Positions 1-64,000 of a stretch of DNA of 64,000 nt are shown one piece after another. The notes below the pieces were generated by a model. The model did no database searches and had not been told where the DNA came from. It saw only the letters and a list, made by a program, of their open reading frames with translations. This DNA is from a virus, in IMG/VR virus record IMGVR_UViG_3300046787_000675, positions 1 through 64,000 of that record, one strand, 5' to 3'. A program made the position numbers and the translations under genes. How positions within the stretch are numbered: the stretch's first letter is position 1; each line of letters starts with the position of its first letter.

Positions 1-999
1 CTCCTGTACCAAGCGAAGAGATATAGAAGAGAAAGATGCCATAAGTTGTGGTTTACTTTTTCCGTTAGATATAGATATACTTCCGTCAGAATCAAACAGT
101 CCAGATAACAGCCCTATTTTAAACTCTCTAGGGGAACATAACCAAAAGGATGGTAAGTGTTTTTTATCTGCACCTTTACCCATTAATTTGAACAGTAGTC
201 TACTTGTATCTGTATTGCTATATACATAAGTATAAGAATCACCGTATGAGTCTGCTGTTTTTTTGCGGTGCAGATGTGCGGCTTTACCATCCTTACGTAT
301 TTTATTTAAGTCTTCCTGTATAGACTGTTCAACATTTCCATACGAAGTACTAAAACATAATTGACCTTTTACTTTACCGTTGCAAAAAGAGACCCATCCA
401 TCTCCGATTAAGAATCCAATTAAATGACCAAAGGATTTATTTAAAGGTATCTGATCTAATAAAGATGATCCTTCTCCTGGTATAGTCGTAATGCTTGCCT
501 CGTAATCCAACGCAATATTTTCTAAGTGTCTACCAGACGGGACTAACATACCTACAGAATCTTTTGGAGTTCTTCGGACTAATTCCAATGTTCCAGGAAG
601 ACACCCGTATACAGCTCGTTCATCATCATCTGTTATTATCTGATTTCTATTATGGAGATTAACCAGCCATATTTCTTTATCTCTGTGAATAGACCAGCCG
701 TGTACATCTGCTAATACTATCTTTTTAGTTTTTTCGCAATACGCAGGCACTTTTAAAAATTTCTCTGCTTCATAGAAATCAACTCCATCTTTGGATCCGA
801 GTAAACGATCTTTTCTGTAAGGGAAATCTTCTAGGTTAATACAATAATAGTTGCTACCTTTAACATAAGGTAAGTGTGTTGTAAAGCGTGCTGCCATAAG
901 TCGTGTTCTCCAATATTCTTTATTATATATATCAGATACACTATAATACTCTTCAAGATATTTACAAGGCAGATTTACAATAACATTCCCTATTTGCTT
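1..999 (-). other. Intein 2 in beta' active site (partial, LAGLIDADG type)
   Basis: An in-frame insertion begins immediately after GADFDGD, where beta' proteins normally continue with (Q/T)MAVHVP. It contains two LAGLIDADG-like helices, LIGFLIGDGWV and GLLSGLFDSDGS, spaced as in DOD homing-endonuclease inteins. The segment NQIITDDDERAVYG resembles intein block B. The first residues, KQIGNVIV, align with block A (CLxGDTxV), but the position-1 residue is Lys instead of Cys, Ser or Ala. The C-terminal splice junction is outside the window, so it cannot be judged whether splicing is intact. Confidence 0.75.
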
Positions 1000-3900
1000 G
1001 TCCCCGTCAAAGTCAGCCCCTAAAGGCTTAACAAGTGCCGGAGGAATCTGTAGAGAATGACCTTTTGTAATAACTGGCCACATTGCAATCATACTGTATT
1101 TATGCAGGGTAGGTGCGCGATTAACAATAACAGGTCTTGTTTTTATAACATCTCTTAACCCGCTCTGGGCAGCTTCTGTTTTATTAGCGACTGCTTTGGC
1201 TGCTTCTGTAGCAGGCATTCCAGCCTGGACTAAGCTTCTAACTATAAACGGCTCATACAGATCCCATGCTTTCTCCTCCGGTATTCCTACCTGATTAAGT
1301 TTAAGCGACGGGTTAAGAGATATAACAGCAAGACCGGAAGCATCGATATTAGTACCTATTACGCGTTTTTGGACAAAGCCTAATTTAGGAGATCCTTTAC
1401 CGAGAATATTGGTAAGTATACCTCCCACCTGTTTAGTCTGAAGTTCTGCCTGTACGGGGTCAGTTAATCCTACCAGAGCTCTATAATTCTTCTGTATATT
1501 TTCGCGAGCTTCATTCTTTACATCGTCCGGGAGATTAGCTGCGTCCTTATAATCCTCAATAGCCTCCATGGTAGCTTTATACATGTAGTTAGCATCATTT
1601 ACCATATTCATCCCGTTACTTTGTGTAATCGGTCTGTATTTAGGAGGTAATACAGGTATTCTGTCCATAAGGTAATCGCGAGGTGCTACACCTTGATCCT
1701 GCATAGCTTTTAGATAGCGGAACTTTTTAATAGCCAAAGGACGCGATGTTTTATTACCGTTCTTAATTAGTTCGATAGATTTAGTTATTTCATGTTCAAC
1801 ATCGATTTTATTTATCTTATCGTTAATAGCCCCATTACGAACTTCTTCATCAAATTGTTTTCTAGTCATCCCCAGTATATTTCTAATAGGATCTTCCATT
1901 ACAGGATTTACCATTGGCTCTGGCAAAGCAATATATCCCCAGCGTTTACCGTTGCCGAGAGAATCTGTAGCTACGGGGTCGAATAATCCGCCTTCTATAG
2001 GTTTAAAGTTACTCTGTGCAAATGTCGCGTTTTTAACTATCTGTCTATCGCCGGTTAGCTCCTGCGCACCTTTATTAGTTAAAGCTTGAATATTGTCGTT
2101 GTCCTTACCTTCATGAAAGTTTACTCCGGCAGCAGTAAGCATTGCCTTAAACTTATTATACACTTCAGGTGTATCCGGGACTTTAGGGGAATAGCCTAAT
2201 TTTAATTGCTTCCAGAACTCGTCGTTGCGTTGTCCTTTTATCAATTTCATATCTCTTAATACTTTTGTAGCATTGTGACCTAAGAGACCCTGCTCCTCCA
2301 TTACTCCTAAGTGCTTACTATTTGATACTAAGACGTTACCAGCAGTGTACTTATGTGTGTGATCTACAGTGAAGTCATAAACATTAATATATTCTACATC
2401 AGTTCTATGTTTATATTGTTTAATACTCCTAATAGTAGCTGGGACTTTACCAATCCTGCATATGTTATCTACCGGAACAGGTTTAATAGTTTTCTGTATT
2501 TCTTTTATAGTTTTGCGTAACCATATCTTACTACGAGGAACAGCTGTATAAGGGATATATTGTGCTATAAGCTCTACTAATTTAGAACACAGTTTAGCAG
2601 ATATATATAAAGAGTATTGTTCTGGGCGTTTATATATCTTACTTACGCACTTATCTCCGAATCTTCTTTCAAAGAACGCGATTATAAGATCTAATTCAGT
2701 CTCAGAGAACCCATGTGTAGATAATTCTCCTTGCAAGGCTATCTTTCCTTTCTTCTTAGCATGGTTTCCTATATACCCATCATCTAAAATCCAAGCACAT
2801 AGTCCTATATCGCCTATATAGTTAAGCCATTCTTCTGTAACCGTCTTCTTATCCTCTTTATAACACAGCTGTTTAAGTTCTTTTATAACCGCTTTATCGC
2901 ACATAGTCATTAGAGTACGTTTGTGTGATTTACCTTGAGGGTCTATTCCTTCGGATTTTATTTGAGACCATGTTCCATATAACCCCGCTACTACTTTTTG
3001 TTTAAAACTTATATACTCAGATTGCTTTATAGAATGCATTACCTGATATTGCTGCGATGTAAGATATGCGTCTCCAAGTAAAGACCCAGCTAAAAACTTT
3101 TTCTGATAATCTGTGGCAATTGGACCCCAACTGATAAGTTCGTCCCCCACCTTAAGCTCTCCAGCTGTTACTTTTTTACCGTTGTATAGATATACTTCAT
3201 GGTTGATTGTAGGAGTAAGAACAGATGTATGTTTAAATCTTTTACCCCCACACACTGATGCTGTTCCTTCTACTTCTATGTTAAGAATATCTGACACGCG
3301 TGCTCGATAAGTAAACCAATCCGTTATCGGTCTATAACACCAAGACTCAGTTTCCCCATCATATGTCCATACGTGTTCTGACTGCTGTTTCTCGACTATT
3401 CTACCTATCTCCCTCTCTCCATGAAGGGTTAATATTTTCTGTGTTGATGGGAAACATCCGGTCTTCCCTCCTTTCGCCGGTAAACCTTCTTCTGTGTATT
3501 TACCGGTCGAGCGCGCTTTTCCTTTGCCCTCTGCGGTATGTTGTAGTTTATAGAAGAAGCTTTTGCCTGTAAAAATTCCTGGTATTGTTTTACCTGTCCG
3601 CGGATCATATATATCTTCAACATCCTTTAAACCGTTTTTAGTTAATTCTTTCTCGGCAAACTCTACCATATCCTCGTCCAGAAATCCGGGGAGTGTGTAC
3701 GGTTTACCTGTTTTCTCTGCAATTTTTCCTAACTGCGCTTCTACTAATTGCGAGCTGTTTGTACGGGAGATAACTCCGAGAGGAGAAATTATAACGTCAA
3801 TAGGTCTTCCAGAAGAATCCCGCGGCATTTTATCGTCAGGAATAATATCGGAAATAACACCTTTACCTCCGAATCTATTAGACAGTTTATCGGCAATCAT

Positions 3901-6303
3901 CATAGGTACATTTGCCCGCGCTGCTACAGCAAAACCATTTTTAGTTTCAGTTGCATCGGTAACAACACCGGGAAACTTATGTGTCCATGTCTGGGTTATA
4001 TCAGTGCGCAGTCTTCTACCCAGGGTATTGCTTCCCTGTGTTTCATTAAAGGCGACTACCATAGGATCGCCGTAATTAAGTATACTGCCAGGCTTTACTA
4101 CGCCGTTCTCGTCGAGTTTATTTAATTGATCTTTGTTAAATTTAGATGGGAATACAGCCAGGAACTTTTTAAGTCCAGTCTGTGTATCTTCATTCTTCTC
4201 AAACTCCTCGTTATACATATGCTCTGAGGTTAATTTACTTCTAGCTGCGCTCTCCGAAATAAGTATAGAGTCTTCAAATACTTTTCCGTCGTAATTCATA
4301 TAGGCAACACGTAAATTTGTACCGAGAGCAGTTACACCTTTATCGTCTGTATAATTACTGCTTGCAAGTAGCTGTTGTTTACCTACCTTATCTCCTACTT
4401 TTACTGCAGGAATATTACGTATATAAGTCTTACGGGAAAAAGGAAATTTATTGTAGAGTTCGTGTGTTACGGATTTACCGTCGGCATATTTAACTGTTAC
4501 ACTATCGTCATCTAAAGCTGTAACAACGCCGTCGTTATCTGCTCTAAGAGCGCCCATATGTGTCCCTAGTTCCTCTTCCACGGACGACTCTCCGGATACC
4601 GTCCTTACAAGAGGAGCTTCCCGGGAAACTAGAGGGAGAGCCTGCACGGCAAATTTTGAACCCATTAAAAGGCGCATACCTTTAACTCCGCTTTTTAAAG
4701 GTACTGTATTGGCTCCATTAGAAAAGATATCGTCTCCTGTAGGAACTACAAAATCAAGATCTTTACGCGGTATAAGTTGTACGCCTTTCTCGGTTACAGC
4801 AGGGACGAATTCGTTTTTATCGTTAAGGTATTCTGATGTCGCGACGTTTTTATAGGCTGCTGTTTTGGAATCTACCCATTCTCTTTCCCCCGTACGGGCA
4901 TTAATAAATTGCGTATATAACTTATTATCTTTTCCTTTCCGTACATTCCGGGCAAGGCGCATATCGACACCTATTTTTAAGGATTCCGGACTGCGAATAA
5001 CATCAACAAAGTTCAAGTAAGAAGGCTGTACATCCCGCGCAGAAGAAGGTACACTATCGATATCTTCTAAGGCACCTTCGCCGAGACGCGTAATACGTTG
5101 GTTCTGATCGTAGTAATCTAACGGATTTATCTCTTCAATACCTTGGCTAACTCCCGAATTATTAAATAGATATGTGACATGGTCGTCTAAATGTGCCGGG
5201 GGAATAACTTCTGCGTTAGGTCCTTTGGAGCTAAGTCTCCAAAGTAATTTTTTAGAGACATTATGTTGGTCGCGACGAATTTTCTCTGTTAGGAAATCGG
5301 AGAAATCAAATACGCGTTGAAACGCCAGGGAATCCCTATTGTCATTACCTTCCTGTCCGCGAGATATACGTAACAATTTAGATGTTGCATCTGCCAACAA
5401 TTGGGGTTGGACTCTCTCGTAAGGTTTACCTAAAGTGCTTGTTGTTCCCTCTACATCCAAGTCCCCTTTAGAAAACGTGTCAATAAGATTTTGCCTTATG
5501 CGTTCTGTGTCATCTGCAGCTTCTTTATCCAGGGTAGGATCTTCCTGCTCTTTTATAAATTCTTCTTTAGGAGCTCTTCCTCCGGGATGTACAAAAGATT
5601 TAATAAAGCGGGTAGCATGCGATGTATTGCGCATTGTTTCGTTTACAGTATATATTTCTTTACCCCATCTACTCTTTAAATCCTGTGTATCATAGCCCAT
5701 TGCCTCCATAACAGGGAGAAGAGGTACTTTCTTATTAGCATATTTTAAATAAAATACCGCTGTAGATGGATCCATAAAAATACGGAAATTAGATCCTGTA
5801 CCCGGTTTAACATTTATTTGTGCCTCTACTTGCTGGTCATCTGTACGTTGGCTATAAACGCCGGGATTCAAACGGAATTGTTTATTTACAGTATATTCTG
5901 TGCCGTTTCGAATAAATGTACCTCTATCCGTCAGGAAAGGTACGTTCATAACAGTACGGGGGTTAGACTTAGACAAGATATTACCTTGTAGATCGTGTAC
6001 TTCCCATGAACCTTTAAGTTTTCTAACAAGGGATTTTCCTTTAAGAATAGCTTCTCGCTGTTCGCGAAGGTTATACCGTTCTTTAGGTTCATATTGTACG
6101 TCGGACAGTACAAGTTTATATTTATCGTTCGCAATAGGATAGGCATTAGATACAGCATCTTTAATGTTATTGTAGATAACTCCACGGAAGGAATTATAAT
6201 CGCTGTAGTCTATTAATTCATCGGGATTTACTTTTGGTAGTTCAAACAGACTATCTGCACTACCTGTAGCAGTACCTGTAGGTGCCGGGAGTATATTTGA
6301 CAT
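1..6303 (-). CDS. Fused RNA polymerase beta-beta' subunit with two inteins (partial)
   Basis: An open frame of 2101 codons starts at the ATG at 6301-6303 and runs off the left edge. It encodes a multisubunit-type DNA-directed RNA polymerase with beta and beta' in one polypeptide. Beta motifs include RFGGKGVISDI and IDVIISPLGVISR (around 3850-3750) and the GGKTG/SKHLGVMEEQGLLGHN block equivalent to bacterial GGQRFGEMEVWAL. Beta' motifs follow without a stop: YLMDRIPVLPPKYRPITQ, KRVIGTNIDASGLAVI, VIVNRAPTLHKYSMIA and the metal-binding GADFDGD (1000-1020). Intein 1 interrupts the beta block (3456-2320) and intein 2 begins right after DFDGD (999). The next gene upstream ends 3 bp before this start. 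Family identity is certain from the motifs. Whether the chain continues to a complete beta' cannot be seen, and I cannot tell whether the enzyme acts from the virion or is made after infection. Confidence 0.93.
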   Translation of the reverse strand, partial: MSNILPAPTGTATGSADSLFELPKVNPDELIDYSDYNSFRGVIYNNIKDAVSNAYPIANDKYKLVLSDVQYEPKERYNLREQREAILKGKSLVRKLKGSWEVHDLQGNILSKSNPRTVMNVPFLTDRGTFIRNGTEYTVNKQFRLNPGVYSQRTDDQQVEAQINVKPGTGSNFRIFMDPSTAVFYLKYANKKVPLLPVMEAMGYDTQDLKSRWGKEIYTVNETMRNTSHATRFIKSFVHPGGRAPKEEFIKEQEDPTLDKEAADDTERIRQNLIDTFSKGDLDVEGTTSTLGKPYERVQPQLLADATSKLLRISRGQEGNDNRDSLAFQRVFDFSDFLTEKIRRDQHNVSKKLLWRLSSKGPNAEVIPPAHLDDHVTYLFNNSGVSQGIEEINPLDYYDQNQRITRLGEGALEDIDSVPSSARDVQPSYLNFVDVIRSPESLKIGVDMRLARNVRKGKDNKLYTQFINARTGEREWVDSKTAAYKNVATSEYLNDKNEFVPAVTEKGVQLIPRKDLDFVVPTGDDIFSNGANTVPLKSGVKGMRLLMGSKFAVQALPLVSREAPLVRTVSGESSVEEELGTHMGALRADNDGVVTALDDDSVTVKYADGKSVTHELYNKFPFSRKTYIRNIPAVKVGDKVGKQQLLASSNYTDDKGVTALGTNLRVAYMNYDGKVFEDSILISESAARSKLTSEHMYNEEFEKNEDTQTGLKKFLAVFPSKFNKDQLNKLDENGVVKPGSILNYGDPMVVAFNETQGSNTLGRRLRTDITQTWTHKFPGVVTDATETKNGFAVAARANVPMMIADKLSNRFGGKGVISDIIPDDKMPRDSSGRPIDVIISPLGVISRTNSSQLVEAQLGKIAEKTGKPYTLPGFLDEDMVEFAEKELTKNGLKDVEDIYDPRTGKTIPGIFTGKSFFYKLQHTAEGKGKARSTGKYTEEGLPAKGGKTGCFPSTQKILTLHGEREIGRIVEKQQSEHVWTYDGETESWCYRPITDWFTYRARVSDILNIEVEGTASVCGGKRFKHTSVLTPTINHEVYLYNGKKVTAGELKVGDELISWGPIATDYQKKFLAGSLLGDAYLTSQQYQVMHSIKQSEYISFKQKVVAGLYGTWSQIKSEGIDPQGKSHKRTLMTMCDKAVIKELKQLCYKEDKKTVTEEWLNYIGDIGLCAWILDDGYIGNHAKKKGKIALQGELSTHGFSETELDLIIAFFERRFGDKCVSKIYKRPEQYSLYISAKLCSKLVELIAQYIPYTAVPRSKIWLRKTIKEIQKTIKPVPVDNICRIGKVPATIRSIKQYKHRTDVEYINVYDFTVDHTHKYTAGNVLVSNSKHLGVMEEQGLLGHNATKVLRDMKLIKGQRNDEFWKQLKLGYSPKVPDTPEVYNKFKAMLTAAGVNFHEGKDNDNIQALTNKGAQELTGDRQIVKNATFAQSNFKPIEGGLFDPVATDSLGNGKRWGYIALPEPMVNPVMEDPIRNILGMTRKQFDEEVRNGAINDKINKIDVEHEITKSIELIKNGNKTSRPLAIKKFRYLKAMQDQGVAPRDYLMDRIPVLPPKYRPITQSNGMNMVNDANYMYKATMEAIEDYKDAANLPDDVKNEARENIQKNYRALVGLTDPVQAELQTKQVGGILTNILGKGSPKLGFVQKRVIGTNIDASGLAVISLNPSLKLNQVGIPEEKAWDLYEPFIVRSLVQAGMPATEAAKAVANKTEAAQSGLRDVIKTRPVIVNRAPTLHKYSMIAMWPVITKGHSLQIPPALVKPLGADFDGDKQIGNVIVNLPCKYLEEYYSVSDIYNKEYWRTRLMAARFTTHLPYVKGSNYYCINLEDFPYRKDRLLGSKDGVDFYEAEKFLKVPAYCEKTKKIVLADVHGWSIHRDKEIWLVNLHNRNQIITDDDERAVYGCLPGTLELVRRTPKDSVGMLVPSGRHLENIALDYEASITTIPGEGSSLLDQIPLNKSFGHLIGFLIGDGWVSFCNGKVKGQLCFSTSYGNVEQSIQEDLNKIRKDGKAAHLHRKKTADSYGDSYTYVYSNTDTSRLLFKLMGKGADKKHLPSFWLCSPREFKIGLLSGLFDSDGSISISNGKSKPQLMASFSSISLRLVQE
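2320..3456 (-). other. Intein 1 in beta subunit (complete, 379 aa)
   Basis: It starts at Cys (TGT, 3456-3454) after the extein GGKTG and ends with ...AGNVLVSN before extein Ser in SKHLGVMEEQ, which leaves a seamless beta motif when removed. The start CFPSTQKILT is a normal block A. The end YDFTVDHTHKYTAGNVLVSN fits blocks F and G, with Ser in place of the usual penultimate His. LAGLIDADG motifs FLAGSLLGDAYL and CAWILDDGYI indicate a homing-endonuclease domain. Nucleophile Cys1, terminal Asn and +1 Ser are all present, so it looks splicing-competent. Confidence 0.9.
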
Positions 6304-6306
6304 ATT

Positions 6307-7287
6307 CTACCCTTGTGCAAGTAATTTAGCGTAAGGATCTGTATCGTCGACAAGCGGCGCAGGAATCTTTTTTGCTTCTTCTCTTCTACCTAAAGGTACT
6401 ACAGATTGTTTTTTCTTTTTATCTTTTTCCAGTTCTTCGTCTATGTAACTCAGATCTGTAAATTTAGGTACGCCTTTTACCCGGGTAATATCCTGCATAA
6501 TAGTATTAAGTTCTTTAAGTCTTTGTCTATTCGGGTCTTTATTATCCATATACCCTTTAGCCGATTTATAGCTAAGTCCAGCAATACCTAATGCAGCAAG
6601 AATGTATAAAGATAAGGAGGCACGACCTATGTTAGAAGGATTAATGTAATCACCTAAACTATTCATTTCTGTTCTAGGAACATTTCCCGGTAAATAGCCG
6701 GAAATACTGTGTATAGCTTCTGCCGCTGTTTTATTGAGGCCACGTGTTCGTTTATACTCTTCATATAAAAGTTTATCGATTGTATTTTCTGTATCGGAAA
6801 TGCTATTGTTAAGCTCGTCTTTCTTATTATCATTGATAATACTGTCTGTAAGTTTCCATCCCCCGTATGTACCCGCCAGTAAAGCTGCAAGAGCTACTGC
6901 CGGATGGAAACGACTTGTTGTTTTGTCCGATAAAGTATCCCAGGCTTCTGTTGCCTGTTTCATTATAAGATCGGATGTTTCCTCTGCCCCTAATTCTTTA
7001 AGTTTTTCTTCCTTCTTAACGTCTCGTGTAGAGGCATCTAAACTAAGAATAGGGTTACGGGCATTTATATAGTTCTTCATTTCTTCTGTAGTTTTCGCTT
7101 CTACAGCCTGCTGACGAAGATGCGAAATATATTTTGCAAGAGCACCTAGGGTACCATAGCCAATAGCTAATCCTGCGCCGTGTTTTAATGCTTTAGATGT
7201 AGTTGTATCTCCAGACGATAAAGGAATATTTCCTGCAGCGAAAGGGTTGAAGAATAAATTAAAGTATTTTTGTGTGTTACTTGACAT
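6307..7287 (-). CDS. Hypothetical membrane protein (326 aa)
   Basis: No family recognised. There are three glycine/alanine-rich hydrophobic stretches: about residues 36-56 (AGLAIGYGTLGALAKYI), 150-168 (AVALAALLAGTYGGWKL) and 225-245 (SLSLYILAALGIAGLSY). Charged, probably helical segments separate them, and the C-terminus is rich in Lys. It ends 3 bp before the polymerase start and overlaps the next gene upstream by 11 bp, so it is cotranscribed with the polymerase. Position in a run of glycine-zipper proteins suggests a virion or ejection protein; that is inference. Confidence 0.8.
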   Translation of the reverse strand: MSSNTQKYFNLFFNPFAAGNIPLSSGDTTTSKALKHGAGLAIGYGTLGALAKYISHLRQQAVEAKTTEEMKNYINARNPILSLDASTRDVKKEEKLKELGAEETSDLIMKQATEAWDTLSDKTTSRFHPAVALAALLAGTYGGWKLTDSIINDNKKDELNNSISDTENTIDKLLYEEYKRTRGLNKTAAEAIHSISGYLPGNVPRTEMNSLGDYINPSNIGRASLSLYILAALGIAGLSYKSAKGYMDNKDPNRQRLKELNTIMQDITRVKGVPKFTDLSYIDEELEKDKKKKQSVVPLGRREEAKKIPAPLVDDTDPYAKLLAQG

Positions 7288-7630
7288 TTTTAGCAGTCTC
7301 CGGATCAGTATAATAAGTTTCGTACCATTCTAAATAAATACTAAAAGGAACTCTGTTCGTAAACAGCTCTTTGATTGAGACATTAATTTGTTTATGTATG
7401 GCTTTAGACATTAGCTCTTCATACTCTTTAGTGTCTTTCTCGTCTTCCATGTTAAATACTTTAGCCCGGGGAGAAGTCAAAACAAGTTTAGGTTGTTTGG
7501 ATTTTGGGTCTGATTTTTTAATGCTCATGTGACTACCTTTATATGGTCGTCCATTCCATTGTCCTTGAACAACGTCTGCAGAGTTAATAGAAAAAGGTTT
7601 ACCGTTCATAGGTATTTCGTAAGTAATCAT
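7277..7630 (-). CDS. Hypothetical protein (117 aa)
   Basis: A soluble, mixed alpha/beta-looking protein with no recognised domain. The N-terminal half (MITYEIPMNGKPFSINS, QWNGRPYKGSHM) looks like beta structure and the C-terminal half is helical and acidic. It overlaps both neighbours by a few bases, so it belongs to the same transcription unit as the polymerase and membrane-protein genes. Confidence 0.8.
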   Translation of the reverse strand: MITYEIPMNGKPFSINSADVVQGQWNGRPYKGSHMSIKKSDPKSKQPKLVLTSPRAKVFNMEDEKDTKEYEELMSKAIHKQINVSIKELFTNRVPFSIYLEWYETYYTDPETAKNVK

Positions 7631-7908
7631 AATCTTATCTCCCGCTCTTGTTTTACGGGTGCTTTAGTCTGTATTTCGGCTACTTTCTTTCTTCTCTCTA
7701 ATTCTGATTTAAATTCGGATAATTCCAAGTTATACAATTTGTCCTGTATAATTTTTTTATCTGCGACAGATGGGCTGGTTATTTTTGAGGCTACTACCCC
7801 AGCACCAATACCCAGTGTAGCCGGTGCCAGTATAGATAAAGCTAATAATGTATTAGAATCCAGGGCTGCTTCTTTCTGTAAGAATTGTTTAATTGCTTCT
7901 TTATCCAT
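7627..7908 (-). CDS. Small tagged membrane protein (93 aa)
   Basis: It begins MDKEAIKQFLQKEAALD, a weak version of the N-terminal tag shared by several proteins in this window (see findings). A single hydrophobic segment follows (about residues 20-42, LLALSILAPATLGIGAGVV) and then a charged helix. It ends with an ATGA-type overlap into the next gene. Probably a virion component; the function is unknown. Confidence 0.8.
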   Translation of the reverse strand: MDKEAIKQFLQKEAALDSNTLLALSILAPATLGIGAGVVASKITSPSVADKKIIQDKLYNLELSEFKSELERRKKVAEIQTKAPVKQEREIRL

Positions 7909-7910
7909 TT

Positions 7911-8888
7911 TTAAAATCCTTTACTCAAAATTCCAGTATTATATAATGCACCTGCTACAGCACCGATATCGCTTAAGCGCTCTGTCTGTGCTTTAGGTAA
8001 TGAGAATAATTTACCCATAGTAGAGCCAAATGCAATTCCCGCCCCCATACCAATACCTGCTTTTATCGCGGTTCCTGCTAAATCCATTCCACTAACGTGT
8101 CCGGAAGAGCCTTCGCTAGTTGACCCGAGAAGAGACTTTACCCGGGATTTATCCCCTAAAGTTAGAAATTCGTCGCGATCTATTAAATTACTGCTCTGGT
8201 GTACAGGAATAACTGGATGTGTGAAAGAGGATACTGTATTGCTAATTTCGTTGTTACCAAGGAACGCTTCTTTATTATGTCCATGGATATTTAATAGTAA
8301 ACAAAGCTCATTCCGTAGTTTGTCGCTGGGTACTTTATTTTCTGTTGCTTCTTTTTCCATTTCTATAAGTAATTTATTAAGTCCGCTCTTATCGTTAAGT
8401 CTATTGAAAATAACACTCCAGGCTTTCACTGCACCTTCTTTGTTTAATCTACCGGAATCGAACGGATTACCTGTAACATACTGAACTGCTCTAGGAGGAT
8501 TATGTAGTGCATCCATAATTTCCTGGTGCTGTACTTCGGGGTTATTCTTATAGAACTCTTGTTTATTGATAAATTTAGAGAGGTTATCTCCTGTAGATAT
8601 TTTTGAATTATAATTCTTTAATGCAGGATATGCAGCACCTACGCTGGCACCTGCCAGTGTCATTAGATTCTGTAAAGATTTAAAAGAGTCTCCTCTTTTC
8701 ATCTCTTCATACGCGAGTTCTTTTTCTTCACTGGATTTACCTATAAGAGATAATCCCAGTGCAAGGCGAGCAGCGGCCTTGGTACCGTATCTACCTATCA
8801 AGGCACCTGCGGTACCTAAGACAGCAGATTCAAGAACCGGTCTATTTTCTAATTTACCGTATGCTTTAGTTATTCCCGTAAAGCTCAT
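7911..8888 (-). CDS. Glycine-zipper membrane protein (325 aa)
   Basis: No family recognised. Gly/Ala-rich hydrophobic helices lie at about residues 18-50 (AVLGTAGALIGRYGTKAAAR), 75-90 and 270-295 (AIKAGIGMGAGIAFGSTMGK). Such zippers are common in phage ejection proteins that enter membranes. The gene overlaps the upstream tagged gene by 23 bp. Function is inferred only from composition and context. Confidence 0.8.
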   Translation of the reverse strand: MSFTGITKAYGKLENRPVLESAVLGTAGALIGRYGTKAAARLALGLSLIGKSSEEKELAYEEMKRGDSFKSLQNLMTLAGASVGAAYPALKNYNSKISTGDNLSKFINKQEFYKNNPEVQHQEIMDALHNPPRAVQYVTGNPFDSGRLNKEGAVKAWSVIFNRLNDKSGLNKLLIEMEKEATENKVPSDKLRNELCLLLNIHGHNKEAFLGNNEISNTVSSFTHPVIPVHQSSNLIDRDEFLTLGDKSRVKSLLGSTSEGSSGHVSGMDLAGTAIKAGIGMGAGIAFGSTMGKLFSLPKAQTERLSDIGAVAGALYNTGILSKGF

Positions 8889-9333
8889 CTTCTTTCCTCG
8901 TTGTACTTAATCTCCATGCAGGTTTATCTGTATAATTGCCTGGATCTACTCTATTTTGTTTTAGAGCTTTCATAAGCTCATTATGTCTTTGTTGATTAGC
9001 TTGTTCATTTAGGAAGTTTGTACCCATGTACATTGCACCTGCTCCGAGAGCATAATTCTTAAATTCTTTTTTTGTATCATCTACCATTTTAGGGATATTG
9101 GAGAATGTATTAAATGCTCCGACTAAATTATTTATTGGGGCTCCTGTATTGTACTTCCGTTTTAAACCGTAATAACCTTGTTTAACATCTTCCTTAACGT
9201 TTTTAGCCGCGTTGTATGCCCGGACAGGTGAGCTTAATGCGTCGCTTGCCAAGTCTGTGTATTTATTCCAAGCATCTCCTGCCCATCCTGCCTGCTTATA
9301 TAAGTAACCGTCTAAAAATGCATCTTTGTTCAT
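8866..9333 (-). CDS. Tagged virion-type protein (155 aa)
   Basis: It starts MNKDAFLDGYLYKQAGWA, the clearest example of the shared N-terminal tag. A helical region follows (ASDALSSPVRAYNAAKNVKE) and then a short hydrophobic helix around residues 93-108 (NYALGAGAMYMGTNFL). It is the first gene of the polymerase-proximal operon: a gap of 56 bp with a possible promoter separates it from the gene upstream. Family unknown. Confidence 0.82.
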   Translation of the reverse strand: MNKDAFLDGYLYKQAGWAGDAWNKYTDLASDALSSPVRAYNAAKNVKEDVKQGYYGLKRKYNTGAPINNLVGAFNTFSNIPKMVDDTKKEFKNYALGAGAMYMGTNFLNEQANQQRHNELMKALKQNRVDPGNYTDKPAWRLSTTRKEDELYGNN

Positions 9334-9352
9334 TGTAAGTAATCCGTTTTAT

Positions 9353-9370
9353 TATTCTATACTATAATAG
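9353..9370 (-). promoter_or_regulatory. Possible promoter upstream of the 9333 operon
   Basis: The short gap between 9334 and 9389 carries the minus-strand sequence CCTATTATAGTATAGAAT. A related GTATAGTAAAAG lies at 12890-12900 ahead of the gene starting at 12860. Both are the only spacers of this size among the neighbouring genes. The resemblance is slight and could be chance in AT-rich DNA. Confidence 0.25.
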
Positions 9371-9389
9371 GTTTTTATTTTTTAGTCTT

Positions 9390-12092
9390 CTATACTTTTA
9401 GTCTATTTCGATGTTTTTTAGCTTGTTCGAAAATAGAAATTATATCCTCGCTACCGTTCTTCTGTAAACCGCCTACAGGAGTTACGGCTGTTTTAACCGG
9501 CGCAGGTACAGTTACAGGAGGTTTAGACTGTGCATCTAATATTTCCTGGAATGATTTATATTTGGTTTTGTGTGTTCCTGCGAGAGGTATTTTTGTATTA
9601 GTATGCGAACGGAAGAATTCCTGGCCCGGAGATTTCTTATTAGTAAGTTTTTCGTACTGGATCATTTGCCCAAGATTCTGCGGAAGTACAGCATAGTTAC
9701 CGTCGGATCCTTCCAACGCATCCATATACATAGGGGCGTATGTACCTACTTTAGATTTAAGAAACGCATCAAGGTTCTGTCTATGTGCATTCCGTTCTTG
9801 CGGTGTTTTAGCGGAATTCATTGCCTCGTATAAACTTTGTACATTCCCGCCTATCATTAACGGCTTGTTAATTATTTCAGGATTAGTCTCCAGCATATTC
9901 TGCATATGTTGTTTTGTAGCTGTTGTATAATAATTAGCAAAGCTATCGGAATCCGGACTAGGATATTTTTTCTGTTCTTGTACTAGTAAATTATATTGTT
10001 GCGGATCCAGTTTTTTAAGTTGCTGCATACGCATAGGATTAAATATCTGATTATAAAGCGCGTGTCTATCTTTTTTATACAAATTAAACAAACCTTGCGT
10101 TGCCTGTTTATTTGTATCTATAGCATCGGATTCGGCCTGCTCAATATGTTCTGGCGGTCTACTGCTTACCTGCCTTCCCCAAGGAGAGTCATAAAGTCCT
10201 TGACCTGCTTCGTCTACATATTTTTGAGATATATCGTCGAATTGTTCTTTGCTGATATTTCCTTCGAGGTAATCTGCAACATTATTAATTCCGCTTTTAA
10301 AGTCATCTTTAATATCGACTCCTGTTGTGACAATATTCTCCAGTCCTCTACCTGTAAAGGAATCTAAGGCCATGGTTCCTAATCCTGAGTCCAGCATTCT
10401 ATCCCGGGCAGCGTCCCTGTATTTCTCGTTTGTTGCAGCTAATAACCCGCGAGTTCCAGTTTCTGCTACTTGTAATACAGGTAATGCTTTTGTTGCCATA
10501 GAAGTGCCCTTTACCAACATCGACAAAGGAGACAATACCTTAGATACTACACCTGGTTTTTTAAAAGGCTCTAAAAACACATTGGATGCAGCAGCTTTGA
10601 TCGCGGACGGATTAGTTATCGCAGAGACTGCTTTTGCATAATCTGCAGGTCTACTTACTACATGTGCTAGACTGGTAATAGGCGATTTAACTGTGTTCGT
10701 TACGCCCTTTAATAAGTCAACACCTTTTATGGCGTTTATTGTAGGGGCAATATTATTAAATGTCTGTATAGGTTTCGCGATAGCTTTCGCAGTATTTATA
10801 ACAGGAGATACTATTTTAGACGCTGCCATTGCTTGACCAGGCTGTGTTGATTCATCTACTGGTAATAGAAACGAAGATACCATTCCTGCTCCTGTACCTA
10901 GGTCGACGCTTTGTTTCGGTTTAACTCCAGATTTATTGGCAAGATAAGTAAATATATCGGAAAGTTTTTTTGTTACAGCATCCGAATAGTAGGCGGAATC
11001 GCTCGCTTTTATTTTATCTCCATGTACGTAATTCATTGCTTTAGAGGCATTCTCCTGCATTCCCTGCGGTATATTATTTGCTAATGCAAAAGGCAAGCTC
11101 ACAAGATTTTCCGTCATAGTAGGTATACGTCCGGACGCATTAGGATCTATCAGAGGTGTTTGACTTATAACTGTTACAGGTTGACCGGTAACTGGGTTTA
11201 TTTGTTTTGCTAATACAGGTTTCGATAAATCGGCAACTTCATCCTGTGTCAGGATATTGGCCGGTTGTGTTCCTGCTCCCGGTGTATAATATCTGTTATC
11301 GGAGGCGAGTGTGTATAGCATTTCTCTGTAATTAGGGTTAGGGGGAAGTTTTTTAAAATAGTCTTGTGCTGCAACGCTCTGGAAGCGGGGATCTTTTTTA
11401 AGTTCTTCTACTTTCTGTTTGTTCAGTCCTATCTGTGCATTGTTATAATTTGCAACTTCCGGACTGTTATCTACTATCTCTTCTCCCTTATTAAATTTAA
11501 ATGTTTCCGGAAAGGCATGATATTCCGGGGAGTTTGCTAACTCTTTATTTAAATTTTCCGCTGTCAGATTTCCTGATGTTTTTCCTTCTGCCAGAGTTAC
11601 AGCAAAATCCTCTACTGCCTTTTCGGAATAACGCGGGTCGAGTAAAACATTTTTTATATCCTTGGGAACATTATCTAAGTTAGCAGCAGTTATAATTTTG
11701 TTCTTATTATCTAGGTTAGTTTTTTCTTGGGTAGCTCTGCTTAAAGCTTTCTCTTGCTCCGGAGTTAATTTACCCTCCTCTTTTTTCCCTTTCACAGCCG
11801 CTTGTACATTTTGTTCTGCTGTACCTTCTTTTTCCCATTCGCTATATTTCTTAAAAGCACTTTCAATATTACCGTCAAAGAAATTACTCGCGAGCCAACC
11901 GATAAGATAACCTAAAGCAGTACCGACTAACGATTGCAATCCGCTACCACCAGATGCGAGGGTTAGTCCTCCACCTAGTGTCGCGCCGATACCTCCCATA
12001 GCCATTGACCTGTTTCCCTGGTTATGTTGACCAAGTAAATGTTTATCTACGAAAGGTTCTTCTGCCTCTTTAAATATATTGTCGGTAGGCAT
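9390..12092 (-). CDS. Large glycine-zipper virion protein (900 aa)
   Basis: The second-largest protein here; no family recognised. Residues about 20-75 (QGNRSMAMGGIGATLGGG... ALGYLIGWLASNFFDGN) match a domain in the adjacent 252-aa protein. A long Pro/Asn/Gln-rich, probably extended region follows. The middle (about 400-560) is rich in Ala/Val/Ile with small hydrophobic patches, and the C-terminal part is helical and charged. Length, composition and position next to the portal suggest an internal virion or ejection protein. It ends with TAG and has no tag at its own N-terminus. Confidence 0.85.
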   Translation of the reverse strand: MPTDNIFKEAEEPFVDKHLLGQHNQGNRSMAMGGIGATLGGGLTLASGGSGLQSLVGTALGYLIGWLASNFFDGNIESAFKKYSEWEKEGTAEQNVQAAVKGKKEEGKLTPEQEKALSRATQEKTNLDNKNKIITAANLDNVPKDIKNVLLDPRYSEKAVEDFAVTLAEGKTSGNLTAENLNKELANSPEYHAFPETFKFNKGEEIVDNSPEVANYNNAQIGLNKQKVEELKKDPRFQSVAAQDYFKKLPPNPNYREMLYTLASDNRYYTPGAGTQPANILTQDEVADLSKPVLAKQINPVTGQPVTVISQTPLIDPNASGRIPTMTENLVSLPFALANNIPQGMQENASKAMNYVHGDKIKASDSAYYSDAVTKKLSDIFTYLANKSGVKPKQSVDLGTGAGMVSSFLLPVDESTQPGQAMAASKIVSPVINTAKAIAKPIQTFNNIAPTINAIKGVDLLKGVTNTVKSPITSLAHVVSRPADYAKAVSAITNPSAIKAAASNVFLEPFKKPGVVSKVLSPLSMLVKGTSMATKALPVLQVAETGTRGLLAATNEKYRDAARDRMLDSGLGTMALDSFTGRGLENIVTTGVDIKDDFKSGINNVADYLEGNISKEQFDDISQKYVDEAGQGLYDSPWGRQVSSRPPEHIEQAESDAIDTNKQATQGLFNLYKKDRHALYNQIFNPMRMQQLKKLDPQQYNLLVQEQKKYPSPDSDSFANYYTTATKQHMQNMLETNPEIINKPLMIGGNVQSLYEAMNSAKTPQERNAHRQNLDAFLKSKVGTYAPMYMDALEGSDGNYAVLPQNLGQMIQYEKLTNKKSPGQEFFRSHTNTKIPLAGTHKTKYKSFQEILDAQSKPPVTVPAPVKTAVTPVGGLQKNGSEDIISIFEQAKKHRNRLKV

Positions 12093-12101
12093 AAGTAATA
12101 A

Positions 12102-12860
12102 CTATGCATATGCTTTAGGCATAGAAACGTTATAAGGGTTCGTTGGCTGTTTGATTAATGGAGGGGTGGTATTTACAGCCGGAATTATTGCAGATGTATT
12201 ACTGACTGCAGGAGTTTGACCTTGTGTTTGACCTTGTGTTTGACCTTGTGTTTGACCTTGTGTTTGACCTTGTGTTTGACCTTGTGTTTGACCTTGAGGC
12301 TGGTTGGTAATTACTTTATCAGATTCATGTTTTACCTCTTGCTCATTAACTTTTGCTTTAGCTGCTGCTATTTTTGCTGCCTCTGCTTGTTGTTGTGCCT
12401 CCAGTGTAGCTCTACCTCTATCCTCTTGTATTTTTTGGATAGCTTTAGTTGTGTCTCCGCCGAAGTAATTAGTGGCAAGCCATCCTACTAAGGCACCGAA
12501 ACCACTACCTAATAGCGCGCTTGTAGCATTTCCGCCCATCATATACCCTAAACCTGCGCCGGCAGTAGCGCCTAATCCGGCACCGGCTATTTGTTGGTTT
12601 CTAGCTGCGTTGGGTCCTTGTGTGAAATTGTTGGCAAAGGAATAAGCTTTATCTCCTGCCAGGATTTTCTCTGCAGCGCCCGACCCATTAGCTTTATTAT
12701 ATGCTGCAATCATTTCCTGTAAAGGAACAGCTTCGTTTGCCTGCTTATGCATATATCCTTTTAGGAAAGCGTCTCTGTTAATAGATTTTTTATCCGTTTC
12801 GGATTTGTTTGATTTAAGCATGTAACCTTGCATGAAGGCTTCTTTAATGACAGTGTTCAT
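12102..12860 (-). CDS. Double-tagged glycine-zipper protein with GQTQ repeats (252 aa)
   Basis: Two copies of the shared tag stand in tandem: IKEAFMQGYMLKSN near residue 5 and INRDAFLKGYMHKQANEA near residue 28. A glycine-zipper domain follows (about 88-135, AGAGLGATAGAGLGYMMGGN, GFGALVGWLATNYFGGD) that is homologous to the start of the 900-aa neighbour. Next come an Ala/Gln helix and seven GQTQ tetrapeptides encoded by a 12-bp tandem repeat. Start at 12860 is supported by an AGGAAAT site upstream. Probably a virion protein. Confidence 0.85.
   Translation of the reverse strand: MNTVIKEAFMQGYMLKSNKSETDKKSINRDAFLKGYMHKQANEAVPLQEMIAAYNKANGSGAAEKILAGDKAYSFANNFTQGPNAARNQQIAGAGLGATAGAGLGYMMGGNATSALLGSGFGALVGWLATNYFGGDTTKAIQKIQEDRGRATLEAQQQAEAAKIAAAKAKVNEQEVKHESDKVITNQPQGQTQGQTQGQTQGQTQGQTQGQTQGQTPAVSNTSAIIPAVNTTPPLIKQPTNPYNVSMPKAYA
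12215..12297. repeat. 12-bp tandem repeat coding GQTQ
   Basis: The plus-strand unit TTTGACCTTGTG is repeated about seven times without a mismatch, encoding Gly-Gln-Thr-Gln repeats in the 252-aa protein. Perfect identity suggests recent slippage, so copy number probably varies between relatives. Confidence 0.95.
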
Positions 12861-12917
12861 ATTTTCTATTTCCTCTTATTTAACATTTCTTTTACTATAC
12901 AAATATCTAGCTAAATT

Positions 12918-12933
12918 ACGAACGCGTATTCGT
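12918..12933. repeat. Palindromic ACGAAYRCRTRTTCGT element, copy 1
   Basis: ACGAACGCGTATTCGT lies just beyond the stop of the portal gene (minus strand) and is followed by a T-run on the plus side. Related copies at 22082-22097 and 30528-30543 also sit at gene 3' ends. It could be a short terminator hairpin or a protein-binding site. Confidence 0.6.
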
Positions 12934-12935
12934 TT

Positions 12936-14771
12936 TTATTGTACAGGCATTTGTCCTTGACGCATAGCAAGTTTACCTTGCATCGAAGCATTTTGCTCGT
13001 AATCGGCAATAATGGATTTGACCTGCGCATGTAATGTTACATTACTGTGTTTAAGGTTAATTAATGCTTCTCTTCTTTGCGGCGGAGGCATCGCAATAAT
13101 TTCCTGTGCACGTTTATCCGCTTCCATCATTAAGCTTTCAAGAGAAACATCTCCTCCTTCTGCTGATCCTGTAGGCATCGGCGGCGGAGACATAGGCGCT
13201 CCTCCCGGTGCCGGCGCAGCTGCTGCCTGTTCCTCTTGCGATAAGATCATTGCACTCGCAGGCGGTTGTTGCAGGAATTGTTTATTAGCAGATTTTGTAT
13301 CTTGTTCCTTAGCACGTTTCTCGAGGAACTCGTTCATATCATCTTCTTCTTCTGCTATTTTTTCTCTTTCTGCTTTAACATCGATACCTATACCGCGATA
13401 AGCTGTTTCTCTTGATATCTCATTTGAAGCGGCTAAAGATAGTTTAATTTCGCGTATAGCAGGATCAGCATAAAGAGACGGAGGTACAAGTTCTACTTCT
13501 ACGCTTTCCCAGTTAAGTATCTCGCCGTGCCGTTTAGCTACCCAGGTCAAAAACTCGTTAAAGGATGTCGTTAGGTGTTTCCAGGACTGCTCAAACATTT
13601 TAAACGATAAAATAGGTCCTGCAGCAGATTGTACTGTACCTTTATAAAACTCCGGAGGTACTGCCATGGAATAAAGTAGGCGCTGTTCATGGAATTCTTG
13701 GATATCTACAGGAACAATGTTTTTAGCCTCTCCCCCCAATACTTGGTATTCTAGAGGAACAGGTAACCAGTTCCAATCTGTAGGGTTCTGTCTATGCCGT
13801 TCGATTAATTCCATTATATGTTGTCCGAACTCCGCCATATCCATGACAAGCATGGCATCGACGCGACTTCCTGCAGCGGATTGCGGCGGGGCTAATACCC
13901 GGAAAGGGATAAGGTAATCTGCAAGTATACCTTCAGTATATTTATCTAGTAACGCGACAAGCATAGCTGTCTCGAACTCTGCCATAAACTTAGGTAAACC
14001 CCAGCCTTTCAATACCGGTGTCAGGGACGTTACAGGTATATCCTTCAAATGCAGTACTTGTCCTGGTGCAAACTTAAACATCTTATTTTCCAGAACAGCT
14101 TCTACTATTTCCCAGGGAGTCTGCTCAAGGAACAACAAATGTCCTTGTATAATCCCGTCGCGTAGATGATCGTATCTGCCTACATCCAGAAAGTATTCTG
14201 CTTCCCGGGACATAGGATGCTCAATGAGCTCCATGTACTGAGGCGGCCAGTAAGTTATAGACGGTTTAATAGAAGAACGCGGGAGAGGTTTATCTTCACG
14301 TATATAATTAACGGTTAAATGGCATTTAGGACATTTACCGGTAAATTTTTTATTCATCCATTTAAAGTAAGGTTCCATTTTACGGATAGGAGCACGGAAA
14401 TAACATTTAGGGCAAATTAACTGACGCGAGAACGGAACATGTATAGAGGTAAAAACATTTCCGTAGGCGATAAGATTATCCCCTACTGTCTCGAGTTCGC
14501 TATGTAGCTTATATGTCTTATACAGTGCTTTCTTATATTTATCCCGGGTACTGGAATTTAAATCGTCTCCGGTTATCTGTGCCTCTGTTATAAAGTAGCG
14601 AACTGCTTTCTTTATAGCCTGCGAGTAGATACCATGGTGCATCCATAGTTCTTCTGCCCAATCCAGTGCCTGCTTTACTGTTTTAGGGTATAGCCTGCGC
14701 GACAAGCTTTCGAAAGGAGAACTAACACCTTTATCCCAGCTGGAAAGGGTAGAAGAATTTGAAGATGACAT
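12936..14771 (-). CDS. Portal protein (611 aa)
   Basis: Forms the dodecameric ring at the capsid vertex through which DNA is packaged and ejected. The segment FAPGQVLHLKDIPVTSL, the region around MAVPPEFYKGTVQSAAGP, and the helical C-terminal part followed by a low-complexity Pro/Ala/Gly tail match the layout of phage portal proteins. A CPKC-x(n)-CPKC pair at about residues 119-157 (ICPKCYF, GKCPKCHL) suggests an inserted zinc-binding finger, seen in some jumbo-phage portals. It lies 3 bp after the following gene upstream and shares a neighbourhood with terminase. Length is normal for the family (500-650 aa). Confidence 0.82.
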   Translation of the reverse strand: MSSSNSSTLSSWDKGVSSPFESLSRRLYPKTVKQALDWAEELWMHHGIYSQAIKKAVRYFITEAQITGDDLNSSTRDKYKKALYKTYKLHSELETVGDNLIAYGNVFTSIHVPFSRQLICPKCYFRAPIRKMEPYFKWMNKKFTGKCPKCHLTVNYIREDKPLPRSSIKPSITYWPPQYMELIEHPMSREAEYFLDVGRYDHLRDGIIQGHLLFLEQTPWEIVEAVLENKMFKFAPGQVLHLKDIPVTSLTPVLKGWGLPKFMAEFETAMLVALLDKYTEGILADYLIPFRVLAPPQSAAGSRVDAMLVMDMAEFGQHIMELIERHRQNPTDWNWLPVPLEYQVLGGEAKNIVPVDIQEFHEQRLLYSMAVPPEFYKGTVQSAAGPILSFKMFEQSWKHLTTSFNEFLTWVAKRHGEILNWESVEVELVPPSLYADPAIREIKLSLAASNEISRETAYRGIGIDVKAEREKIAEEEDDMNEFLEKRAKEQDTKSANKQFLQQPPASAMILSQEEQAAAAPAPGGAPMSPPPMPTGSAEGGDVSLESLMMEADKRAQEIIAMPPPQRREALINLKHSNVTLHAQVKSIIADYEQNASMQGKLAMRQGQMPVQ

Positions 14772-14774
14772 CGG

Positions 14775-15605
14775 TTATTCCTTATGTTTAAAATATACTT
14801 GCATAGATAAATTATCTGTCTCTAAATCTATATCCATGCCCAGGTAATACACCTTAGTTTTTTTACCTTGATATTCCAATTCTATTGGAGCACTACCAGG
14901 GGCATTGGATGCAGGTTCGAACATAGCATCTTTTTTACTATATATAACAATAACAGATGTTTCACTATCTGCAATATGTACACATCTTCCTTTGAATTTC
15001 CCAAACGGTGTTTTTATAACAATACTGTGTCTTGTTTTGTTATATATACTCAGAGTCGATACAGGACGAGCAGCCTGTACTACAGGGGCACGTGTTTCCG
15101 GTATAGGTTTACCTTTAATAATGTTTTCGAGAAGTTCTTCATTATCTTTAATAACTTGACCTAGATCCTCTTCGACTACCTCCTCCTCTTCTTCCGTAGA
15201 TTCTGCAGGGTCAGCTACCTGCTGAATAACGCTCTCTTTTTTACGGACTGCTGCAACAGGTGCTGCTTTCTCTACAGTTTCGTCCTCATCGTTATACTCT
15301 TCTTCCTCTGTCGGGAGGGAACTTGAATCTACTTTATTGTCTATCCCTGCTACAGATTTACGATTAGGTACCATATGTTTCAGTCTCCCTCTATCGCGTG
15401 TTCCTTTATAAGTCTTACCTATAATTATTTTACCGTAAGGATTATCGCTACCGTCTATTCCTCCGAACATAGTTTGTCGCGGTATTATTGTTGTACCGCA
15501 GTCTACGGAACCTTCTACTTCATCAGTAACTGTATACGGTTCCGTATCCAGAATTACTTTGATACCTGTAGAATGGACTTTTTTCTTTGTTTTCTTTGTT
15601 ATCAT
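14775..15605 (-). CDS. Hypothetical acidic protein (276 aa)
   Basis: No recognised domain. The Lys-rich start (MITKKTKKKVHSTGIK) precedes a beta-looking N-terminal part, a very acidic linker at about residues 95-160 (EEEEYNDEDE, ESTEEEEEVVEEDLG) and a C-terminal beta-rich domain (VIKTPFGKFKGRCVHI). It lies directly upstream of the portal gene with a 3-bp gap. The layout suggests a structural or assembly partner, but nothing proves it. Confidence 0.78.
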   Translation of the reverse strand: MITKKTKKKVHSTGIKVILDTEPYTVTDEVEGSVDCGTTIIPRQTMFGGIDGSDNPYGKIIIGKTYKGTRDRGRLKHMVPNRKSVAGIDNKVDSSSLPTEEEEYNDEDETVEKAAPVAAVRKKESVIQQVADPAESTEEEEEVVEEDLGQVIKDNEELLENIIKGKPIPETRAPVVQAARPVSTLSIYNKTRHSIVIKTPFGKFKGRCVHIADSETSVIVIYSKKDAMFEPASNAPGSAPIELEYQGKKTKVYYLGMDIDLETDNLSMQVYFKHKE

Positions 15606-15628
15606 CTTTTTACTCTCGGCTGTTTTGT

Positions 15629-16855
15629 TTATAGTAACGACGGTTTAAGACTCACCTCGGTATTAGTCTCGAAATATATTCCTTTCCACACACCTCCTAG
15701 ATATTGTAATCTACACGACGGTTTGTTTTTTGATGCACCTAAAAACAAGTAAACCACTTTATCTTGGTGCTCTACCCACCATACTAATTCTGTTGCGGTA
15801 GGGTTTTCGGTTATAGCTCCGCCTGGCGCAAGGAGAATAGGTCTGTGTTTTCTTATTCCTTTAATAAATAGATATCTTTTACCTGCGATAGATTTTAAAA
15901 CATCGCGCATTTCAGATATATGTGGATGTACGGCAGTGGCTCTTGCAGGTTTTTTATTATAGACAGCTGCTCCTGTCCAAAGCTCGCGAAGTTTATCCAA
16001 AAACGAAAGACACTCGGTATGGTAAAGGAAACCAGGTATATGCAGGTTATCTTCAAATAACTGCCATTTAGCTAGGTTCCTGTGTTGGAATATACGTACT
16101 CCTTGCATATTGTGCTGACACATTGTTTTAGGAAGTCTATCGATTCCTCTCGAAGGCATTGCATATTCTTTTTTTAGCATTCTCCATGCCATGTGAAATG
16201 TATCTTTATCGCCATGTATGTGCTTATAATAGAAATCAGAATACTCGTTTAAATGCATTGTAAGATTTAATTCTTTCCAGCATGTTTGTTTATCTACAAT
16301 AATCTGTCCAGTCTCAAACTCCGGTTCGTCTCTATAAGCTACTTCACATATTTCCCAAATCTTTCGCGTAGGTTGTAAACGACCGAAATCCGGCCAGAAG
16401 ATAGATCCTTTGGCAAGGTAGTCCGGATCGTAGAGAAGATATTCCGGATTAGCTACTGGAACATTATCTGCATCTAGGAATATAATTTCGCGAAATTTAC
16501 TATGTATAATACTGTAGGGTTTGAGTTCCCATCCACCTAATACCCTTGCCGGATTTTTTGCTCTTACCTTATAGGCATCAACTACAGTAACACCTAAAGG
16601 CGAGATTATATCTTTCATTTGTTGAGACATCTCTTTATCGCCTAGATACCATAACTCTATCTCTAAATAACAACCTAATTTTCTAAGCATGTTAATACAT
16701 ACCCAGGCACATGTAAAATACTTAAATCCCCCGCCGCATATTACAATGCCTTTCCCGAAGAACTTGTCGTCTCCCGGATATTCCGGTATATCTTTTATAT
16801 ACTGCTTATACAGTTTTTTATGTTGCTCTATAACTTCAGGGCTGTTTACATCCAT
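15629..16855 (-). CDS. Glycosyltransferase, Mnn1/GT71-like (408 aa)
   Basis: Transfers a sugar from a nucleotide-sugar donor. KGIVICGGGFKYFTCAWVCI near residue 32 and FREIIFLDADNVPVANPEYL near 140 (DxD metal/nucleotide-sugar motif) match the alpha-mannosyltransferase (Mnn1-like) fold; FDAD-type motifs are preceded by the typical WELKPYSI substrate loop. It sits with the GT9-like and DUF115-like genes upstream, so the group probably makes or attaches one glycan. The acceptor (virion protein, DNA or host surface) is not visible. ATG at 16855 overlaps nothing and has an upstream AGAA-rich site. Confidence 0.8.
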   Translation of the reverse strand: MDVNSPEVIEQHKKLYKQYIKDIPEYPGDDKFFGKGIVICGGGFKYFTCAWVCINMLRKLGCYLEIELWYLGDKEMSQQMKDIISPLGVTVVDAYKVRAKNPARVLGGWELKPYSIIHSKFREIIFLDADNVPVANPEYLLYDPDYLAKGSIFWPDFGRLQPTRKIWEICEVAYRDEPEFETGQIIVDKQTCWKELNLTMHLNEYSDFYYKHIHGDKDTFHMAWRMLKKEYAMPSRGIDRLPKTMCQHNMQGVRIFQHRNLAKWQLFEDNLHIPGFLYHTECLSFLDKLRELWTGAAVYNKKPARATAVHPHISEMRDVLKSIAGKRYLFIKGIRKHRPILLAPGGAITENPTATELVWWVEHQDKVVYLFLGASKNKPSCRLQYLGGVWKGIYFETNTEVSLKPSLL

Positions 16856-16856
16856 A

Positions 16857-17234
16857 TTACTTCTCTGTTCTTTTTTTAAATAGTGATTTTACTTTATTAA
16901 CAATTTTATTAAATGTATCTCTATGTTTAGATTTATGCATACATCTAGCCTTTAACAATGCGGCTTCGCAGCGTTCCTGAAAAGAGGACATGTCTTTTTT
17001 TACCTGCTCTACACTACATACAAGATCTGCTTCTGTATTCGAATAGAATTCTGCTTCTGTTTTTTTAACCCATCGCTCCGGTATACCTGTGTATAATTTA
17101 CCGTTAGACATCCTTAACGTATAGTATATGAATGTGGTTCCTAAACATTCATCTGTGTTTATATCTTCTACTACCGCCGGTTTTTGTGCGAAATAAACCT
17201 TTTCGCCTTGTTTATATTTACTATTGTGTTTCAT
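16857..17234 (-). CDS. Hypothetical protein (125 aa)
   Basis: I chose the ATG at 17234 (MKHNSKYKQGEKVYF) because AGAGGAC lies at the right distance upstream; the longer frame to 17327 would overlap the next gene by 79 bp. The N-terminal half looks like a small beta domain (GEKVYFAQKPAVVEDIN) and the C-terminus is basic and helical. No family recognised. Confidence 0.75.
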   Translation of the reverse strand: MKHNSKYKQGEKVYFAQKPAVVEDINTDECLGTTFIYYTLRMSNGKLYTGIPERWVKKTEAEFYSNTEADLVCSVEQVKKDMSSFQERCEAALLKARCMHKSKHRDTFNKIVNKVKSLFKKRTEK

Positions 17235-17248
17235 AATATGTCCTCTTC

Positions 17249-18472
17249 TTATATAAAGGGATTTATATTTGTATGATATTGTTTCATTAAATCTATTACA
17301 TGTTTCGCAGAAATCATATCCATACACTTAGCTATTTTTTGTCCTGAAGCCGTAATTACTGGACTTACACATAGACTGCTGTTCTTTTTATCGTCTTTGT
17401 CGTTTAAAGGCTCTATACGGGATTTCCAACAACCGCCGGCACCGCTACAAGGAAGTACAGCACAGTTATGTAGATAGCTGTGGGTGCTATAAGCTTCCCA
17501 TTGCGCCGGCTCTCTGGCACCGGCAATAACTATCGTAGGGCGGTTAGGTACTTTATATCGCGTATGCATCGGTATTGCTGCAGACAAATGCATAGGGAAA
17601 CTAACCGGAGTAATACATCCGTAGGCATTATACATTAACCTGCAGAACTGACGTATGGATGTTTTTCCTACTTCGTTTATGACATTGTCTCCTTTTAAAG
17701 GGGGATGGTAATGGTTAATACCGACAGCTCCTACCTGTACAAATAACATCTCCGGGAAAGAATCGACAATATCCTGAAATCTCTGCACTTCCCAGAGTTT
17801 TAAAGTGTAGTCATTCTTTCTACCGGCATCTATTACCCAGTAAGGTTTCTCTTCGTTATATATTTCCCAAATTCTACTTGGCCAGGATTTCTCCTGTTCG
17901 CTTAAATAGACTTCCGGATATCCTTTAGATAAAGGTAAAGTCAAACCGGTTACCTCTTCAAAATTTTTATGGAAGGCACCTATAAAGTGACCGATTGCAC
18001 TATTAGACCGGTTTATCTGTGTCGTGTAATTAGCTGACCATATAAATACTTCCGGGTCATCTATATCCAGAGGAGTAATGTACGGGCTGTTTTCGAATAG
18101 TTCAGCACATCGGCCGTGTAATCCTCCGTTAGGTAAGTTAACGTCCGTTATAAACATATGAGGGTATGTCTTATGTATATCGCGAATAGTTGCTGTTAAC
18201 ATCAGTATATCCCCTGGAGCTTGGTGCTGGTGGATCATAAGTTTAAGTGGTTTATCAACCGTTATATTATATTCTTCCAGTACGTTCTTTGAACCTTTAG
18301 GTCTGTTGCTAAGTACAAGCCTGTTTGTTTTCCCGGAAATACTTTTATCTGACCGAACCATATAAGAACCCTTTAAGGTTTCGCTCTTGGATGGAGATAT
18401 AATAGACGGAACATTAAATGACCGCTTATTAATATTAACCATACGACTAGATAACACATCTATTCCGCGCAT
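17249..18472 (-). CDS. Glycosyltransferase family 9-like protein (407 aa)
   Basis: HQHQAPGDILMLTATIRDIH at about residues 76-95 is the N-terminal signature of GT9 (ADP-heptose LPS heptosyltransferase) enzymes, which use a GT-B fold. The C-terminal half holds KTSIRQFCRLMYNAYGCITP and RPTIVIAGAREPAQWEAY, equivalent to the nucleotide-sugar domain. Cys residues near the end (CSGAGGCWKSRIEPL) may bind metal. It lies in a run with the Mnn1-like enzyme and a DUF115-like gene. Substrate unknown. Confidence 0.78.
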   Translation of the reverse strand: MRGIDVLSSRMVNINKRSFNVPSIISPSKSETLKGSYMVRSDKSISGKTNRLVLSNRPKGSKNVLEEYNITVDKPLKLMIHQHQAPGDILMLTATIRDIHKTYPHMFITDVNLPNGGLHGRCAELFENSPYITPLDIDDPEVFIWSANYTTQINRSNSAIGHFIGAFHKNFEEVTGLTLPLSKGYPEVYLSEQEKSWPSRIWEIYNEEKPYWVIDAGRKNDYTLKLWEVQRFQDIVDSFPEMLFVQVGAVGINHYHPPLKGDNVINEVGKTSIRQFCRLMYNAYGCITPVSFPMHLSAAIPMHTRYKVPNRPTIVIAGAREPAQWEAYSTHSYLHNCAVLPCSGAGGCWKSRIEPLNDKDDKKNSSLCVSPVITASGQKIAKCMDMISAKHVIDLMKQYHTNINPFI

Positions 18473-18477
18473 ATAAC

Positions 18478-19119
18478 TTATTTACCTTTAAGTTGTCTCT
18501 CTTGTTCGTCGCATATAATTTTCGAAAAAGGAAGTGTGCTTCTCTTGAGGTATTCGTAGGAGCTGCCTTCCGGTATATAACCTGCTTCCTTTAATTCTGC
18601 TATAACTGTTCTGCGGGTATCATCTTTTAACGAACCGAGAATATTATTTGTATGGAGCAATTCTACTGCTTCTAGACCTAGACCGCGACTGATACCCAGA
18701 CCCATACAATTAGTTGTGTAGATATACACAAAGCAAGCTTGTATGAAAGCAGCGGTGTAATAAGCATATATTTCGCGGGCACGCGGTGTATCTAGATAAG
18801 TATACAAATCTGTAAACCCTGCCATTGCCTGCTTTCTATCTTGGATAGCAGCTTCGCGATATGCCAGGAAGAACTTACTAATGTAGTCAAGTATCTGCAT
18901 ATCTTTTTCCTGCCTCGTTTCAACAGGTATAACTTCTGTGTAGTATTGCTGTGTACGAAGACATGCTTCGTTTAATACCAGAGGGCTAAAATGTGAGAAG
19001 TTCATTTCCCACATTGTAAAAGGATCATTACTTCCTTTAGCTCTTACTGCTTGTCCTCCGCCTCGCAAAGACATTTTCTCGAGTACATTTTCCATCGGTG
19101 TTTTCATCGGCATTTGCAT
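18478..19119 (-). CDS. Hypothetical helical protein (213 aa)
   Basis: No family recognised. Mostly alpha-helical, with an aromatic, moderately hydrophobic centre (YYTAAFIQACFVYIYTTNCM) that may be buried or membrane-associated. It is packed between glycan-related genes with gaps of 2-5 bp, so it is probably translated with them. AAAGGAAAAT lies upstream of the chosen ATG. Confidence 0.78.
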   Translation of the reverse strand: MQMPMKTPMENVLEKMSLRGGGQAVRAKGSNDPFTMWEMNFSHFSPLVLNEACLRTQQYYTEVIPVETRQEKDMQILDYISKFFLAYREAAIQDRKQAMAGFTDLYTYLDTPRAREIYAYYTAAFIQACFVYIYTTNCMGLGISRGLGLEAVELLHTNNILGSLKDDTRRTVIAELKEAGYIPEGSSYEYLKRSTLPFSKIICDEQERQLKGK

Positions 19120-19121
19120 TT

Positions 19122-20453
19122 CTATTTTCCTTTTAAGTTATTGTATTCTTCTGCTATTTTATCTTCCCACGGCGGAAACATAAGTTCGGAACCGATCGCA
19201 TAACATCTTTTATCTATGTTCTGCTTCCAGAACTCCAGCAACTTATCTCTATGTGCGGGAGTAGATAAACCGGTTATAAACGTTCTAAGAGTATATCCCA
19301 TTAGCTTATTTGCAGAACAACTGCTACAAGATCCTTTTTTAGCTATCTCTTCATTAAATTCCTTTGTATTGTTACGTATAAGATCTGTATCGAATAACTC
19401 TGGAATAAGCTTAATTAATGCGGAGGAATGGTGTCCTATAGATAAGGTATCCAGTTTAGTCTGCTCCATTATTTTTACTATATCATCCAGTCTTGTTTTC
19501 TCGGTATAACTTAACAGTAATCTTTGCCGGGTGTTTCCCGGTGCCGAAAGTTCTACTTGACGGGCAAGAGAAGTAAGCATCAATTCTATAGGGATATAAG
19601 GTATATACCTAAAAGGAGAATTTACCTCTGTTGTATATATACGCATGTAGTATTTCCGTAGCATATAGGAACACAACCGGTTATTGAAATCCGCTATTAT
19701 ATCCTTGTACGGTTTTTCTTTCGACGCGATAAAATTAGACAGGGAGCTCATTGTTATTGCAGGGGAGTACCATTTACCCGGATCTTCTAATGATGCCCCT
19801 AACGGGATACCGTTTAAAACAACATCACTTATTCCGAGACGCGAAGCAAGATATAAACCTTTATAGAAAGAATTTATAGGTAAGTCGCCGTATATGTCTT
19901 TACCTTTTTTATTCATTACTTCGAATACACCAGGATACTTATTTACAGTCTCTCCGCGAAATCTATTTACCTGTGCTGAGAAGAACCGGTGCTGCATATG
20001 CTCTGTATCGACAAACTTTATACAGTTGTCCCGGCGAAAAAGTGCACCGGAGTAGTTAACCGGTGATTCGCTCCCTATCCAGTAAGAAGCATAAGGATTA
20101 TCGAGCAGCCCGCTTCCTATAGCAATAATAACATGCCCTTTAAGGAAGGCTTGCTCTGTTAATGTCTTGTTATATGTATGTCCGGCCCCACAAAGTATTG
20201 CACATGCTCCGGCATGTATACCTACGAAAGGTTCGCGACTCTGTGCAATATTATCGAGGTGTACTTTTTTTCTGCTTAAAAACTCTTCATCGTAATTTAA
20301 CGAGTTGTCTCTTTTATCCAGGCGTATAAGTGTATCGGCAGATAATGCAGCTGTAAAGATAGCTTCGTTATTTTTATCTTTATAGACATCTTGAGCCATG
20401 GACACACGTAAATCGCGAGAAGAAAGAAAACTCTTCTTAAAACCGTATGTCAT
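19122..20453 (-). CDS. DUF115/MptE-like Rossmann protein (443 aa)
   Basis: CAILCGAGHTYNK at about residues 87-99 resembles the GxGPSL nucleotide-binding loop of the DUF115/6-hydroxymethylpterin pyrophosphokinase MptE-like fold, often found in glycosylation gene sets. VVLNGIPLGAS further on resembles the second conserved loop. Cys-rich SCSSCSANKL near residue 375 may bind metal. Its neighbours are glycosyltransferases. The 807-bp gene at 30520 has the same fold. Assignment rests on the loop motif, so moderate confidence. Confidence 0.6.
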   Translation of the reverse strand: MTYGFKKSFLSSRDLRVSMAQDVYKDKNNEAIFTAALSADTLIRLDKRDNSLNYDEEFLSRKKVHLDNIAQSREPFVGIHAGACAILCGAGHTYNKTLTEQAFLKGHVIIAIGSGLLDNPYASYWIGSESPVNYSGALFRRDNCIKFVDTEHMQHRFFSAQVNRFRGETVNKYPGVFEVMNKKGKDIYGDLPINSFYKGLYLASRLGISDVVLNGIPLGASLEDPGKWYSPAITMSSLSNFIASKEKPYKDIIADFNNRLCSYMLRKYYMRIYTTEVNSPFRYIPYIPIELMLTSLARQVELSAPGNTRQRLLLSYTEKTRLDDIVKIMEQTKLDTLSIGHHSSALIKLIPELFDTDLIRNNTKEFNEEIAKKGSCSSCSANKLMGYTLRTFITGLSTPAHRDKLLEFWKQNIDKRCYAIGSELMFPPWEDKIAEEYNNLKGK

Positions 20454-20603
20454 TTATTTCTCCTTCTTAGAGGGCGTTTCCTGTGTCTGGAACTTATATG
20501 AACATACGTTACATCGCCTTTCCCGGACGATGCTGCTCGTGCCTGCTATCCTTATTGTGCGTAGTACACTACTATTATCTTTAGTACATTTGGGGCATTG
20601 CAT
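20454..20603 (-). CDS. Zinc-ribbon mini-protein (49 aa)
   Basis: It starts MQCPKCTKDNSSVLRT and has a second pair, RRCNVCSYKF, giving a CxxC-x24-CxxC ribbon like the N-terminal domain of NrdR. The ATP-cone of NrdR is missing. It stops directly at the start of the 443-aa gene, with an AAGGAG site for that gene overlapping its own end. Possibly a DNA-binding regulator. Confidence 0.75.
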   Translation of the reverse strand: MQCPKCTKDNSSVLRTIRIAGTSSIVRERRCNVCSYKFQTQETPSKKEK

Positions 20604-20810
20604 TTATAGCGTCCTTTCTTTATTAAACGGAATATCTAACGGATTTTTGCATATTTGTTTGTTCTGGCTTTTATCGCGAAGGGATACTTCGTTACCTTGT
20701 TCGTCTTTTATTACGAGCTCGTCTTTCTTTCCCCAGATCTTTTCGTACCCTCTCCCGTATGCATCGGGGTCGGACTCCGGGCGACGGGCATCGCCTTTAC
20801 CTGCTGACAT
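20604..20810 (-). CDS. Small conserved-type phage protein (68 aa)
   Basis: The start SAGKGDARRPESDP followed by YGRGYEKIWGKK resembles a short protein (SxGKGDxPRPVD...YxxNYDxIFGKK) that recurs in many phages near replication or structural genes; function unknown. It lies one codon upstream of the zinc-ribbon gene, with AGGAGAAATTT before the ATG. This is the first gene after a terminator. Confidence 0.7.
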   Translation of the reverse strand: MSAGKGDARRPESDPDAYGRGYEKIWGKKDELVIKDEQGNEVSLRDKSQNKQICKNPLDIPFNKERTL

Positions 20811-20910
20811 AAATTTCTCCTCGGTTTAATTAATATAGCTATTGAAATGTCCTTTTATGCTATATATGGTATAGATATACACTATTTATTTATTTGTGCA
20901 ATTCATAAAT

Positions 20911-20963
20911 AGCTAAAAAAAAGAACCCCCGAGATGTAGAAAGGAACGAAACATCTCGAGGGT
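20911..20963 (-). terminator. Intrinsic terminator
   Basis: On the minus strand ACATCTCG (as ACCCTCGAGATGT) pairs with ACATCTCGGGGGT across a 13-nt loop, with one mismatch, followed by TTCTTTTTTTTAGCTAT. It separates the 81-aa gene at 20982 from the operon starting at 20810. The T8-AGCTAT tail is the same as at the 31355 terminator. Confidence 0.85.
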
Positions 20964-20981
20964 CCCAGCCGAGGGGAGTGT

Positions 20982-21227
20982 TTATCCTGTAGACTTCCGG
21001 TAATTATCTAACATTTTAGATATCGGAGGTCTAGCAGGATGTCTTAACATATCTGCCTGTATATCTGTCTCGAAGTTACTATGCTTCGACTTAAATACAG
21101 ATCTAGGTAAGTTTACGGACCTTAAATTTTTGGCTGTTGAACCGTTCATAAAGTTTTTAGTCGCGTTCCCTACTGATGCAGAAAACGCTGCGGTACTTCC
21201 AGCCGAAGCTTCTTTGTCTATACTCAT
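20982..21227 (-). CDS. Hypothetical protein (81 aa)
   Basis: A small, Ser/Asn/Lys-rich protein with the start MSIDKEASAGSTAAFSASV, which only loosely recalls the shared tag. No domain is recognised. It is followed by a strong terminator. AAAGGATATATGTA lies before the ATG. Confidence 0.7.
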   Translation of the reverse strand: MSIDKEASAGSTAAFSASVGNATKNFMNGSTAKNLRSVNLPRSVFKSKHSNFETDIQADMLRHPARPPISKMLDNYRKSTG

Positions 21228-21278
21228 TACATATATCCTTTCTTAAATATATCTTCCCTTTTCATTACAGCAATATAT

Positions 21279-22028
21279 TTAACGGGAAGAAATGTTTAAA
21301 TATTGCTGTGCTTGTCGCTTAAGTTCTTCATTATACTTATTCTGAAGGTAAGAATCGTAAACCTCGTAATAGCGCGGATCTTGTTCTCGCGTCATGCCTC
21401 TGTGTTTCTGTAGATATTTATTCCAGTCCCCTTTATATTCTACAGCTGTCCTATGTTGCATCATTTTTATCGCGAGTTTCTTGTACAGCTCTTGTTGTTC
21501 CGGAGTATTTCCCATGTCCCCTATGCCCGTTCCTCCTCTGTTAATATAATCGAAGTTCTTATCGTAGCCACGCAGATTTCTATTGTTACCGTGCAACGCG
21601 AATTTATCCGCCTGCGTTATTAATCCCTTCAGGTAGGTACTTAATTCCGGTTCATTACTTAGAATCTTTTCGTAGCGTCCTCCGGGAGCGTAGTCCTGGA
21701 GATAACCTTTATTTAGTTGCACCGGGCCGTATGCCGTTGTTCCTGGGTTTTGGTTGTAATTGGCACGAATAAACCGCGATCCTTTAGTAGCGGTATGTTC
21801 TGCCTCCGATACAGCATCGTAATGTAATTCCGGTGAAGCTTTCTTTAACCAGTCCTGATAAGAAGGTCTAACCAGAGGGGCTCTCTTTGGTTTTACCAGA
21901 GGGATATTCGCCCCGGCAGCAGCTTTAGCTCCGGCAGCAGCCGGGCTTGTATCTGCAGCTACTTTAAATATTATTGTCTCAGGTTTATATAAATAACCTT
22001 CGATATATGCTGCTGTATTTATATCCAT
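21279..22028 (-). CDS. Tagged virion lytic transglycosylase-like protein (249 aa)
   Basis: It starts MDINTAAYIEGYLYKPE (shared tag), then an Ala/Pro-rich linker, then a lysozyme-like domain from about residue 60. The segment DAVSEAEHTATKG, with a candidate catalytic Glu, followed by GTTAYGPVQLNKGYLQDYA, matches the SLT/goose-lysozyme pattern (E...GPxQ). The protein would cut peptidoglycan during DNA entry. The tag suggests it is packaged in the virion. Catalytic assignment is by pattern only. Confidence 0.6.
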   Translation of the reverse strand: MDINTAAYIEGYLYKPETIIFKVAADTSPAAAGAKAAAGANIPLVKPKRAPLVRPSYQDWLKKASPELHYDAVSEAEHTATKGSRFIRANYNQNPGTTAYGPVQLNKGYLQDYAPGGRYEKILSNEPELSTYLKGLITQADKFALHGNNRNLRGYDKNFDYINRGGTGIGDMGNTPEQQELYKKLAIKMMQHRTAVEYKGDWNKYLQKHRGMTREQDPRYYEVYDSYLQNKYNEELKRQAQQYLNISSR

Positions 22029-22081
22029 CTGTCGTATCTCTCTTTTGCTTTATTATAAAAATAAACCCTATATCTTAAAAA

Positions 22082-22097
22082 ACGAACACATATTCGT
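22082..22097. repeat. Palindromic ACGAAYRCRTRTTCGT element, copy 2
   Basis: ACGAACACATATTCGT, flanked by A4 on one side and T4 on the other, directly after the stop of the 140-aa gene. The A/T flanks extend the dyad, giving a small terminator-like hairpin on either strand. Confidence 0.65.
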
Positions 22098-22100
22098 TTT

Positions 22101-22523
22101 CTAGGAAATGTTATCGTATATATCACTATAGAGAAAACCTTCGAAGGAAGGCGCGCTCTCCGATATTTGCAGGGCGTTTGTCAAGAAACCGCAGGTTACA
22201 TCTATTAACTCGCTTATAACTTCCGGTGGTGTAGTTGTTACATCGTACATTATTCTCTCTGTAAGATCTCCGTGGACCGGTTTGTTAATATTGTCTGCCT
22301 GTTCCTTTAGCGACAGTTCTATTGCATCTAGCATTTTAGTTAGATGATCCGACATCTCTTTCGTTGTCGACACCAGACACACTACACCGTTCTTCTTAGT
22401 GTAGTTATCCGGATTCTTTAAAAATGTTTCGAACTTCCTTTTATATTCTTTGTATTCTCCGTACTTTCTTACGAAGTTAAACAACCTTCTCTCGATATCG
22501 ATTTCCTGTTCTCGGCTAAACAT
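22101..22523 (-). CDS. Hypothetical protein (140 aa)
   Basis: Predominantly helical and charged, with no recognised domain (MFSREQEIDIERRLFNFVRK, VCLVSTTKEMSDHLTKML). It lies between terminase and the lysozyme-like gene. AAGGAGTAACT precedes the ATG. A possible small terminase or chaperone by position, but no helix-turn-helix is visible. Confidence 0.75.
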   Translation of the reverse strand: MFSREQEIDIERRLFNFVRKYGEYKEYKRKFETFLKNPDNYTKKNGVVCLVSTTKEMSDHLTKMLDAIELSLKEQADNINKPVHGDLTERIMYDVTTTPPEVISELIDVTCGFLTNALQISESAPSFEGFLYSDIYDNIS

Positions 22524-22533
22524 AGTTACTCCT

Positions 22534-22674
22534 TCATTTTTTTAGGTATTCGTCAACGTTAACCGTCGGTTTGTATTTCTCTGTCCAGCGTTCCGGCAGG
22601 ACTATCTTCTGTTTACAATCTTTGCAATATGCATTGTTCTTAGATAAATGTAAAATTCGAATATGTGCACACAT
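22534..22674 (-). CDS. Mini-protein with CxxC (46 aa)
   Basis: A short frame starting MCAHIRILHLSKNNAYCKDC and ending in ...VDEYLKK. It has an AGGAAT site upstream and its stop overlaps the ribosome binding site of the next gene. YCKDCKQK could be half a zinc site. It fills the gap beside the terminase gene. Confidence 0.6.
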   Translation of the reverse strand: MCAHIRILHLSKNNAYCKDCKQKIVLPERWTEKYKPTVNVDEYLKK

Positions 22675-22684
22675 ATATAAATTC

Positions 22685-24493
22685 CTATTTTGTTGTTAAG
22701 TTCTGTACGAGTTTATTTAGTTCGCCGCGCTTATACCAGAGATAACCGCAACCGAAAGTAAGAGAGTGCGATGCGTCGTCGGATTTACCCGAACGTTTTA
22801 AAATACGCAGACGCTCTATACCGGTGTCACCGGATCGAGTATCGCGATACAAGGCGAGAAAATCGTTGGTAATGGACTGCGAGGATTTGTACTCTGGTAA
22901 TAATACTTTTCCTCTCCCCAGCATAGTAAAAAAGATAATAAGCATACGCGACCGGGCTACTTGCAACCCGCGACGCATACCTTCGTCTGTAGGTTCGATT
23001 AAAGAAGCTGTAGCATCTCCGCCGTGATACATCATAGGAACTATTTTTTCTGGGGGAATGACATTTGCTTTGACAATAAGGAACTCTTGATTGAATCCCG
23101 CGCCGCCGGCATCGTGTACAAAGGCAGTAGGGTTAAAAGATTTCCATCTCTCGCCTAATACATTTACCTGTTCGAGAGGTGTCATGGATTTAGGCAGTCT
23201 TTCCATGTATAACACATCAAAAGGATCTGCGGGTACATCTGTCTCTCCTATTATAGACAATAAGGTATAGGAAGTAGCATTCTCGTTTCCGTAACCCGAC
23301 CAGTCCACGGACATAACAATCCGGCGGTATTTTTTCCGGCGCTGTAAAGCTACTGTTAGGTCGTTTAAATATGCGTCGAGAGAAACATGTTTAATTTCGT
23401 CGGGACGGATAAGCATTTCCTCGGAGTCCATAGGTATGCCTAAAATCTCGTTAACAAAGGTAGTTCGCGGGAGAGGATCTATATCCAATTCTGCGCTTCC
23501 TTTGTAAAATGCCCGGAGTACATCCCATTTACGTTTTGAGCTCCAGTGCGCGTAATGTATTACCTGCGGGACGTGTATTCCCTCGGCATAGGCAAGTCTA
23601 TCGGGGTACCGGTGTACATATTGTCCGTTTAGCGGTGCTTCGCCTAGAGGTCTATGACAATGTAAACATATTGGACCGTTTTCTCCTATCATTAACTCTA
23701 CATTATATAATCCGGATACAGAGTCAATGTCGTCGGAGGCAATACTCCATTTATTACAATGCGGACAGCGCGTCGCCCAGTATCCCTGGGAAGTTGCCCG
23801 GAATTTAACATCCAGTGTACCTGTTGTTCCTTTAGGTGTACCGGAGAAAAGTTTATCGTAATAGAGTTGCGAACCGGACATGCACTGGTCAATAATATCT
23901 GTGTAGGCAAGAACAATGTCTTGTGTCTCGTCGTAGTTTATCCCGTTTACAGAATATCCCCTTGCAGCATCCGGTCCCTTAAAGCAATGTGTGTACTGTA
24001 CTTTATTACCGTTTACAAGTTCCCTTTCCATAGCACGCTGTACACATTTCTTATCTGTAAATACACCGGGTACTGCATCTCTTAACAGCGGGGCTGCTTT
24101 ATCGACAGACAGGCGTCGGCTTTGTTCGTATCGCGGACACACCATTAAAGTATTGTACATAGTCCGCAACCTTCCCCGGAGGTAACTCGACGAGGTAAGG
24201 TTCTCAGATTTACCTACCTGGCGGGCACATCGCATTACTTTGACAGGCGCGCCGTTTAGATTGAAAAGAGGTTTAAATTGAGGGTAATATTGCAGGGAGT
24301 AAGGAGCTTTACCTAACTTACACCATGCAGCAAGCAACACATCTGTCTGTCCTGTTTGTTTAATGTATGTTGCTAATGTTTCGTAGAGGGCATTTGTTTG
24401 TTTCTTATTTATCTTGTCTCCCGAATTACTGTCTACGATATTGAATTCGGCATGTACTGTTGTAGGGGTTTCTTCGATCCTCGGCAAAAACAT
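22685..24493 (-). CDS. terL: Terminase large subunit (602 aa)
   Basis: The packaging motor and headful or site-specific nuclease. Walker A is CARQVGKSENL near residue 88 and Walker B VNGINYDETQDI near 188. A zinc-finger-like insertion CPHCNKWS...CLHCHRPLG sits around 245-280. The RNase H-like nuclease has VMSVDWSGYG near 391, FVHDAGGAG near 460 and a final Asp region SDDASHSLTFGCGY near 575. All catalytic elements are present and the length is normal. The gene is followed closely by a glycosyltransferase pair upstream and the lysozyme-like gene downstream. Confidence 0.95.
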   Translation of the reverse strand: MFLPRIEETPTTVHAEFNIVDSNSGDKINKKQTNALYETLATYIKQTGQTDVLLAAWCKLGKAPYSLQYYPQFKPLFNLNGAPVKVMRCARQVGKSENLTSSSYLRGRLRTMYNTLMVCPRYEQSRRLSVDKAAPLLRDAVPGVFTDKKCVQRAMERELVNGNKVQYTHCFKGPDAARGYSVNGINYDETQDIVLAYTDIIDQCMSGSQLYYDKLFSGTPKGTTGTLDVKFRATSQGYWATRCPHCNKWSIASDDIDSVSGLYNVELMIGENGPICLHCHRPLGEAPLNGQYVHRYPDRLAYAEGIHVPQVIHYAHWSSKRKWDVLRAFYKGSAELDIDPLPRTTFVNEILGIPMDSEEMLIRPDEIKHVSLDAYLNDLTVALQRRKKYRRIVMSVDWSGYGNENATSYTLLSIIGETDVPADPFDVLYMERLPKSMTPLEQVNVLGERWKSFNPTAFVHDAGGAGFNQEFLIVKANVIPPEKIVPMMYHGGDATASLIEPTDEGMRRGLQVARSRMLIIFFTMLGRGKVLLPEYKSSQSITNDFLALYRDTRSGDTGIERLRILKRSGKSDDASHSLTFGCGYLWYKRGELNKLVQNLTTK

Positions 24494-24688
24494 CTAGGTT
24501 CCCTTTAGTTTAAAGCACATTCTATTTAATAACGGGTCTCGTGTAGTTATATAGTCGTCCGGTGTATACGGGACATCTGTATAAATAAAGACCTGACAAA
24601 GCTGCAATTGTGCATATTGCATCTGCTCTTCGTCCGACTTGTTTTTTACTGCAGCTAAACTGCAGCTGTAGGTTTCTAATCTTTTCAT
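24494..24688 (-). CDS. Hypothetical protein (64 aa)
   Basis: Overlaps the end of the GT2 gene by 4 bp (ATGA) and ends directly at the terminase start, so translational coupling is likely. Starts MKRLETYSCSLAAVKNK; Gln-rich helix then a short beta-looking end. Unknown function; possibly a terminase partner by position. Confidence 0.65.
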   Translation of the reverse strand: MKRLETYSCSLAAVKNKSDEEQMQYAQLQLCQVFIYTDVPYTPDDYITTRDPLLNRMCFKLKGT

Positions 24689-25395
24689 TGAAATAAATTC
24701 TTATATCTTTCTCGTATTTTAATACTTTCACTACTTCCTTTACTATTAGGACGTGTAGATATACCGTTAGGATTATTAAAATATGTCCCTACGGTAGTCT
24801 CTATTCTTTTAAATTTAATACCGTTAGCTACGCACCTTAACCAGAACTCGTAGTCGGCGGCAGATTCGTACTGTTCATCGAATTTCCCTATTTTATCGTG
24901 TATACTTTTTCTCCACATAGGATGATTGTGCGGAGGATTTCCTCCTCTAAAATTAATAACTGTTGGTTCTAAGCCCTGTATGTATTTTATATTTATCCCT
25001 TTTGTGTTAGTGACGTTCGGTTTATTTGTTACTATGACCTGTCCGTATACAACATCTATGTGGTCGCGAACATTATCGAAGGCTGCTATCTGTAGAGCAA
25101 GACTGTGTTCAAATCTCCCGTCGTCAACATTCCAGTTACAGACTAAAGGAGATTCGGCAAGATCCAGTCCCTTATTCCATGTCTCATATATAGTGTATTT
25201 TTTATCCAGACGTATATAGGATATATTCGGGTGTGTTAGCTTCCGACATATATTTTCTGTATTATCTGTAGAAGCGGCATCGAGCAGTAATACTTGTATA
25301 TCTTTAATGCACGACTGTTTTAATACATTATTTATAAATGCGGGTAAAAATTTATCGGCATTATACAATGAGGAGATAACAGTACATTTATACAT
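24685..25395 (-). CDS. Glycosyltransferase family 2 (236 aa)
   Basis: GT-A fold sugar transferase. The N-terminus TVISSLYNADKFLPAFINNV, then VLLLDAASTDNTENI (donor-binding D), ETWNKGLDLAESPLVCNWNVDDG (DxD equivalent VDD) and YEFWLRCVANGIKFKRIE form a complete GT2 domain. It is short, so it is only the catalytic domain without a membrane anchor. It sits upstream of terminase, separated from the next operon by a long hairpin. Confidence 0.88.
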   Translation of the reverse strand: MYKCTVISSLYNADKFLPAFINNVLKQSCIKDIQVLLLDAASTDNTENICRKLTHPNISYIRLDKKYTIYETWNKGLDLAESPLVCNWNVDDGRFEHSLALQIAAFDNVRDHIDVVYGQVIVTNKPNVTNTKGINIKYIQGLEPTVINFRGGNPPHNHPMWRKSIHDKIGKFDEQYESAADYEFWLRCVANGIKFKRIETTVGTYFNNPNGISTRPNSKGSSESIKIRERYKNLFQ

Positions 25396-25409
25396 CTTTT
25401 TGTTCCTTT

Positions 25410-25502
25410 AAAAAGACCCCTGTTTCTGTCTGTTATTGGAGTCGGGAGTTTGGGTAGGGGAGTCATAGCAGGACGCTATATAAAAAGAGCAGAAACAGGG
25501 GT
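25410..25502 (-). terminator. Long-stem terminator or structured leader
   Basis: ACCCCTGTTTCTG (25490-25502 on the minus strand) pairs perfectly with CAGAAACAGGGGT (25416-25428), 13 bp, followed by CTTTTT. The 61-nt loop holds a second small hairpin (ATAGC/GCTAT) and another T5 run. It lies between the 297-aa gene and the GT2 gene, whose AAGGAAC site immediately follows the T-run. Confidence 0.75.
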
Positions 25503-25506
25503 AAAA

Positions 25507-26400
25507 TTATGCCGGGGCATTCTCTCTATATAATTTATACTTATCTTTTTCTTTTTTAATAAGCATATTTAAGTATTCTTCTTTTTCTTTTGCTTCGCGA
25601 GCTTTTCTATAATAATTATAGATCATTGCCAAGGTCAATGCACCTGTACCGATTGTAAGGGGTACTTTATATTTGTTAGTAAATTTCATTAAAGGATCCA
25701 GGCTCCCGGATATTGCTTTACCGTATTCGCTGAATTCGTTTATCTTTTCATTGGCACGTTCGCCTACGCTACCTACTGTTTCCGTAGCTTTCTCTACTAA
25801 ATTATTTATCTTATCTACCGTGCCTTTCTTCTCTGCCGATTGCAGGACTTTACCTAGAGGGTCTACAACATTGGTTATAGAATTAGCTGTATTAGCTAAG
25901 TTAGACACAAGGTTCTGTGTACCTTCGGCGTTTAAACCTTTAGATATACCTCTTAATGTGTCTAGTGCTTTTATCCCGCCGATAATAGATCCTCCTTGGA
26001 GACCTCCCATTACTCTGTTTTTCATATTAGCGTTTGTTAACATAGCATCTTTGACTTTTGCTAATTGTTCCGGTGTGTAATCTGCATATTTCTTAGAGGA
26101 TAGATCGTTTAATATATTATGCTCTGCTTTAGCAAGGGCTGCTTTGCGGCGTCCTCTGCTGCCTAAGAAACCGGCTAAACCTGCAAGACTGTATTTTGCA
26201 TAAGGGTTATCTATATTAGGCGTAGCATAGTAGGCAGTTGTTCCTGCTGCAGCTAATCCTGTATAGCCGAGCGGTCCGGGAAGATTATATAATTTCTGCC
26301 CTACATTTTTCATTGTACTGCCGGAGATTTCTCCGAGTACGCTCTTGGTACCGTCTGCCTCTTTATACAGGTAACCGTCTACATATGCTGCTTTATCCAT
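25507..26400 (-). CDS. Tagged glycine-rich membrane protein (297 aa)
   Basis: I chose the ATG at 26400 (MDKAAYVDGYLYKEADG), which places the shared tag at the very N-terminus; a GTG two codons earlier is the alternative. Hydrophobic stretches lie at about residues 40-60 and 70-85 (LGYTGLAAAGTTAYYATP, YSLAGLAGFLGSRGR), around 125-140, and near the end (VPLTIGTGALTLAMIYNYY). The middle is helical and may be a coiled coil. Family unknown; probably a virion protein. Confidence 0.82.
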   Translation of the reverse strand: MDKAAYVDGYLYKEADGTKSVLGEISGSTMKNVGQKLYNLPGPLGYTGLAAAGTTAYYATPNIDNPYAKYSLAGLAGFLGSRGRRKAALAKAEHNILNDLSSKKYADYTPEQLAKVKDAMLTNANMKNRVMGGLQGGSIIGGIKALDTLRGISKGLNAEGTQNLVSNLANTANSITNVVDPLGKVLQSAEKKGTVDKINNLVEKATETVGSVGERANEKINEFSEYGKAISGSLDPLMKFTNKYKVPLTIGTGALTLAMIYNYYRKAREAKEKEEYLNMLIKKEKDKYKLYRENAPA

Positions 26401-26412
26401 ATACACTTGTCC

Positions 26413-26958
26413 TTATACGGTCGCGAGTTGTTGGGCTGCGGCTTCTTCCTCTTCTTTTTTCTTTTTGTACAGTACATAGGCTGCAATTAATCCTGCTGTT
26501 CCTATACCTGCACCGACACCGTAGGCGAGTTTATTATCTTTAACATGCTGTAACGCGGAACCGACTATACCTTTGTCGTTTGTTTTAGTGTTCTCGGGCA
26601 AAGATACTTTCTTAACTTGTTTGTCTTTTTTAGCGATGTTATCTGCACGTTCTTGGTTGAGTACTTCGCGTTTAGCATCCAGTTTGCTGTTCTTTAAATT
26701 TGTAGCATTAGTCTTGTCATATGCATCTAGCATCAGTGCACCGCCTACAGATGTCGGAGGTATAGCTAATCCGGTAGTTATTGCTGTTGTTTTTGCTAGG
26801 TTACCGGCTGTTGGTTTTTTCAAGAAACTTGTATCTATTTTAACATTTAAAGGCGGATTCGCGAGTTTCTTTGCCTGATCGGATATACTTTCCGCTACTT
26901 TACCTGTGCCGTCTGCTGTCTTATATAAGTAACCTTCGATGTACGCTTTGTTATGCAT
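26413..26958 (-). CDS. Tagged membrane protein (181 aa)
   Basis: It starts MHNKAYIEGYLYKTADGTGK, the shared tag, followed as in the previous protein by a Lys/Ala helix. A Gly-rich hydrophobic stretch is at about 50-75 (TTAITTGLAIPPTSVGGALM) and a C-terminal membrane helix near 150-170 (LAYGVGAGIGTAGLIAAYVLY), followed by Lys/Glu. It lies 12 bp upstream of the other tagged gene; the pair looks like duplicated virion components. Confidence 0.82.
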   Translation of the reverse strand: MHNKAYIEGYLYKTADGTGKVAESISDQAKKLANPPLNVKIDTSFLKKPTAGNLAKTTAITTGLAIPPTSVGGALMLDAYDKTNATNLKNSKLDAKREVLNQERADNIAKKDKQVKKVSLPENTKTNDKGIVGSALQHVKDNKLAYGVGAGIGTAGLIAAYVLYKKKKEEEEAAAQQLATV

Positions 26959-27010
26959 TGTTTATTTCCTTGTTAAATTTCTCTACAATATACCTGTTCT
27001 TTATAAAAAT

Positions 27011-27208
27011 CTAGGAGCTAATATCTTTATCGCATGACCTAATTATGATTGTACCGTTGTGTAGTACCTGGATATCGTTTATATCGTAAAGGAGATCTCC
27101 TATCCGGATAAATACCGGCGGGGAATATGTAGGCTCTCCTTTAACATATTGCATCGGTACGTCCTTTGTCTGTCGACATACCTCTTCTGTAAACTTCCGC
27201 AGTGTCAT
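27011..27208 (-). CDS. Hypothetical protein (65 aa)
   Basis: Small soluble protein with probable beta strands (YSPPVFIRIGDLLYDINDIQ, NGTIIIRSCDKDISS). No family recognised. Gaps of about 40-50 bp on both sides. Confidence 0.65.
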   Translation of the reverse strand: MTLRKFTEEVCRQTKDVPMQYVKGEPTYSPPVFIRIGDLLYDINDIQVLHNGTIIIRSCDKDISS

Positions 27209-27250
27209 TTCGTGTCTCTCGTTTATTAAAATATAAACGATTAATGCAAA

Positions 27251-27562
27251 TTAAACAGTATGCCTTTTCTTTTTTCGAGGTATGTCAATAATAAGTTCTG
27301 TAACCAGATCATCGTCGTCTACTATCTCCGCTTCCTGTATACCGTTTTTCCTGCGATCAATATACTTCTCCAGGGATTCTATTGCCCTAACCAGTCCGTT
27401 CGTCCTCTCGGGGCCGAAACCTATTTCGTTTGCTTCGGAAAGGTATTCTTTTCGCATTTCCAAAACTCTCTGCATCTCCTCCAAAGTCAATTCTGTACCA
27501 TCTTGTAAGGTACAATAAGCATATATCTCCTGTTCTCGCGAGTTTAAAAAATCTTTGGACAT
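27251..27562 (-). CDS. Hypothetical protein (103 aa)
   Basis: Helical N-terminal part (NSREQEIYAYCTLQDG, LEMRKEYLSEANEIGF) and a C-terminal tail of acid then Lys/Arg residues. The ATG has an AAGGAACAGGAAC site, but the first 176 bp overlap the preceding gene in another frame (see findings). Confidence 0.75.
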   Translation of the reverse strand: MSKDFLNSREQEIYAYCTLQDGTELTLEEMQRVLEMRKEYLSEANEIGFGPERTNGLVRAIESLEKYIDRRKNGIQEAEIVDDDDLVTELIIDIPRKKKRHTV

Positions 27563-28181
27563 GTTCCTGTTCCTTCATTTTATCAAAAGAATAACCGTAC
27601 AGGTGTTTCTCTTCAAGGTCTTCTCTTCTTATTTTATATTTCTGTATAACACCTTTAATGTGTTTTCTCCGGGATTCCTGGAGAACTACATCCCACCGGT
27701 TTAAGCTCCGCAGCTTTAATTGTCTGTTATGTAACTCTACACCGAATAGATATTCGGCAAAGGCCTGTACCGGTAACCAGTATTTATCGAGTTCCGGATG
27801 TACAGGTCTCATAGACGGAATTATAGTCCGCAAATCAAAAGCATACTCTACGAACTTTATATCTGTGTACGCCTGTCGCGATATCCAGAATATCGTATCC
27901 CCTTTCTTGTGTTTATGCTTACCTATTATTGCTACCCGGGCGTACATCCCGCCTTTTGTATCGCGGACATAAGGACACACTACTCTATATGCGAAGTTAT
28001 CTATGTCTACGATAAACTCATCCTCCGGTCTATCGCGGTGTACTATCTCTTTAACGATTCTTATCATGTCCTTGTATCTATCGAGTTTCGGAACTTTACC
28101 GAGAACCGCGAAAACATACTGCTCCAGTCCCTCTGTTACAGGGAGACCGAAAGGATCAAGCAGTTCGTCGAAGACTTCCAT
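27387..28181 (-). CDS. Hypothetical protein (264 aa)
   Basis: No family recognised. The body looks well folded (FAYRVVCPYVRDTKGGMYAR, DTIFWISRQAYTDIKFVE). The last 55 residues are unusually basic and lie out of frame over the start of the 103-aa gene. This long overlap may mean that the true C-terminus is elsewhere. Confidence 0.7.
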   Translation of the reverse strand: MEVFDELLDPFGLPVTEGLEQYVFAVLGKVPKLDRYKDMIRIVKEIVHRDRPEDEFIVDIDNFAYRVVCPYVRDTKGGMYARVAIIGKHKHKKGDTIFWISRQAYTDIKFVEYAFDLRTIIPSMRPVHPELDKYWLPVQAFAEYLFGVELHNRQLKLRSLNRWDVVLQESRRKHIKGVIQKYKIRREDLEEKHLYGYSFDKMKEQEHVQRFFKLARTGDICLLYLTRWYRIDFGGDAESFGNAKRIPFRSKRNRFRPREDERTG

Positions 28182-28196
28182 ACAACAGATACTTCC

Positions 28197-29063
28197 TTAA
28201 TGTAAGCCGGCAAAGACACGGACATTTACATTATATACACCGGCGTTATGTTCTATAAGTAATTTTAACCCGGAGGCAGACCAATTAACAGGAAATTCTG
28301 CGACGAGAGCTGTTATCTGTCCGTGTATTATATTAAGCACTTCTTTGCAATTAATACTGTTGTCATCTTCTTGCAAAGGCACAATTGCAGTTTGTATCTG
28401 GGAAACTGCTTTAAAGGTTTTTTCTTCCTCTGCTGTACAGATATGGATTCCTTTACTTGCTTCTTTTACTGCGTCTTTAAACCAGGCAGGTAATTGTTTA
28501 TCTGCCTCTTCAAGGATCTCTATTATAGTTTTTTGTTTAATACTCTTTCTGTGTTCCGAGGAAAGTAACCCGCTTTTGTCCTGGTCGCGCATACGCTGCC
28601 GGAATTCCTCTAACAAAACAGCATCCTGTTCTTTTTTTAGCTGTCTCTTTGTTTTTTTCTTTACAGGAGTTTCCTCTGCCTTTACCGAATCTTCCTCTGC
28701 CTCTACCAGATTAATTATATTTAATTGCTTATCTTTTAAATCTGTCGTGTAGGCTTCGAATCTACGTATAATATTGTCCTGTTGTGTTTCACGTGTAATA
28801 ATAGTTTTTGTTAATCTATACAGAATTGTATTTACTAAAGACATAGCGGTAAAAATATCAACTTCTTTATCTGCTATCTTTACTTTACCTACAACAAGAT
28901 TCTCAGTAGAGTTACTTGGTTGACTGTTAACCGGCATATTTACAGATAAAAGAAACTGCAATGCCACAGGATCTGTTTCGAGGAATTGATTAAGTACATC
29001 CTTAGCAGTTTTTATTAGTTGTTTCTTGGATATGTGTTCTTCTGTTTTTGTATTGTTGTTCAT
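28197..29063 (-). CDS. Hypothetical protein (288 aa)
   Basis: A long, charged, mostly helical protein with a Lys/Glu-rich middle (PVKKKTKRQLKKEQDAV) that is probably coiled coil, and a C-terminal domain of beta character. No family recognised. Starts MNNNTKTEEHISKKQL after an AAAGGAACAAG site. Confidence 0.75.
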   Translation of the reverse strand: MNNNTKTEEHISKKQLIKTAKDVLNQFLETDPVALQFLLSVNMPVNSQPSNSTENLVVGKVKIADKEVDIFTAMSLVNTILYRLTKTIITRETQQDNIIRRFEAYTTDLKDKQLNIINLVEAEEDSVKAEETPVKKKTKRQLKKEQDAVLLEEFRQRMRDQDKSGLLSSEHRKSIKQKTIIEILEEADKQLPAWFKDAVKEASKGIHICTAEEEKTFKAVSQIQTAIVPLQEDDNSINCKEVLNIIHGQITALVAEFPVNWSASGLKLLIEHNAGVYNVNVRVFAGLH

Positions 29064-29083
29064 GTATCTTGTTCCTTTATTAT

Positions 29084-29245
29084 TTATTCTTTCCTTAAAA
29101 GCAGCATTAACAAAACTACCGGCCAGAGAACGGCTACGATAAATGCATTACCTATACCTTTGAGATTAAAGCCATCGTGCTCTATTAAAAGATTTATAAG
29201 TAGCACCATCATTATAATCATTCCTATTAAGTAAAATGTAAGCAT
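29084..29245 (-). CDS. Small membrane protein (53 aa)
   Basis: Two hydrophobic helices (MLTFYLIGMIIMMVLLINLL, then NAFIVAVLWPVVLLMLLL) joined by a short polar turn; Arg-Lys-Glu end. AAAGGAACAGAC precedes the ATG and the gene fits between its neighbours with 11- and 20-bp gaps. Possible inner-membrane protein (for instance holin-like), but no specific family. Confidence 0.7.
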   Translation of the reverse strand: MLTFYLIGMIIMMVLLINLLIEHDGFNLKGIGNAFIVAVLWPVVLLMLLLRKE

Positions 29246-29256
29246 TGTCTGTTCCT

Positions 29257-30246
29257 TTATTTTCTCCGGAAGGCTTTTATTTCCTCGGCATCGTCCGGTA
29301 GCATATTTTGTTGTAGAGAGGCTTCTATTGCATCCATTACAGCCTCGGTGTGTGTCTTTACAGGATTGCTTAACGAGTTCTTTGCTGCGATAGACCCTGT
29401 ATCGAGTATTCGCTTGTTCTCCAGTGCATTTGTAAAGTCTATTAATCGCGAGGATATATTCGGATTAGTTATATCTGTTTCAGGATTTCCTAAAGAAGTA
29501 CCTGTTCCTGCTCCTATACCGGCGTTCTTTGCTATCTGGTGTGCTATCAGTTTGTGTCGCTGCATCGCGACTTCTATCGATAGGGCTTTTAACGTGTCAT
29601 AGCTTATTAACTGTTCCAGGAGCAGTTTCTTTAGATTTATCTCTTCGAGGCTCTCTCGTATATTGTCTACATTTATTATTTCCTGCATATTTCCTATGTA
29701 TAGATTCCATAGATTAAGGCCGAATTGCGCAGAAATAACCTTGGCATTCCGATCCTCTTTTATATCGCTGCAGTATTGCTCGGCGTAGGAAGTTATTTTA
29801 GAGGGCGTCCAATTAGATACATCGAAGAAAACTATAGAATAAGTATTAAGGACTGTCAAGTCAAGACCTGTTAATCTCTTTATCTCTTCGAGACGGGTTT
29901 TAGAACAGAGCATTGCTTCTATTGTCCATTTAAGGGAGTGTCTTTCTTTGTTAAGGTAAATCTTATATGTGTCGAGGAGAATACGTGTGTCTTGCCGCAG
30001 TCTGTGTTTATCCGGAAAGAAGTTATGCTTCACCCATTCCGCAAGGCGTATTACCGCTTCTTCGAAATTACCTACATAAGGTCTGTTAGCCCGGGGAAGA
30101 CATGCTTTTATCATGCAGCTCTTCCAGTAATCGTCGGGATGCTCTGCTCCTTTTGTACTGTCTGTATATTGTATTGTTTCAAGATATTTGTTCTGTTGTC
30201 TCTTAAGCATATTATACTCAAGATCCAGTTGCTTGCTGTACTGCAT
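29257..30246 (-). CDS. Hypothetical protein (329 aa)
   Basis: Helix-rich protein, start taken at the ATG at 30246 (MQYSKQLDLEYNML); a GTG two codons upstream is possible. The centre has aromatic helices (KWTIEAMLCSKTRLEEIKRL) and the last third is Asn/Ser/Thr-rich and probably flexible. It follows a terminator-bearing spacer, so it starts its own transcription unit. Confidence 0.75.
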   Translation of the reverse strand: MQYSKQLDLEYNMLKRQQNKYLETIQYTDSTKGAEHPDDYWKSCMIKACLPRANRPYVGNFEEAVIRLAEWVKHNFFPDKHRLRQDTRILLDTYKIYLNKERHSLKWTIEAMLCSKTRLEEIKRLTGLDLTVLNTYSIVFFDVSNWTPSKITSYAEQYCSDIKEDRNAKVISAQFGLNLWNLYIGNMQEIINVDNIRESLEEINLKKLLLEQLISYDTLKALSIEVAMQRHKLIAHQIAKNAGIGAGTGTSLGNPETDITNPNISSRLIDFTNALENKRILDTGSIAAKNSLSNPVKTHTEAVMDAIEASLQQNMLPDDAEEIKAFRRK

Positions 30247-30377
30247 ATACACTGCGATATTATTTTGTTTCTCTAACTCTTTCCTCGGCCTGCTGCTGTA
30301 TATAGGTTAGAGGTGTTATCTATACAGCGCAAGGTTATTATATAGTCTGTTATTGTATCTGCAATGTATCTGTATAT

Positions 30378-30444
30378 AAAAAAACCCTTCTTATATACTT
30401 TGTTTATTTAACTAATCAAGGATTAAGGGATATATAAGAAAGGG
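30378..30444 (-). terminator. Terminator with long AT-rich stem
   Basis: On the minus strand CCC(T)TTCTTATATA pairs with TATATAAGAAGGG, about 13 bp with one bulge, followed by a T7 run. The 33-nt loop holds a further small inverted repeat (AATCAAGGATT). It lies in the 270-bp spacer between the DUF115-like gene and the 329-aa gene. Confidence 0.8.
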
Positions 30445-30455
30445 CGGATTATTAT

Positions 30456-30515
30456 TTAATTATGCCTGTTAGCCGGTAACAGTCTTTCGATCTCTTTAAC
30501 AGTGTGTACATCCAT
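30456..30515 (-). CDS. Possible 19-codon peptide
   Basis: A tiny frame starting MDVHTVKEIERLLPA directly after the DUF115-like gene and ending before the terminator. No clear ribosome binding site. Very uncertain. Confidence 0.25.
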   Translation of the reverse strand: MDVHTVKEIERLLPANRHN

Positions 30516-30519
30516 GTTT

Positions 30520-31326
30520 TTATAAAAACGAATACGTGTTCGTTTTTTTAAGTACTTCATTTAAAGGTACTCTCGGAAAAAGCTCTAACGAACCTCCTAC
30601 AGTACTGTTAATAATTTCTACATTTCTTCTACTATATACTGTCTTTGCAATTTTGTACACATCCAGCATCTTATTTGCATTGATTGTAGACCTGTATCTT
30701 AATCCCCTTGCACAGTCTTTATCGAAGTGCGCAGGATCATCTCCCTTGTCATATGTATGCTTGTTACCTTTTACCTGTGCGTAGGTATTATCCACACCTA
30801 TTAAAATCACCTGCTTGTATCCCATTGCCAGGGCAAGCTGCATATTTACGAATGTTACTGTCTCTACGACATGTATTTTTTTAACGGCGTCCTCGGAGAA
30901 ATTATGCGACAAATCTATATTAAAATACCGGACATTAGGGTCCGGGAGAATACAATAGGAAAAAACAAGAGGAACTATCTTTACAGCGTGCTTTATACTG
31001 TTTATCTGCCGGCTGTATATTTCCGCGAATTGTGTATCGACTGTTGTGTAATACGTCAACAGCGGGAAAATATCCTTATGCAGCATAATGTTATTGGAAC
31101 CTATTACATCTTCCCCTGCCAACAGACTCGGATCTATATGTTGCAGACTCGGGCCGTTACCTACGATAATTACCCTGTCGCTTTTCTTCTGCCGGATTAA
31201 GGCAGCAAACATTTCCAGCTGCTCAGCTTTCCATTGCTTATTTATCCCCCATGTCTTATTATACATTTTTACCTTCTCGTACCCAGGAGGCAGATTGTCC
31301 GAGAAAGCAGGTATTATTCTGTTCAT
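30520..31326 (-). CDS. DUF115/MptE-like Rossmann protein (268 aa)
   Basis: RVIIVGNGPSLQHIDPSLLA near residue 55 is the GNGPSL nucleotide loop of the DUF115/MptE-like and related glycan-transfer proteins, and YKQVILIGVDNTYAQVKGNKHTY near 175 is the second conserved segment (GxDN). It is probably a sugar or phosphosugar enzyme acting with the glycosyltransferases upstream. The gene's last codons contain the 16-bp palindrome at 30528-30543. Confidence 0.75.
   Translation of the reverse strand: MNRIIPAFSDNLPPGYEKVKMYNKTWGINKQWKAEQLEMFAALIRQKKSDRVIIVGNGPSLQHIDPSLLAGEDVIGSNNIMLHKDIFPLLTYYTTVDTQFAEIYSRQINSIKHAVKIVPLVFSYCILPDPNVRYFNIDLSHNFSEDAVKKIHVVETVTFVNMQLALAMGYKQVILIGVDNTYAQVKGNKHTYDKGDDPAHFDKDCARGLRYRSTINANKMLDVYKIAKTVYSRRNVEIINSTVGGSLELFPRVPLNEVLKKTNTYSFL
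30528..30543. repeat. Palindromic ACGAAYRCRTRTTCGT element, copy 3
   Basis: ACGAATACGTGTTCGT inside A5/T6 flanks overlaps the last codons of the DUF115-like gene. As in copies 1 and 2 it marks a gene end on the minus strand. Confidence 0.65.
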
Positions 31327-31351
31327 TTTCTACTCTACTTCATCGATAGCT

Positions 31352-31405
31352 AAAAAAAAGAGCGGAAGACTTTCTCCGGTACACTTTTTAGGGTGTACCG
31401 GAGAA
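31352..31405 (-). terminator. Terminator after the 75-aa gene
   Basis: On the minus strand TTCTCCGGTACAC (31393-31405) pairs with GTGTACCGGAGAA (31372-31384), 13 bp, loop 8 nt. A T8 tract with the AGCTAT tail follows 11 nt later, in the same arrangement as at 20911. It isolates the DUF115-like gene from the region to its right. Confidence 0.75.
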
Positions 31406-31414
31406 CAATATATC

Positions 31415-31642
31415 TTAAAGAGCTTGCGGTTTTAACGCCTCAATCACAAGGTTATTAAGATATATCGGGGGGACGGTTAGCGATATTAACCCATTGAGCT
31501 CGGGGGCAATCAATCCTTTATCGTCTATCCTATAAAGTATATTTCCTGTTTTCAGGAAATCACTTTTTATAAATATTTTACCGTCTTTTCTGTGCAATGA
31601 AAAGGGTTCAGTACCCTTTTTTGTTTCTAGTAAGATAAGCAT
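31415..31642 (-). CDS. Hypothetical protein (75 aa)
   Basis: Small protein, beta-rich by appearance (MLILLETKKGTEPFSLHRKD, ILYRIDDKGLIAPELNG). It is preceded by an AAAAGGAG site and the structured leader of type B (31651-31760), and followed by a terminator, so it is the last gene of the hairpin-rich module. No family recognised. Confidence 0.7.
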   Translation of the reverse strand: MLILLETKKGTEPFSLHRKDGKIFIKSDFLKTGNILYRIDDKGLIAPELNGLISLTVPPIYLNNLVIEALKPQAL

Positions 31643-31650
31643 AATTTGTT

Positions 31651-31760
31651 CTCCTTTTAAAAGACGGGCTTATGTCTGCCCTTACTGAATTAAAACTTCT
31701 ATTTAACAACTGCATTAAATAGAAGGGGCTGTTGGTTCAGTGTCTACCAACAGCCCTATT
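31651..31760 (-). promoter_or_regulatory. Structured RNA leader, type B, copy 1
   Basis: Minus-strand order: hairpin GGGCTGTTGGT/ACCAACAGCCC (31746-31756 with 31726-31736, 11 bp, loop AGACACTGA), hairpin CTTCTATTTA/TAAATAGAAG (31716-31725 with 31696-31705, 10 bp), then TCAGT (31684-31688) that can pair with the ACTGA loop as a pseudoknot, then GGGC/GCCC (31678-31681 with 31666-31669) and the AAAAGGAG of the 75-aa gene. A second copy at 35360-35475 has different bases but keeps every pairing. Confidence 0.8.
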
Positions 31761-31769
31761 TAGTAGCTT

Positions 31770-31895
31770 TTTTAACATAGGGAGCTACACTAACCCTATC
31801 CCGTATAAAGTAGTCTATGTAACGCCAAGACTCCTGCGCCTGACTTTATAAAGGTCAGGTACTTGCTGTAGCCTTTTAGTGTCTTGCTTAGGACA
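31770..31895 (-). ncRNA. Structured spacer RNA with H-type pseudoknot potential
   Basis: In the rest of this spacer CAAGAC pairs with GTCTTG at a distance and encloses CCTGAC/GTCAGG. Downstream, ATAGGG pairs with CCCTAT, and the loop GTAGCT can pair with AGCTAC after an A6 run, giving an H-type pseudoknot. The arrangement recalls small riboswitch pseudoknots such as preQ1-I, but the conserved ligand-binding bases are not clearly present. Confidence 0.55.
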
Positions 31896-31900
31896 AGTTT

Positions 31901-32719
31901 TTAGTTAGAGGCGAGCCATTCTTTTATGGCTTTCGAAAGCTCTTCAGGACTGGGTATTGCACCCGTCGGGGCGAACGGGCTTCCACCTATGGTATCGGCG
32001 CCTCCCCAATTTCCTATTTGAAACTGCTCACTCAAGAACGGCCAAAGGGATTTAAGAGAAGGGACTTTACTAAAGGGCAACTTACCTATGGTGATCTTAT
32101 CACCTAACAAAAAGCCGAACCCAGCAGACTTGTAAATGTCTGCGAAATTGTTCTCCCCATCACGAGAGAATACAATTTCTCCTTTCGGGGAGAGGCCAAT
32201 TGCTGTTCCTTTGAACTTGTGGAGTTTGTCTCTCCGATAGAGAGTACCCTCGGTATATTCCTTACCGACTCTCTCCACTAGGGAGAGTAAAATCTCGGTC
32301 GATGGAACGACCCCGCGTTCGGGGCGAGCCCATCCAAAGATGGAAAGACCCTCTACGTTATCGGCTGCTGACGCGCCGTTCGCGTCTATCTGACTAACTT
32401 CGCGAACGAAGTTAGCAAATTGCGGGTCGTCCGCCGCAGCGGGGTTTAAAACCAGCCACGTACTCAATATAGAGTCCGCATCGATCGAGCTAACCCGCAT
32501 TTCCTCAATGTCCGGGAGGAATTGTCTCAGCCCAAGCCTCAGGGCATTCAACACCTGCAAGCAGGTTGCCGACAGAGGGAATCGTTCCCCTTCGCCATGA
32601 TGGTCGAAGGAGAAACTATTTGTCTCTGGTTTCGCGGCATAGCCTCGGTAGGCACCATCAATGTATATGGTGTTGTTTTCCATTTCATTTACGGGATCAG
32701 TTAGTAGTTGGATATTCAT
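31901..32719 (-). CDS. DHH-like protein in hairpin-rich module (272 aa)
   Basis: NSFSFDHHGEGERFPLSATC near residue 35 and VSSIDADSILSTWLVLNP near 75 resemble metal-binding motifs of DHH-type phosphoesterase-like proteins (FDHH, DxD). If so it may cleave nucleotides or act on a small phosphorylated molecule; this is inference. The DNA carries more than twenty short perfect inverted repeats, e.g. CTAACTTC/GAAGTTAG at 32394-32415. It is preceded by a type A leader with AAGGAG. Confidence 0.6.
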   Translation of the reverse strand: MNIQLLTDPVNEMENNTIYIDGAYRGYAAKPETNSFSFDHHGEGERFPLSATCLQVLNALRLGLRQFLPDIEEMRVSSIDADSILSTWLVLNPAAADDPQFANFVREVSQIDANGASAADNVEGLSIFGWARPERGVVPSTEILLSLVERVGKEYTEGTLYRRDKLHKFKGTAIGLSPKGEIVFSRDGENNFADIYKSAGFGFLLGDKITIGKLPFSKVPSLKSLWPFLSEQFQIGNWGGADTIGGSPFAPTGAIPSPEELSKAIKEWLASN

Positions 32720-32727
32720 AATTTTCT

Positions 32728-32855
32728 CCTTATAAGACGGGCTATGACTGCCCTTATTTTTTCAAAACAACCCGCCTTGCATACACAAGCCAGAGTTTAT
32801 TACCCCCTGTAGTACAGGGACGCACTAAGCTTAAAATCTATTTATAGTCGCTTAG
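32728..32855 (-). promoter_or_regulatory. Structured RNA leader, type A, copy 1
   Basis: Minus-strand order: P1 CTAAGC/GCTTAG (32850-32855 with 32825-32830), P2 CCCTGT/ACAGGG (32814-32819 with 32805-32810), conserved GGGTAATAAACT, P3 CTTG/CAAG inside AACUC/GGGUU, then GGGC/GCCC and AAGGAG. The stop codon of the gene upstream lies in P1. Compared with copy 2 the stems differ by paired changes. Confidence 0.82.
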
Positions 32856-33301
32856 TCGACTTCCTCCTCATCCTCATCCAGAGCAGGGGCATTCTCCCAC
32901 CACTCGTAGATCAACGATCTTAAATCCGACAGTCTGTCGGACTGTTCTCGTTGGAGATGAAGACGAGGATCTTCCTCGTCTAGGATCGGGAGACCTACAC
33001 GACTTTTTAAATCGTCAGGTAATTCTTCAAATCCTAGGTAGTTGCAATAGCTTACAGTCAGGACATCCTTTACATCCTGCTCTGTTACTTCCCCAACTAC
33101 GGGGAAGGTTTTAAATATATCTTTCGGGATGTCGAGGAATACCCCCGAAAGAGTTAAGTTGTTACTTACAGCCACTTCTTGGGAGGAACATGGCGGTCTT
33201 GTAGTTATTACAGGAGCGACGAGATAGGTCTCGTCGTTATCCCGTACAGCGCAAAGGAGGGCTTCGCGCCATTTAACTACCTTCAATCGAGGAGTTCCCA
33301 T
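32852..33301 (-). CDS. Hypothetical protein (149 aa)
   Basis: I chose the inner ATG at 33301 (MGTPRLKVVKWREALL), as GAGGAATGGTT gives proper spacing. Acidic C-terminus (DEDEEEVD). No recognised domain. The coding DNA has many inverted repeats, for instance AGACGAGGA/TCCTCGTCT at 32962-32982 and TCTTTCGGG/CCCGAAAGA at 33120-33152. It overlaps the next gene by 19 bp. Confidence 0.65.
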   Translation of the reverse strand: MGTPRLKVVKWREALLCAVRDNDETYLVAPVITTRPPCSSQEVAVSNNLTLSGVFLDIPKDIFKTFPVVGEVTEQDVKDVLTVSYCNYLGFEELPDDLKSRVGLPILDEEDPRLHLQREQSDRLSDLRSLIYEWWENAPALDEDEEEVD

Positions 33302-33696
33302 AACCATTCCTCGTTGAATTCCTCAAAATCCTCTCTGAAGAATCTATTCGGAGTGGGCCCACCCCCTATGATTAGCCCTGAGGCGAGCATAAATATGCTA
33401 CCAAGTCCTTTCCCTAGAGAGCGGGAGGAGCCTCCCTCCTTCCAGAATTTCTCTGGAATATAGAGGGCTTCTTCATCGCCCTCTATATTCTCTCCTGGTA
33501 GACATGTGTAATGCTCCAGCTCATTTTGAGCATCCTCCTCTTCCCCTACGGCAGTAGGGTCATAGGTATACCCCTTTTTACGGGGTGTTTTCAATTTTAA
33601 CCCCGCAGGGGTTATAATTATAGATCCACCCTCTGGGGTGGGCAGTACGGAACCGCCCGCGGCGTAAAACTTATAATTTAGGTTTCTTTTATTCAT
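33283..33696 (-). CDS. Hypothetical protein (137 aa)
   Basis: Starts MNKRNLNYKFYAAGGSVLPT after a type A leader and AAGGAG. Gly-rich segment near residue 105 (LGSIFMLASGLIIGGGP) is hydrophobic. The C-terminus is acidic and aromatic. No family. DNA hairpins include GAATATAGAGGGC/GCCCTCTATATTC (13 bp, 33456-33490) and CCCTAC/GTAGGG at 33544-33559. Confidence 0.65.
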   Translation of the reverse strand: MNKRNLNYKFYAAGGSVLPTPEGGSIIITPAGLKLKTPRKKGYTYDPTAVGEEEDAQNELEHYTCLPGENIEGDEEALYIPEKFWKEGGSSRSLGKGLGSIFMLASGLIIGGGPTPNRFFREDFEEFNEEWLWELLD

Positions 33697-33704
33697 AATT
33701 TTTC

Positions 33705-33836
33705 TCCTTATAAGACGGGCTTATGAAACCCTTATTTTAAAACAACTCGCCTTACCTACGTAAGCCCAAGTTTATTACCCCCTACAGCGTAGGGACGCAC
33801 TAGGCTTAAAATCTCTTTATAGTCGCCTAGTCGACT
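33705..33836 (-). promoter_or_regulatory. Structured RNA leader, type A, copy 2
   Basis: P1 CTAGGC/GCCTAG (33825-33830 with 33800-33805), P2 CCCTAC/GTAGGG (33789-33794 with 33780-33785), P3 CTTAC/GTAAG (33760-33764 with 33751-33755) inside AACUUG/CGAGUU, then GGGU/GCCC and AAGGAG. All the stems of copy 1 are kept with different base pairs. Confidence 0.82.
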
Positions 33837-33871
33837 GCTACGTTTTACGCCCAGCTCGGCGCGGACGGTTT

Positions 33872-34150
33872 TTACATCAAGTCTTCCTTAGATGCGATTC
33901 CGTCTGCTATTTTAATAGCAGTGTGTCGGAACCATCCGAGAAGACTGTCCACGTCTTGGCTATTTTGCCAGTGGTATTCCTGGCAGGTTAGCCCTCTGGC
34001 GGGACAGCCCTTAATGTAGAACCTATACCCTTTGTACAGGATATAGATTCCATCCGCCTCTACTCTAAGATCGTAGTCCTTTTCAGGTAATACATTAGAG
34101 TAGAAGGCGATTTCTTGGATTAGATCCAAGGTATCTTTGTTATTTAACAT
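33872..34150 (-). CDS. Hypothetical protein (92 aa)
   Basis: Mixed alpha/beta protein (MLNNKDTLDLIQEIAFYSNV, LRVEADGIYILYKGYRFYIK) with no recognised family. AAGGAG precedes the ATG. DNA hairpins include CTTGGAT/ATCCAAG (34115-34131) and CTACTCTAA/TTAGAGTAG (34060-34104). Confidence 0.65.
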   Translation of the reverse strand: MLNNKDTLDLIQEIAFYSNVLPEKDYDLRVEADGIYILYKGYRFYIKGCPARGLTCQEYHWQNSQDVDSLLGWFRHTAIKIADGIASKEDLM

Positions 34151-34184
34151 GGATACTCCTTGTAGGCTGGTCAGGCCTGTTAAA

Positions 34185-34649
34185 TTATTTTTTTAAGAGC
34201 ATAACGCGACCTACGTTAAACACTTTGACATGGTAATTTAGAGCCCTCGTTTCAGCCTCATCGGCTTCTGCTAAGTACTCCGGTGTGACCCATACTCCTT
34301 TGTTCAAAACCCTTTCAAGTTTTTGCACATAAGGTGCGGAGTCATGTCCATGTCCACCGAAAAATATTACAGCCTCGGTGTGGCTGTTGGCTTGTTGCCA
34401 TGCCGCACATCCGCTGTGGCTACGCCGTTTAACTTGAACCGGGTAAACGATACCGGTGCTCTTGTTTGCAAGAGCTACGTCCACTCCCTGATGATCCAGG
34501 TCATGAGTGATGAACGCCTCCCAGCCTCTAATCTGGTCGATTACCCTTACGAGGATTTCCTCGTTTAGATAACCAACCTCTTGAGCACGGCTGGCGTTCA
34601 CTGGGATACGTGCTTTTTTATCCCAATCATACGACTTAAAAACTTTCAT
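34185..34649 (-). CDS. PD-(D/E)XK nuclease-like protein (154 aa)
   Basis: VGYLNEEILVRVIDQIRGWE near residue 26 supplies a helix with Glu, and HQGVDVALANKSTGIVYPVQ followed by VKRR supplies the D...(Q)xK core of restriction-endonuclease-like nucleases (Mrr/HJ-resolvase type, with Q in place of E/D). It may cut or bind DNA as a defence, anti-defence or recombination factor. Preceded by the short type A leader copy 3 with AAGGA. Confidence 0.5.
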   Translation of the reverse strand: MKVFKSYDWDKKARIPVNASRAQEVGYLNEEILVRVIDQIRGWEAFITHDLDHQGVDVALANKSTGIVYPVQVKRRSHSGCAAWQQANSHTEAVIFFGGHGHDSAPYVQKLERVLNKGVWVTPEYLAEADEAETRALNYHVKVFNVGRVMLLKK

Positions 34650-34655
34650 AAAAAA

Positions 34656-34731
34656 ATCCTTATAATATTACCCCCTACAGCGTAGGGACGCACTAAGCTT
34701 AAAATCTATTTATAGTCGCCTAGTCGACTGT
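34656..34731 (-). promoter_or_regulatory. Structured RNA leader, type A, copy 3 (short form)
   Basis: Keeps P1 (CTAGGC with GCTTAG using a G-U pair, 34718-34723 with 34693-34698), P2 (CCCTAC/GTAGGG, 34682-34687 with 34673-34678) and GGGTAATA, then runs directly into TTATAAGGA of the nuclease-like gene. P3 and the GGGC hairpin are absent, showing that the leader is modular. Confidence 0.8.
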
Positions 34732-34737
34732 TAAGAA

Positions 34738-35055
34738 CTACCAGGGGTAGCGGTAGTTCTTTGTTCCGGACCATTTAAACCTAGGGTTCCTAGGCACCCC
34801 CCGTAGGTCCATATACGGGAGGTGAAAAGATATTTGATGCCCTTTCCAACATACGTATAGTATGTCAGAAAAGGCATCTCCACCAATTACTACCTTAGGT
34901 AGATCGGGGAGATTTTTATCTCTTTTTATTTTCCATTCTTTTATGAACAGATCAAGGTATTTCTCCTTGTGTTCATAAAAGAATGTAGAGTCTTCCTTGG
35001 CTCGTATATTGGCCAAGAAAGCTCTTTTTAGTAAATAATTCAGGAATTTATCCAT
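34738..35055 (-). CDS. Hypothetical protein (105 aa)
   Basis: I chose ATG 35055 (MDKFLNYLLKRAFLANIRA) with GGAG nine bases upstream; an ATG at 35070 lacks a site. Basic, helical start and a beta-looking end. No family recognised. The DNA has a 15-bp stem (CATTCTTTTATGAAC, 34934-34948, with 34971-34985) and the nested pair 34836-34878. Confidence 0.62.
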   Translation of the reverse strand: MDKFLNYLLKRAFLANIRAKEDSTFFYEHKEKYLDLFIKEWKIKRDKNLPDLPKVVIGGDAFSDILYVCWKGHQISFHLPYMDLRGVPRNPRFKWSGTKNYRYPW

Positions 35056-35160
35056 CCATAGATACTCCATTAAGGTTGTTACATAGTAGAGATAGCATCC
35101 GCGCTATTTCTACCGACATGTACTCACCTTGTTAAGTACACAGCTAAGGTTTTTTATGGG

Positions 35161-35313
35161 TCATATAGAGGATACCTGTAAAACCCCTACTAGAAAGTCT
35201 TTCGCGCCTTCTTTCGCGCCCCCTTGGGGGAACTGTGGTACACATGAGCCTGTACCAAGCCCCGGGGAAACTAGTGATCCTTCACTAGAGACTGATGTCC
35301 CGGAATTTTTCAT
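35161..35313 (-). CDS. Possible degraded or mini gene (50 aa)
   Basis: A frame starting MKNSGTSVSSEGSLV, low-complexity Gly/Ser/Lys, with a weak GGGAT site. It follows a leader of type B and a three-codon frame ATG-AAA-CAG-TAA (35348-35359), which sits exactly where a gene start is expected. It may be a remnant of a lost gene. Hairpins such as CTAGTGA/TCACTAG (35271-35288) continue through it. Confidence 0.3.
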   Translation of the reverse strand: MKNSGTSVSSEGSLVSPGLGTGSCVPQFPQGGAKEGAKDFLVGVLQVSSI

Positions 35314-35359
35314 TTGTATCCCGCCCCGCTTTGCGGTCGGCGGATAATTACTGTTTCAT

Positions 35360-35475
35360 AATTTCGCTCCTTATTAAAGACGGGCTTATGAAACCCTACT
35401 GAATTTATATACTTCTACTCACCCACTGTAGTAAATAGAAGGGGCTACAAGTTCAGTTACTACTTGTAGCCCTAT
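35360..35475 (-). promoter_or_regulatory. Structured RNA leader, type B, copy 2
   Basis: Hairpin GGGCTACAAGT/ACTTGTAGCCC (35462-35472 with 35442-35452) with loop AGTAACTGA, hairpin CTTCTA/TAGAAG (35436-35441 with 35412-35417), then TTCAGT (35398-35403) able to pair with the loop, then GGGU/GCCC and AAGGAG. Six of eleven base pairs in the first stem differ from copy 1 yet still pair. Confidence 0.8.
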
Positions 35476-35547
35476 TCAAAGATAACTATGCGCTATCTCA
35501 TTATATTATGACCGTTTTTACCTAAAAATTAAGGCTATATAATCCTG

Positions 35548-35814
35548 TTACTTTAGGAGTATTATAGCCCCTAGTAAGCAGGTTAGAAAAAACGATAAAA
35601 CACAAAATAACTGATAGTTATCGAGTTTTTTATTTAGAGATGCAATATCGTTTTTATTGACTTCATAATTAGTTTTAATATCTGTCAACCGATAATCTAT
35701 ATCGTTTCTATGATCTATATTTAACCGAAGGTCTCTTTGGATGCCTTCAGAAACTGTCTTGATTTTATCTATATTTTTATGAAGCTTCTTTAAATTTTTT
35801 TTCTTATTTTTCAT
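35548..35814 (-). CDS. Small coiled-coil membrane-anchored protein (88 aa)
   Basis: Lys-rich N-terminus, a coiled-coil middle (INYxxNKNDIASLNKKLDNY-like heptads) and a C-terminal membrane helix (FCVLSFFLTCLLGAIILLK). Shape resembles phage membrane accessory proteins (spanin- or antiholin-like) but no family is certain. Overlaps the next gene by 11 bp. Confidence 0.65.
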   Translation of the reverse strand: MKNKKKNLKKLHKNIDKIKTVSEGIQRDLRLNIDHRNDIDYRLTDIKTNYEVNKNDIASLNKKLDNYQLFCVLSFFLTCLLGAIILLK

Positions 35815-36274
35815 CGTCTACCTCTACGGCATTATACAATAGAGAAACTGTATTTTCAAACGCTGTTCGAAGAAGCGTGTCGCTTATTACGAAAGGATAT
35901 ACCACTCCTGTACGTGCTTTGCCAGCCATAACACCGTCCACAATAAAATCCAGTATATCAATAAGATGTATATCTTCCGGTATACCATCCTCTGCTGTTA
36001 AATGGTGCCTGTTTACTTTCCTATGGTTATCCCACCAGGTAGTGTTCTTAAAGCCCCCGACGAAATCTCTATGGAAACCGTCGATGTCCGAGAACTTGTC
36101 ATGATCATGGTGTTTAACCTGTTCATCAATCAGCTCTTTAAAGAAGTCAAACCCTTTACGGATATCCCCTACATGCTGCTCAGAGCTTTTTAACAGTTGT
36201 TCTTTCGTTACCTTTGTGTAATCGCAGCTTCGTGTGTCAGCTGTCTCGCTTTTGCGAATTGTTATTTTTTTCAT
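35804..36274 (-). CDS. DUF5662-like protein (156 aa)
   Basis: VKHHDHDKFSDIDGFHRDFV and the later RHHLTAEDGIPEDIHLIDIL match the His/Asp-rich pattern of the DUF5662 family of phage proteins, which may bind metal like HD-type enzymes. Substrate unknown. It overlaps the membrane-anchored gene downstream and the 140-aa gene upstream by 4 bp. Confidence 0.7.
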   Translation of the reverse strand: MKKITIRKSETADTRSCDYTKVTKEQLLKSSEQHVGDIRKGFDFFKELIDEQVKHHDHDKFSDIDGFHRDFVGGFKNTTWWDNHRKVNRHHLTAEDGIPEDIHLIDILDFIVDGVMAGKARTGVVYPFVISDTLLRTAFENTVSLLYNAVEVDDEK

Positions 36275-36693
36275 ATTTTACCTTTTTTGAAATATTCCCA
36301 CAATGGCTGAGGAAATTTAACATTACTTTTTATAAGCTTTGCCACTTCATCGTTGCCATTAACTAATGACTGGGCTATTATATTTTCTGCCAGCTTTTTA
36401 GAGGCTTTACAGTTTACTGTTGAATCACAAATAGGTGTATACCAGAACAGGTATGAATCTCCTAACTTTATGAAATTTATACATCTTATTACACTTTTTG
36501 GATTTTCTAAACGAACAAATGCTACACAGCCCGAATAACTACAAGATACCTTGGTATTATACTGGGCAAAAGGATTTAGCTCTTCTACTATACTTTTTGC
36601 AATATCACCTGATTTTGTTCCTATTTCCAGTTTTTGAAGCTCTGTATCTTCTTTCTTCTTAACTACTGACTCATATATTTCTTTTAAGCTCAT
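36271..36693 (-). CDS. Hypothetical protein (140 aa)
   Basis: Helical start with Lys/Glu (MSLKEIYESVVKKKEDTELQ) then a beta-looking domain (VSCSYSGCVAFVRLENPKSV). No family recognised. ATGA overlap with the DUF5662-like gene. Confidence 0.7.
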   Translation of the reverse strand: MSLKEIYESVVKKKEDTELQKLEIGTKSGDIAKSIVEELNPFAQYNTKVSCSYSGCVAFVRLENPKSVIRCINFIKLGDSYLFWYTPICDSTVNCKASKKLAENIIAQSLVNGNDEVAKLIKSNVKFPQPLWEYFKKGKI

Positions 36694-36708
36694 ACTTTTA
36701 TCTTTTCC

Positions 36709-36975
36709 TTATTCTTTAAACCATTTATGGAAACCGCATAGTTCCCAATTAACCGGTTCTATCTCTTTTGCGAATTTTATTACTCGAATCTTATTAACGG
36801 ATCTAACTATAGACTGCCAAATAGTTTCATTATCGTAGTCGTATACTACCTGCAAGGCAATACATATACCAGAGTAGAAAGATATTTCCGATGGTGCATA
36901 AGGTAGTTCTTTATCTTGCTCATTCATATCCTCGTCTGACATGCCTATTAGACTGTATTTATCATCTTCAGCCAT
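36709..36975 (-). CDS. Hypothetical protein (88 aa)
   Basis: Acidic start (MAEDDKYSLIGMSDEDMNEQ) followed by a helical body rich in aromatic residues. No family recognised. AAGGAGTAGATT lies before the ATG. Confidence 0.65.
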   Translation of the reverse strand: MAEDDKYSLIGMSDEDMNEQDKELPYAPSEISFYSGICIALQVVYDYDNETIWQSIVRSVNKIRVIKFAKEIEPVNWELCGFHKWFKE

Positions 36976-37012
36976 AATCTACTCCTTTTTCTTTTTTGTC
37001 AGTATTTTCATT

Positions 37013-37222
37013 TTATTTCCTTTTCCTGTTGTTTAATACCATCCTGTTAGTAGCAATGGCATCCCTCGCATGTTCCAGAGTAGAGATCAGACACTTATCT
37101 TCGGGAGATAAGTCGCCGGCTTTCTGCAGCTTCTCTATTTCCTCTGTGTAGTAGTATATCTGCCTGTTCATCTGCTCCAGCTCCTTTGCATGCTGTTCGC
37201 GTGTCAGAGCATTGTTGCTCAT
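37013..37222 (-). CDS. Small coiled-coil protein (69 aa)
   Basis: Two helices (EQHAKELEQMNRQIYYYTEE, CLISTLEHARDAIATNRMVL) suggest a helical hairpin; ends in Arg/Lys. ATGA overlap with the upstream paralogue gene. Function unknown. Confidence 0.65.
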   Translation of the reverse strand: MSNNALTREQHAKELEQMNRQIYYYTEEIEKLQKAGDLSPEDKCLISTLEHARDAIATNRMVLNNRKRK

Positions 37223-37638
37223 TGCTTATCTTCCTTTGCTTTCAGGTTGTTTATCAGTTTAAACCACTCTGCGTCATCCCCTCTTCTCAGTCCTTGTTTA
37301 TCGATACCGTTATACATATCGTTATACAGACGGGTAAGCCCTGTAACCGGTCCGTTTAATCTCTGTACGAGTACGTATATAATTCTTACGTTGTCTGCAC
37401 GTATGGCGTCTATAAGCTCAAGCTTATTACACCATTCAGTGCCCATGTCGCGAGGGTACAGGTGCTTAGATATATCACAGTTCAGGGTCTTTGCCATAAT
37501 AGATCCTGCTATACATACATGACACTTGTCTCCTTCAACTATATGGAATGCGTCCGGGTCGAAGATATATCTACTGTCCTGCTTCACGAGCATCATATCT
37601 CTATAGGCTGTCTCCAGGAGTTCAATTAATTCTTTCAT
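37219..37638 (-). CDS. Phage accessory protein, paralogue A (139 aa)
   Basis: Closely related to the protein at 38416-38817: both start MK(E/G)LIELLETA.RDM and share YIFD..AFH and KCHVC(I/V)AG(S/A)IMAKTL. The CHVC pair could bind a metal. No enzyme family recognised. The two copies flank the primase-like gene, so a local duplication is likely. Confidence 0.7.
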   Translation of the reverse strand: MKELIELLETAYRDMMLVKQDSRYIFDPDAFHIVEGDKCHVCIAGSIMAKTLNCDISKHLYPRDMGTEWCNKLELIDAIRADNVRIIYVLVQRLNGPVTGLTRLYNDMYNGIDKQGLRRGDDAEWFKLINNLKAKEDKQ

Positions 37639-37667
37639 TTTATAAACACCTTTAGTTGTTATTACTT

Positions 37668-38267
37668 TTATACACAGTAGAGCAGCGTAGGGTTGTTTTT
37701 ATGTATTCCTACATCCTTCCACTCCGGTTTTAGGGCGGTAAAAGAGGCTAGGTTAAAAGGAGTTGTAAGTATATGGCAACCGTTCTTTGTCGGAATAGTC
37801 GTCAAGATCTTATTCTTCTCTAGAGGCTCTATCTTGGATAGAATATCTCTTAACTCTACGATATTTATATCGTACCATTCAGGGTCATCGATATCCAGTA
37901 TCCATACTTTAGATGCGTCGGGTGCGTTTACCGACCCGGACGCAGAGTCAAATAAATGATCATTCCGTAGTTGCCCGCACGAAATTCCTTTAGCCAGTTC
38001 TGTTAACATAAACATCGTAGACTTGTAGAATGACTTTTTATTAAGGTTCAGATACGCCCGACCTTTAATAGCTTTGCAGATATTTACAATGTCGTCTTTC
38101 ATCTTCCATAGCTTCTCTACACTTGTTATTGTGAAAGAGCACACCTTATGTGTACTCTGCGTCATTTCCGGATTATCTTTCCGTCGCTTTATGATTTGTA
38201 TAAAATAGTAGTCGTCTGGAGACTTAAAATCCAGGAGAGGAGCTATTCTTTCAAAATTATCTATCAT
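37668..38267 (-). CDS. Possible minimal primase-polymerase-like protein (199 aa)
   Basis: KGRAYLNLNKKSFYKSTMFM, then KVWILDIDDPEWYDINIVEL (DxD-type metal motif) and PTKNGCHILTTPFNL (sxH-type motif) follow the order seen in archaeo-eukaryotic primase/prim-pol proteins. The protein is much shorter than a full AEP primase, and motif III is not clear. Role in replication or repair is inferred. Confidence 0.5.
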   Translation of the reverse strand: MIDNFERIAPLLDFKSPDDYYFIQIIKRRKDNPEMTQSTHKVCSFTITSVEKLWKMKDDIVNICKAIKGRAYLNLNKKSFYKSTMFMLTELAKGISCGQLRNDHLFDSASGSVNAPDASKVWILDIDDPEWYDINIVELRDILSKIEPLEKNKILTTIPTKNGCHILTTPFNLASFTALKPEWKDVGIHKNNPTLLYCV

Positions 38268-38419
38268 ACCTTATTCCTTTTTGTCTTGTTTAATTTCTTC
38301 CGGCTTTTAAGTATTTCTACATCGTAGAAAAGACTGCCGTCAGTATGTCTCTTATCCGTATGTATGTTCAGCACATAACGGGCCTTTCCAATATTCTGAT
38401 GTACGTAAAAATGTTTCAT
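38264..38419 (-). CDS. Small basic protein (51 aa)
   Basis: Starts MKHFYVHQNIGKARYVLNIH, ends Lys/Arg-rich. Overlaps the start of the primase-like gene (ATGA) and the end of paralogue B, so it is translationally coupled to both. No family recognised. Confidence 0.65.
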   Translation of the reverse strand: MKHFYVHQNIGKARYVLNIHTDKRHTDGSLFYDVEILKSRKKLNKTKRNKV

Positions 38420-38817
38420 TTATTTAATCCTTTTAGATTGTCTATTATATGGAACCAAGCATCGTCGTCTCCGTTTTTTATATCTTGGAGGTCTATACCT
38501 GCGTACATGACTTCTAAATCAGGTATTTCCCAGTATAGCCTTCGCAAGGTATCTCGTATACTGCAGCGATTGTCGAGCCTTATCTCATCTATAAGACATA
38601 ATTTTAAATCCCATTCCCTACCCAGCTGCCAGGGATACTTTGTATCGCGTCTATAACAATGTAAAGTCTTTGCCATAATAGCACCTGCCACACATACATG
38701 ACATTTATTCCCTACTGCAGTATGAAACGCATTTACATCGAAAATGTATTTAGTATCTTTCTTCACTAGTTTCATATCGCGATGAGCTGTCTCCAAAAGC
38801 TCTATTAGCCCTTTCAT
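38416..38817 (-). CDS. Phage accessory protein, paralogue B (133 aa)
   Basis: Start at ATG 38817 (MKGLIELLETAHRDMKLVKK) with an AGAGGTGTT site. Similar throughout to the 139-aa protein at 37219 and sharing the CHVCVAGAIMAKTL segment. ATGA overlap with the SEC-C gene. Confidence 0.7.
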   Translation of the reverse strand: MKGLIELLETAHRDMKLVKKDTKYIFDVNAFHTAVGNKCHVCVAGAIMAKTLHCYRRDTKYPWQLGREWDLKLCLIDEIRLDNRCSIRDTLRRLYWEIPDLEVMYAGIDLQDIKNGDDDAWFHIIDNLKGLNK

Positions 38818-39032
38818 AAACAACACCTCTTATATTTCTTTCCACTGCCACATAGGCAAGGGTCGTTTCTACCGAGTTTATTAGGGGCGTAGTACTGCTC
38901 TACTCTACAGGTGAGGACTCTATTAAAGTTCTCAATTTCAGAGTTATATTGTCGCCTAGTCGCACACTTTATACATAGTTCTTCGCTTTCTATTCTAGGA
39001 GGGTAATACCCGCACTCAGCACACACTTCCAT
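38814..39032 (-). CDS. SEC-C metal-binding protein (72 aa)
   Basis: The C-terminus GRNDPCLCGSGKKYKRCCL is the SEC-C zinc motif found at the end of SecA and many stand-alone proteins. An N-terminal CxxC...CxxC (VCAECGYYP, LCIKCATRR) adds a second zinc site. Probably a nucleic-acid- or protein-binding adaptor. Confidence 0.8.
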   Translation of the reverse strand: MEVCAECGYYPPRIESEELCIKCATRRQYNSEIENFNRVLTCRVEQYYAPNKLGRNDPCLCGSGKKYKRCCL

Positions 39033-39243
39033 AATGTTCCTTTAAATTATTTGTTTCTTCGGAAGATACATACCTGCTATTCCAATCTGTTATTACCGAC
39101 CTCTTAGTAGACCGCTTCATACTGCAGCACCATGTCATGCAAGTTATCGTCCATGTAGGTCTTTTACCTGTACGTGATGTCTTCTCCGGGTCGAAAGCAT
39201 TCGAACCGCAGAAAGGGCATTTTTTTAATTTATAGTTACACAT
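39016..39243 (-). CDS. Lar-like restriction alleviation protein (75 aa)
   Basis: LKKCPFCGSNAFDPEK at the start and TKRSVITDWNSRYVS at the end fit the Lar family (CPFCG zinc finger, WNxR end), whose members modulate host type I restriction. A CCSMKR segment replaces part of the usual second zinc pair (TCMTWCC). Assignment from short motifs, so moderate. Confidence 0.65.
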   Translation of the reverse strand: MCNYKLKKCPFCGSNAFDPEKTSRTGKRPTWTITCMTWCCSMKRSTKRSVITDWNSRYVSSEETNNLKEHYGSVC

Positions 39244-39384
39244 ACTTCTTCACCTATATACCATTGAAACAGTTCTGTGTGCAAAGGGTACAACAGTTAC
39301 ATAAGGTCTTATCACTGTGTATATTATCCTGATTTATTTTTTATATCAGGTTCTTTTATACCGAACCATTGTCAATCTCCTGCT

Positions 39385-39939
39385 TTATTTTTCCTTTTGT
39401 TGTTTGTTAGGTGACATATCCGCAAGTGCTTGCACACCTGTTTTAAACTCGCCGTTAATAACGACACCGGAGGGTGCCCATCCAGCACCGTAAACGAAGG
39501 CCTCAGCTTCTTTACGAGTCCAGGGGTCACAAGGCATCTGAAATAAGCCTGTCCCTCTTTTTCTTCTGGCTTGGTCACAAAAGTCCACGTTTCCCACAAG
39601 GTACTCTACGAGCTCTTCTTTTGTCGCAAAAGGAGGCGTTACAGGAGTTCCTTCCGAAACAGTTTCGTATACTTGGTACCAAGTCATTTCTTCAGGCTTC
39701 CAGTCCGGGCGGTAATACTTGACGCTAGGGGGCTCTCCTGCCCACTCGGCGTAATAGCGATATTCTGAACGGTTATCTGTTTTCTGGTCTGGATGTTCTC
39801 CACGCTCCCATTGGAGGTGCTCCGATATCCATTCAGCTATATCCTCTGTGTAGGGTCGGTCGCACAACGGTTGGTAGTTTCCGTCTTCTTTTTTAGGGTG
39901 CTCCCAATCAGGGGGCACTCGTCTGATTTCTCTTCCCAT
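39385..39939 (-). CDS. Hypothetical protein (184 aa)
   Basis: Hydrophilic, Trp/Tyr-rich protein (MGREIRRVPPDWEHPKKEDG, AEWAGEPPSVKYYRPDWKPE). The repeated DWxxP pattern is similar to small phage proteins that lie near modification genes. Function unknown. The gap to the Lar-like gene (39244-39384) holds only a weak inverted repeat. Confidence 0.7.
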   Translation of the reverse strand: MGREIRRVPPDWEHPKKEDGNYQPLCDRPYTEDIAEWISEHLQWERGEHPDQKTDNRSEYRYYAEWAGEPPSVKYYRPDWKPEEMTWYQVYETVSEGTPVTPPFATKEELVEYLVGNVDFCDQARRKRGTGLFQMPCDPWTRKEAEAFVYGAGWAPSGVVINGEFKTGVQALADMSPNKQQKEK

Positions 39940-39969
39940 GTTTTTTATTCCTTACTGTGTTGTTTTGTA

Positions 39970-40164
39970 TTAATCCACGTCACCGGTGGTAGTAAATGAA
40001 AAATCTTCGTATCGAGGGTCATCCCACTCAACATCCGATGTCTTAATTTCCCCAGAATCTATCTGACGCTGTACTAGTTCTATTGCCTGTTCTTCCGTAT
40101 CACATTCCACTGTAACTGATCCAGTTGAACGTGTTACTTTTTCCACACTAACTATGTATTTCAT
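39970..40164 (-). CDS. Hypothetical protein (64 aa)
   Basis: MKYIVSVEKVTRSTGSVTVE and DTEEQAIELVQRQIDSGEI suggest a small beta-alpha fold. Common among phage accessory genes; family not identified. An ATTT tandem repeat (40176-40197) lies just upstream. Confidence 0.65.
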   Translation of the reverse strand: MKYIVSVEKVTRSTGSVTVECDTEEQAIELVQRQIDSGEIKTSDVEWDDPRYEDFSFTTTGDVD

Positions 40165-40175
40165 TTATTTGTCCT

Positions 40176-40197
40176 TATTTATTTATTTATTTATTTA
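40176..40197. repeat. ATTT tetranucleotide repeat
   Basis: About five ATTT units directly upstream of the ribosome binding site of the 64-aa gene. Slippage here would change spacer length and possibly expression. Confidence 0.8.
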
Positions 40198-40198
40198 G

Positions 40199-40636
40199 TT
40201 AACCGAGCCCGTCCTGTAATAGTGTAGAGATACATCGTCTTATACGTTCCTCTCCGAAGAACGGGATTAGCTTAGTTTTCATTTCGGTTGCTGTTATTTG
40301 GTTGGTTCCACCCGAACACCCTCCCATAGCCCCTAGTGAAAGGATCTTAGTACACAACTCATCTAACGGGTCCCCAACTTCAGCGGGAACAGGAGGTACG
40401 TACTCCGCTATTATAATCCAAGGGTCTCCTGGGTTTTCTCCATGCACCCTCTCTTTGGCGTCTCGACAATCCTTGGCATTGTGTTGCCAAACAATTTTGT
40501 CGTCTAACTCTAAAGGATGACACCAGCATATTTTCTGTGCGGAGTGTATGTGGGTATCACCTAAAGGGAGCACGTGTAACCTACGTGTATAAGACTTCTC
40601 TAGACACCCGGGATCTTCAGATGTTATATCATCCAT
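40199..40636 (-). CDS. Hypothetical protein (145 aa)
   Basis: ATG at 40636 (MDDITSEDPGCLEKSYTRRL) is preferred over an upstream TTG. Contains a HPLELDD/WQHNAKDCRDAKERVH region with His/Cys that may bind metal and a Gly-rich C-terminal stretch (GAMGGCSGGTNQ). Overlaps the next gene by 13 bp. Confidence 0.62.
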   Translation of the reverse strand: MDDITSEDPGCLEKSYTRRLHVLPLGDTHIHSAQKICWCHPLELDDKIVWQHNAKDCRDAKERVHGENPGDPWIIIAEYVPPVPAEVGDPLDELCTKILSLGAMGGCSGGTNQITATEMKTKLIPFFGEERIRRCISTLLQDGLG

Positions 40637-40830
40637 AACACTGTACAACCTTGTTGTTTCGTCTTCTCGATTAGTTTTACCAATCCCTTGCAAGGAGGGG
40701 TAGAGGACTCTTCAATGTCTTGGATGCAGACTGCTACGTCTGTATCTGTAGACGTCAGACAGTTGTAATGTTCTATTACAAAGTCCCTGACACTATCAGG
40801 GGATTTTTCCATATAGGCTTGTATTACCAT
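40624..40830 (-). CDS. Small phage protein, copy 1 of an SCxLWxI-ended pair (68 aa)
   Basis: Ends with LVKLIEKTKQQGCTVLWMI. The protein at 41371 ends the same way (ITKLIELARESGCSMLWLI) and shares the D(I/L)QDI(E/Q)E segment, so the two are paralogues. Function unknown. Confidence 0.68.
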   Translation of the reverse strand: MVIQAYMEKSPDSVRDFVIEHYNCLTSTDTDVAVCIQDIEESSTPPCKGLVKLIEKTKQQGCTVLWMI

Positions 40831-41123
40831 TCTTTCACCTTATACCTTTTTGAGTTGTTGATGTTCTCTAAACATTTGCTATACAGATCTTGTAATAGCT
40901 CGTCTAAACAGTAGCAATCGTCTAAGGTTACCTTAGCGGATTTTATTTCCTTAGTTGGGCTATAAGCTACGAACTTTCTGAAGGCTCGTTGCAAGATAAA
41001 CACCGTTAAAGAGTGTTTGTTTTCAGTGTCTGTAATCGGAATGTTTAAAGATACAGCTCTGCTTATGTAGCTGTCGCATTCCTCTTGCAGTCCTTTAATG
41101 TTCTGATGTATCATCTTCGTCAC
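40824..41123 (-). CDS. Hypothetical helical protein (99 aa)
   Basis: Helical throughout (MTKMIHQNIKGLQEECDSYI, HSLTVFILQRAFRKFVAYSP) with basic end. Overlaps both neighbours by a few bases. No family recognised. Confidence 0.65.
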   Translation of the reverse strand: MTKMIHQNIKGLQEECDSYISRAVSLNIPITDTENKHSLTVFILQRAFRKFVAYSPTKEIKSAKVTLDDCYCLDELLQDLYSKCLENINNSKRYKVKEW

Positions 41124-41292
41124 CTAATATATCCGCATGAAGTTCTATAATCTCTTCATTGCTGAAGTTATCATAACCAGTGCAGCCCTCTCGCATGATG
41201 TCGTACAAGGAGCCTTCATCTAGGGTGTCTACATCGTGCATTGCCAGCTCGTGGCGCATTTTTTCTATTTCTTGTTCTGTAGGTTTATTCAT
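41095..41292 (-). CDS. Hypothetical acidic protein (65 aa)
   Basis: Small acidic helix-rich protein (MNKPTEQEIEKMRHELAMHD). Overlaps the 99-aa gene by 29 bp. Function unknown. Confidence 0.62.
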   Translation of the reverse strand: MNKPTEQEIEKMRHELAMHDVDTLDEGSLYDIMREGCTGYDNFSNEEIIELHADILGDEDDTSEH

Positions 41293-41370
41293 TTTATTTT
41301 TTCCACTTAGTTTAGATTAATTTATTACCCGTCATGAACGCATTCTTCCCATGTTGTCATATTCTATTCC

Positions 41371-41562
41371 TTATATTAACCATAGCATTGAACAACCGCT
41401 TTCGCGGGCTAATTCTATTAGTTTTGTTATTTCTGGGTGTGGTTTTACTGGAGGTATCTCCTGTATATCTTGGAGGTCAAGGATATAATCACCATCATCG
41501 CAGCTTTTATATTTGTAGTTACCTTCCAGAGCATCTTTTGTATTGGCAGACACTTTTATCAT
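41371..41562 (-). CDS. Small phage protein, copy 2 of an SCxLWxI-ended pair (63 aa)
   Basis: Paralogue of the 68-aa protein at 40624. The frame stays open upstream without an ATG as far as 41680 and reads like real protein there (YPYKKGHLYYDEVIDELSIR), so the annotated ATG may not be the original start (see findings). Confidence 0.6.
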   Translation of the reverse strand: MIKVSANTKDALEGNYKYKSCDDGDYILDLQDIQEIPPVKPHPEITKLIELARESGCSMLWLI

Positions 41563-41615
41563 GAAGACCTTAACAGTGTTTATAGCACTGTCTTCTCTTA
41601 TAGACAGTTCATCTA

Positions 41616-41750
41616 TTACCTCATCGTAATAGAGATGACCTTTTTTATAAGGATATTCAAGTACCTGGAGTTCTCTTCACGATAACAGCTCAGGAGTACC
41701 CACTGGATAACTGCTACTACTGTTAAACCACATATTATTGTTATTAACAT
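41616..41750 (-). CDS. Small membrane protein, possibly frameshifted (44 aa)
   Basis: Hydrophobic N-terminal helix (MLITIICGLTVVAVIQWVLL) then a basic end. AAGGAAATAAC precedes the ATG. Its last codons run in a different frame over sequence that looks coding for the paralogue downstream, with an A6 run between them. Confidence 0.5.
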   Translation of the reverse strand: MLITIICGLTVVAVIQWVLLSCYREENSRYLNILIKKVISITMR

Positions 41751-41766
41751 TGTTATTTCCTTATGT

Positions 41767-42159
41767 TTATCTTGTTAAGAATTTACCTATATACGGAGGA
41801 ACCTCTGCCCTATATTTCATAGCCAGCTTTTCCAGCTCGTATACTGCATTTTTATCTAAACCTCCTTCTTCTATCAGACAAGTGTCGTGCCAATATTGTA
41901 GATCTTCTAACAAATCTAAAAAATCATAAAATCGTTTAATACCCGTAGTCTCTAACATAGTTCTTACAGGATCATGATTACAGTTATACTCATCCATTAC
42001 CCTGCATAGTTCTTTCTGTGTTAATAAAACACCTACTCCGCATTTATCTCCATTAGGAGAGCGATACATACACCGGTTGTTTTCTTTCGATTTCGAGACT
42101 CTAAAGTTTTGTTTGGCTAGTCCTTTTAAGGACTTATAAAATAATACTTGTTCAGTCAT
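41767..42159 (-). CDS. Hypothetical protein (130 aa)
   Basis: MTEQVLFYKSLKGLAKQNFR then CMYRSPNGDKCGVGVLLTQK, where the two cysteines could bind metal, resembles small phage proteins with a GxKCxVGxL segment. Helical C-terminus. Family not identified. Confidence 0.65.
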   Translation of the reverse strand: MTEQVLFYKSLKGLAKQNFRVSKSKENNRCMYRSPNGDKCGVGVLLTQKELCRVMDEYNCNHDPVRTMLETTGIKRFYDFLDLLEDLQYWHDTCLIEEGGLDKNAVYELEKLAMKYRAEVPPYIGKFLTR

Positions 42160-42170
42160 ATTTTGTTTCC

Positions 42171-42830
42171 TTATTGTAATAGCTTCTCGTACATTGTAGC
42201 TACTTCGTTGTCAAATAGAAATTCTAAACGCTCGCGCATCTGTACAGGAAAGTTGTCTTCATTTGTCACGCCATTTACCGCTACATGGTGGTTCCACAGT
42301 AAAGCGTCATCCGCCATTGCATCTATGTAAGGGTTTGTAAGGAAAAAGACGCATAGTGTGTAACAAGGGGAGACTTTGAATAGATCACTTGTCCATACAT
42401 GCTTACCTTGTCTTGTAGTTTGTACACTATCTACAGATATATCCACGCCGTGTTTGTCTAAGGTAATAGTTCTTATCTTGTTGTTTATATCATTTACTTT
42501 TTGCGTAAAAGTCTCTACAACATCAAACCCTAACGCCACAGCACATTTAAATTCATTCTCCACGTATCGACCCCGATACTCCGAACCTAGCTTTTCTCCT
42601 GTCAAAGCATAGAATAGACAGAATTTACCGTATTTATTTAGGTACTCTGTCTTATCCCCGTCCGGTTGTATTGTAGGTATGGTTTGTGCTTTTTTATACG
42701 TTAACCATCCTTTACCGTACACAAATAGCTCTTTTCTGCGTCTCGATGTTTCACAAGGATACAGTACATCATCTATCAGCGCTGCTTTAAAAGGACTAGT
42801 CACCTTTGTTTCTTTATCTAAGTAATACAT
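42171..42830 (-). CDS. Hypothetical protein (219 aa)
   Basis: Mixed fold (MYYLDKETKVTSPFKAALID, KFCLFYALTGEKLGSEYRGR). The C-terminal part is helical (MRERLEFLFDNEVATMYEKL). No family recognised. It abuts the 80-aa gene. Confidence 0.68.
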   Translation of the reverse strand: MYYLDKETKVTSPFKAALIDDVLYPCETSRRRKELFVYGKGWLTYKKAQTIPTIQPDGDKTEYLNKYGKFCLFYALTGEKLGSEYRGRYVENEFKCAVALGFDVVETFTQKVNDINNKIRTITLDKHGVDISVDSVQTTRQGKHVWTSDLFKVSPCYTLCVFFLTNPYIDAMADDALLWNHHVAVNGVTNEDNFPVQMRERLEFLFDNEVATMYEKLLQ

Positions 42831-43073
42831 CTACTTCCTGCTTGTTGTTATTTTGTCTAGTCTGCTTTGTAGTCGCTCAGCAATAGCATCTAGATAAGGT
42901 TTATTATCTTCACATTCCATTCCAATGGAAGCCTCAGCTACATCTTCTTTATCTAACCATCCACCGGCCTCCTTACAGAGGACAGTGCCGTCTTCATAGT
43001 AGAAAAGATGGTCACCTACAAGGAAAGTACCGTCGTCACTTTCCTTGGTTACTATTTTTGCTGCTGTTAGCAT
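42831..43073 (-). CDS. Hypothetical protein (80 aa)
   Basis: Beta-looking N-terminus (MLTAAKIVTKESDDGTFLVG) and a helical end (LDAIAERLQSRLDKITTS). The 9-bp inverted repeat AAGGAAAGT/ACTTTCCTT (43021-43047) lies in the coding sequence. Overlaps the next gene by 7 bp. Confidence 0.65.
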   Translation of the reverse strand: MLTAAKIVTKESDDGTFLVGDHLFYYEDGTVLCKEAGGWLDKEDVAEASIGMECEDNKPYLDAIAERLQSRLDKITTSRK

Positions 43074-43405
43074 ACATTTACTAGTTCTTTATGTATTTTT
43101 TTGCACAAGGTTGTCGTCTTACGTATCTCTTCCTTAAGTGATTTACCCTTATCTTGTAAATTCTTCTTAAGACACTTCAGCATCTTCCTGCGGATGCTTC
43201 CTGTGCCTATACTCTGATTTAAAGTAAAGAAGTACACAGTCTGTGTTGTAGCCGATACGCTTGTTTTATCGACCTCATTTATTTTTATAATAGGGCAGCC
43301 ATTATATGCGGAAGTAAAGAAAGATCCCTCTTCGTAGACCTCTATTATGTCCATTGACAATTTAAGATCTATGTCTAGTTTAAATCTATGTAATGCTTTT
43401 TTCAT
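43067..43405 (-). CDS. Hypothetical protein (112 aa)
   Basis: Starts MKKALHRFKLDIDLKLSMDI; Lys-rich C-terminal helices (LKCLKKNLQDKGKSLKEEIR). ATGA overlap with the 47-aa gene upstream. No family recognised. Confidence 0.65.
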   Translation of the reverse strand: MKKALHRFKLDIDLKLSMDIIEVYEEGSFFTSAYNGCPIIKINEVDKTSVSATTQTVYFFTLNQSIGTGSIRRKMLKCLKKNLQDKGKSLKEEIRKTTTLCKKIHKELVNVC

Positions 43406-43545
43406 TTTGATTTCCTTGTAATTAACTCTTGTATCTTTTCGGACACGTCTTTGTGCATACCTTGTTTAAGCTCTAAAGCAAGTATTCGCAGAGCACAGTT
43501 ATGAAGTTTTTTCTCGAGTTTTTTAATTCGGCTCTTGGTTTTCAT
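43402..43545 (-). CDS. Small basic helical protein (47 aa)
   Basis: Starts MKTKSRIKKLEKKLHNCALR, probably one long helix. It shares ATGA with the next gene, and it fills a gap of 140 bp. Function unknown. Confidence 0.6.
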   Translation of the reverse strand: MKTKSRIKKLEKKLHNCALRILALELKQGMHKDVSEKIQELITRKSK

Positions 43546-43549
43546 TGTC

Positions 43550-43930
43550 TTACTTTTTGTATATTCTGTGGATCGTATACTCGTATCCTTGACAGTCGGT
43601 TATCATATAAGGTGTTTTAATTTTACCTTCAAATAACCCTTCCTGTTCTAAGGCTTCTGCAAGGGCAAAGTCCGAGATAGACATATCCTCGCCTACTAGG
43701 TCATCGGCATAATTTCTTGTATATCGGACTCCGTAGGATTCAATATCTAACATTATATCGAAGTAACGTATCCCCAGTTTACGGGTGTCCGGGGGATTGC
43801 TATTGCGTATCTTCTCAAGTATTCTCGCGTCTAATTGTCTATTGAGTATGAAAAGCCTAATTGTAAATACTACAAATATAAGGACGCTCATTATCGATAC
43901 GGTAAGGGATATTAATGTGAGTGTAGTCAT
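43550..43930 (-). CDS. Membrane-anchored hypothetical protein (126 aa)
   Basis: I start at ATG 43930 (MTTLTLISLTVSIMSVLIFV), which overlaps the previous stop as ATGA. One N-terminal membrane helix, then a soluble acidic domain (LGIRYFDIMLDIESYGVRYT). No family recognised. Confidence 0.68.
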   Translation of the reverse strand: MTTLTLISLTVSIMSVLIFVVFTIRLFILNRQLDARILEKIRNSNPPDTRKLGIRYFDIMLDIESYGVRYTRNYADDLVGEDMSISDFALAEALEQEGLFEGKIKTPYMITDCQGYEYTIHRIYKK

Positions 43931-44121
43931 TTTATTCCTTTGTGCTGTCTGCACGTTTTAGTTTTGCTAGTTCTTCGAAGGTAGCTCTTCGAGATCTTTA
44001 GCGCGTTTTTCTTATAGTATTCGCGCTTACGTTTTCTCGCCTCCTCGTTATGAATACGGTAGTGTTCGCGCCGTTTTGTATTCCGCTCTATACGGCGCTC
44101 TTCAGGAGTTTTTTTATCCAT
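43927..44121 (-). CDS. Small highly basic protein (64 aa)
   Basis: Very Lys/Arg-rich helix (RIERNTKRREHYRIHNEEAR, RKREYYKKNALKISKSYLRR), likely to bind nucleic acid. The repeated (N/E)xRREYYxxN pattern is common in small phage proteins near HNH genes. No enzyme motif. Confidence 0.65.
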   Translation of the reverse strand: MDKKTPEERRIERNTKRREHYRIHNEEARKRKREYYKKNALKISKSYLRRTSKTKTCRQHKGIK

Positions 44122-44137
44122 ATAAATTATTTATCGG

Positions 44138-44623
44138 TTATTTTGTTTCTGTAGGGAAGTCTATATAATGTTCGGAGTCTTCTTGAGCACATCCTTCAAC
44201 ACCGCATATACCGCTTCCGATATATTCAGATATAGTCGCTTCTTCTAATTGTTCCTCGTGTTTAGTTAAACATTTATCACATATCTGACTCCGAGTACCT
44301 TCGTCACCTACGGTAACATCATCAAATGTAACACCGTTAAACGCGTATACAGCTTTGTGTTCGACTCTCCTTCTCCTTTCCTGCTCGCGGATTTCACTTA
44401 GTGTTTCCTTCGCGATGTCTCCCTCTAGTATCATTTTATATAACATAAACCATTCCTTATTGTTTAAGGACTCCGGCTTATCTCTGAGAAGTCTGCTTTC
44501 GTCATTATCGTATACATCCTCCCCGTCGATAAGTCTTTGTAGTATATCGATATCTGTTATTGTAGAGCATGAATAATACTTTGTATAATTTTTCTCTATT
44601 GTGTTATTTATTTCTGTGTCCAT
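44138..44623 (-). CDS. Hypothetical protein with Cys pair (161 aa)
   Basis: Helical N-terminal part and a C-terminal segment with SQICDKCLTKHEEQL and GSGICGVEGCAQEDSEHYID, a CxxC plus CxxxxC pattern that could bind zinc. No family recognised. TAAGGAGAGACT precedes the ATG. Confidence 0.68.
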   Translation of the reverse strand: MDTEINNTIEKNYTKYYSCSTITDIDILQRLIDGEDVYDNDESRLLRDKPESLNNKEWFMLYKMILEGDIAKETLSEIREQERRRRVEHKAVYAFNGVTFDDVTVGDEGTRSQICDKCLTKHEEQLEEATISEYIGSGICGVEGCAQEDSEHYIDFPTETK

Positions 44624-44640
44624 AGTCTCTCCTTATGGTT

Positions 44641-44898
44641 TTATTTTCTAATTTGTTGTTTATAATATTGCCATTTCTGGGCTTCCCGGATTTTAAGTTC
44701 TCTCCTGCTGTCTACTTTTTCACTTCCAGGCAGTTCCGGGGCTTTCTTTACGATATTCATCTTCAGGTAGGACTTATGGGCGTGTATAGGGTATTTAAAC
44801 TCTATAAGCCCTGCATGATCCGGGATATCTCCCAGAGATACTAATCCCTCTGGAACACAGAAATAGAAATGCTTTAGTTTAGACTTCCGATCACTTTT
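44641..44898 (-). pseudogene. Truncated MmcB/VRR-like nuclease, 3' end beside IS607
   Basis: The frame reads KSDRKSKLKHFYFCVPEGLV and SLGDIPDHAGLIEFKYPI, which resembles the C-terminal half of MmcB-type DNA repair/PD-(D/E)XK proteins (DxRSDxKW...FYFxVPxx...GLI). There is no start codon: the frame runs back into the end of the IS607 element at 44.9 kb. The 5' half is not found on the other side of the element. Confidence 0.5.
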
Positions 44899-44900
44899 TA

Positions 44901-46076
44901 TTAATTGTTATTAACAATGCATGCTCGCATTTCTGCGAACAAGGGCTGATCTGCCAACGCACGTAGGAAAATCCCACGCGCTCCATTTATATCTCGGCAC
45001 ATACTCTGTCCGAGACTCTTGATGGTCTTACGACCACCTAGATTTTGGATAACTTCTCCTGTCCAACTAGCGGTTTTACTTGTGTATGCTTCGCATTGTC
45101 TTATTATTATTTTTCCTGCCTCGTTAGCTTTACTTAAAAGCTTTTGAGAGAACTTGTAGTGGGATAAGGTAAGCATTTGACGTACTGACTTTTTGCGTAG
45201 CTTACGAGCAGCTTTACAAACCATATTACTTACTTCGAAAGGAGGTAGGATTATAACATCAAAGTTATTAACAAGCATAGCTACAGCTTTGTTGTGTAGT
45301 TCGGCTATTAAGTCTTTGATTTTCCAACGCATCCTATCTGCAGCTTTCTTAAGCCTATATCGTTGCTTAGCTGTACATTTAGTTTGTCGACTTATCAAGT
45401 CGTCTAAATAAATACACAATCTTGTTATTCTGCTCATAGCGCCTGAACCTATTTTAAAAACACCTGCAGGAGAGTAGCCTGTTAAGAATGTTCGTACACC
45501 TGGATCAAGAGCTACAATCCTACCTTGGTTTTCGGCAGGTACTGTAGTTACTTGTTCCGGTATACAGACAAACCATCTACCTTGTTGGTAAATAAGTCTG
45601 CTGTCCATAGGGGAATTTGGAATAGCTTCAGAATAGCGCAATACGCCTGACAATCTTTGATAAATACCTTTATCGCTTATCGCGCTCTTAGGGATGTAAC
45701 AAGAGTGTACAGGCTCTTTCTTACTTTTAAATTTAGGTACTTGGGGTACCCCTGTCTGCTTAGTAGTCATACGGCATTTAACAAGGCAAGAGTGCGCTTC
45801 TTTTACAGCTATAGACTTTATTTGATATGGTATTTCTTTCGACCATACAGGAGCGTCTTTGAAAAGAATATTTCTAAGATCCATCCAAGACACTCTTTCT
45901 GCAGGGTTTTTGTTTAACCAATCTAAAGCTAAGTTGTAGAAGAAACGGAAAGAACCTAGCCATTTCTTAAAGGCTATTTTCGTCTCTTTCAACGGATAGA
46001 TTCGTATCTTTCTCGATTTTGTTAGCGTACTTCCCAAATCGTGCGAAGCTGCTGGAGAAGTATTGTGATAATTCAT
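44901..46076 (-). CDS. tnpB: TnpB RNA-guided nuclease, IS607 type (391 aa)
   Basis: Start taken at ATG 46076, overlapping tnpA as is usual in IS607. RuvC motifs: IVALDPGVRTFLTGYSP (first Asp), FDVIILPPFEVSNMV (Glu) and MCRDINGARGIFLRAL (last Asp). The TSKTASWTGEVIQNLGG segment replaces the Cys4 zinc ribbon of most TnpB, as known in one IS607 branch also found in large viruses. An upstream part of the same open frame (to 46493) is only a shadow of tnpA. Confidence 0.82.
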   Translation of the reverse strand: MNYHNTSPAASHDLGSTLTKSRKIRIYPLKETKIAFKKWLGSFRFFYNLALDWLNKNPAERVSWMDLRNILFKDAPVWSKEIPYQIKSIAVKEAHSCLVKCRMTTKQTGVPQVPKFKSKKEPVHSCYIPKSAISDKGIYQRLSGVLRYSEAIPNSPMDSRLIYQQGRWFVCIPEQVTTVPAENQGRIVALDPGVRTFLTGYSPAGVFKIGSGAMSRITRLCIYLDDLISRQTKCTAKQRYRLKKAADRMRWKIKDLIAELHNKAVAMLVNNFDVIILPPFEVSNMVCKAARKLRKKSVRQMLTLSHYKFSQKLLSKANEAGKIIIRQCEAYTSKTASWTGEVIQNLGGRKTIKSLGQSMCRDINGARGIFLRALADQPLFAEMRACIVNNN

Positions 46077-46557
46077 TAACGTTTGTTGTGAGTTCTTCTT
46101 TGGAGCTAAAGCGGTGGTCATTGAGAACCACGATTTCTCCGCCGTTCTTCCTAACCATGGACTCAATGAGGTCAAATCCAAGTCTAACAAGTCGGTCTTT
46201 ACTGGTAACCACAAGCGTGAGCTTATCTCCCTGCATAAGTCGTTCCAGTAAGGCTTGAAGTCCTTTTCTTTTGAAGTTAAGAGCACTTCCGGTGTCTTCG
46301 ATGACTTCAGCGTTTGGGTACAGCTGTCTAAGTTGCGCGGTTTGTCGGACGAGGTCGTCCTTTTGTTCCGGCGAGTGGACTCTGCAGTAAAGGACGATAG
46401 AACTGTCTGCTTGTCCTCGAATGTACGATTTGACATCGTACAATCGCTGACCTGCTTCATTTTTGACTGTTCTAATCTTTCCTTCATCTGCATACTTCCT
46501 TAATGTGTTAGGATGCATTCCTAATTCTTTACTCGCCTTTCTACTTGGTAGTAACAT
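45967..46557 (-). CDS. tnpA: IS607 serine recombinase TnpA (196 aa)
   Basis: MerR-like helix-turn-helix start (MLLPSRKASKELGMHPNTLR) and serine-recombinase catalytic domain with IVLYCRVHSPEQKDDLVRQT (catalytic Ser in the VHSPEQ position), then LVVTSKDRLVRLGFDLIESM. Complete; AAGGAGGTAATA precedes the ATG. Mediates insertion and excision without target duplication. Confidence 0.92.
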   Translation of the reverse strand: MLLPSRKASKELGMHPNTLRKYADEGKIRTVKNEAGQRLYDVKSYIRGQADSSIVLYCRVHSPEQKDDLVRQTAQLRQLYPNAEVIEDTGSALNFKRKGLQALLERLMQGDKLTLVVTSKDRLVRLGFDLIESMVRKNGGEIVVLNDHRFSSKEELTTNVNELSQYFSSSFARFGKYANKIEKDTNLSVERDENSL

Positions 46558-46637
46558 TATTACCTCCTTTCAATAGGTTACTTAATAGTAACATAGTAAA
46601 TGTTAATTTCAAGTAGTATTTGTTAATAAAAAATCAT

Positions 46638-47300
46638 TTAGTTAAAATCCTCTTCCTGCGGGACATACTTTTTCTTATCGCTGTCGTAGCACATGGTAAA
46701 AGTTATATCGAGAGCTACAGGTATTTTTAGTATAGACACGACTTTGTCTATTACATCATCGTCCAATACAACACATCCCTGATCTTCATAATAGGTCTGG
46801 TGTTTTATAAACATATCCCATTCCGCTCTAGGTACCTTAGGGATAGGGTGGTTTCTATTCCCATAAACACTTTCGTACTCATAAGAGGTCATAAGTCTTG
46901 TATTTAATTTATGCAATCTGCGAATCTCCGGATATGCGCCTACATCTGTATCTAGTGTTAAGATCATACCTTCAGACTTCCAGGTTATACCTATGCGATG
47001 TTTATTTTTTTCCTTACTTCTATTTTTATAGAATACGCTTATTTGATATACGAACTTTTTACCGGATTGGTTTATCTGAGTAGTACCGTCAGTAGGAAAT
47101 ACCTCAAGGGCTTTTGCCAGCTGCTCCCTTGTAGCAGATGCTATATAGGTATTATGTCCGTACCCTCCTGTAGACTCAATACCGGTCTTATCGTAGATAA
47201 GTTTCTCCTCCGTGGCTACGCGTATATCTTCTTTATACTTCTTTTCCAAACGTACCAAGGCTTCTGCGTGTTCCTCGTGTACCTGTTGTATTGTTTTCAT
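46638..47300 (-). CDS. Hypothetical protein (220 aa)
   Basis: A coiled-coil start (MKTIQQVHEEHAEALVRLEK) then a mixed-fold domain (NTYIASATREQLAKALEVFP, WKSEGMILTLDTDVGAYPEI). No family recognised. It ends just before IS607 element 1 and overlaps the 63-aa array gene by 4 bp. Confidence 0.7.
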   Translation of the reverse strand: MKTIQQVHEEHAEALVRLEKKYKEDIRVATEEKLIYDKTGIESTGGYGHNTYIASATREQLAKALEVFPTDGTTQINQSGKKFVYQISVFYKNRSKEKNKHRIGITWKSEGMILTLDTDVGAYPEIRRLHKLNTRLMTSYEYESVYGNRNHPIPKVPRAEWDMFIKHQTYYEDQGCVVLDDDVIDKVVSILKIPVALDITFTMCYDSDKKKYVPQEEDFN

Positions 47301-47488
47301 AATTTTCCTTTGTTATTCTTATTATTTAGAACTACGGCCTGTACATGGGAATTTATACTGACATCATTTATACTATCTCTTACGTTGTCCAGTGCTGCTA
47401 TAGATACACCTACAGGTAAATTTGCTGAATTAAGATATAATGTTAAATGTTCAACAGCTTTATCTACTGTTAGGTCTACGCTTCTCAT
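47297..47488 (-). CDS. Small array-type gene (63 aa)
   Basis: MRSVDLTVDKAVEHLTLYLN and VGVSIAALDNVRDSINDVSI show the (M)xxV...V..(A)V... pattern of the small-gene array to the right. ATGA overlap with the 220-aa gene. Confidence 0.68.
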   Translation of the reverse strand: MRSVDLTVDKAVEHLTLYLNSANLPVGVSIAALDNVRDSINDVSINSHVQAVVLNNKNNKGKL

Positions 47489-47503
47489 ATTTTTCCTTTT
47501 TTG

Positions 47504-47719
47504 TTATATTTGTTTACTTATTATTGCGACTAAGGAGGATTTGTATACGGGGGATGTTTTACATAAATCTCCCGCTGCTTTAGCTAGAGATTGTTCCAGA
47601 CTTAAGACCTTAGCTTCTTTAATATTTGTTATACAGAATGAGTCGTTTCCCTTATATCCTCCAATATCATAGATCTTGAAGGACGGAATACTTTGGTGTA
47701 AATAGATGAGCCTATTTTC
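47504..47719 (-). pseudogene. Start-less member of the small-gene array
   Basis: An open frame without an ATG that contains GNDSFCITNIKEAKVLSLEQ, similar to TQYCIISCGDEKVSLS in array genes at 51269 and 52294. It probably lost its start codon or uses a rare start. Confidence 0.5.
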
Positions 47720-47726
47720 TTATTTA

Positions 47727-47906
47727 TTATACACATATAGAAGTACTATGCACGATATTAACCCGACTATCTATCACAGGTGCCTTGACTTTTTCGCTAA
47801 CAGAATACCATGGTTTATCAGTCACTTTGTGATATACTAACTCGCTCGATAGTTTTCTTACATTAAAACCCCCAGACTCTTCTATTCTCTCTGATATGTT
47901 ATTCAT
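47727..47906 (-). CDS. Small array gene (59 aa)
   Basis: MNNISERIEESGGFNVRKLS and VSEKVKAPVIDSRVNIVHST follow the array pattern. AGAGGTCATAC precedes the ATG. It is the first array gene to the left of IS607 element 2. Confidence 0.62.
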   Translation of the reverse strand: MNNISERIEESGGFNVRKLSSELVYHKVTDKPWYSVSEKVKAPVIDSRVNIVHSTSICV

Positions 47907-48036
47907 GTATGACCTCTTCTGCTTCAGACGATGTATCTTTGCATATTTTAGAGAGGGTCGTTAAAAGTTAAAATATCAGTTGACATTTGTTGATTCCTAT
48001 TTATATTCGTTGTATGGTTAAAACAACGAGGTTTAT

Positions 48037-48609
48037 ATGTTTTTAAAAAAGTGGGCTAAACAGCAACAAATAAGCTACTGGACAGCCCTTAGGTGGTTTC
48101 ATTCTGGTAAGTTACCTGTTAAAGCTATCCAAACTGAAACAGGGTCTATTTTAGTAATTGAAGAGTCTTCTGCACCGTTATCTAATTGTGTAGGAGTACA
48201 CCTGTACGCTAGGGTAAGTAGTCACGACCAAAAACAAGATCTCAATAGACAGCTACAGAGGTTGCGTGACTACTGCGCTTCTAGAGGTTTTAATATACTT
48301 AGTGAAACAGCTGAAATTGGTTCAGGGTTAAACTCTGAACGCAAAGGTCTGGCTAAGATTCTTAAAAAAGAAGCTGGGGATATTGTCGTCGAACATAGAG
48401 ATAGACTTGCACGCTTCGGTGTCCCTTACATAGAAGAGGCGCTGTCTGCTAGACATAGAAAACTTGTAGTTATCAATGAGACTGAAAGTTCTCAAGAACT
48501 TGTACAAGACTTTATTGATATTGTCACATGTATGTGTGCTCGAATCTATGGAAAACGATCTGCCTCTAATAAAGCTAAAAAAGCTTTAGCAGCCACTCAA
48601 CAGGATTAA
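48037..48609 (+). CDS. tnpA: IS607 serine recombinase TnpA (190 aa)
   Basis: HTH start (MFLKKWAKQQQISYWTALRW) and catalytic domain with VHLYARVSSHDQKQDLNRQL (Ser in RVSSHDQ) and VVEHRDRLARFGVPYIEEAL. Complete. Cytochrome-free, single-domain pattern of IS607 TnpA. The stop at 48609 is one base from the start of tnpB. Confidence 0.92.
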   Translation: MFLKKWAKQQQISYWTALRWFHSGKLPVKAIQTETGSILVIEESSAPLSNCVGVHLYARVSSHDQKQDLNRQLQRLRDYCASRGFNILSETAEIGSGLNSERKGLAKILKKEAGDIVVEHRDRLARFGVPYIEEALSARHRKLVVINETESSQELVQDFIDIVTCMCARIYGKRSASNKAKKALAATQQD

Positions 48610-48610
48610 T

Positions 48611-49684
48611 ATGAAAAGGTCTAGTAAATGCTCTATTAAGTTTACTACTAAGAGTAAACAACACAAGCTTTCTCTTATTTTAGACGAATATGCCCGTGTA
48701 GTAAATTCATTTATAGACCTCTTTTGGACATCCTGCCCAAGTAAGGCTGCCCTTTTAAAACCTGTTGTAGACTCTGTTAATTCTTATTTTTCCGCACGTC
48801 TTAGAAAAGTAGCTGCTCGCGAAGCTATAGATATGGTAGTAGCCATGAAGCAACGAGGCGGGAATAAACCTGTACATACAGGTAAACGTATGTGCCTTTC
48901 CGAAACAATTGCAAACTACAAACCTTCGAAAGCAAAGCATTTCGAAGGTTGGATAGAGTTGCGGTGTATAGGTGCTAAAATAGCTATTGACCTTCCTATA
49001 AAGCTGCACAAACACTTTAATAAGTTACATGCTTCGATGGATTTATGTAAATCCATCGTACTTACGCCTACCTACGCGATGTTCTCTTTTTCTAAAGAAA
49101 TAGAGTACCCTGCGGTTGTGTCTGCACCTCTAGCTATAGACTCCGGAATAAAAGCTCTTGCTTCGTGTTCGGACAACACCCAACTAGGTGCCGATATAGA
49201 AACATACATTAAAAGAGTTAGACGTTGTAAACAGAACTCTAGAGGGCAGCAAACTGCTCGAAGAGCCTTAAAACAACGAATAGACGAAGTAGCTAAACAA
49301 GTTTTACAGAAGGGCGCTGATGTTGTCATCGTAGAAAACTTAAAGAACATAACAAAAAACACTAAAGTCAAACGACGCTTGACTAAAAATATGCGTTGCG
49401 TTCTCGGTACTTGGAACCTGAGATATTGGTTAAGCAGATTAGAACAGCGCTGCGAATCGAACCGTGTTCGATTCGTTAGCGTTCCTGCTTACTACACATC
49501 TCAGAAATGTTCTAAGTGCGGTCACACCGAGAAGAGAAACAGGCAACAAGAAATATTCCGATGCTGTGTCTGTGATTACACAGCTAACGCTGACGTGCAA
49601 GCGTCTATGAATATTTTAGGTCTGTTTCTTGCCGGCACCTACGGTTCCGGCTGCAAAGACAAGTTTGCTATAAAAGTAAACTGA
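48611..49684 (+). CDS. tnpB: TnpB RNA-guided nuclease, IS607 type (357 aa)
   Basis: RuvC motifs SAPLAIDSGIKALASCSDN (Asp), ADVVIVENLKNITK (Glu) and ANADVQASMNIL (Asp), with a canonical Cys4 zinc ribbon SQKCSKCGHTEKRNRQQEIF and CCVCDY. It differs strongly from element 1 TnpB, so the two elements are separate arrivals. All catalytic residues present; a guide RNA from the element's right end is expected. Confidence 0.92.
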   Translation: MKRSSKCSIKFTTKSKQHKLSLILDEYARVVNSFIDLFWTSCPSKAALLKPVVDSVNSYFSARLRKVAAREAIDMVVAMKQRGGNKPVHTGKRMCLSETIANYKPSKAKHFEGWIELRCIGAKIAIDLPIKLHKHFNKLHASMDLCKSIVLTPTYAMFSFSKEIEYPAVVSAPLAIDSGIKALASCSDNTQLGADIETYIKRVRRCKQNSRGQQTARRALKQRIDEVAKQVLQKGADVVIVENLKNITKNTKVKRRLTKNMRCVLGTWNLRYWLSRLEQRCESNRVRFVSVPAYYTSQKCSKCGHTEKRNRQQEIFRCCVCDYTANADVQASMNILGLFLAGTYGSGCKDKFAIKVN

Positions 49685-49687
49685 TTG

Positions 49688-49822
49688 TCAACGGTTAACC
49701 TTATCTGTTACACCCTTCGTAACTATATCCTCTACACTCTGGGGTATTTTTTCTAAAAAACGACACCACTTGTTCTCCTTCTCTAAAATACGGTTCCACA
49801 CTATTTCATTGACGTTGCGCAT
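49688..49822 (-). CDS. Small array gene cut by IS607 element 2 (44 aa)
   Basis: MRNVNEIVWNRILEKENKWC ... DIVTKGVTDKVNR. The last codon and stop come from the IS end. Without the element the frame would read on as VTDKVNDPL and stop, so only three residues are lost. Function unknown. Confidence 0.65.
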   Translation of the reverse strand: MRNVNEIVWNRILEKENKWCRFLEKIPQSVEDIVTKGVTDKVNR

Positions 49823-49873
49823 ATTTATTACCTCGTTTTGTTTATTATGTATGTTTCAGTACTTTATATTTCT

Positions 49874-50062
49874 TTAAGATTGAAAAAAGAGTTGTCTGGT
49901 TTTATAAAGTATGTCGAGAGACCTCACACATACTTCTCGATATACTAACATGTGTGTACTTGTATGAACTTCCTGGGATACTACCTTAGATTTTTCTGTG
50001 CTTAAAGGTGTACGCAATCCTTCCCAGATTTCCGTAGCTATCTTTTCATTAATATTATCCAT
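49874..50062 (-). CDS. Small array gene (62 aa)
   Basis: MDNINEKIATEIWEGLRTPL then VVSQEVHTSTHMLVYREVCV. It shares one base with the previous stop. Part of the array described in findings. Confidence 0.65.
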   Translation of the reverse strand: MDNINEKIATEIWEGLRTPLSTEKSKVVSQEVHTSTHMLVYREVCVRSLDILYKTRQLFFQS

Positions 50063-50262
50063 TAGCTTTCTCTATTATCGTTTAAATTCATTACGACATC
50101 TGTAATCTGTAGATGTATGGTGTTTATAGGTATTTCCGTGAAATGGTTACGACCTACCAGATATAATGTATTCTGGTGTATCTGTTCCTCGAATATTTTA
50201 TCTATAGGCTTTCGTATATAATCCCTCACTGTGTTAAAGGGAATAACATCTATGTTTTGCAA
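50062..50262 (-). CDS. Small array gene (66 aa)
   Basis: MQNIDVIPFNTVRDYIRKPI and HLQITDVVMNLNDNRES. It overlaps the gene upstream by 29 bp. Part of the array. Confidence 0.65.
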   Translation of the reverse strand: MQNIDVIPFNTVRDYIRKPIDKIFEEQIHQNTLYLVGRNHFTEIPINTIHLQITDVVMNLNDNRES

Positions 50263-50419
50263 GTAGTATTACCTCATGGATGTAGGGTGTTATGATCTTT
50301 GTAGTATGATTTTTGACGGTACATATGTTATGTATTACTTCTCGCATCATCGGATGCTTCTCTATTGATCTTCTTATGTCGACTACAGTTGTTACAACCT
50401 TGGATGAAACGTTAGTCAT
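50234..50419 (-). CDS. Small array gene (61 aa)
   Basis: I start at ATG 50419 (MTNVSSKVVTTVVDIRRSIE), supported by AGAGGTAGCGAAAGT. The body IHEVILLAKHRCYSL is basic at the end. Part of the array. Confidence 0.62.
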   Translation of the reverse strand: MTNVSSKVVTTVVDIRRSIEKHPMMREVIHNICTVKNHTTKIITPYIHEVILLAKHRCYSL

Positions 50420-50426
50420 ACTTTCG

Positions 50427-50615
50427 CTACCTCTTCCATAAACCCTCCGCTGTTGCTGTAGCGATATCATCTATTCCTCCTATCTCGGTGTCGCGTAAAC
50501 CGTGTCTGACATACAGATTTACATCTATATTGACGGATTCCCTTACTTGAGGATATAATTTAAATTCCATTATATCCTCTATTGTAGTTGTCACTTTTTT
50601 ATCGACTTTTCTCAT
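50427..50615 (-). CDS. Small array gene (62 aa)
   Basis: MRKVDKKVTTTIEDIMEFKL and RESVNIDVNLYVRHGLRDTE. ATGA overlap with the next member. Part of the array. Confidence 0.65.
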   Translation of the reverse strand: MRKVDKKVTTTIEDIMEFKLYPQVRESVNIDVNLYVRHGLRDTEIGGIDDIATATAEGLWKR

Positions 50616-50785
50616 AGGTTATAGTTTATCCTAGCTACCAATCCTTCATCCTCACCGTCTATTACACTCCACGTATTGTCCATTGTAAAAAAGTATACAT
50701 AGTCACTTACATCTTCTTTTAGACTTATTATTTCCTCAAATCTTTTTGTCATTACTTTACCTATAATTTTTGTTACGTTTTTCAT
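50612..50785 (-). CDS. Small array gene (57 aa)
   Basis: MKNVTKIIGKVMTKRFEEII, then YVYFFTMDNTWSVIDGEDEG. ATGA overlaps on both sides show strict coupling. Part of the array. Confidence 0.65.
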   Translation of the reverse strand: MKNVTKIIGKVMTKRFEEIISLKEDVSDYVYFFTMDNTWSVIDGEDEGLVARINYNL

Positions 50786-50961
50786 AGTTTATCCTTCTGT
50801 ATCCCCTCGCGAGTGTCCATAACCACCCTGCTCTTAAGACCGTGTGTCACCGCCAGGTACTCGGTAAAGATATATACCGGTAATATTTTAGGTATAGTGT
50901 GTTTTAATTCATTGAGGGGTACTTGCGGGCTTTCTTTTATTAGCTTTTGTATATTTTTCAT
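50782..50961 (-). CDS. Small array gene (59 aa)
   Basis: MKNIQKLIKESPQVPLNELK, then YLAVTHGLKSRVVMDTREGI. Shares the MKNI start with several members. ATGA overlap. Confidence 0.65.
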   Translation of the reverse strand: MKNIQKLIKESPQVPLNELKHTIPKILPVYIFTEYLAVTHGLKSRVVMDTREGIQKDKL

Positions 50962-50991
50962 ATTCAGATATTTTTTTCAATGTTAAGGGCA

Positions 50992-51276
50992 TTACCCACA
51001 AACCTGTCTACCTTGTTTTTTTTGGCTAAATAGTTCGGTATATGTTTTCATAGGGACAGTAACCGTGCTTGTAATTGAACCTCTAAGGTCGTAACAACTT
51101 ACGGTACATATCTGTTCATGAGTCCTCCTGCGCATAATACCCTCATATTTGTATGTTTCGAAGTCTTCCCGGTCATTTCTGTTTACCAGATTTAAGGGAT
51201 CTAGAGGAGCCGTCTCTATAGATAGTCTCGTTAGGTACCTTAATCTATTTTTAATATTACCGTTTACATTAATCAT
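50992..51276 (-). CDS. Small array gene (94 aa)
   Basis: Start at ATG 51276 (MINVNGNIKNRLRYLTRLSI) with GGTGAG seven bases upstream; the ATG at 51288 would lie in the previous gene. Longer member of the array with a beta-looking centre (ICTVSCYDLRGSITSTVTVP). Confidence 0.62.
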   Translation of the reverse strand: MINVNGNIKNRLRYLTRLSIETAPLDPLNLVNRNDREDFETYKYEGIMRRRTHEQICTVSCYDLRGSITSTVTVPMKTYTELFSQKKQGRQVCG

Positions 51277-51568
51277 AAACCATCTCACCTAATGTCTGTA
51301 GATAGGATCTTATTATCGCGTGTTCTTTATTGGAAGTAACTGTGTTTTTTACGATAAATACTACGTTAGCAATATCCAAACTCGTAGACACTTTCTCATT
51401 GCCGAGGCTTATAATACAATACTGCGTATTGCGGTATATAGGTTCGCAAGGTGGGTAAGGTTTATATATATTTAAATCATAACCATTGCCGGAACCGTCA
51501 TTAAATTCTACAGATATTTTAAATCGCTTATGTATTTCGTTTTGTACGGTGTTTTTTATGTTTTTCAT
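51269..51568 (-). CDS. Small array gene, duplicate pair member 1 (99 aa)
   Basis: MKNIKNTVQNEIHKRFKISV and NTQYCIISLGNEKVSTSLDI. The first 20 residues are almost identical to the gene at 52294, so these two are a recent duplication. Part of the array. Confidence 0.7.
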   Translation of the reverse strand: MKNIKNTVQNEIHKRFKISVEFNDGSGNGYDLNIYKPYPPCEPIYRNTQYCIISLGNEKVSTSLDIANVVFIVKNTVTSNKEHAIIRSYLQTLGEMVYD

Positions 51569-51846
51569 AGCATTGTCCTTTCTAAACGGAGTCTATATCC
51601 TATAGATATCTTTATTATCTCTTGTAGTATAGAGTTCTGTACTTTGTTTCTAATGTCCGATACTTTTATAACATCATCCATATACATCATTACATTCTGC
51701 TCACCTTGAGGTGTATAAAAAACGTAGATTTCTCTATCTATTTCTTGTTTTCCGCTTCTGTACGATGGTGATGTTAGATCAATCACCGTTGTCAATACGA
51801 AACACTTTTGTAGTTTTTCTAATACTTTATCGCTTGTGTTTTTCAA
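51565..51846 (-). CDS. Small array gene (93 aa)
   Basis: MKNTSDKVLEKLQKCFVLTT and IYVFYTPQGEQNVMMYMDDV. ATGA overlap with the duplicate at 51269. Part of the array. Confidence 0.65.
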   Translation of the reverse strand: MKNTSDKVLEKLQKCFVLTTVIDLTSPSYRSGKQEIDREIYVFYTPQGEQNVMMYMDDVIKVSDIRNKVQNSILQEIIKISIGYRLRLERTML

Positions 51847-51856
51847 GATATATTCC

Positions 51857-52045
51857 TTATACAGGAGGTTTCTTAGTATATATGTTTTCCGATAAGCTGA
51901 ATTTGTAGCTGTCTACAGTATCCCATATAGCGTCGCTCACGGTAGACCTTGTCTTTTCTGATACAGAGTTCTCCAAGTCTATCTTGACCTGTTTAAGGAG
52001 TCCTTTAAATATTGTATTGAATACTATTCTGTTGTTGTTTTTCAT
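51857..52045 (-). CDS. Small array gene (62 aa)
   Basis: MKNNNRIVFNTIFKGLLKQV then VSEKTRSTVSDAIWDTVDSY. Part of the array. Confidence 0.65.
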   Translation of the reverse strand: MKNNNRIVFNTIFKGLLKQVKIDLENSVSEKTRSTVSDAIWDTVDSYKFSLSENIYTKKPPV

Positions 52046-52055
52046 ATGTCCTTAC

Positions 52056-52274
52056 CTAAAAAAAAGGGAACTTTCTTCTTTTTATAAAAAGAGAATTCGG
52101 TGTTTGGTAGTCAGTGTGGGGAGGTAGCTTCAAACATGTATCTACCCTGTGTGCGATGTTTATTCGGAGGTTTATCTCTATCTCTTTAGATAAAGAGTTT
52201 ATGACCCCACATATGATTTTATGATGATAGAGTTTGTAAGCTACGATATCATGTACAGTTCGCATATTTATCAT
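52056..52274 (-). CDS. Small array gene (72 aa)
   Basis: MINMRTVHDIVAYKLYHHKI then SKEIEINLRINIAHRVDTCL. Part of the array. Confidence 0.65.
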   Translation of the reverse strand: MINMRTVHDIVAYKLYHHKIICGVINSLSKEIEINLRINIAHRVDTCLKLPPHTDYQTPNSLFIKRRKFPFF

Positions 52275-52293
52275 TCCTTTATTATTACTTCTT

Positions 52294-52518
52294 TTAGATC
52301 TCCTTTATTACTACGTTGGATATGCTTGTAGCCTTATTGTATTTGTTGACTTTATCCCTAACATCCCAGTGTATACTGTGCCATGCTGTACTCAGCGACA
52401 CTTTCTCATCGCCGCAGCTTATAATACAATACTGAGTATTTAACTGCTCATTAAAGTCTACAGATATTTTAAATCGCTTATGTATTTCGTAGTGTACAGT
52501 GTTTTTTATGTTTTTCAT
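52294..52518 (-). CDS. Small array gene, duplicate pair member 2 (74 aa)
   Basis: MKNIKNTVHYEIHKRFKISV and NTQYCIISCGDEKVSLSTAW, a shorter version of the gene at 51269 with a deletion in the middle. Part of the array. Confidence 0.7.
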   Translation of the reverse strand: MKNIKNTVHYEIHKRFKISVDFNEQLNTQYCIISCGDEKVSLSTAWHSIHWDVRDKVNKYNKATSISNVVIKEI

Positions 52519-52706
52519 ATCATTGTCCTTTCTATACCTTTAGATGTTCCTATAGGTAAAGTTCTAGGTGTTTTTTCGTGTACGGCTGTCTGTACCTCGC
52601 TCCATATACCATTAGAGTCACATACGGTGTTAAGTTTATTTGTTAGTGAGGCATCTAATGCTATTAACCTGTTGGTAATTTTATGCTCTACGTTGTTCAT
52701 AATCAC
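52515..52706 (-). CDS. Small array gene (63 aa)
   Basis: MIMNNVEHKITNRLIALDAS then IWSEVQTAVHEKTPRTLPIG. ATGA overlaps on both sides. Part of the array. Confidence 0.65.
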   Translation of the reverse strand: MIMNNVEHKITNRLIALDASLTNKLNTVCDSNGIWSEVQTAVHEKTPRTLPIGTSKGIERTMI

Positions 52707-52957
52707 ATATCCTTTAAATTATTAGAACCTAGAATAGTTCTTCTAAACTCTTCTGCATTTACCGGCATAGGAGGGGCGATCAACCGGAAAGGTCTATATG
52801 TTATGGCATCGTCTGTTTTTGCAATAATGTCTATAACAGTTATTTTATCGTCTATTTCGATCCACATATGTTTAGTAATAGCCTCAGATACGTCAATAGC
52901 ATTTTCAAATACCAAAAATCTGACTTTTAAACGGATACTTGCGCTTACGTTTCTCAT
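52703..52957 (-). CDS. Small array gene (84 aa)
   Basis: MRNVSASIRLKVRFLVFENA then DDKITVIDIIAKTDDAITYR. ATGA overlap. Part of the array. Confidence 0.65.
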   Translation of the reverse strand: MRNVSASIRLKVRFLVFENAIDVSEAITKHMWIEIDDKITVIDIIAKTDDAITYRPFRLIAPPMPVNAEEFRRTILGSNNLKDM

Positions 52958-53142
52958 TATATCTCTTCTTTTTCTATGACATGTAGTCTTATTATTTGAT
53001 GTCGTGCAAGTTCACGATCCACCGGTACCCTAACCTTTCTATACACAGCGTTAGAAACACCCATTGTCATTAGATTAGCTGTATCCGGATATATCTTTTT
53101 ACTTAGCTCCTTTAATACATGAATACTTCCCACATTAATCAT
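52957..53142 (-). CDS. Small array gene (61 aa)
   Basis: MINVGSIHVLKELSKKIYPD then MGVSNAVYRKVRVPVDRELA. Its start lies inside the 24-codon frame upstream. Part of the array. Confidence 0.65.
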   Translation of the reverse strand: MINVGSIHVLKELSKKIYPDTANLMTMGVSNAVYRKVRVPVDRELARHQIIRLHVIEKEEI

Positions 53143-53209
53143 TGCTTACCTCTGTACATATGGGTTTTATATCTATTTCTGTTCTGTTTTCCGGTCCTAT
53201 GTTGTACAT
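53135..53209 (-). CDS. First, very short gene of the array (24 aa)
   Basis: MYNIGPENRTEIDIKPICTE, with AGAGAGGAT before the ATG. It overlaps the next array gene and follows a bidirectional terminator, so it is the promoter-proximal member. It could act as a leader peptide. Confidence 0.45.
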   Translation of the reverse strand: MYNIGPENRTEIDIKPICTEVSND

Positions 53210-53227
53210 ACGGATCCTCTCTGTTAA

Positions 53228-53260
53228 AAAAAAGCCCTGTTTTTAGGCAGGGCTTTTTTT
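53228..53260. terminator. Bidirectional terminator
   Basis: AAAAAAGCCCTG and CAGGGCTTTTTTT form a stem with a TTTTTAGG loop. It separates the array from the 53.3-62.3 kb gene block and has U-runs on both strands. Confidence 0.88.
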
Positions 53261-53278
53261 GTTTATATAATATGGAGA

Positions 53279-53635
53279 TTAGTCTTTAACTAGCTCCTTA
53301 GACATTTTGAAGTAGTCAAACTGCTTGGCTACTTTCTTCTTATAGATTCCGGGATTAATGATCATATCATCATGTCTACCTGTTATAACGCAGCCGGCGA
53401 TTACCGGTTCTTTTACTTTCATGTATAACTGTCCGTCTTTCTCGTAGAACTCGATTTTACTCGGATCTGTTTCGACTACATGATGGTTTCCGGTTGTCTC
53501 GGATTTACCTACGATCAGTTTATCTCCTACCATCTCCTCTTTCGCAGGGATGTAAGATATTACATCTCTAGGTAGTTCGTTTACTTGATAAAAGATTACT
53601 TCCCCATGGAAGCTTGTTTTTAGTTTGCTTTGCAT
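53279..53635 (-). CDS. Hypothetical protein (118 aa)
   Basis: Beta-rich by appearance (FHGEVIFYQVNELPRDVISY, GNHHVVETDPSKIEFYEKDG). Two His residues in GNHHVVE recur in relatives I recognise only as phage hypothetical proteins accompanying DUF6745 genes. Last gene of its block, followed by the terminator. Confidence 0.7.
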   Translation of the reverse strand: MQSKLKTSFHGEVIFYQVNELPRDVISYIPAKEEMVGDKLIVGKSETTGNHHVVETDPSKIEFYEKDGQLYMKVKEPVIAGCVITGRHDDMIINPGIYKKKVAKQFDYFKMSKELVKD

Positions 53636-53701
53636 CTTTTTGTTCCTTGTTTTTTGGGTAATTAGTATACCTGTGCCTTCTGTTTAGTAAATAAGAAGAC
53701 T

Positions 53702-54640
53702 TTATTTGATGTCTTCAATAACATGTCCTGTCATATCCTCTTCCGCACGGTCTTCTAGAGCCTGGGGGATAGTGCGTACATTTGGCGATACGCCTTCTAT
53801 GGCATAAATACCCATGGTCTGGTGTTTCATAAACAGGTGTGGAGCATATTGTACTTTATCGAATAGTCTGGCCATATCATAGAGTCTATACTCAGATTTC
53901 GCGTACCACTCATTTCCGGGATAGTTTTTATAGGTGTCGATCAATTTCCCTAGTTCTACCATCCTGTCGATACCATATTTCCGCACAAACTCCATTTTAA
54001 TGTCCGAAGATTGGATCTTATGATAATCCGACAGCTTTAGTTGAGCGGTCGGTGTCATAACAAGCCATTCTGGGACATGTATCCCGTTTAACCAATACTG
54101 ACAATATCCGTCGCGCCATACGACAGCAGGGCCCATATCTTTATGGAGAACATCTCTTTGCAAGGTGTGTGTCACTACAGGAGACTCACATACTACCCAG
54201 GCTCCGTCGAGCTGTATGGTATCCCATATACCGGTTTCCAGAGATTCTTTATATCTTTCGAACTCCTCGTGTTTTAAAACACTTATTTCGCGAAAATAAT
54301 CATAGAACGCAAGCCATCCGAAATCCTTAACGCCCCCGTAGGAACCAAAACTCGTACGGGCATTCGGATCCGGAGTAGCCTTACGCAAGTCTTCCAGACT
54401 CATTTCATCCAGGATATCCTGCCGGATTAACGGCAGATCGGCAATTAGGTAGTTACCTAGATATTGGGCGGCCATAGGAGATTTAACGAAAAATACCGGG
54501 GCTTTCTTTAAACCCGATAGCTGCATTATGTATTGGCAGTATACTGTCGCCAATTCTCTATTTAGGGGTTTTATTGTGGACCATTTATCTACGATCGGCG
54601 CAAAGAGTGCTTTTTGCTCTTTTGTTAGTTCTGTAATCAT
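53702..54640 (-). CDS. DUF6745-like protein (312 aa)
   Basis: LTKEQKALFAPIVDKWSTIK at the start and LHKDMGPAVVWRDGYCQYWL then NGIHVPEW near residues 175-200 match DUF6745 (LHxxxGPAxxYxDGxxxYxxxGVxVP). A further hallmark is the short RTSFGSYGG segment. Function of the domain is unknown; it occurs in phages and many bacteria. Confidence 0.8.
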   Translation of the reverse strand: MITELTKEQKALFAPIVDKWSTIKPLNRELATVYCQYIMQLSGLKKAPVFFVKSPMAAQYLGNYLIADLPLIRQDILDEMSLEDLRKATPDPNARTSFGSYGGVKDFGWLAFYDYFREISVLKHEEFERYKESLETGIWDTIQLDGAWVVCESPVVTHTLQRDVLHKDMGPAVVWRDGYCQYWLNGIHVPEWLVMTPTAQLKLSDYHKIQSSDIKMEFVRKYGIDRMVELGKLIDTYKNYPGNEWYAKSEYRLYDMARLFDKVQYAPHLFMKHQTMGIYAIEGVSPNVRTIPQALEDRAEEDMTGHVIEDIK

Positions 54641-54942
54641 CGGTTGTTCCTTTTGTTGTTTTGCATGTAGGTTTTTATGAATGTCTCGATATTAGGGTCC
54701 TCGAGATCTAATTTAAAATAGGCAAAGCCTGCGTCCTCCGACGGTTCGTCGGCGGTGTAATGCAGAAACTTAGCGCCTTCTTTTGTGTATGCCAGGTAGT
54801 ATATCTGGACAGGTCCATCCGAGGGGATTGTTGTGTAGAGGTGTAGTCCTTCGACTTTTACGCCGTTAAAATACACGCTCTGCACACCTGTCTTTCTATT
54901 TACAGGCTTTGTATCTCCGTATGTTATGATAGGCATACTCAA
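54637..54942 (-). CDS. Hypothetical protein (101 aa)
   Basis: Beta-looking protein (MSMPIITYGDTKPVNRKTGV, GLHLYTTIPSDGPVQIYYLA) with a basic C-terminal tail. ATGA overlap with DUF6745 and with the next gene. Confidence 0.68.
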   Translation of the reverse strand: MSMPIITYGDTKPVNRKTGVQSVYFNGVKVEGLHLYTTIPSDGPVQIYYLAYTKEGAKFLHYTADEPSEDAGFAYFKLDLEDPNIETFIKTYMQNNKRNNR

Positions 54943-55778
54943 CCCTCGTTAGGTTTAAACGGAAAGCTCGCGACAATATAGGTCTCGTCGTCGTACTTCC
55001 AATGCAGCTGAAACTTATATCGGTTAACCATGGCGTAGGTTAAAGAAGCTTTTACAGGAAGATTAAGCTCTTCATCCATTATACTTGCTTCTACAGAAGG
55101 TAGGTTAGTGATACCTATCTCTCCTGGAGCTTCCGATGCCTGTATATAAGGAGATAGTATCTCCGCCATGTGTTTTATGTCTTTTTCTTTCACATGGAGG
55201 GTAACATGCCCTATACAAGGACCTTCCGTATTGTAACCTTTATACAGAATATACGGACGATCTATCTTCAGAAACTTTTCTGCTCTTTCTTTATCTACGA
55301 TATCTAATATCGCCTCTATCTCACGATGTAGATGCTCCTTGGTTATAGAAGTATTATCTATATCGCGAATTAAAACAAAGAGTGCCTCTAGATCTTTAAC
55401 TGCCGCTGTGCGTAGAAAATTCTCTATACATTTACTCTCTGTTATAGTTTTATACAGGTACCGGTGTACATCTTGTTTGTGTACAGAATCGTACTCTATT
55501 CTATCCAGCTCCTCTTTCGATAAGCGCCGTACATGTATAGAAGATGCAGAACTATCCAGCTCTATTTCTATTCCGTGTGCATGTATACCGGAGCCTATGT
55601 TATGGATATCATAGATACTTTTCATAGGATCATACAACTCCAGGAAGTGCGTGTTTCTCGGAGATATATCCGGGATAACCATACGTAGCTCCCGGATAGG
55701 CACATCCCGCCATTCAGCCGGCATTTCGTCGAATGCCTTTCTCAGGTCTGCCTGTAGCTGATCTAAGTCTTTTTGCAT
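54939..55778 (-). CDS. Hypothetical protein (279 aa)
   Basis: Helical start (MQKDLDQLQADLRKAFDEMP) and a centre of beta character (HAHGIEIELDSSASSIHVRR). No family recognised. ATGA overlap with the 101-aa gene and abutting the next. Confidence 0.7.
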   Translation of the reverse strand: MQKDLDQLQADLRKAFDEMPAEWRDVPIRELRMVIPDISPRNTHFLELYDPMKSIYDIHNIGSGIHAHGIEIELDSSASSIHVRRLSKEELDRIEYDSVHKQDVHRYLYKTITESKCIENFLRTAAVKDLEALFVLIRDIDNTSITKEHLHREIEAILDIVDKERAEKFLKIDRPYILYKGYNTEGPCIGHVTLHVKEKDIKHMAEILSPYIQASEAPGEIGITNLPSVEASIMDEELNLPVKASLTYAMVNRYKFQLHWKYDDETYIVASFPFKPNEG

Positions 55779-55780
55779 AT

Positions 55781-56347
55781 CTACTCCTTTGTTTGTTCTA
55801 CGACAACAGACGAACGATCTTCAATAACCCATTTACCCTCGTGTATATAAGCACGCGTTGTCTGTTCGTATTCTATTTGGGCTTTGTCTAAGTCGGCGAG
55901 AAGCTCTGTATAGACCTTCGAGCCTTCTTCCTCGGCATACAGATCTTCTCTTTTCTCTATTACATTTACTAGAGCGGGCGGCGCTCCTTTTAGATATCCG
56001 CATTTCGAAGAGAAGAAATGATTCTCTCTAAGGGAGGTATATTGGGAGAGCATGCTTTCGGATAGACTATAGGCACATATACCCGGTTTTTTATCCTGCA
56101 ACATACATACATTATCTCCTTCCAGAAAAGGACAGGTAAATACGATGCGTTTAGCCTCTACAGCCATTTCCGCCGCCTGTTTCCATTTTTCCATAAAATC
56201 CGGAGTATAATTACCTCTATCCCTATCCCGCTTGTCCATTTCCTGCATTTTCTGTACGTACTCCAGGGTATTGGTTGCTACAAGGTTTTTGCAGCAACCT
56301 CCTGTTCGCATACAGCGAGGAGTGTTTTCAGATATGTCTTTACTCAT
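55781..56347 (-). CDS. YkgJ-like metal cluster protein (188 aa)
   Basis: PRCMRTGGCCKNLVATNTLE near the start, TCPFLEGDNVCMLQDKKPGI near residue 90 and CAYSLSE fit the cysteine pattern of YkgJ/UPF0153 proteins, which chelate zinc or iron. Probable co-factor or redox role; specific partner unknown. Confidence 0.75.
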   Translation of the reverse strand: MSKDISENTPRCMRTGGCCKNLVATNTLEYVQKMQEMDKRDRDRGNYTPDFMEKWKQAAEMAVEAKRIVFTCPFLEGDNVCMLQDKKPGICAYSLSESMLSQYTSLRENHFFSSKCGYLKGAPPALVNVIEKREDLYAEEEGSKVYTELLADLDKAQIEYEQTTRAYIHEGKWVIEDRSSVVVEQTKE

Positions 56348-56808
56348 TTAAAACGCACTCCGTCTGAATTAAAGAACACATCGTTTAGAATAAGTTTATC
56401 TCCTTCGCGCATTATATTACGCCGGGATATCTCAAACGATAAGCTATTACATTCTATGTAGTCACATACTCTGTCTAAAAGCTCGAATATCGCGTCCTTT
56501 AATTCCTCGAAAGGTATTTTATCGAATTTTTCGTATATTCTGGGGTATGTATGTATGCAGGGAGTACGCATTAAATATCTGTAATACATATAATCCTGTT
56601 TACATAATTCTCTGCGCGGGGACTTTACTTTATCATATTTCTTACCGAATATATGGAATTCTTTATCTCTCCATAGTTTAGGCAATAACCTATGTTCTAT
56701 GTCCATCTCCGCCAGACAGTATTTTACAGGGTCTATTGTTGTTATCTTGACTGTATTCTCGTCTGCTAGATATACCCTGGAAAAGGCTCCTTTACCTATT
56801 AACGGCAT
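56344..56808 (-). CDS. Minimal protein-kinase-like protein (154 aa)
   Basis: GKGAFSRVYLADENTVKITT at the N-terminus matches the Gly-loop and VAxK of protein kinases. SFEISRRNIMREGDKLILND then VFFNSDG resembles the HxD...N and DFG segments with unusual residues (E for D, ND for DFG). At 154 aa it lacks most of the C-lobe, so it may be a pseudokinase or only a nucleotide-binding protein. Confidence 0.5.
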   Translation of the reverse strand: MPLIGKGAFSRVYLADENTVKITTIDPVKYCLAEMDIEHRLLPKLWRDKEFHIFGKKYDKVKSPRRELCKQDYMYYRYLMRTPCIHTYPRIYEKFDKIPFEELKDAIFELLDRVCDYIECNSLSFEISRRNIMREGDKLILNDVFFNSDGVRFK

Positions 56809-57124
56809 GTTCTTTCCTCAGTTTATTCCAGATAGACAGTTCCTTACGGGTACTGTTATCCGGTGTTTTTATCTCTGTACCGTCCTTATTCCAATAGGTT
56901 GTATAGTTATAAGGAGTACAGTAGTTCCGCTCTACACGTGTAATGCTTTTAGCAAAACCGTCGGTATACACATATATTTTAGTATTGTAGTTACAAATAA
57001 AAGGTGTCTGCCTTTTATGTCGATATCCGTAGGATGTAGGCACGGCTACCGAAGAGTAGTGACCTTTCTCACAGAAGTCTTCAGCAGCATCTACCCGGAA
57101 CTTTTCTCTCCATGTCTCAGCCAT
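56792..57124 (-). CDS. Hypothetical protein (110 aa)
   Basis: Tyr/Asn-rich soluble protein (VPTSYGYRHKRQTPFICNYN, NYTTYWNKDGTEIKTPDNST). No family recognised. Overlaps both neighbours by a few bases. Confidence 0.66.
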   Translation of the reverse strand: MAETWREKFRVDAAEDFCEKGHYSSVAVPTSYGYRHKRQTPFICNYNTKIYVYTDGFAKSITRVERNYCTPYNYTTYWNKDGTEIKTPDNSTRKELSIWNKLRKEHAVNR

Positions 57125-57329
57125 CTTTAGATAACTCCTTGTTTAGTCTTTCTAGCTCATCTAAAAAGAAAGTAGCTTTCTCTCCTTTAACGAGACTTTT
57201 TTCAGGTTCTTTCTTCTCCGGTTCAACCATTATAATATCCTGCGGGTTTTTACGGTACAAAGCCTCTGTCAGGAGGGCAATTTTAGCTACATTGCCTAAC
57301 CCTACAATACCCAGGACTTTATTCTTCAT
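57117..57329 (-). CDS. Hypothetical protein (70 aa)
   Basis: The start MKNKVLGIVGLGNVAKIALL looks like a Rossmann first strand/turn (GxGNxxK) without the rest of the fold. Lys/Glu-rich end (PEKKEPEKSLVKGEK). May be a short nucleotide-binding remnant. Confidence 0.6.
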   Translation of the reverse strand: MKNKVLGIVGLGNVAKIALLTEALYRKNPQDIIMVEPEKKEPEKSLVKGEKATFFLDELERLNKELSKDG

Positions 57330-57630
57330 TTTTAGACAGATCCTCTTCCTGTATATGTATTTCCTTATCGAGGTTAGGTATAACTTCCGTCAGATTCATT
57401 TTTATTAGTTCTGTACTCAACATGTCTCCGTATGAATCTACTAAAGCCAAACAAGATAGAGTATATATAATTGTCTTATTATACTCCGTAGATACTCTCC
57501 CCCAAATCTCCCCTGTATTTACTTTAGCAATCAAATCTTCTCTATTAAGACTTAAAAGGTCTGTTACAAATGCTTTTAGTTTATTTAACAACTCTATTTG
57601 TTGTTCTATTCTTTGTTTAGTAGTTTTCAT
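57319..57630 (-). CDS. Helical protein (103 aa)
   Basis: Amphipathic helices (QRIEQQIELLNKLKAFVTDL, EYNKTIIYTLSCLALVDSYG). No family recognised. Overlaps the methyltransferase-like gene by 14 bp. Confidence 0.64.
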   Translation of the reverse strand: MKTTKQRIEQQIELLNKLKAFVTDLLSLNREDLIAKVNTGEIWGRVSTEYNKTIIYTLSCLALVDSYGDMLSTELIKMNLTEVIPNLDKEIHIQEEDLSKNEE

Positions 57631-58216
57631 TTTCTTGTTCCTTATTGTTTGTTATTTTGTAAATGTATAGTCTATCATGTAGTCCGTACCAAGTAGGTAT
57701 ATCAATGCAGGTTATAATCTTTTTATTCTTAAATAGAAAAAAGGAATCTGCTGCTGTACAACCTCCTCGGCTTTCTCCTATATAATATAGAAGTCTGCCG
57801 GGCTTCATACGCTTTACCGCTCTTGTAAACCACTCGCCTTTGTAACTAGGCCAGGAGCAGAATACATCACTGTCGGGATTAGCTGACACGGCTGTCTCCG
57901 CGCCCATTTCTGTAACAGCTTCCCGGTGTTTAAACCCGTACTGACCTGTTTTATCGTCATAAGCAGGTATACTCAACATTTCCTCCCAATAACCGGTACC
58001 AGATCCTATTCCTATAAGATTTTCGGATTGTTTTATTCTGTCGAAAGCTTCCTTACAAGGGATAGAAAATCCAAACTTTTCTCTAAAAGCGTCTCGGTCA
58101 CGATGTTGATCATACAGAGATATGTTATTTAATAACTTCTGTATTTCAGCACGAGGCATTGTTATAAGATTTTCAAAAGACAAATCTCTAAACTCTACTT
58201 GTTTTTCGTCGTCCAT
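57617..58216 (-). CDS. Class I methyltransferase-like protein (199 aa)
   Basis: LIGIGSGTGYWEEMLSIPAY near residue 70 is the SAM-binding motif I, and SDVFCSWPSYKGEWFTRAVK corresponds to the motif IV region (D..xWPxY). GRLLYYIGESRGGCTAADSF completes the fold. The substrate is unknown, possibly DNA, RNA or a small molecule. Confidence 0.68.
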   Translation of the reverse strand: MDDEKQVEFRDLSFENLITMPRAEIQKLLNNISLYDQHRDRDAFREKFGFSIPCKEAFDRIKQSENLIGIGSGTGYWEEMLSIPAYDDKTGQYGFKHREAVTEMGAETAVSANPDSDVFCSWPSYKGEWFTRAVKRMKPGRLLYYIGESRGGCTAADSFFLFKNKKIITCIDIPTWYGLHDRLYIYKITNNKEQENENY

Positions 58217-58218
58217 AT

Positions 58219-58407
58219 TTAATCCTTTGGGTTGTCTTCCCCGTCCTGTAGGTGTTGAGGAAGTTGTTCATTGTTTTTAGACCAGATATATATCTCAAAC
58301 TCTTGGTCACCCGTACACTCACACAACCAGCCAGATATCCATCCGGATAAGTCCTCTAGCTGTATGCGTGCTTTAACCATACTCGACTTACAATCAGGGC
58401 ATTCCAT
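58219..58407 (-). CDS. Zinc-ribbon-like mini-protein (62 aa)
   Basis: MECPDCKSSMVKARIQLEDL with a later WLCECTGDQEF forms two Cys pairs, a possible zinc site. No family recognised. Confidence 0.65.
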   Translation of the reverse strand: MECPDCKSSMVKARIQLEDLSGWISGWLCECTGDQEFEIYIWSKNNEQLPQHLQDGEDNPKD

Positions 58408-58415
58408 ATAGAAAT

Positions 58416-58946
58416 TTACCCTAATCTATGAGAAACGGAATGTAAGAGTATTATTACGTCATTTATAACCTTCGTATTTTGAATAAGTTGCAATCCAGAC
58501 ACAATATGTCTCAGCGACCTCTTTACAATAACGTCGTCAGTGTCTACCTCTAACGCTTTTTTACAGAGTTTCGACGTATCCGGACACCGCAATATTTTAT
58601 TTCGCTGTTCCTGACTAGTTGCTTTTAAAGCTGCCTCTGCTGCGATAAGTAAAGAAGATACTATCTCTTTTACAGATATAGAATCAGGTACATTTTTAGC
58701 TTCTCCTAAACTCATTCTGTATTCGAGGGATTGTTTGATAACTTCATCTATGACATGATCGGCAGCAGTTGTAAGTGCGCTGTGTAAACCAGTAACCGAC
58801 GATCCTGCTACATCCGACCCTATTAATATATTCATCGATGCCCCTACCGCTTTACTATTATTGTCTAAAGCTACGAGAACAAATGTTGTTTCAGGGAATT
58901 TGTCTTTTAGACACTTGTCCATTTCATGGAGTACATGGTTATCCAT
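58416..58946 (-). CDS. Helical protein, paralogue C (176 aa)
   Basis: C-terminal half (ALKATSQEQRNKILRCPDTS, KRSLRHIVSGLQLIQ) is similar to the 122-aa neighbour (VLEAPEEVKKKILDSEETM, QESLDHIVEGLLNHR). The N-terminal half has extra Val/Ser/Gly-rich sequence. Function unknown. Confidence 0.66.
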   Translation of the reverse strand: MDNHVLHEMDKCLKDKFPETTFVLVALDNNSKAVGASMNILIGSDVAGSSVTGLHSALTTAADHVIDEVIKQSLEYRMSLGEAKNVPDSISVKEIVSSLLIAAEAALKATSQEQRNKILRCPDTSKLCKKALEVDTDDVIVKRSLRHIVSGLQLIQNTKVINDVIILLHSVSHRLG

Positions 58947-58957
58947 ATATTTTTCCT

Positions 58958-59326
58958 TTATTTATTTTTCTCTATTGTGTCTATAAGAAGGATTATCGCT
59001 TCCATAGCTGCATCCGACCTATGGTTTAATAAACCTTCGACGATATGATCCAGAGACTCTTGCAGGAACGCGTCGCCGTCGGTATGATTGGATGCTAAGT
59101 CGCATACAGTCATTGTTTCCTCACTGTCGAGTATCTTCTTTTTAACCTCTTCCGGTGCTTCCAAAACAGAACGGGCTGTCTCTTTAAGAGTTTGCAGGAG
59201 TATATCTGTAGGGATATCATTTCTCTGTGTTGTTCTAACTACCTCTACAATGTCCTTGAGTCTATGCTGTGCTAGTACTCTCTTTAAGTTATCCTTCATT
59301 TTATGTGCTATGTGCTCTTCGCTCAT
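58958..59326 (-). CDS. Helical protein, paralogue D (122 aa)
   Basis: Shares the C-terminal SL.HIV.GL pattern with the 176-aa neighbour; a local duplication with length difference. Starts MSEEHIAHKMKDNLKRVLAQ. Function unknown. Confidence 0.66.
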   Translation of the reverse strand: MSEEHIAHKMKDNLKRVLAQHRLKDIVEVVRTTQRNDIPTDILLQTLKETARSVLEAPEEVKKKILDSEETMTVCDLASNHTDGDAFLQESLDHIVEGLLNHRSDAAMEAIILLIDTIEKNK

Positions 59327-59328
59327 AT

Positions 59329-59493
59329 CTATACCTTGTGTTTAATTTGCTTTATACGGACATAGTTTTTTACGTCCTGCTCGAATAAGTACTTAGCATG
59401 TCCTTTAGAGTTTGCTGTACATACATATTCCTGCCTTTTACCTGTGCTATCCTGATAATGGATAACCCAAGCACGGGCTAATTCTTCCGACAT
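59329..59493 (-). CDS. Small protein (54 aa)
   Basis: MSEELARAWVIHYQDSTGKR, then QEYVCTANSKGHAKYLFEQD. Beta-alpha-looking; AAAAGGAAAA before the ATG. It fits a 180-bp gap exactly. Family unknown. Confidence 0.65.
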   Translation of the reverse strand: MSEELARAWVIHYQDSTGKRQEYVCTANSKGHAKYLFEQDVKNYVRIKQIKHKV

Positions 59494-59506
59494 ATTTTTT
59501 CCTTTT

Positions 59507-60115
59507 TTAGCTATTACTTGATTCTTTCATGCGTCGGCATATCTCGTCGAACGCCTCGAACACAACCCGTAGTTGAGGGTGTGTATCGAACTCTTCCGGA
59601 AGCTCCATACATAAGTGATCCGGTCTATTCTTCATACAGGCCATGTAAACTAAATGACCTTCGTTAAGAGTCTCTTTAGCGTCTATAAGCCACTCTAAGG
59701 CTTCTAGTATGTCCTCCGGACAATCCGGCACCACATCCTGTACCTTATGTGAACTACAGGTCTCCAATCTACTCAGCACAGTTACATCTGGAGCCCCTAT
59801 ACTGTACGCGTCCCATACATCTTCCCGTAAAATTTCGAGAAGTCTTTTCCGGGTTCTCTCTATGTTGAAGACCAGTGGGTTTTGGGTAGAATTGTTTTGT
59901 AACTTTTCTATCCAATAAGCCTCGCTTACCTTTTCACCGGCTTCCGGATGAAACTCTCTGCAGAACGTCCATCGACCGTAATACCCTGTTACCAGCAGTG
60001 TTCCAGCCACATTTATAAAATGTACGGCATACATATTTCTGTCAGGTATGCGGAGACTTACGCAAGAGAACCCAGGAGAGCTTTCTTCTTCTACTACATG
60101 TTTTGACCAATCCAT
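59507..60115 (-). CDS. Hypothetical protein, paralogue E (202 aa)
   Basis: Start at ATG 60115 (MDWSKHVVEEESSPGFSCVS) with AAGGAACACTTT upstream. It shares DWSKH(V/I)V, (S/T)LRIPDR, FIN.(A/S)G.L(V)VTG.YG.W.F and REFxP with the gene at 60129. Function unknown; the pair looks like a duplication. Confidence 0.7.
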   Translation of the reverse strand: MDWSKHVVEEESSPGFSCVSLRIPDRNMYAVHFINVAGTLLVTGYYGRWTFCREFHPEAGEKVSEAYWIEKLQNNSTQNPLVFNIERTRKRLLEILREDVWDAYSIGAPDVTVLSRLETCSSHKVQDVVPDCPEDILEALEWLIDAKETLNEGHLVYMACMKNRPDHLCMELPEEFDTHPQLRVVFEAFDEICRRMKESSNS

Positions 60116-60128
60116 AAAGTGTTCCTTA

Positions 60129-60761
60129 TTATTTTTCTTTTTGCATTCTTTGACATATCTCGTCAAAAGCATCAAATACGGCAAGCAGTTGAAAGTGTAT
60201 TCCAAACTTCTCGACTATGCTTTCGGAGTCTAAAGACCCTGGTAGTTCATCGGCAGCATATGTTATATATGATCTGTGACTACCTACGTTTAATTCATCT
60301 AAACATCCTTTCAGATACTCAATTTCTTTAATTAGGGGTGTATGGTAGCCTTTGAGCAATTCTTCTAAGTCGTAAGTAGAACAATCCTCGATTTCCCCTA
60401 TATTATTAGGGATACTCTCTCCATAACACTCCCATATCTCTTCTCTCAGCATCTCTAAGAGTTTTTTTCTTGTAGCTTCTTCACTAAAGACAACCGGATC
60501 CTGTATAGAATTGTCTTCTAGTTTCTGTATCCAGTATCCGTCGTCGACGCACCCTTCTACACTAGGTTGGAATTCTTGGGAGAATATCCAGTTACCGTAA
60601 GCCCCTGTAACTACTAACACGCCTGATGTGTTAATAAAGTTTACAGAGTTCTCCTCTTCTCTGTCCGGTATAGTAAGACTTGTTTTTAGAAAGTTTTCCG
60701 ATTGTATTGTCTTTACGATATGCTTGCTCCAATCAATTTTCGGATTTCTTTTTTTATTCAT
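60129..60761 (-). CDS. Hypothetical protein, paralogue F (210 aa)
   Basis: Start at ATG 60761 (MNKKRNPKIDWSKHIVKTIQ) with AAGGAACAAAAAG upstream. Paralogue of the 202-aa neighbour over its whole length, including the FDEICQRMQ end. Function unknown. Confidence 0.7.
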   Translation of the reverse strand: MNKKRNPKIDWSKHIVKTIQSENFLKTSLTIPDREEENSVNFINTSGVLVVTGAYGNWIFSQEFQPSVEGCVDDGYWIQKLEDNSIQDPVVFSEEATRKKLLEMLREEIWECYGESIPNNIGEIEDCSTYDLEELLKGYHTPLIKEIEYLKGCLDELNVGSHRSYITYAADELPGSLDSESIVEKFGIHFQLLAVFDAFDEICQRMQKEK

Positions 60762-60780
60762 CTTTTTGTTCCTTATTATT

Positions 60781-61062
60781 TTACGAAGTGAAAAATAATT
60801 CACCCGGTTTGTATATTTTACTCGGAACATCCCCCTGGATTCCTATCATTATCATTGTACCGTTGCGAAGACCGGTAGCGTATTTGTTTTCTCCTGCTTT
60901 TGCATAAGCCTCTGCATAAAGCTCATTCAGGTCAGATCTATTTTGAACATTATGCATAGGTTGGTTGGTTAAGTCTATTCTTAAGGAGCCTTGGCTTATG
61001 GGTTTTGCGAGGTCGGCCGGCAACTTATCTAATACTTCCGGCAATCTATATTCTCCTGCCAT
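60781..61062 (-). CDS. Hypothetical protein (93 aa)
   Basis: Start at ATG 61062 (MAGEYRLPEVLDKLPADLAK) after AATAAGGAAAAAAAT. Contains a helical segment (DLNELYAEAYAKAGENKYAT). No family recognised. Confidence 0.65.
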   Translation of the reverse strand: MAGEYRLPEVLDKLPADLAKPISQGSLRIDLTNQPMHNVQNRSDLNELYAEAYAKAGENKYATGLRNGTMIMIGIQGDVPSKIYKPGELFFTS

Positions 61063-61075
61063 ATTTTTTTCCTTA

Positions 61076-61657
61076 TTATCTTCTTTGTTCATATAAAGGA
61101 GTCTGTAGAAAATCTTCATCTACTATTCGGGTATAAGTATGTATATCCAGCTCCTGTAGCAGCTTGTCTACAATTTCGATTAATTCCTCATCCCCTAGAT
61201 CTGTTTCCATTACAATGGACCCGGAGTACTCATACATAATGCGACAGCCTTCTTGCGACAGTCTATGACATATACGAGCCATTACAGCCGGGACTTTATC
61301 CGACCATACTCCTCGGATGAACTTGGCGAATCTATGAGAAGTGGTTACCTCACTGTATAGGGTATGTTGAATTAGATACTTTTTCATTAGAACTGCCTGA
61401 AGGCAATCATCTTGTTCCATACCGTCCAGTCTATCTCCTTCTAACATCGACAGAAGAGCTCTTTTAGCTTGCTCCCTTGTTATTCTCGGTACTTGCGTAC
61501 CTGCTTTTACATTAAACCAATCTGCAAGTACCTTCCAGAAATCTTTCTTGTTAGAATCTGTTAGTAATTTATCCAGGGCAGGGTTTAGAAGGTAGTTTAA
61601 TTCTCGAGCTATTACAGCTATCTCGTTTAATACTATTTCTATTGCTTTTGTTTTCAT
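61076..61657 (-). CDS. Hypothetical helical protein (193 aa)
   Basis: Helix-rich (EIVLNEIAVIARELNYLLNP, ARICHRLSQEGCRIMYEYSG). No family recognised. Starts MKTKAIEIVLNEIAVIAREL after an AAGGAAAAC site. Confidence 0.68.
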   Translation of the reverse strand: MKTKAIEIVLNEIAVIARELNYLLNPALDKLLTDSNKKDFWKVLADWFNVKAGTQVPRITREQAKRALLSMLEGDRLDGMEQDDCLQAVLMKKYLIQHTLYSEVTTSHRFAKFIRGVWSDKVPAVMARICHRLSQEGCRIMYEYSGSIVMETDLGDEELIEIVDKLLQELDIHTYTRIVDEDFLQTPLYEQRR

Positions 61658-61672
61658 ATGTTTTCCTTATTG

Positions 61673-62086
61673 TTAGTAACAGTATTTATCACACAGGTTA
61701 GCGATAAAATGCTTAGCTGCTCTCTCTGTGTTAAACTTCTCGTACCATGTGCAGTATCCTCCTACATTCCCTTGTAAGGAATAATCCATTTTTCTATTGG
61801 AATAAGATACGACGAAGAAAGGAACGTCCAGTTCTACTTCTTCATAGTCTGATACTAGATCGTCGTCTTCATTCCACTCCCCTCCTTCTCTATCTAAATC
61901 CTCAGGGTTGTAGATATTATCGTCGATAATACCTTCCGAGTGTTTTCCGCGATATTGTATGTCACGGAGCCTGCCGCACAGGGAAGGCTCTATAGATTGT
62001 AAATTAGGCGGATCCTGCCACCATTGTCCATTGTACAGATAGCAACCGCTATCCTTATGCCGGGCTATAGTTACTGATTTTTTCAT
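61673..62086 (-). CDS. Hypothetical protein (137 aa)
   Basis: Acidic middle (EGGEWNEDDDLVSDYEEVEL), aromatic/Cys end (GYCTWYEKFNTERAAKHFIA). Function unknown. Confidence 0.66.
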   Translation of the reverse strand: MKKSVTIARHKDSGCYLYNGQWWQDPPNLQSIEPSLCGRLRDIQYRGKHSEGIIDDNIYNPEDLDREGGEWNEDDDLVSDYEEVELDVPFFVVSYSNRKMDYSLQGNVGGYCTWYEKFNTERAAKHFIANLCDKYCY

Positions 62087-62102
62087 ATTGTGTTCCTTAT
62101 TG

Positions 62103-62339
62103 TTAAGTTGTTCTTTTGCCGAAGACTTCTTCTTCGGTTTTATAGCCGCTATATACGGCTGCGTCCTGCAGAGCGTCTATAAGGTGTACAACACCCTGTA
62201 TCTTCTCTACAACAGATACATCCTGCACATTCAGACTATGAAGTATCAAGGTATCTTTCTGTACCCGTAGCTGTTCCCAGTCTATGGGTAAATCACTAAA
62301 TAAGACTGGAGATAATTCCTCTTCTGTTATTTGATCCAT
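62103..62339 (-). CDS. Hypothetical protein (78 aa)
   Basis: MDQITEEELSPVLFSDLPID then GVVHLIDALQDAAVYSGYKT. Small soluble protein at the left end of the divergent promoter region. No family recognised. Confidence 0.65.
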   Translation of the reverse strand: MDQITEEELSPVLFSDLPIDWEQLRVQKDTLILHSLNVQDVSVVEKIQGVVHLIDALQDAAVYSGYKTEEEVFGKRTT

Positions 62340-62418
62340 AATAGGTCCTTTTATTTAATTGAATAGGTCGACAAAAGATATGTCGGCTTATATATTATAA
62401 AAAATTAAAGTATAAAAA
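62340..62418. promoter_or_regulatory. Divergent promoter region
   Basis: The only spacer from which genes point in opposite directions within the last 9 kb. It contains an AT-rich stretch (TATATATTATAAAAAATTAA) just before the plus-strand helicase and a small CGAC/GTCG hairpin. No defined promoter consensus can be named. Confidence 0.45.
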
Positions 62419-63876
62419 ATGAGCATCGACAATAAACAATTATTAAGCTTCCTATTTAAACAGGCGGACAATAATAATCTCCTAACTACTTTGCAGTACC
62501 AGCAACAGAGAGTAGTGGATAAGATGAATGAGCCCGCTAGAACGGGACTTGTTGTTGCTCATGGGTTGGGGTCAGGTAAAACACTGACAAGTATTGCAGC
62601 TATTAATTCTCTTAATTTACCTGCAGATGTTGTGGTTCCTGCGGCTTTAAAAGATAACTATCTTAAAGAACTTAAAAAACATCTAAAAAAAGAACTAGAT
62701 ATATCCCTCCATAGTTTACAAAATACAGCATTAAATAAAGGAGAACACTTAAATAAACAGTTATTAGTAGTTGACGAGGCACATAGACTTAGAAATCCGG
62801 GCAAAGCATCAACAGCTTTAAAGACACATACACCGTCTAAGATTATGGCATTGACCGCCTCTCCTTTCTATAATCATCCGGCGGATATAGCAAGCCCTAT
62901 AAATCTGGTTGCGGGGGAAAATATTTTACCGGAGAATGTTAAAGATTTCGAAGAAAAATACATAACATCTGTCCGTATTCCTCCTAGTTTTCTAGAACGT
63001 CTTCAAGGTATTAAAGGTTATACTGCACAAACTATAAAAGAATCCAACAAAGAAAAACTTCGTAAAATTCTAAATAAGTATGTCGATTATTATCCTGGCT
63101 CGGCCGAAGGTTTTCCGACACGAACAGATGAAACTATAAAAGTCGAAATGTCGCCGGATCAAGTCGAAACATACGATAAAGTAATGAAGGATATACCCCC
63201 AGAACTACTTTATAAAATAAGACAGAATATGCCGGCTAATGCACGCGAGACAGCAAATTTAAATGCCTTTCTTACTGCGGCCAGGCAAGTGTCAAATACT
63301 ACGGCTAAATACACGTCTGCAATAGAGCAACCCAAAATAGATACTGCTGTGTCTTATCTGATGGATCACTTGAAAGAAAATAATAAAAATAAAGCTATAG
63401 TCTATTCTAATTTCCTAGATTCCGGGATTAATCCTTACAAACAAATGCTGGATAAGAATAAAATACCTTATGGGGAATTCACCGGTGAAATGCCGCATGC
63501 TGTACGCGACCAATTAATCAGGGATTACAATAAAGATAAAATAAAAGCTCTTTTATTATCTAGTGCTGGTGGGGAAGGGTTAGATCTTAAGGGTACCAGT
63601 TTAATTCAAATACTCGAACCTCACTGGAATGATGAGAAGATAAAACAGGTAATAGGAAGAGGTATTCGCTATAAAAGTCACGAACACCTCTCCCCAGAAG
63701 AACGGAAAATAAAGATTCAAAAATTTATTTCTACCTTACCTCGTAGCGGCTTGTTACAAAAACTAAGGCTTAAGGATCCGGACACATCTACGGATGAATA
63801 TCTCCAAGAAATGTCGGATAGGAAAGAAAGATTATTGAATCAATTTAGAGAACTTCTTAGCGAGAAAATCTCTTAA
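62419..63876 (+). CDS. Tagged SF2/SNF2-like helicase (485 aa)
   Basis: ATP-dependent translocase. VVAHGLGSGKTLTSIAAINS near residue 50 (Walker A), LLVVDEAHRLRN near 114 (DEAH), KIMALTASPFYNH near 146 (motif III), ALLLSSAGGEGLDLKGTS near 378 (motif V) and KQVIGRGIRYKSH near 420 (motif VI) are all present. The fold is closer to viral NPH-I/SNF2 type than to replicative helicases. The N-terminus MSIDNKQLLSFLFKQADNN matches the shared tag, so the protein may be packaged. It is the only clear plus-strand phage gene in the window. Confidence 0.85.
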   Translation: MSIDNKQLLSFLFKQADNNNLLTTLQYQQQRVVDKMNEPARTGLVVAHGLGSGKTLTSIAAINSLNLPADVVVPAALKDNYLKELKKHLKKELDISLHSLQNTALNKGEHLNKQLLVVDEAHRLRNPGKASTALKTHTPSKIMALTASPFYNHPADIASPINLVAGENILPENVKDFEEKYITSVRIPPSFLERLQGIKGYTAQTIKESNKEKLRKILNKYVDYYPGSAEGFPTRTDETIKVEMSPDQVETYDKVMKDIPPELLYKIRQNMPANARETANLNAFLTAARQVSNTTAKYTSAIEQPKIDTAVSYLMDHLKENNKNKAIVYSNFLDSGINPYKQMLDKNKIPYGEFTGEMPHAVRDQLIRDYNKDKIKALLLSSAGGEGLDLKGTSLIQILEPHWNDEKIKQVIGRGIRYKSHEHLSPEERKIKIQKFISTLPRSGLLQKLRLKDPDTSTDEYLQEMSDRKERLLNQFRELLSEKIS

Positions 63877-64000
63877 TTACCTGAGGATCTGTTTCTTCCT
63901 GCAAATCCTCTTCCTTTGGTCCAGAATAACTGTAAAATACGTGTTCGTATTTATATTTTGCGATTGTTATCGCTATATTACGGAACATTCTTTGTGTGGT
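63857..64000 (-). CDS. 3' end of a convergent gene (partial)
   Basis: An open frame entering from the right edge and ending with TAA at 63857-63859, overlapping the helicase 3' end by 20 bp on the opposite strand. The visible end reads FRNIAITIAKYKYEHVFYSY ... DPQVIKRFSR. An in-frame ATG at 63988 could be its start, but the gene probably extends beyond the window. Not recognised. Confidence 0.5.
   Translation of the reverse strand, partial: TTQRMFRNIAITIAKYKYEHVFYSYSGPKEEDLQEETDPQVIKRFSR
63935..63952. repeat. Related inverted repeat after the helicase gene
   Basis: AAATACG/CGTATTT around TGTT, sharing ACGTGTTCGT with the palindrome at 30528. It lies 58 bp after the helicase stop and could end its transcript. 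Confidence 0.4.

Follow-up and report, generated by a model that had tools for sequence, protein, structure and literature searches.

A block of about seven small genes on the minus strand of the 160,705-bp phage record IMGVR_UViG_3300046787_000675, at approximately 31.6–35.5 kb, contained three predicted pistol ribozymes and mRNA structure in excess of what amino acid and codon content give, as judged by stem counts and folding energy. This module is read, with a probability of roughly 60%, as a phage operon punctuated by ribozymes, with mRNAs structured along their full length: a long transcript cut by pistol ribozymes and carrying folded coding sequences. The end-to-end structure probably serves stability or translational control. 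Ribozyme identity, module layout, hairpin excess beyond codon choice, and covariation in the leaders and ribozymes were computed; we infer that the ribozymes cut in cells, which end groups they leave (following the established pistol reaction), and that the mRNAs gain stability and translational control. The window analysed was the first 64,000 nucleotides of the record. The features of the module are listed below in the direction of transcription, with stem counts of the ORFs given against codon-preserving shuffles:

35371..35476, minus strand: leader A, 5' leader ahead of the first unit, twin of leader H
35161..35313, minus strand: ORF A, possible gene, 50 aa; strongly structured stretch whose coding score does not exceed that of the other frames
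34738..35070, minus strand: ORF B, 110 aa; 16-bp hairpin at 34934–34985; 6 stems vs. 2.6; folding z −6.3
34666..34729, minus strand: pistol ribozyme 1, separating ORFs B and C; RF02679, 67.5 bits, E 3.8e-10
34185..34649, minus strand: ORF C, 154 aa, without family match; 8 stems vs. 3.0; folding z −3.2
33872..34150, minus strand: ORF D, 92 aa; 4 stems vs. 2.0; folding z −4.5
33773..33836, minus strand: pistol ribozyme 2, separating ORFs D and E; RF02679, 64.5 bits; predicted cut G33778/U33777
33697..33772, minus strand: leader E, at the 5' end left by predicted cut 2; paired changes in alignment with leader G
33283..33696, minus strand: ORF E, 137 aa; 13-bp hairpin at 33456–33490; 8 stems vs. 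2.5; folding z −4.0
32852..33307, minus strand: ORF F, 151 aa; 7 stems vs. 2.8, and 5 vs. 0.7 at ≥7 bp; folding z −5.0
32798..32861, minus strand: pistol ribozyme 3, separating ORFs F and G; RF02679, 69.3 bits; predicted cut G32803/U32802
32720..32797, minus strand: leader G, at the 5' end left by predicted cut 3; layout as in leader E; hairpin 32739–32753 and Shine-Dalgarno
31901..32719, minus strand: ORF G, 272 aa, no homologue found; 15 stems vs. 5.5; folding z −3.8
31655..31760, minus strand: leader H, ahead of ORF H, twin of leader A; GGGC..GCCC hairpin at 31666–31681
31415..31642, minus strand: ORF H, the final module gene, 75 aa; 7 stems vs. 2.2
31350..31410, minus strand: probable terminator closing the module, a strong hairpin followed by a T-run (sequence and fold)

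Stems were defined as perfect Watson-Crick helices of ≥6 bp with loops of 3–30 nt. The initial annotation had described positions 31640–35500 as crowded with perfect inverted repeats, and the crowding proved real: 31600–35500 contained 75 stems of ≥6 bp, 33 of ≥7 bp and 17 of ≥8 bp (at least ten of the last had been claimed), the longest being 16 bp. Hairpins covered 42% of the module and 15–23% of six other stretches of the same genome. All six example stems were present, with lengths or ends slightly revised for several. Those at 33456–33490 (13 bp) and 33120–33152 (9 bp) were as described; that at 34934–34985 measured 16 bp rather than 15 bp and that at 32394–32415 9 bp rather than 8 bp; the 9-bp stem placed at 32962–32982 lay at 32961–32981; and the one given as 9 bp at 34060–34104 was 10 bp at 34059–34104.

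Within 31–36 kb, 2-kb windows contained 36–41 stems, while dinucleotide shuffles predicted 11–14; most of the remaining 64 kb was near expectation. The best 3.5-kb block of the module held 71 stems (22 expected, z 10.2), no second block of the record approached this density, and the module ranked second among 352 non-overlapping 3.5-kb blocks from 22 pistol-carrying and four reference phages. The seven ORFs B–H, which had coding scores comparable to those of neighbouring genes, contained 55 stems of ≥6 bp vs. 20.5 in codon-preserving shuffles (z 7.3), 21 vs. 5.6 at ≥7 bp, and 11 vs. 1.8 at ≥8 bp. Eleven control genes were flat, with 77 stems vs. approximately 78.5. Together the two kinds of shuffle ruled out chance or base composition as the source of the stems, and the excess over codon-preserving shuffles upholds the original observation. 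The suggestion that the entire transcript could fold was likewise supported, as the folding energy of ORFs B–H was 190 kcal/mol below that of codon shuffles (z −10.5; controls z −1.9).

The antisense RNA of ORFs B–H was nearly as folded (z −8.3). Because the gap between strands was this small under codon shuffles, most of the raw strand bias reflects composition, and strand asymmetry was dropped as strong proof of selection at the RNA level once the bias shrank after codon-shuffle correction. The strand symmetry of the perfect stems, together with a stem excess that grows with stem length, is what would be seen if template switching or a similar DNA-level process had perfected short palindromes, leaving RNA structure as a by-product. 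As an account of the module this origin is quite unlikely: the excess is confined to one block with neighbours at chance, stems are retained between diverged homologues in other phages, and helices bearing G.U pairs were more enriched on the coding strand than on the other strand (1.47 vs. 1.17 in the module; 1.26 vs. 1.14 near pistols elsewhere). The leaders and the ribozyme copies covary, and this origin would account neither for the ribozymes and the covarying leaders nor for the association with pistols seen in other phages. Since the antisense strand is nearly as folded and the G.U preference is modest, template switching may have contributed some of the palindromes. N4-type DNA hairpin promoters were also considered and were unsupported, as no single-subunit-family polymerase was found in the genome and the stems run through ORFs.

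The three ribozymes were all on the coding strand, with none on the other strand, and scored well above the curated RF02679 gathering score of 34.5 bits. Pistol 1, with a predicted cut at G34671/U34670, started approximately 8 nt past the ORF B stop codon, and the ORF F stop codon fell inside pistol 3. P1, P2, P3, and the P1-loop pseudoknot could form in each copy, with standard pairs in 63 of 63 cells for 21 drawn pairs. Three pairs covaried among the copies: one pseudoknot pair (A-U to G-C between pistols 2 and 3) and two P3 pairs of pistol 3 against copies 1 and 2. The nucleotides that PMC6154101 lists as critical to the class (A32, G33, G40, C41, and G42, with the G-U cut site) could be read in all three copies in an alignment with numbering transferred by eye. 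On these sequence grounds the elements are assigned to the pistol class and self-cleavage is predicted. The outer fourth P2 pair of the Rfam model was a non-standard G-A here and P2 was otherwise A-U only, so cleavage could be slow.

Four leaders (A, E, G, and H) had a common layout. Leader A contained P1 (11 bp), P2 (12 bp), and a GGG..CCC hairpin at 35382–35396 followed by the Shine-Dalgarno AAGGAG; its loop-1 ACTGA complements a downstream TCAGT, making a pseudoknot possible. Between leaders A and H, 28 of 28 proposed pairs were kept with none broken, and five had changed on both sides. No further strong copy of this RNA was found in the 0.78 Mb searched, and none in IMG/VR. Leader E formed a hairpin (AACTTG..CGAGTT / CTTAC..GTAAG) and then a GGG..CCC hairpin at 33717–33731 and a Shine-Dalgarno.

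The common layout of the leaders raises the alternative that hairpins and leaders mainly tune translation rather than protect the message. The hairpin loop of every leader contains CAUA(A), a complement of the UUAUG start region, which would allow an open form and a start-hiding form, and hairpins within ORFs would slow ribosomes or restrain expression until needed. The start-region complements measured 9, 7, 6, and 5 nt; those of ≥7 nt occurred in only three of the 186 ORFs of the phage genome, but those of 5–6 nt are frequent by chance. Regulation as the main role is unlikely, as it leaves unexplained the hairpins across whole ORFs and the ribozymes.

Conserved pairing had been named as a check on the initial annotation. 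Homologues of the module ORFs were absent from the collections searched; pairing was consequently followed on the internal repeats of the module and in other phages. Such conservation was found in the leaders, in the ribozyme copies, and in one homologous hairpin-dense ORF pair of other phages. Compensatory changes in leaders and ribozyme copies, and fewer broken pairs in the ORF pair of other phages, support pairing under selection.

In the punctuated-operon reading, minus-strand transcription would yield one long message across about seven genes, which the three pistols, lying at gene ends or no more than a few tens of nt from them, would split into shorter messages. Upstream of each cut the product would terminate in a folded ribozyme bearing a 2',3'-cyclic phosphate; downstream it would start with a 5'-OH, which in leaders E and G has a hairpin close by. 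Synonymous codon choice would have shaped the coding sequences into chains of local hairpins, and the leaders would permit gene-by-gene translational control. The resulting mRNAs would most likely be long-lived, since host RNases that depend on the 5' end or are specific for single strands would act on them poorly. Nuclease resistance of the folded transcript, as first suggested from the repeats, is a plausible reading strengthened by the pistol ribozymes, which the earlier reading of the sequence had not seen; Cas13 resistance, suggested alongside it, is conjectural. In phage T7, RNase III cuts mRNAs at structured intercistronic sites, giving discrete, stable mRNAs with hairpin ends. The module resembles T7 in its predicted intercistronic cuts at structured sites; in T7, by contrast, a host enzyme makes the cuts and stems are not in excess overall (observed/expected 0.84).

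Hairpin-chained RNA and self-cleaving ribozymes are also typical of RNA replicons. The module could thus be an RNA-stage element in a DNA phage, with ORFs and ribozymes belonging to the element and the transcript either entering particles or being replicated as RNA. A related block in another phage (G010) carries, next to a pistol, the gene for a second and divergent RNA polymerase of the single-subunit type, but no polymerase of this kind was found in the genome of the module, the ribozymes are confined to one strand, and the coding genes have normal start signals, which together make such an element highly improbable.

Placement of pistols at gene ends extended to other phages. Including the module, 52 of 74 pistols started between −40 and +30 nt from the upstream stop codon (random expectation 18%), and the next ORF usually started 60–120 nt past the ribozyme start. 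As in this module, several coding-strand ribozymes flanked single genes or gene pairs in G002, G019, and G039. In the first 14 non-redundant records, excluding the genome of the window, hairpin-dense coding was strongly enriched near pistols (p 0.0005). The coding excess dropped from 1.79 at <1 kb from a pistol to approximately 1.16 farther away. Of the 19 densest blocks among the 352, 14 had a pistol no more than 4 kb away. Among 1520 ORFs, the two with the highest stem density were pistol-adjacent homologues (86% identical) in other phages, in which stem pairs were broken more rarely than control pairs. In a validation set of 30 new records the effect was weak (1.33 vs. 1.21, p 0.025; 18 of 29 records), so a universal link was dropped and the enrichment is claimed for a subset of phages only. 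The arrays of G002 and G019 carried a pistol every ~750 nt with little hairpin excess, indicating that the two properties are separable. A broader proposal is tentative and of low probability: that pistols and hairpin-chained coding form a recurring phage system for mRNAs resisting host RNases or RNA-targeting defences, in which ribozymes would set non-standard ends and synonymous sites would be spent on armour. If true, phage pistols would gain a role, and DNA viruses would be shown to carry a new kind of coding constraint.

The pistol class is known from phage context (Harris et al., 2015, PMC4604425), and the module copies share its sequence core, P1/P2/P3, pseudoknot, and G-U cut site (RF02679). 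They differ from described pistols as three tandem copies punctuating the genes of one hairpin-dense operon, an arrangement not found in the pistol literature examined, where the chemistry is well studied and a natural role in phages was not found stated. The precedent is tandem hammerheads in prophages, where several ribozymes lie close together around single genes or short blocks, as described by Perreault et al. (2011, PMC3088659). The module shares this proximity and flanking of genes; its ribozymes are instead pistols, often abutting or overlapping a stop codon, and its coding is hairpin-dense. What is new is the joining of pistol arrays to hairpin-dense ORFs. The three-copy array, stop-codon placement across tens of phages, and hairpin-dense genes suggest a testable role in which transcript punctuation is coupled to mRNA structure. 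If coding hairpins protect messages, RNA armour would in some DNA phages be built from synonymous sites, with a bearing on host RNase decay and stable-mRNA design.

The module proteins had no meaningful match in PHROGs, Pfam, PADLOC, NCBIfam, or PDB sequences, and single-sequence AlphaFold models were too poor for assigning function (pLDDT 39 and 33). The terminase of the phage was only ~24% identical to those of SPO1-like phages, and a close-relative search of IMG/VR returned no relatives. By inspection of the translations only, the ORF G motif FDHHGEG is reminiscent of DHH phosphoesterases and the ORF C stretch GVDVA..QVKRR of PD-(D/E)XK nucleases.

The module at 31.4–35.5 kb contained seven or eight ORFs on the minus strand, the reading direction of most genes at approximately 20–38 kb. 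Sequence and family searches found no database relatives of these ORFs. Their coding scores were about equal to those of neighboring genes, and non-coding RNA mistaken for genes was therefore ruled out. The G+C content of the block was raised, and third-position G+C was mostly higher than in adjoining genes. The whole virus record was 160,705 bp, with the window forming its first 64 kb. Its terminase large subunit was recognizable yet only about 24% identical to those of SPO1-like phages, which makes the source virus a tailed phage with no close relative among the collections searched.

In total, 75 perfect stems (at least 6 bp, loop 3–30) were counted at 31600–35500, 17 of them at least 8 bp long. 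Counted in 2-kb windows, stems within the module were ~3 times as many as expected from dinucleotide shuffles, and counts over most of the 64-kb window were close to the expected value; no second block matched this density across the 160,705-bp genome. The crowding with short inverted repeats claimed in the initial annotation is thus real, and it outlasted the codon-preserving shuffles proposed there: ORFs B–H contained 55 stems against 20.5 expected, and 11 control genes contained 77 against 78.5. By local folding energy, the module sense strand lay 190 kcal/mol lower than its shuffled versions (z −10.5), against a z of −1.9 for controls. Stems of at least 7 bp were also locally in excess, though less strongly (z about 5–6), at 20001–23000, around an intergenic gap near 20.5–21.3 kb.

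The hairpins had been described correctly, but three pistol self-cleaving ribozymes (RF02679) had been overlooked. An all-family Rfam scan placed each of them on the coding strand between ORFs:
34666–34729, minus strand: pistol 1, just after the end of ORF B
33773–33836, minus strand: pistol 2, some 35 nt past ORF D
32798–32861, minus strand: pistol 3, starting inside the end of ORF F
Covarying sites among the three copies comprised one pseudoknot pair (A-U, G-U, G-C) and two P3 pairs. Ever since discovery of the class, pistols have been known to occur close to genes of phages (PMC4604425), and the module is the pistol counterpart of the tandem hammerhead ribozymes that flank prophage genes (PMC3088659), with hairpin-dense coding sequences as its added feature. 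No description of such coding sequences joined to ribozymes was found in the literature searched.

Other phage contigs were chosen by pistol sequence pattern alone, blind to hairpins, together with two named phages obtained via blastn (22 records, including the window genome). Coding stem excess over codon shuffles was 1.79 in ORFs that shared the strand of a pistol and lay no more than 1 kb from it, dropping to ~1.16 far off. When pistol positions were rotated within 14 non-redundant records, leaving out the window genome and windows holding the ribozyme itself, the near-pistol hairpin excess had a p of 0.0005; G+C near pistols was likewise raised. Nineteen 3.5-kb blocks had z of at least 5, 14 from 45 near-pistol blocks and 5 from 307 others. 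The top two of 1520 ORFs by hairpin density were homologues (~640 aa, 86% identical) directly upstream of pistols in two phages:
L066, 10951–12897: 51 vs. 15 stems
G018, 66620–68536: 40 vs. 14 stems
The one of these two that was tested had no Pfam match.

For validation, another 30 records were drawn with a looser pistol pattern. They gave a near-pistol excess of 1.33 vs. a null of 1.21 (p 0.025, 18 cluster representatives), the same direction with a small effect, and near-pistol excess was above far excess in 18 of 29 records. Because this effect was small, dense hairpin coding is a property of some pistol loci, not all. Placement at stop codons holds across both record sets: 52 of 74 pistols started within −40 to +30 nt of the upstream same-strand ORF stop, vs. 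18% of random positions, and the downstream ORF tended to begin just past the ribozyme. Three phage records (G002, G019, and G039) carried arrays of 3–5 pistols, ~300–1500 nt apart. Each gene or pair of genes in these arrays had its own pistol, and hairpins were not markedly in excess.

Individual records showed further arrangements. In phage G010, a hairpin-dense block encoded a divergent RNA polymerase of the single-subunit type (PF00940; L069, 6868–8640) 1.2 kb upstream of a pistol; it is the second of that family in this phage, the other being a normal one. In phage G004 (17000–26500), hairpins were very dense in two blocks (70 vs. 25 and 58 vs. 18) situated 7–13 kb from the pistol, and a hairpin-dense block (46 vs. 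21) lay among small genes without assigned function in the SPO1-like Bacillus phage Goe9 (L135, 7500–11000), where no pistol is known. Pistol-pattern matches at 354 and 1543, 1.2 kb apart, in the bacterial genome of Lysinibacillus alkalisoli (L207) possibly mark a prophage with the same layout.

Perfect stems are identical on both strands, and therefore only wobble pairs and comparative data discriminate RNA from DNA level. Within the module, G.U-bearing helices were enriched over codon shuffles 1.47-fold on the coding strand against 1.17-fold on its complement; the corresponding values were 1.26 and 1.14 near pistols in other phages, and 1.06 and 1.03 at a distance from any pistol. Where homologous regions of other phages were aligned, 5.9% of near-pistol stem pairs were broken vs. 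7.9% of control pairs, and double changes occurred in 1.1% vs. 0.6%; breakage was about halved in the G013/G018 pair of phages. Palindrome-making mutation may add to the stem excess, antisense folding energies being low too, but the G.U bias and the fewer broken pairs modestly favor selection on RNA pairing.

The first and last units of the module had no preceding pistol; twin structured leaders, A (35371–35476) and H (31655–31760), took that place. Both contained an 11-bp hairpin, a 12-bp hairpin, and a loop complementary to a downstream stretch. All 28 of 28 drawn pairs were kept between them, with five changed on both sides, and these paired changes between two sequences are evidence for the predicted helices; the pseudoknot was invariant, so they do not bear on it. 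Leaders E (33697–33772) and G (32720–32797), the predicted 5′ ends after cleavage, had a common extra hairpin with paired changes. The leader core GCCCGTCTT had no further occurrence in this genome. Four leader hairpins carried CAUA(A) in the loop, a complement of the UUAUG start region that follows closely:
35382–35396, minus strand: leader hairpin, 9 nt complementary to start region
33717–33731, minus strand: leader hairpin, 7 nt complementary to start region
32739–32753, minus strand: leader hairpin, 5 nt complementary to start region
31666–31681, minus strand: leader hairpin, 6 nt complementary to start region
The match between the loop of these GGGC hairpins and the start codon region suggests additional translational switching as a candidate.

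We infer cutting, end chemistry, stability and switching of the module transcript as follows. One long transcript, begun upstream of 35.5 kb, would be cut by the three pistols into units A-B, C-D, E-F, and G-H; a strong hairpin with a T-run was present at 31.35–31.41 kb, where it would end the transcription unit. Small self-cleaving ribozymes yield 2′,3′-cyclic phosphate and 5′-OH ends, as the pistol cuts presumably would, and for RNase E and RNase J a 5′-OH is a poor entry for 5′-monophosphate-dependent decay. Single-stranded sites would be hidden by hairpins close to the 5′ end and all along the ORFs, and the 3′ end would be capped by the ribozyme fold. Leader hairpin loops pairing with the start region could provide a translational switch beside this protection.

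Within a gene adjoining the module, positions 35884–36055 had 70% DNA identity to a gene of Methanosarcina virus MetMV (E 1e-10). Two transposase-family genes (PHROG 506) were found on opposite strands at 44901–46493 and 48611–49684.
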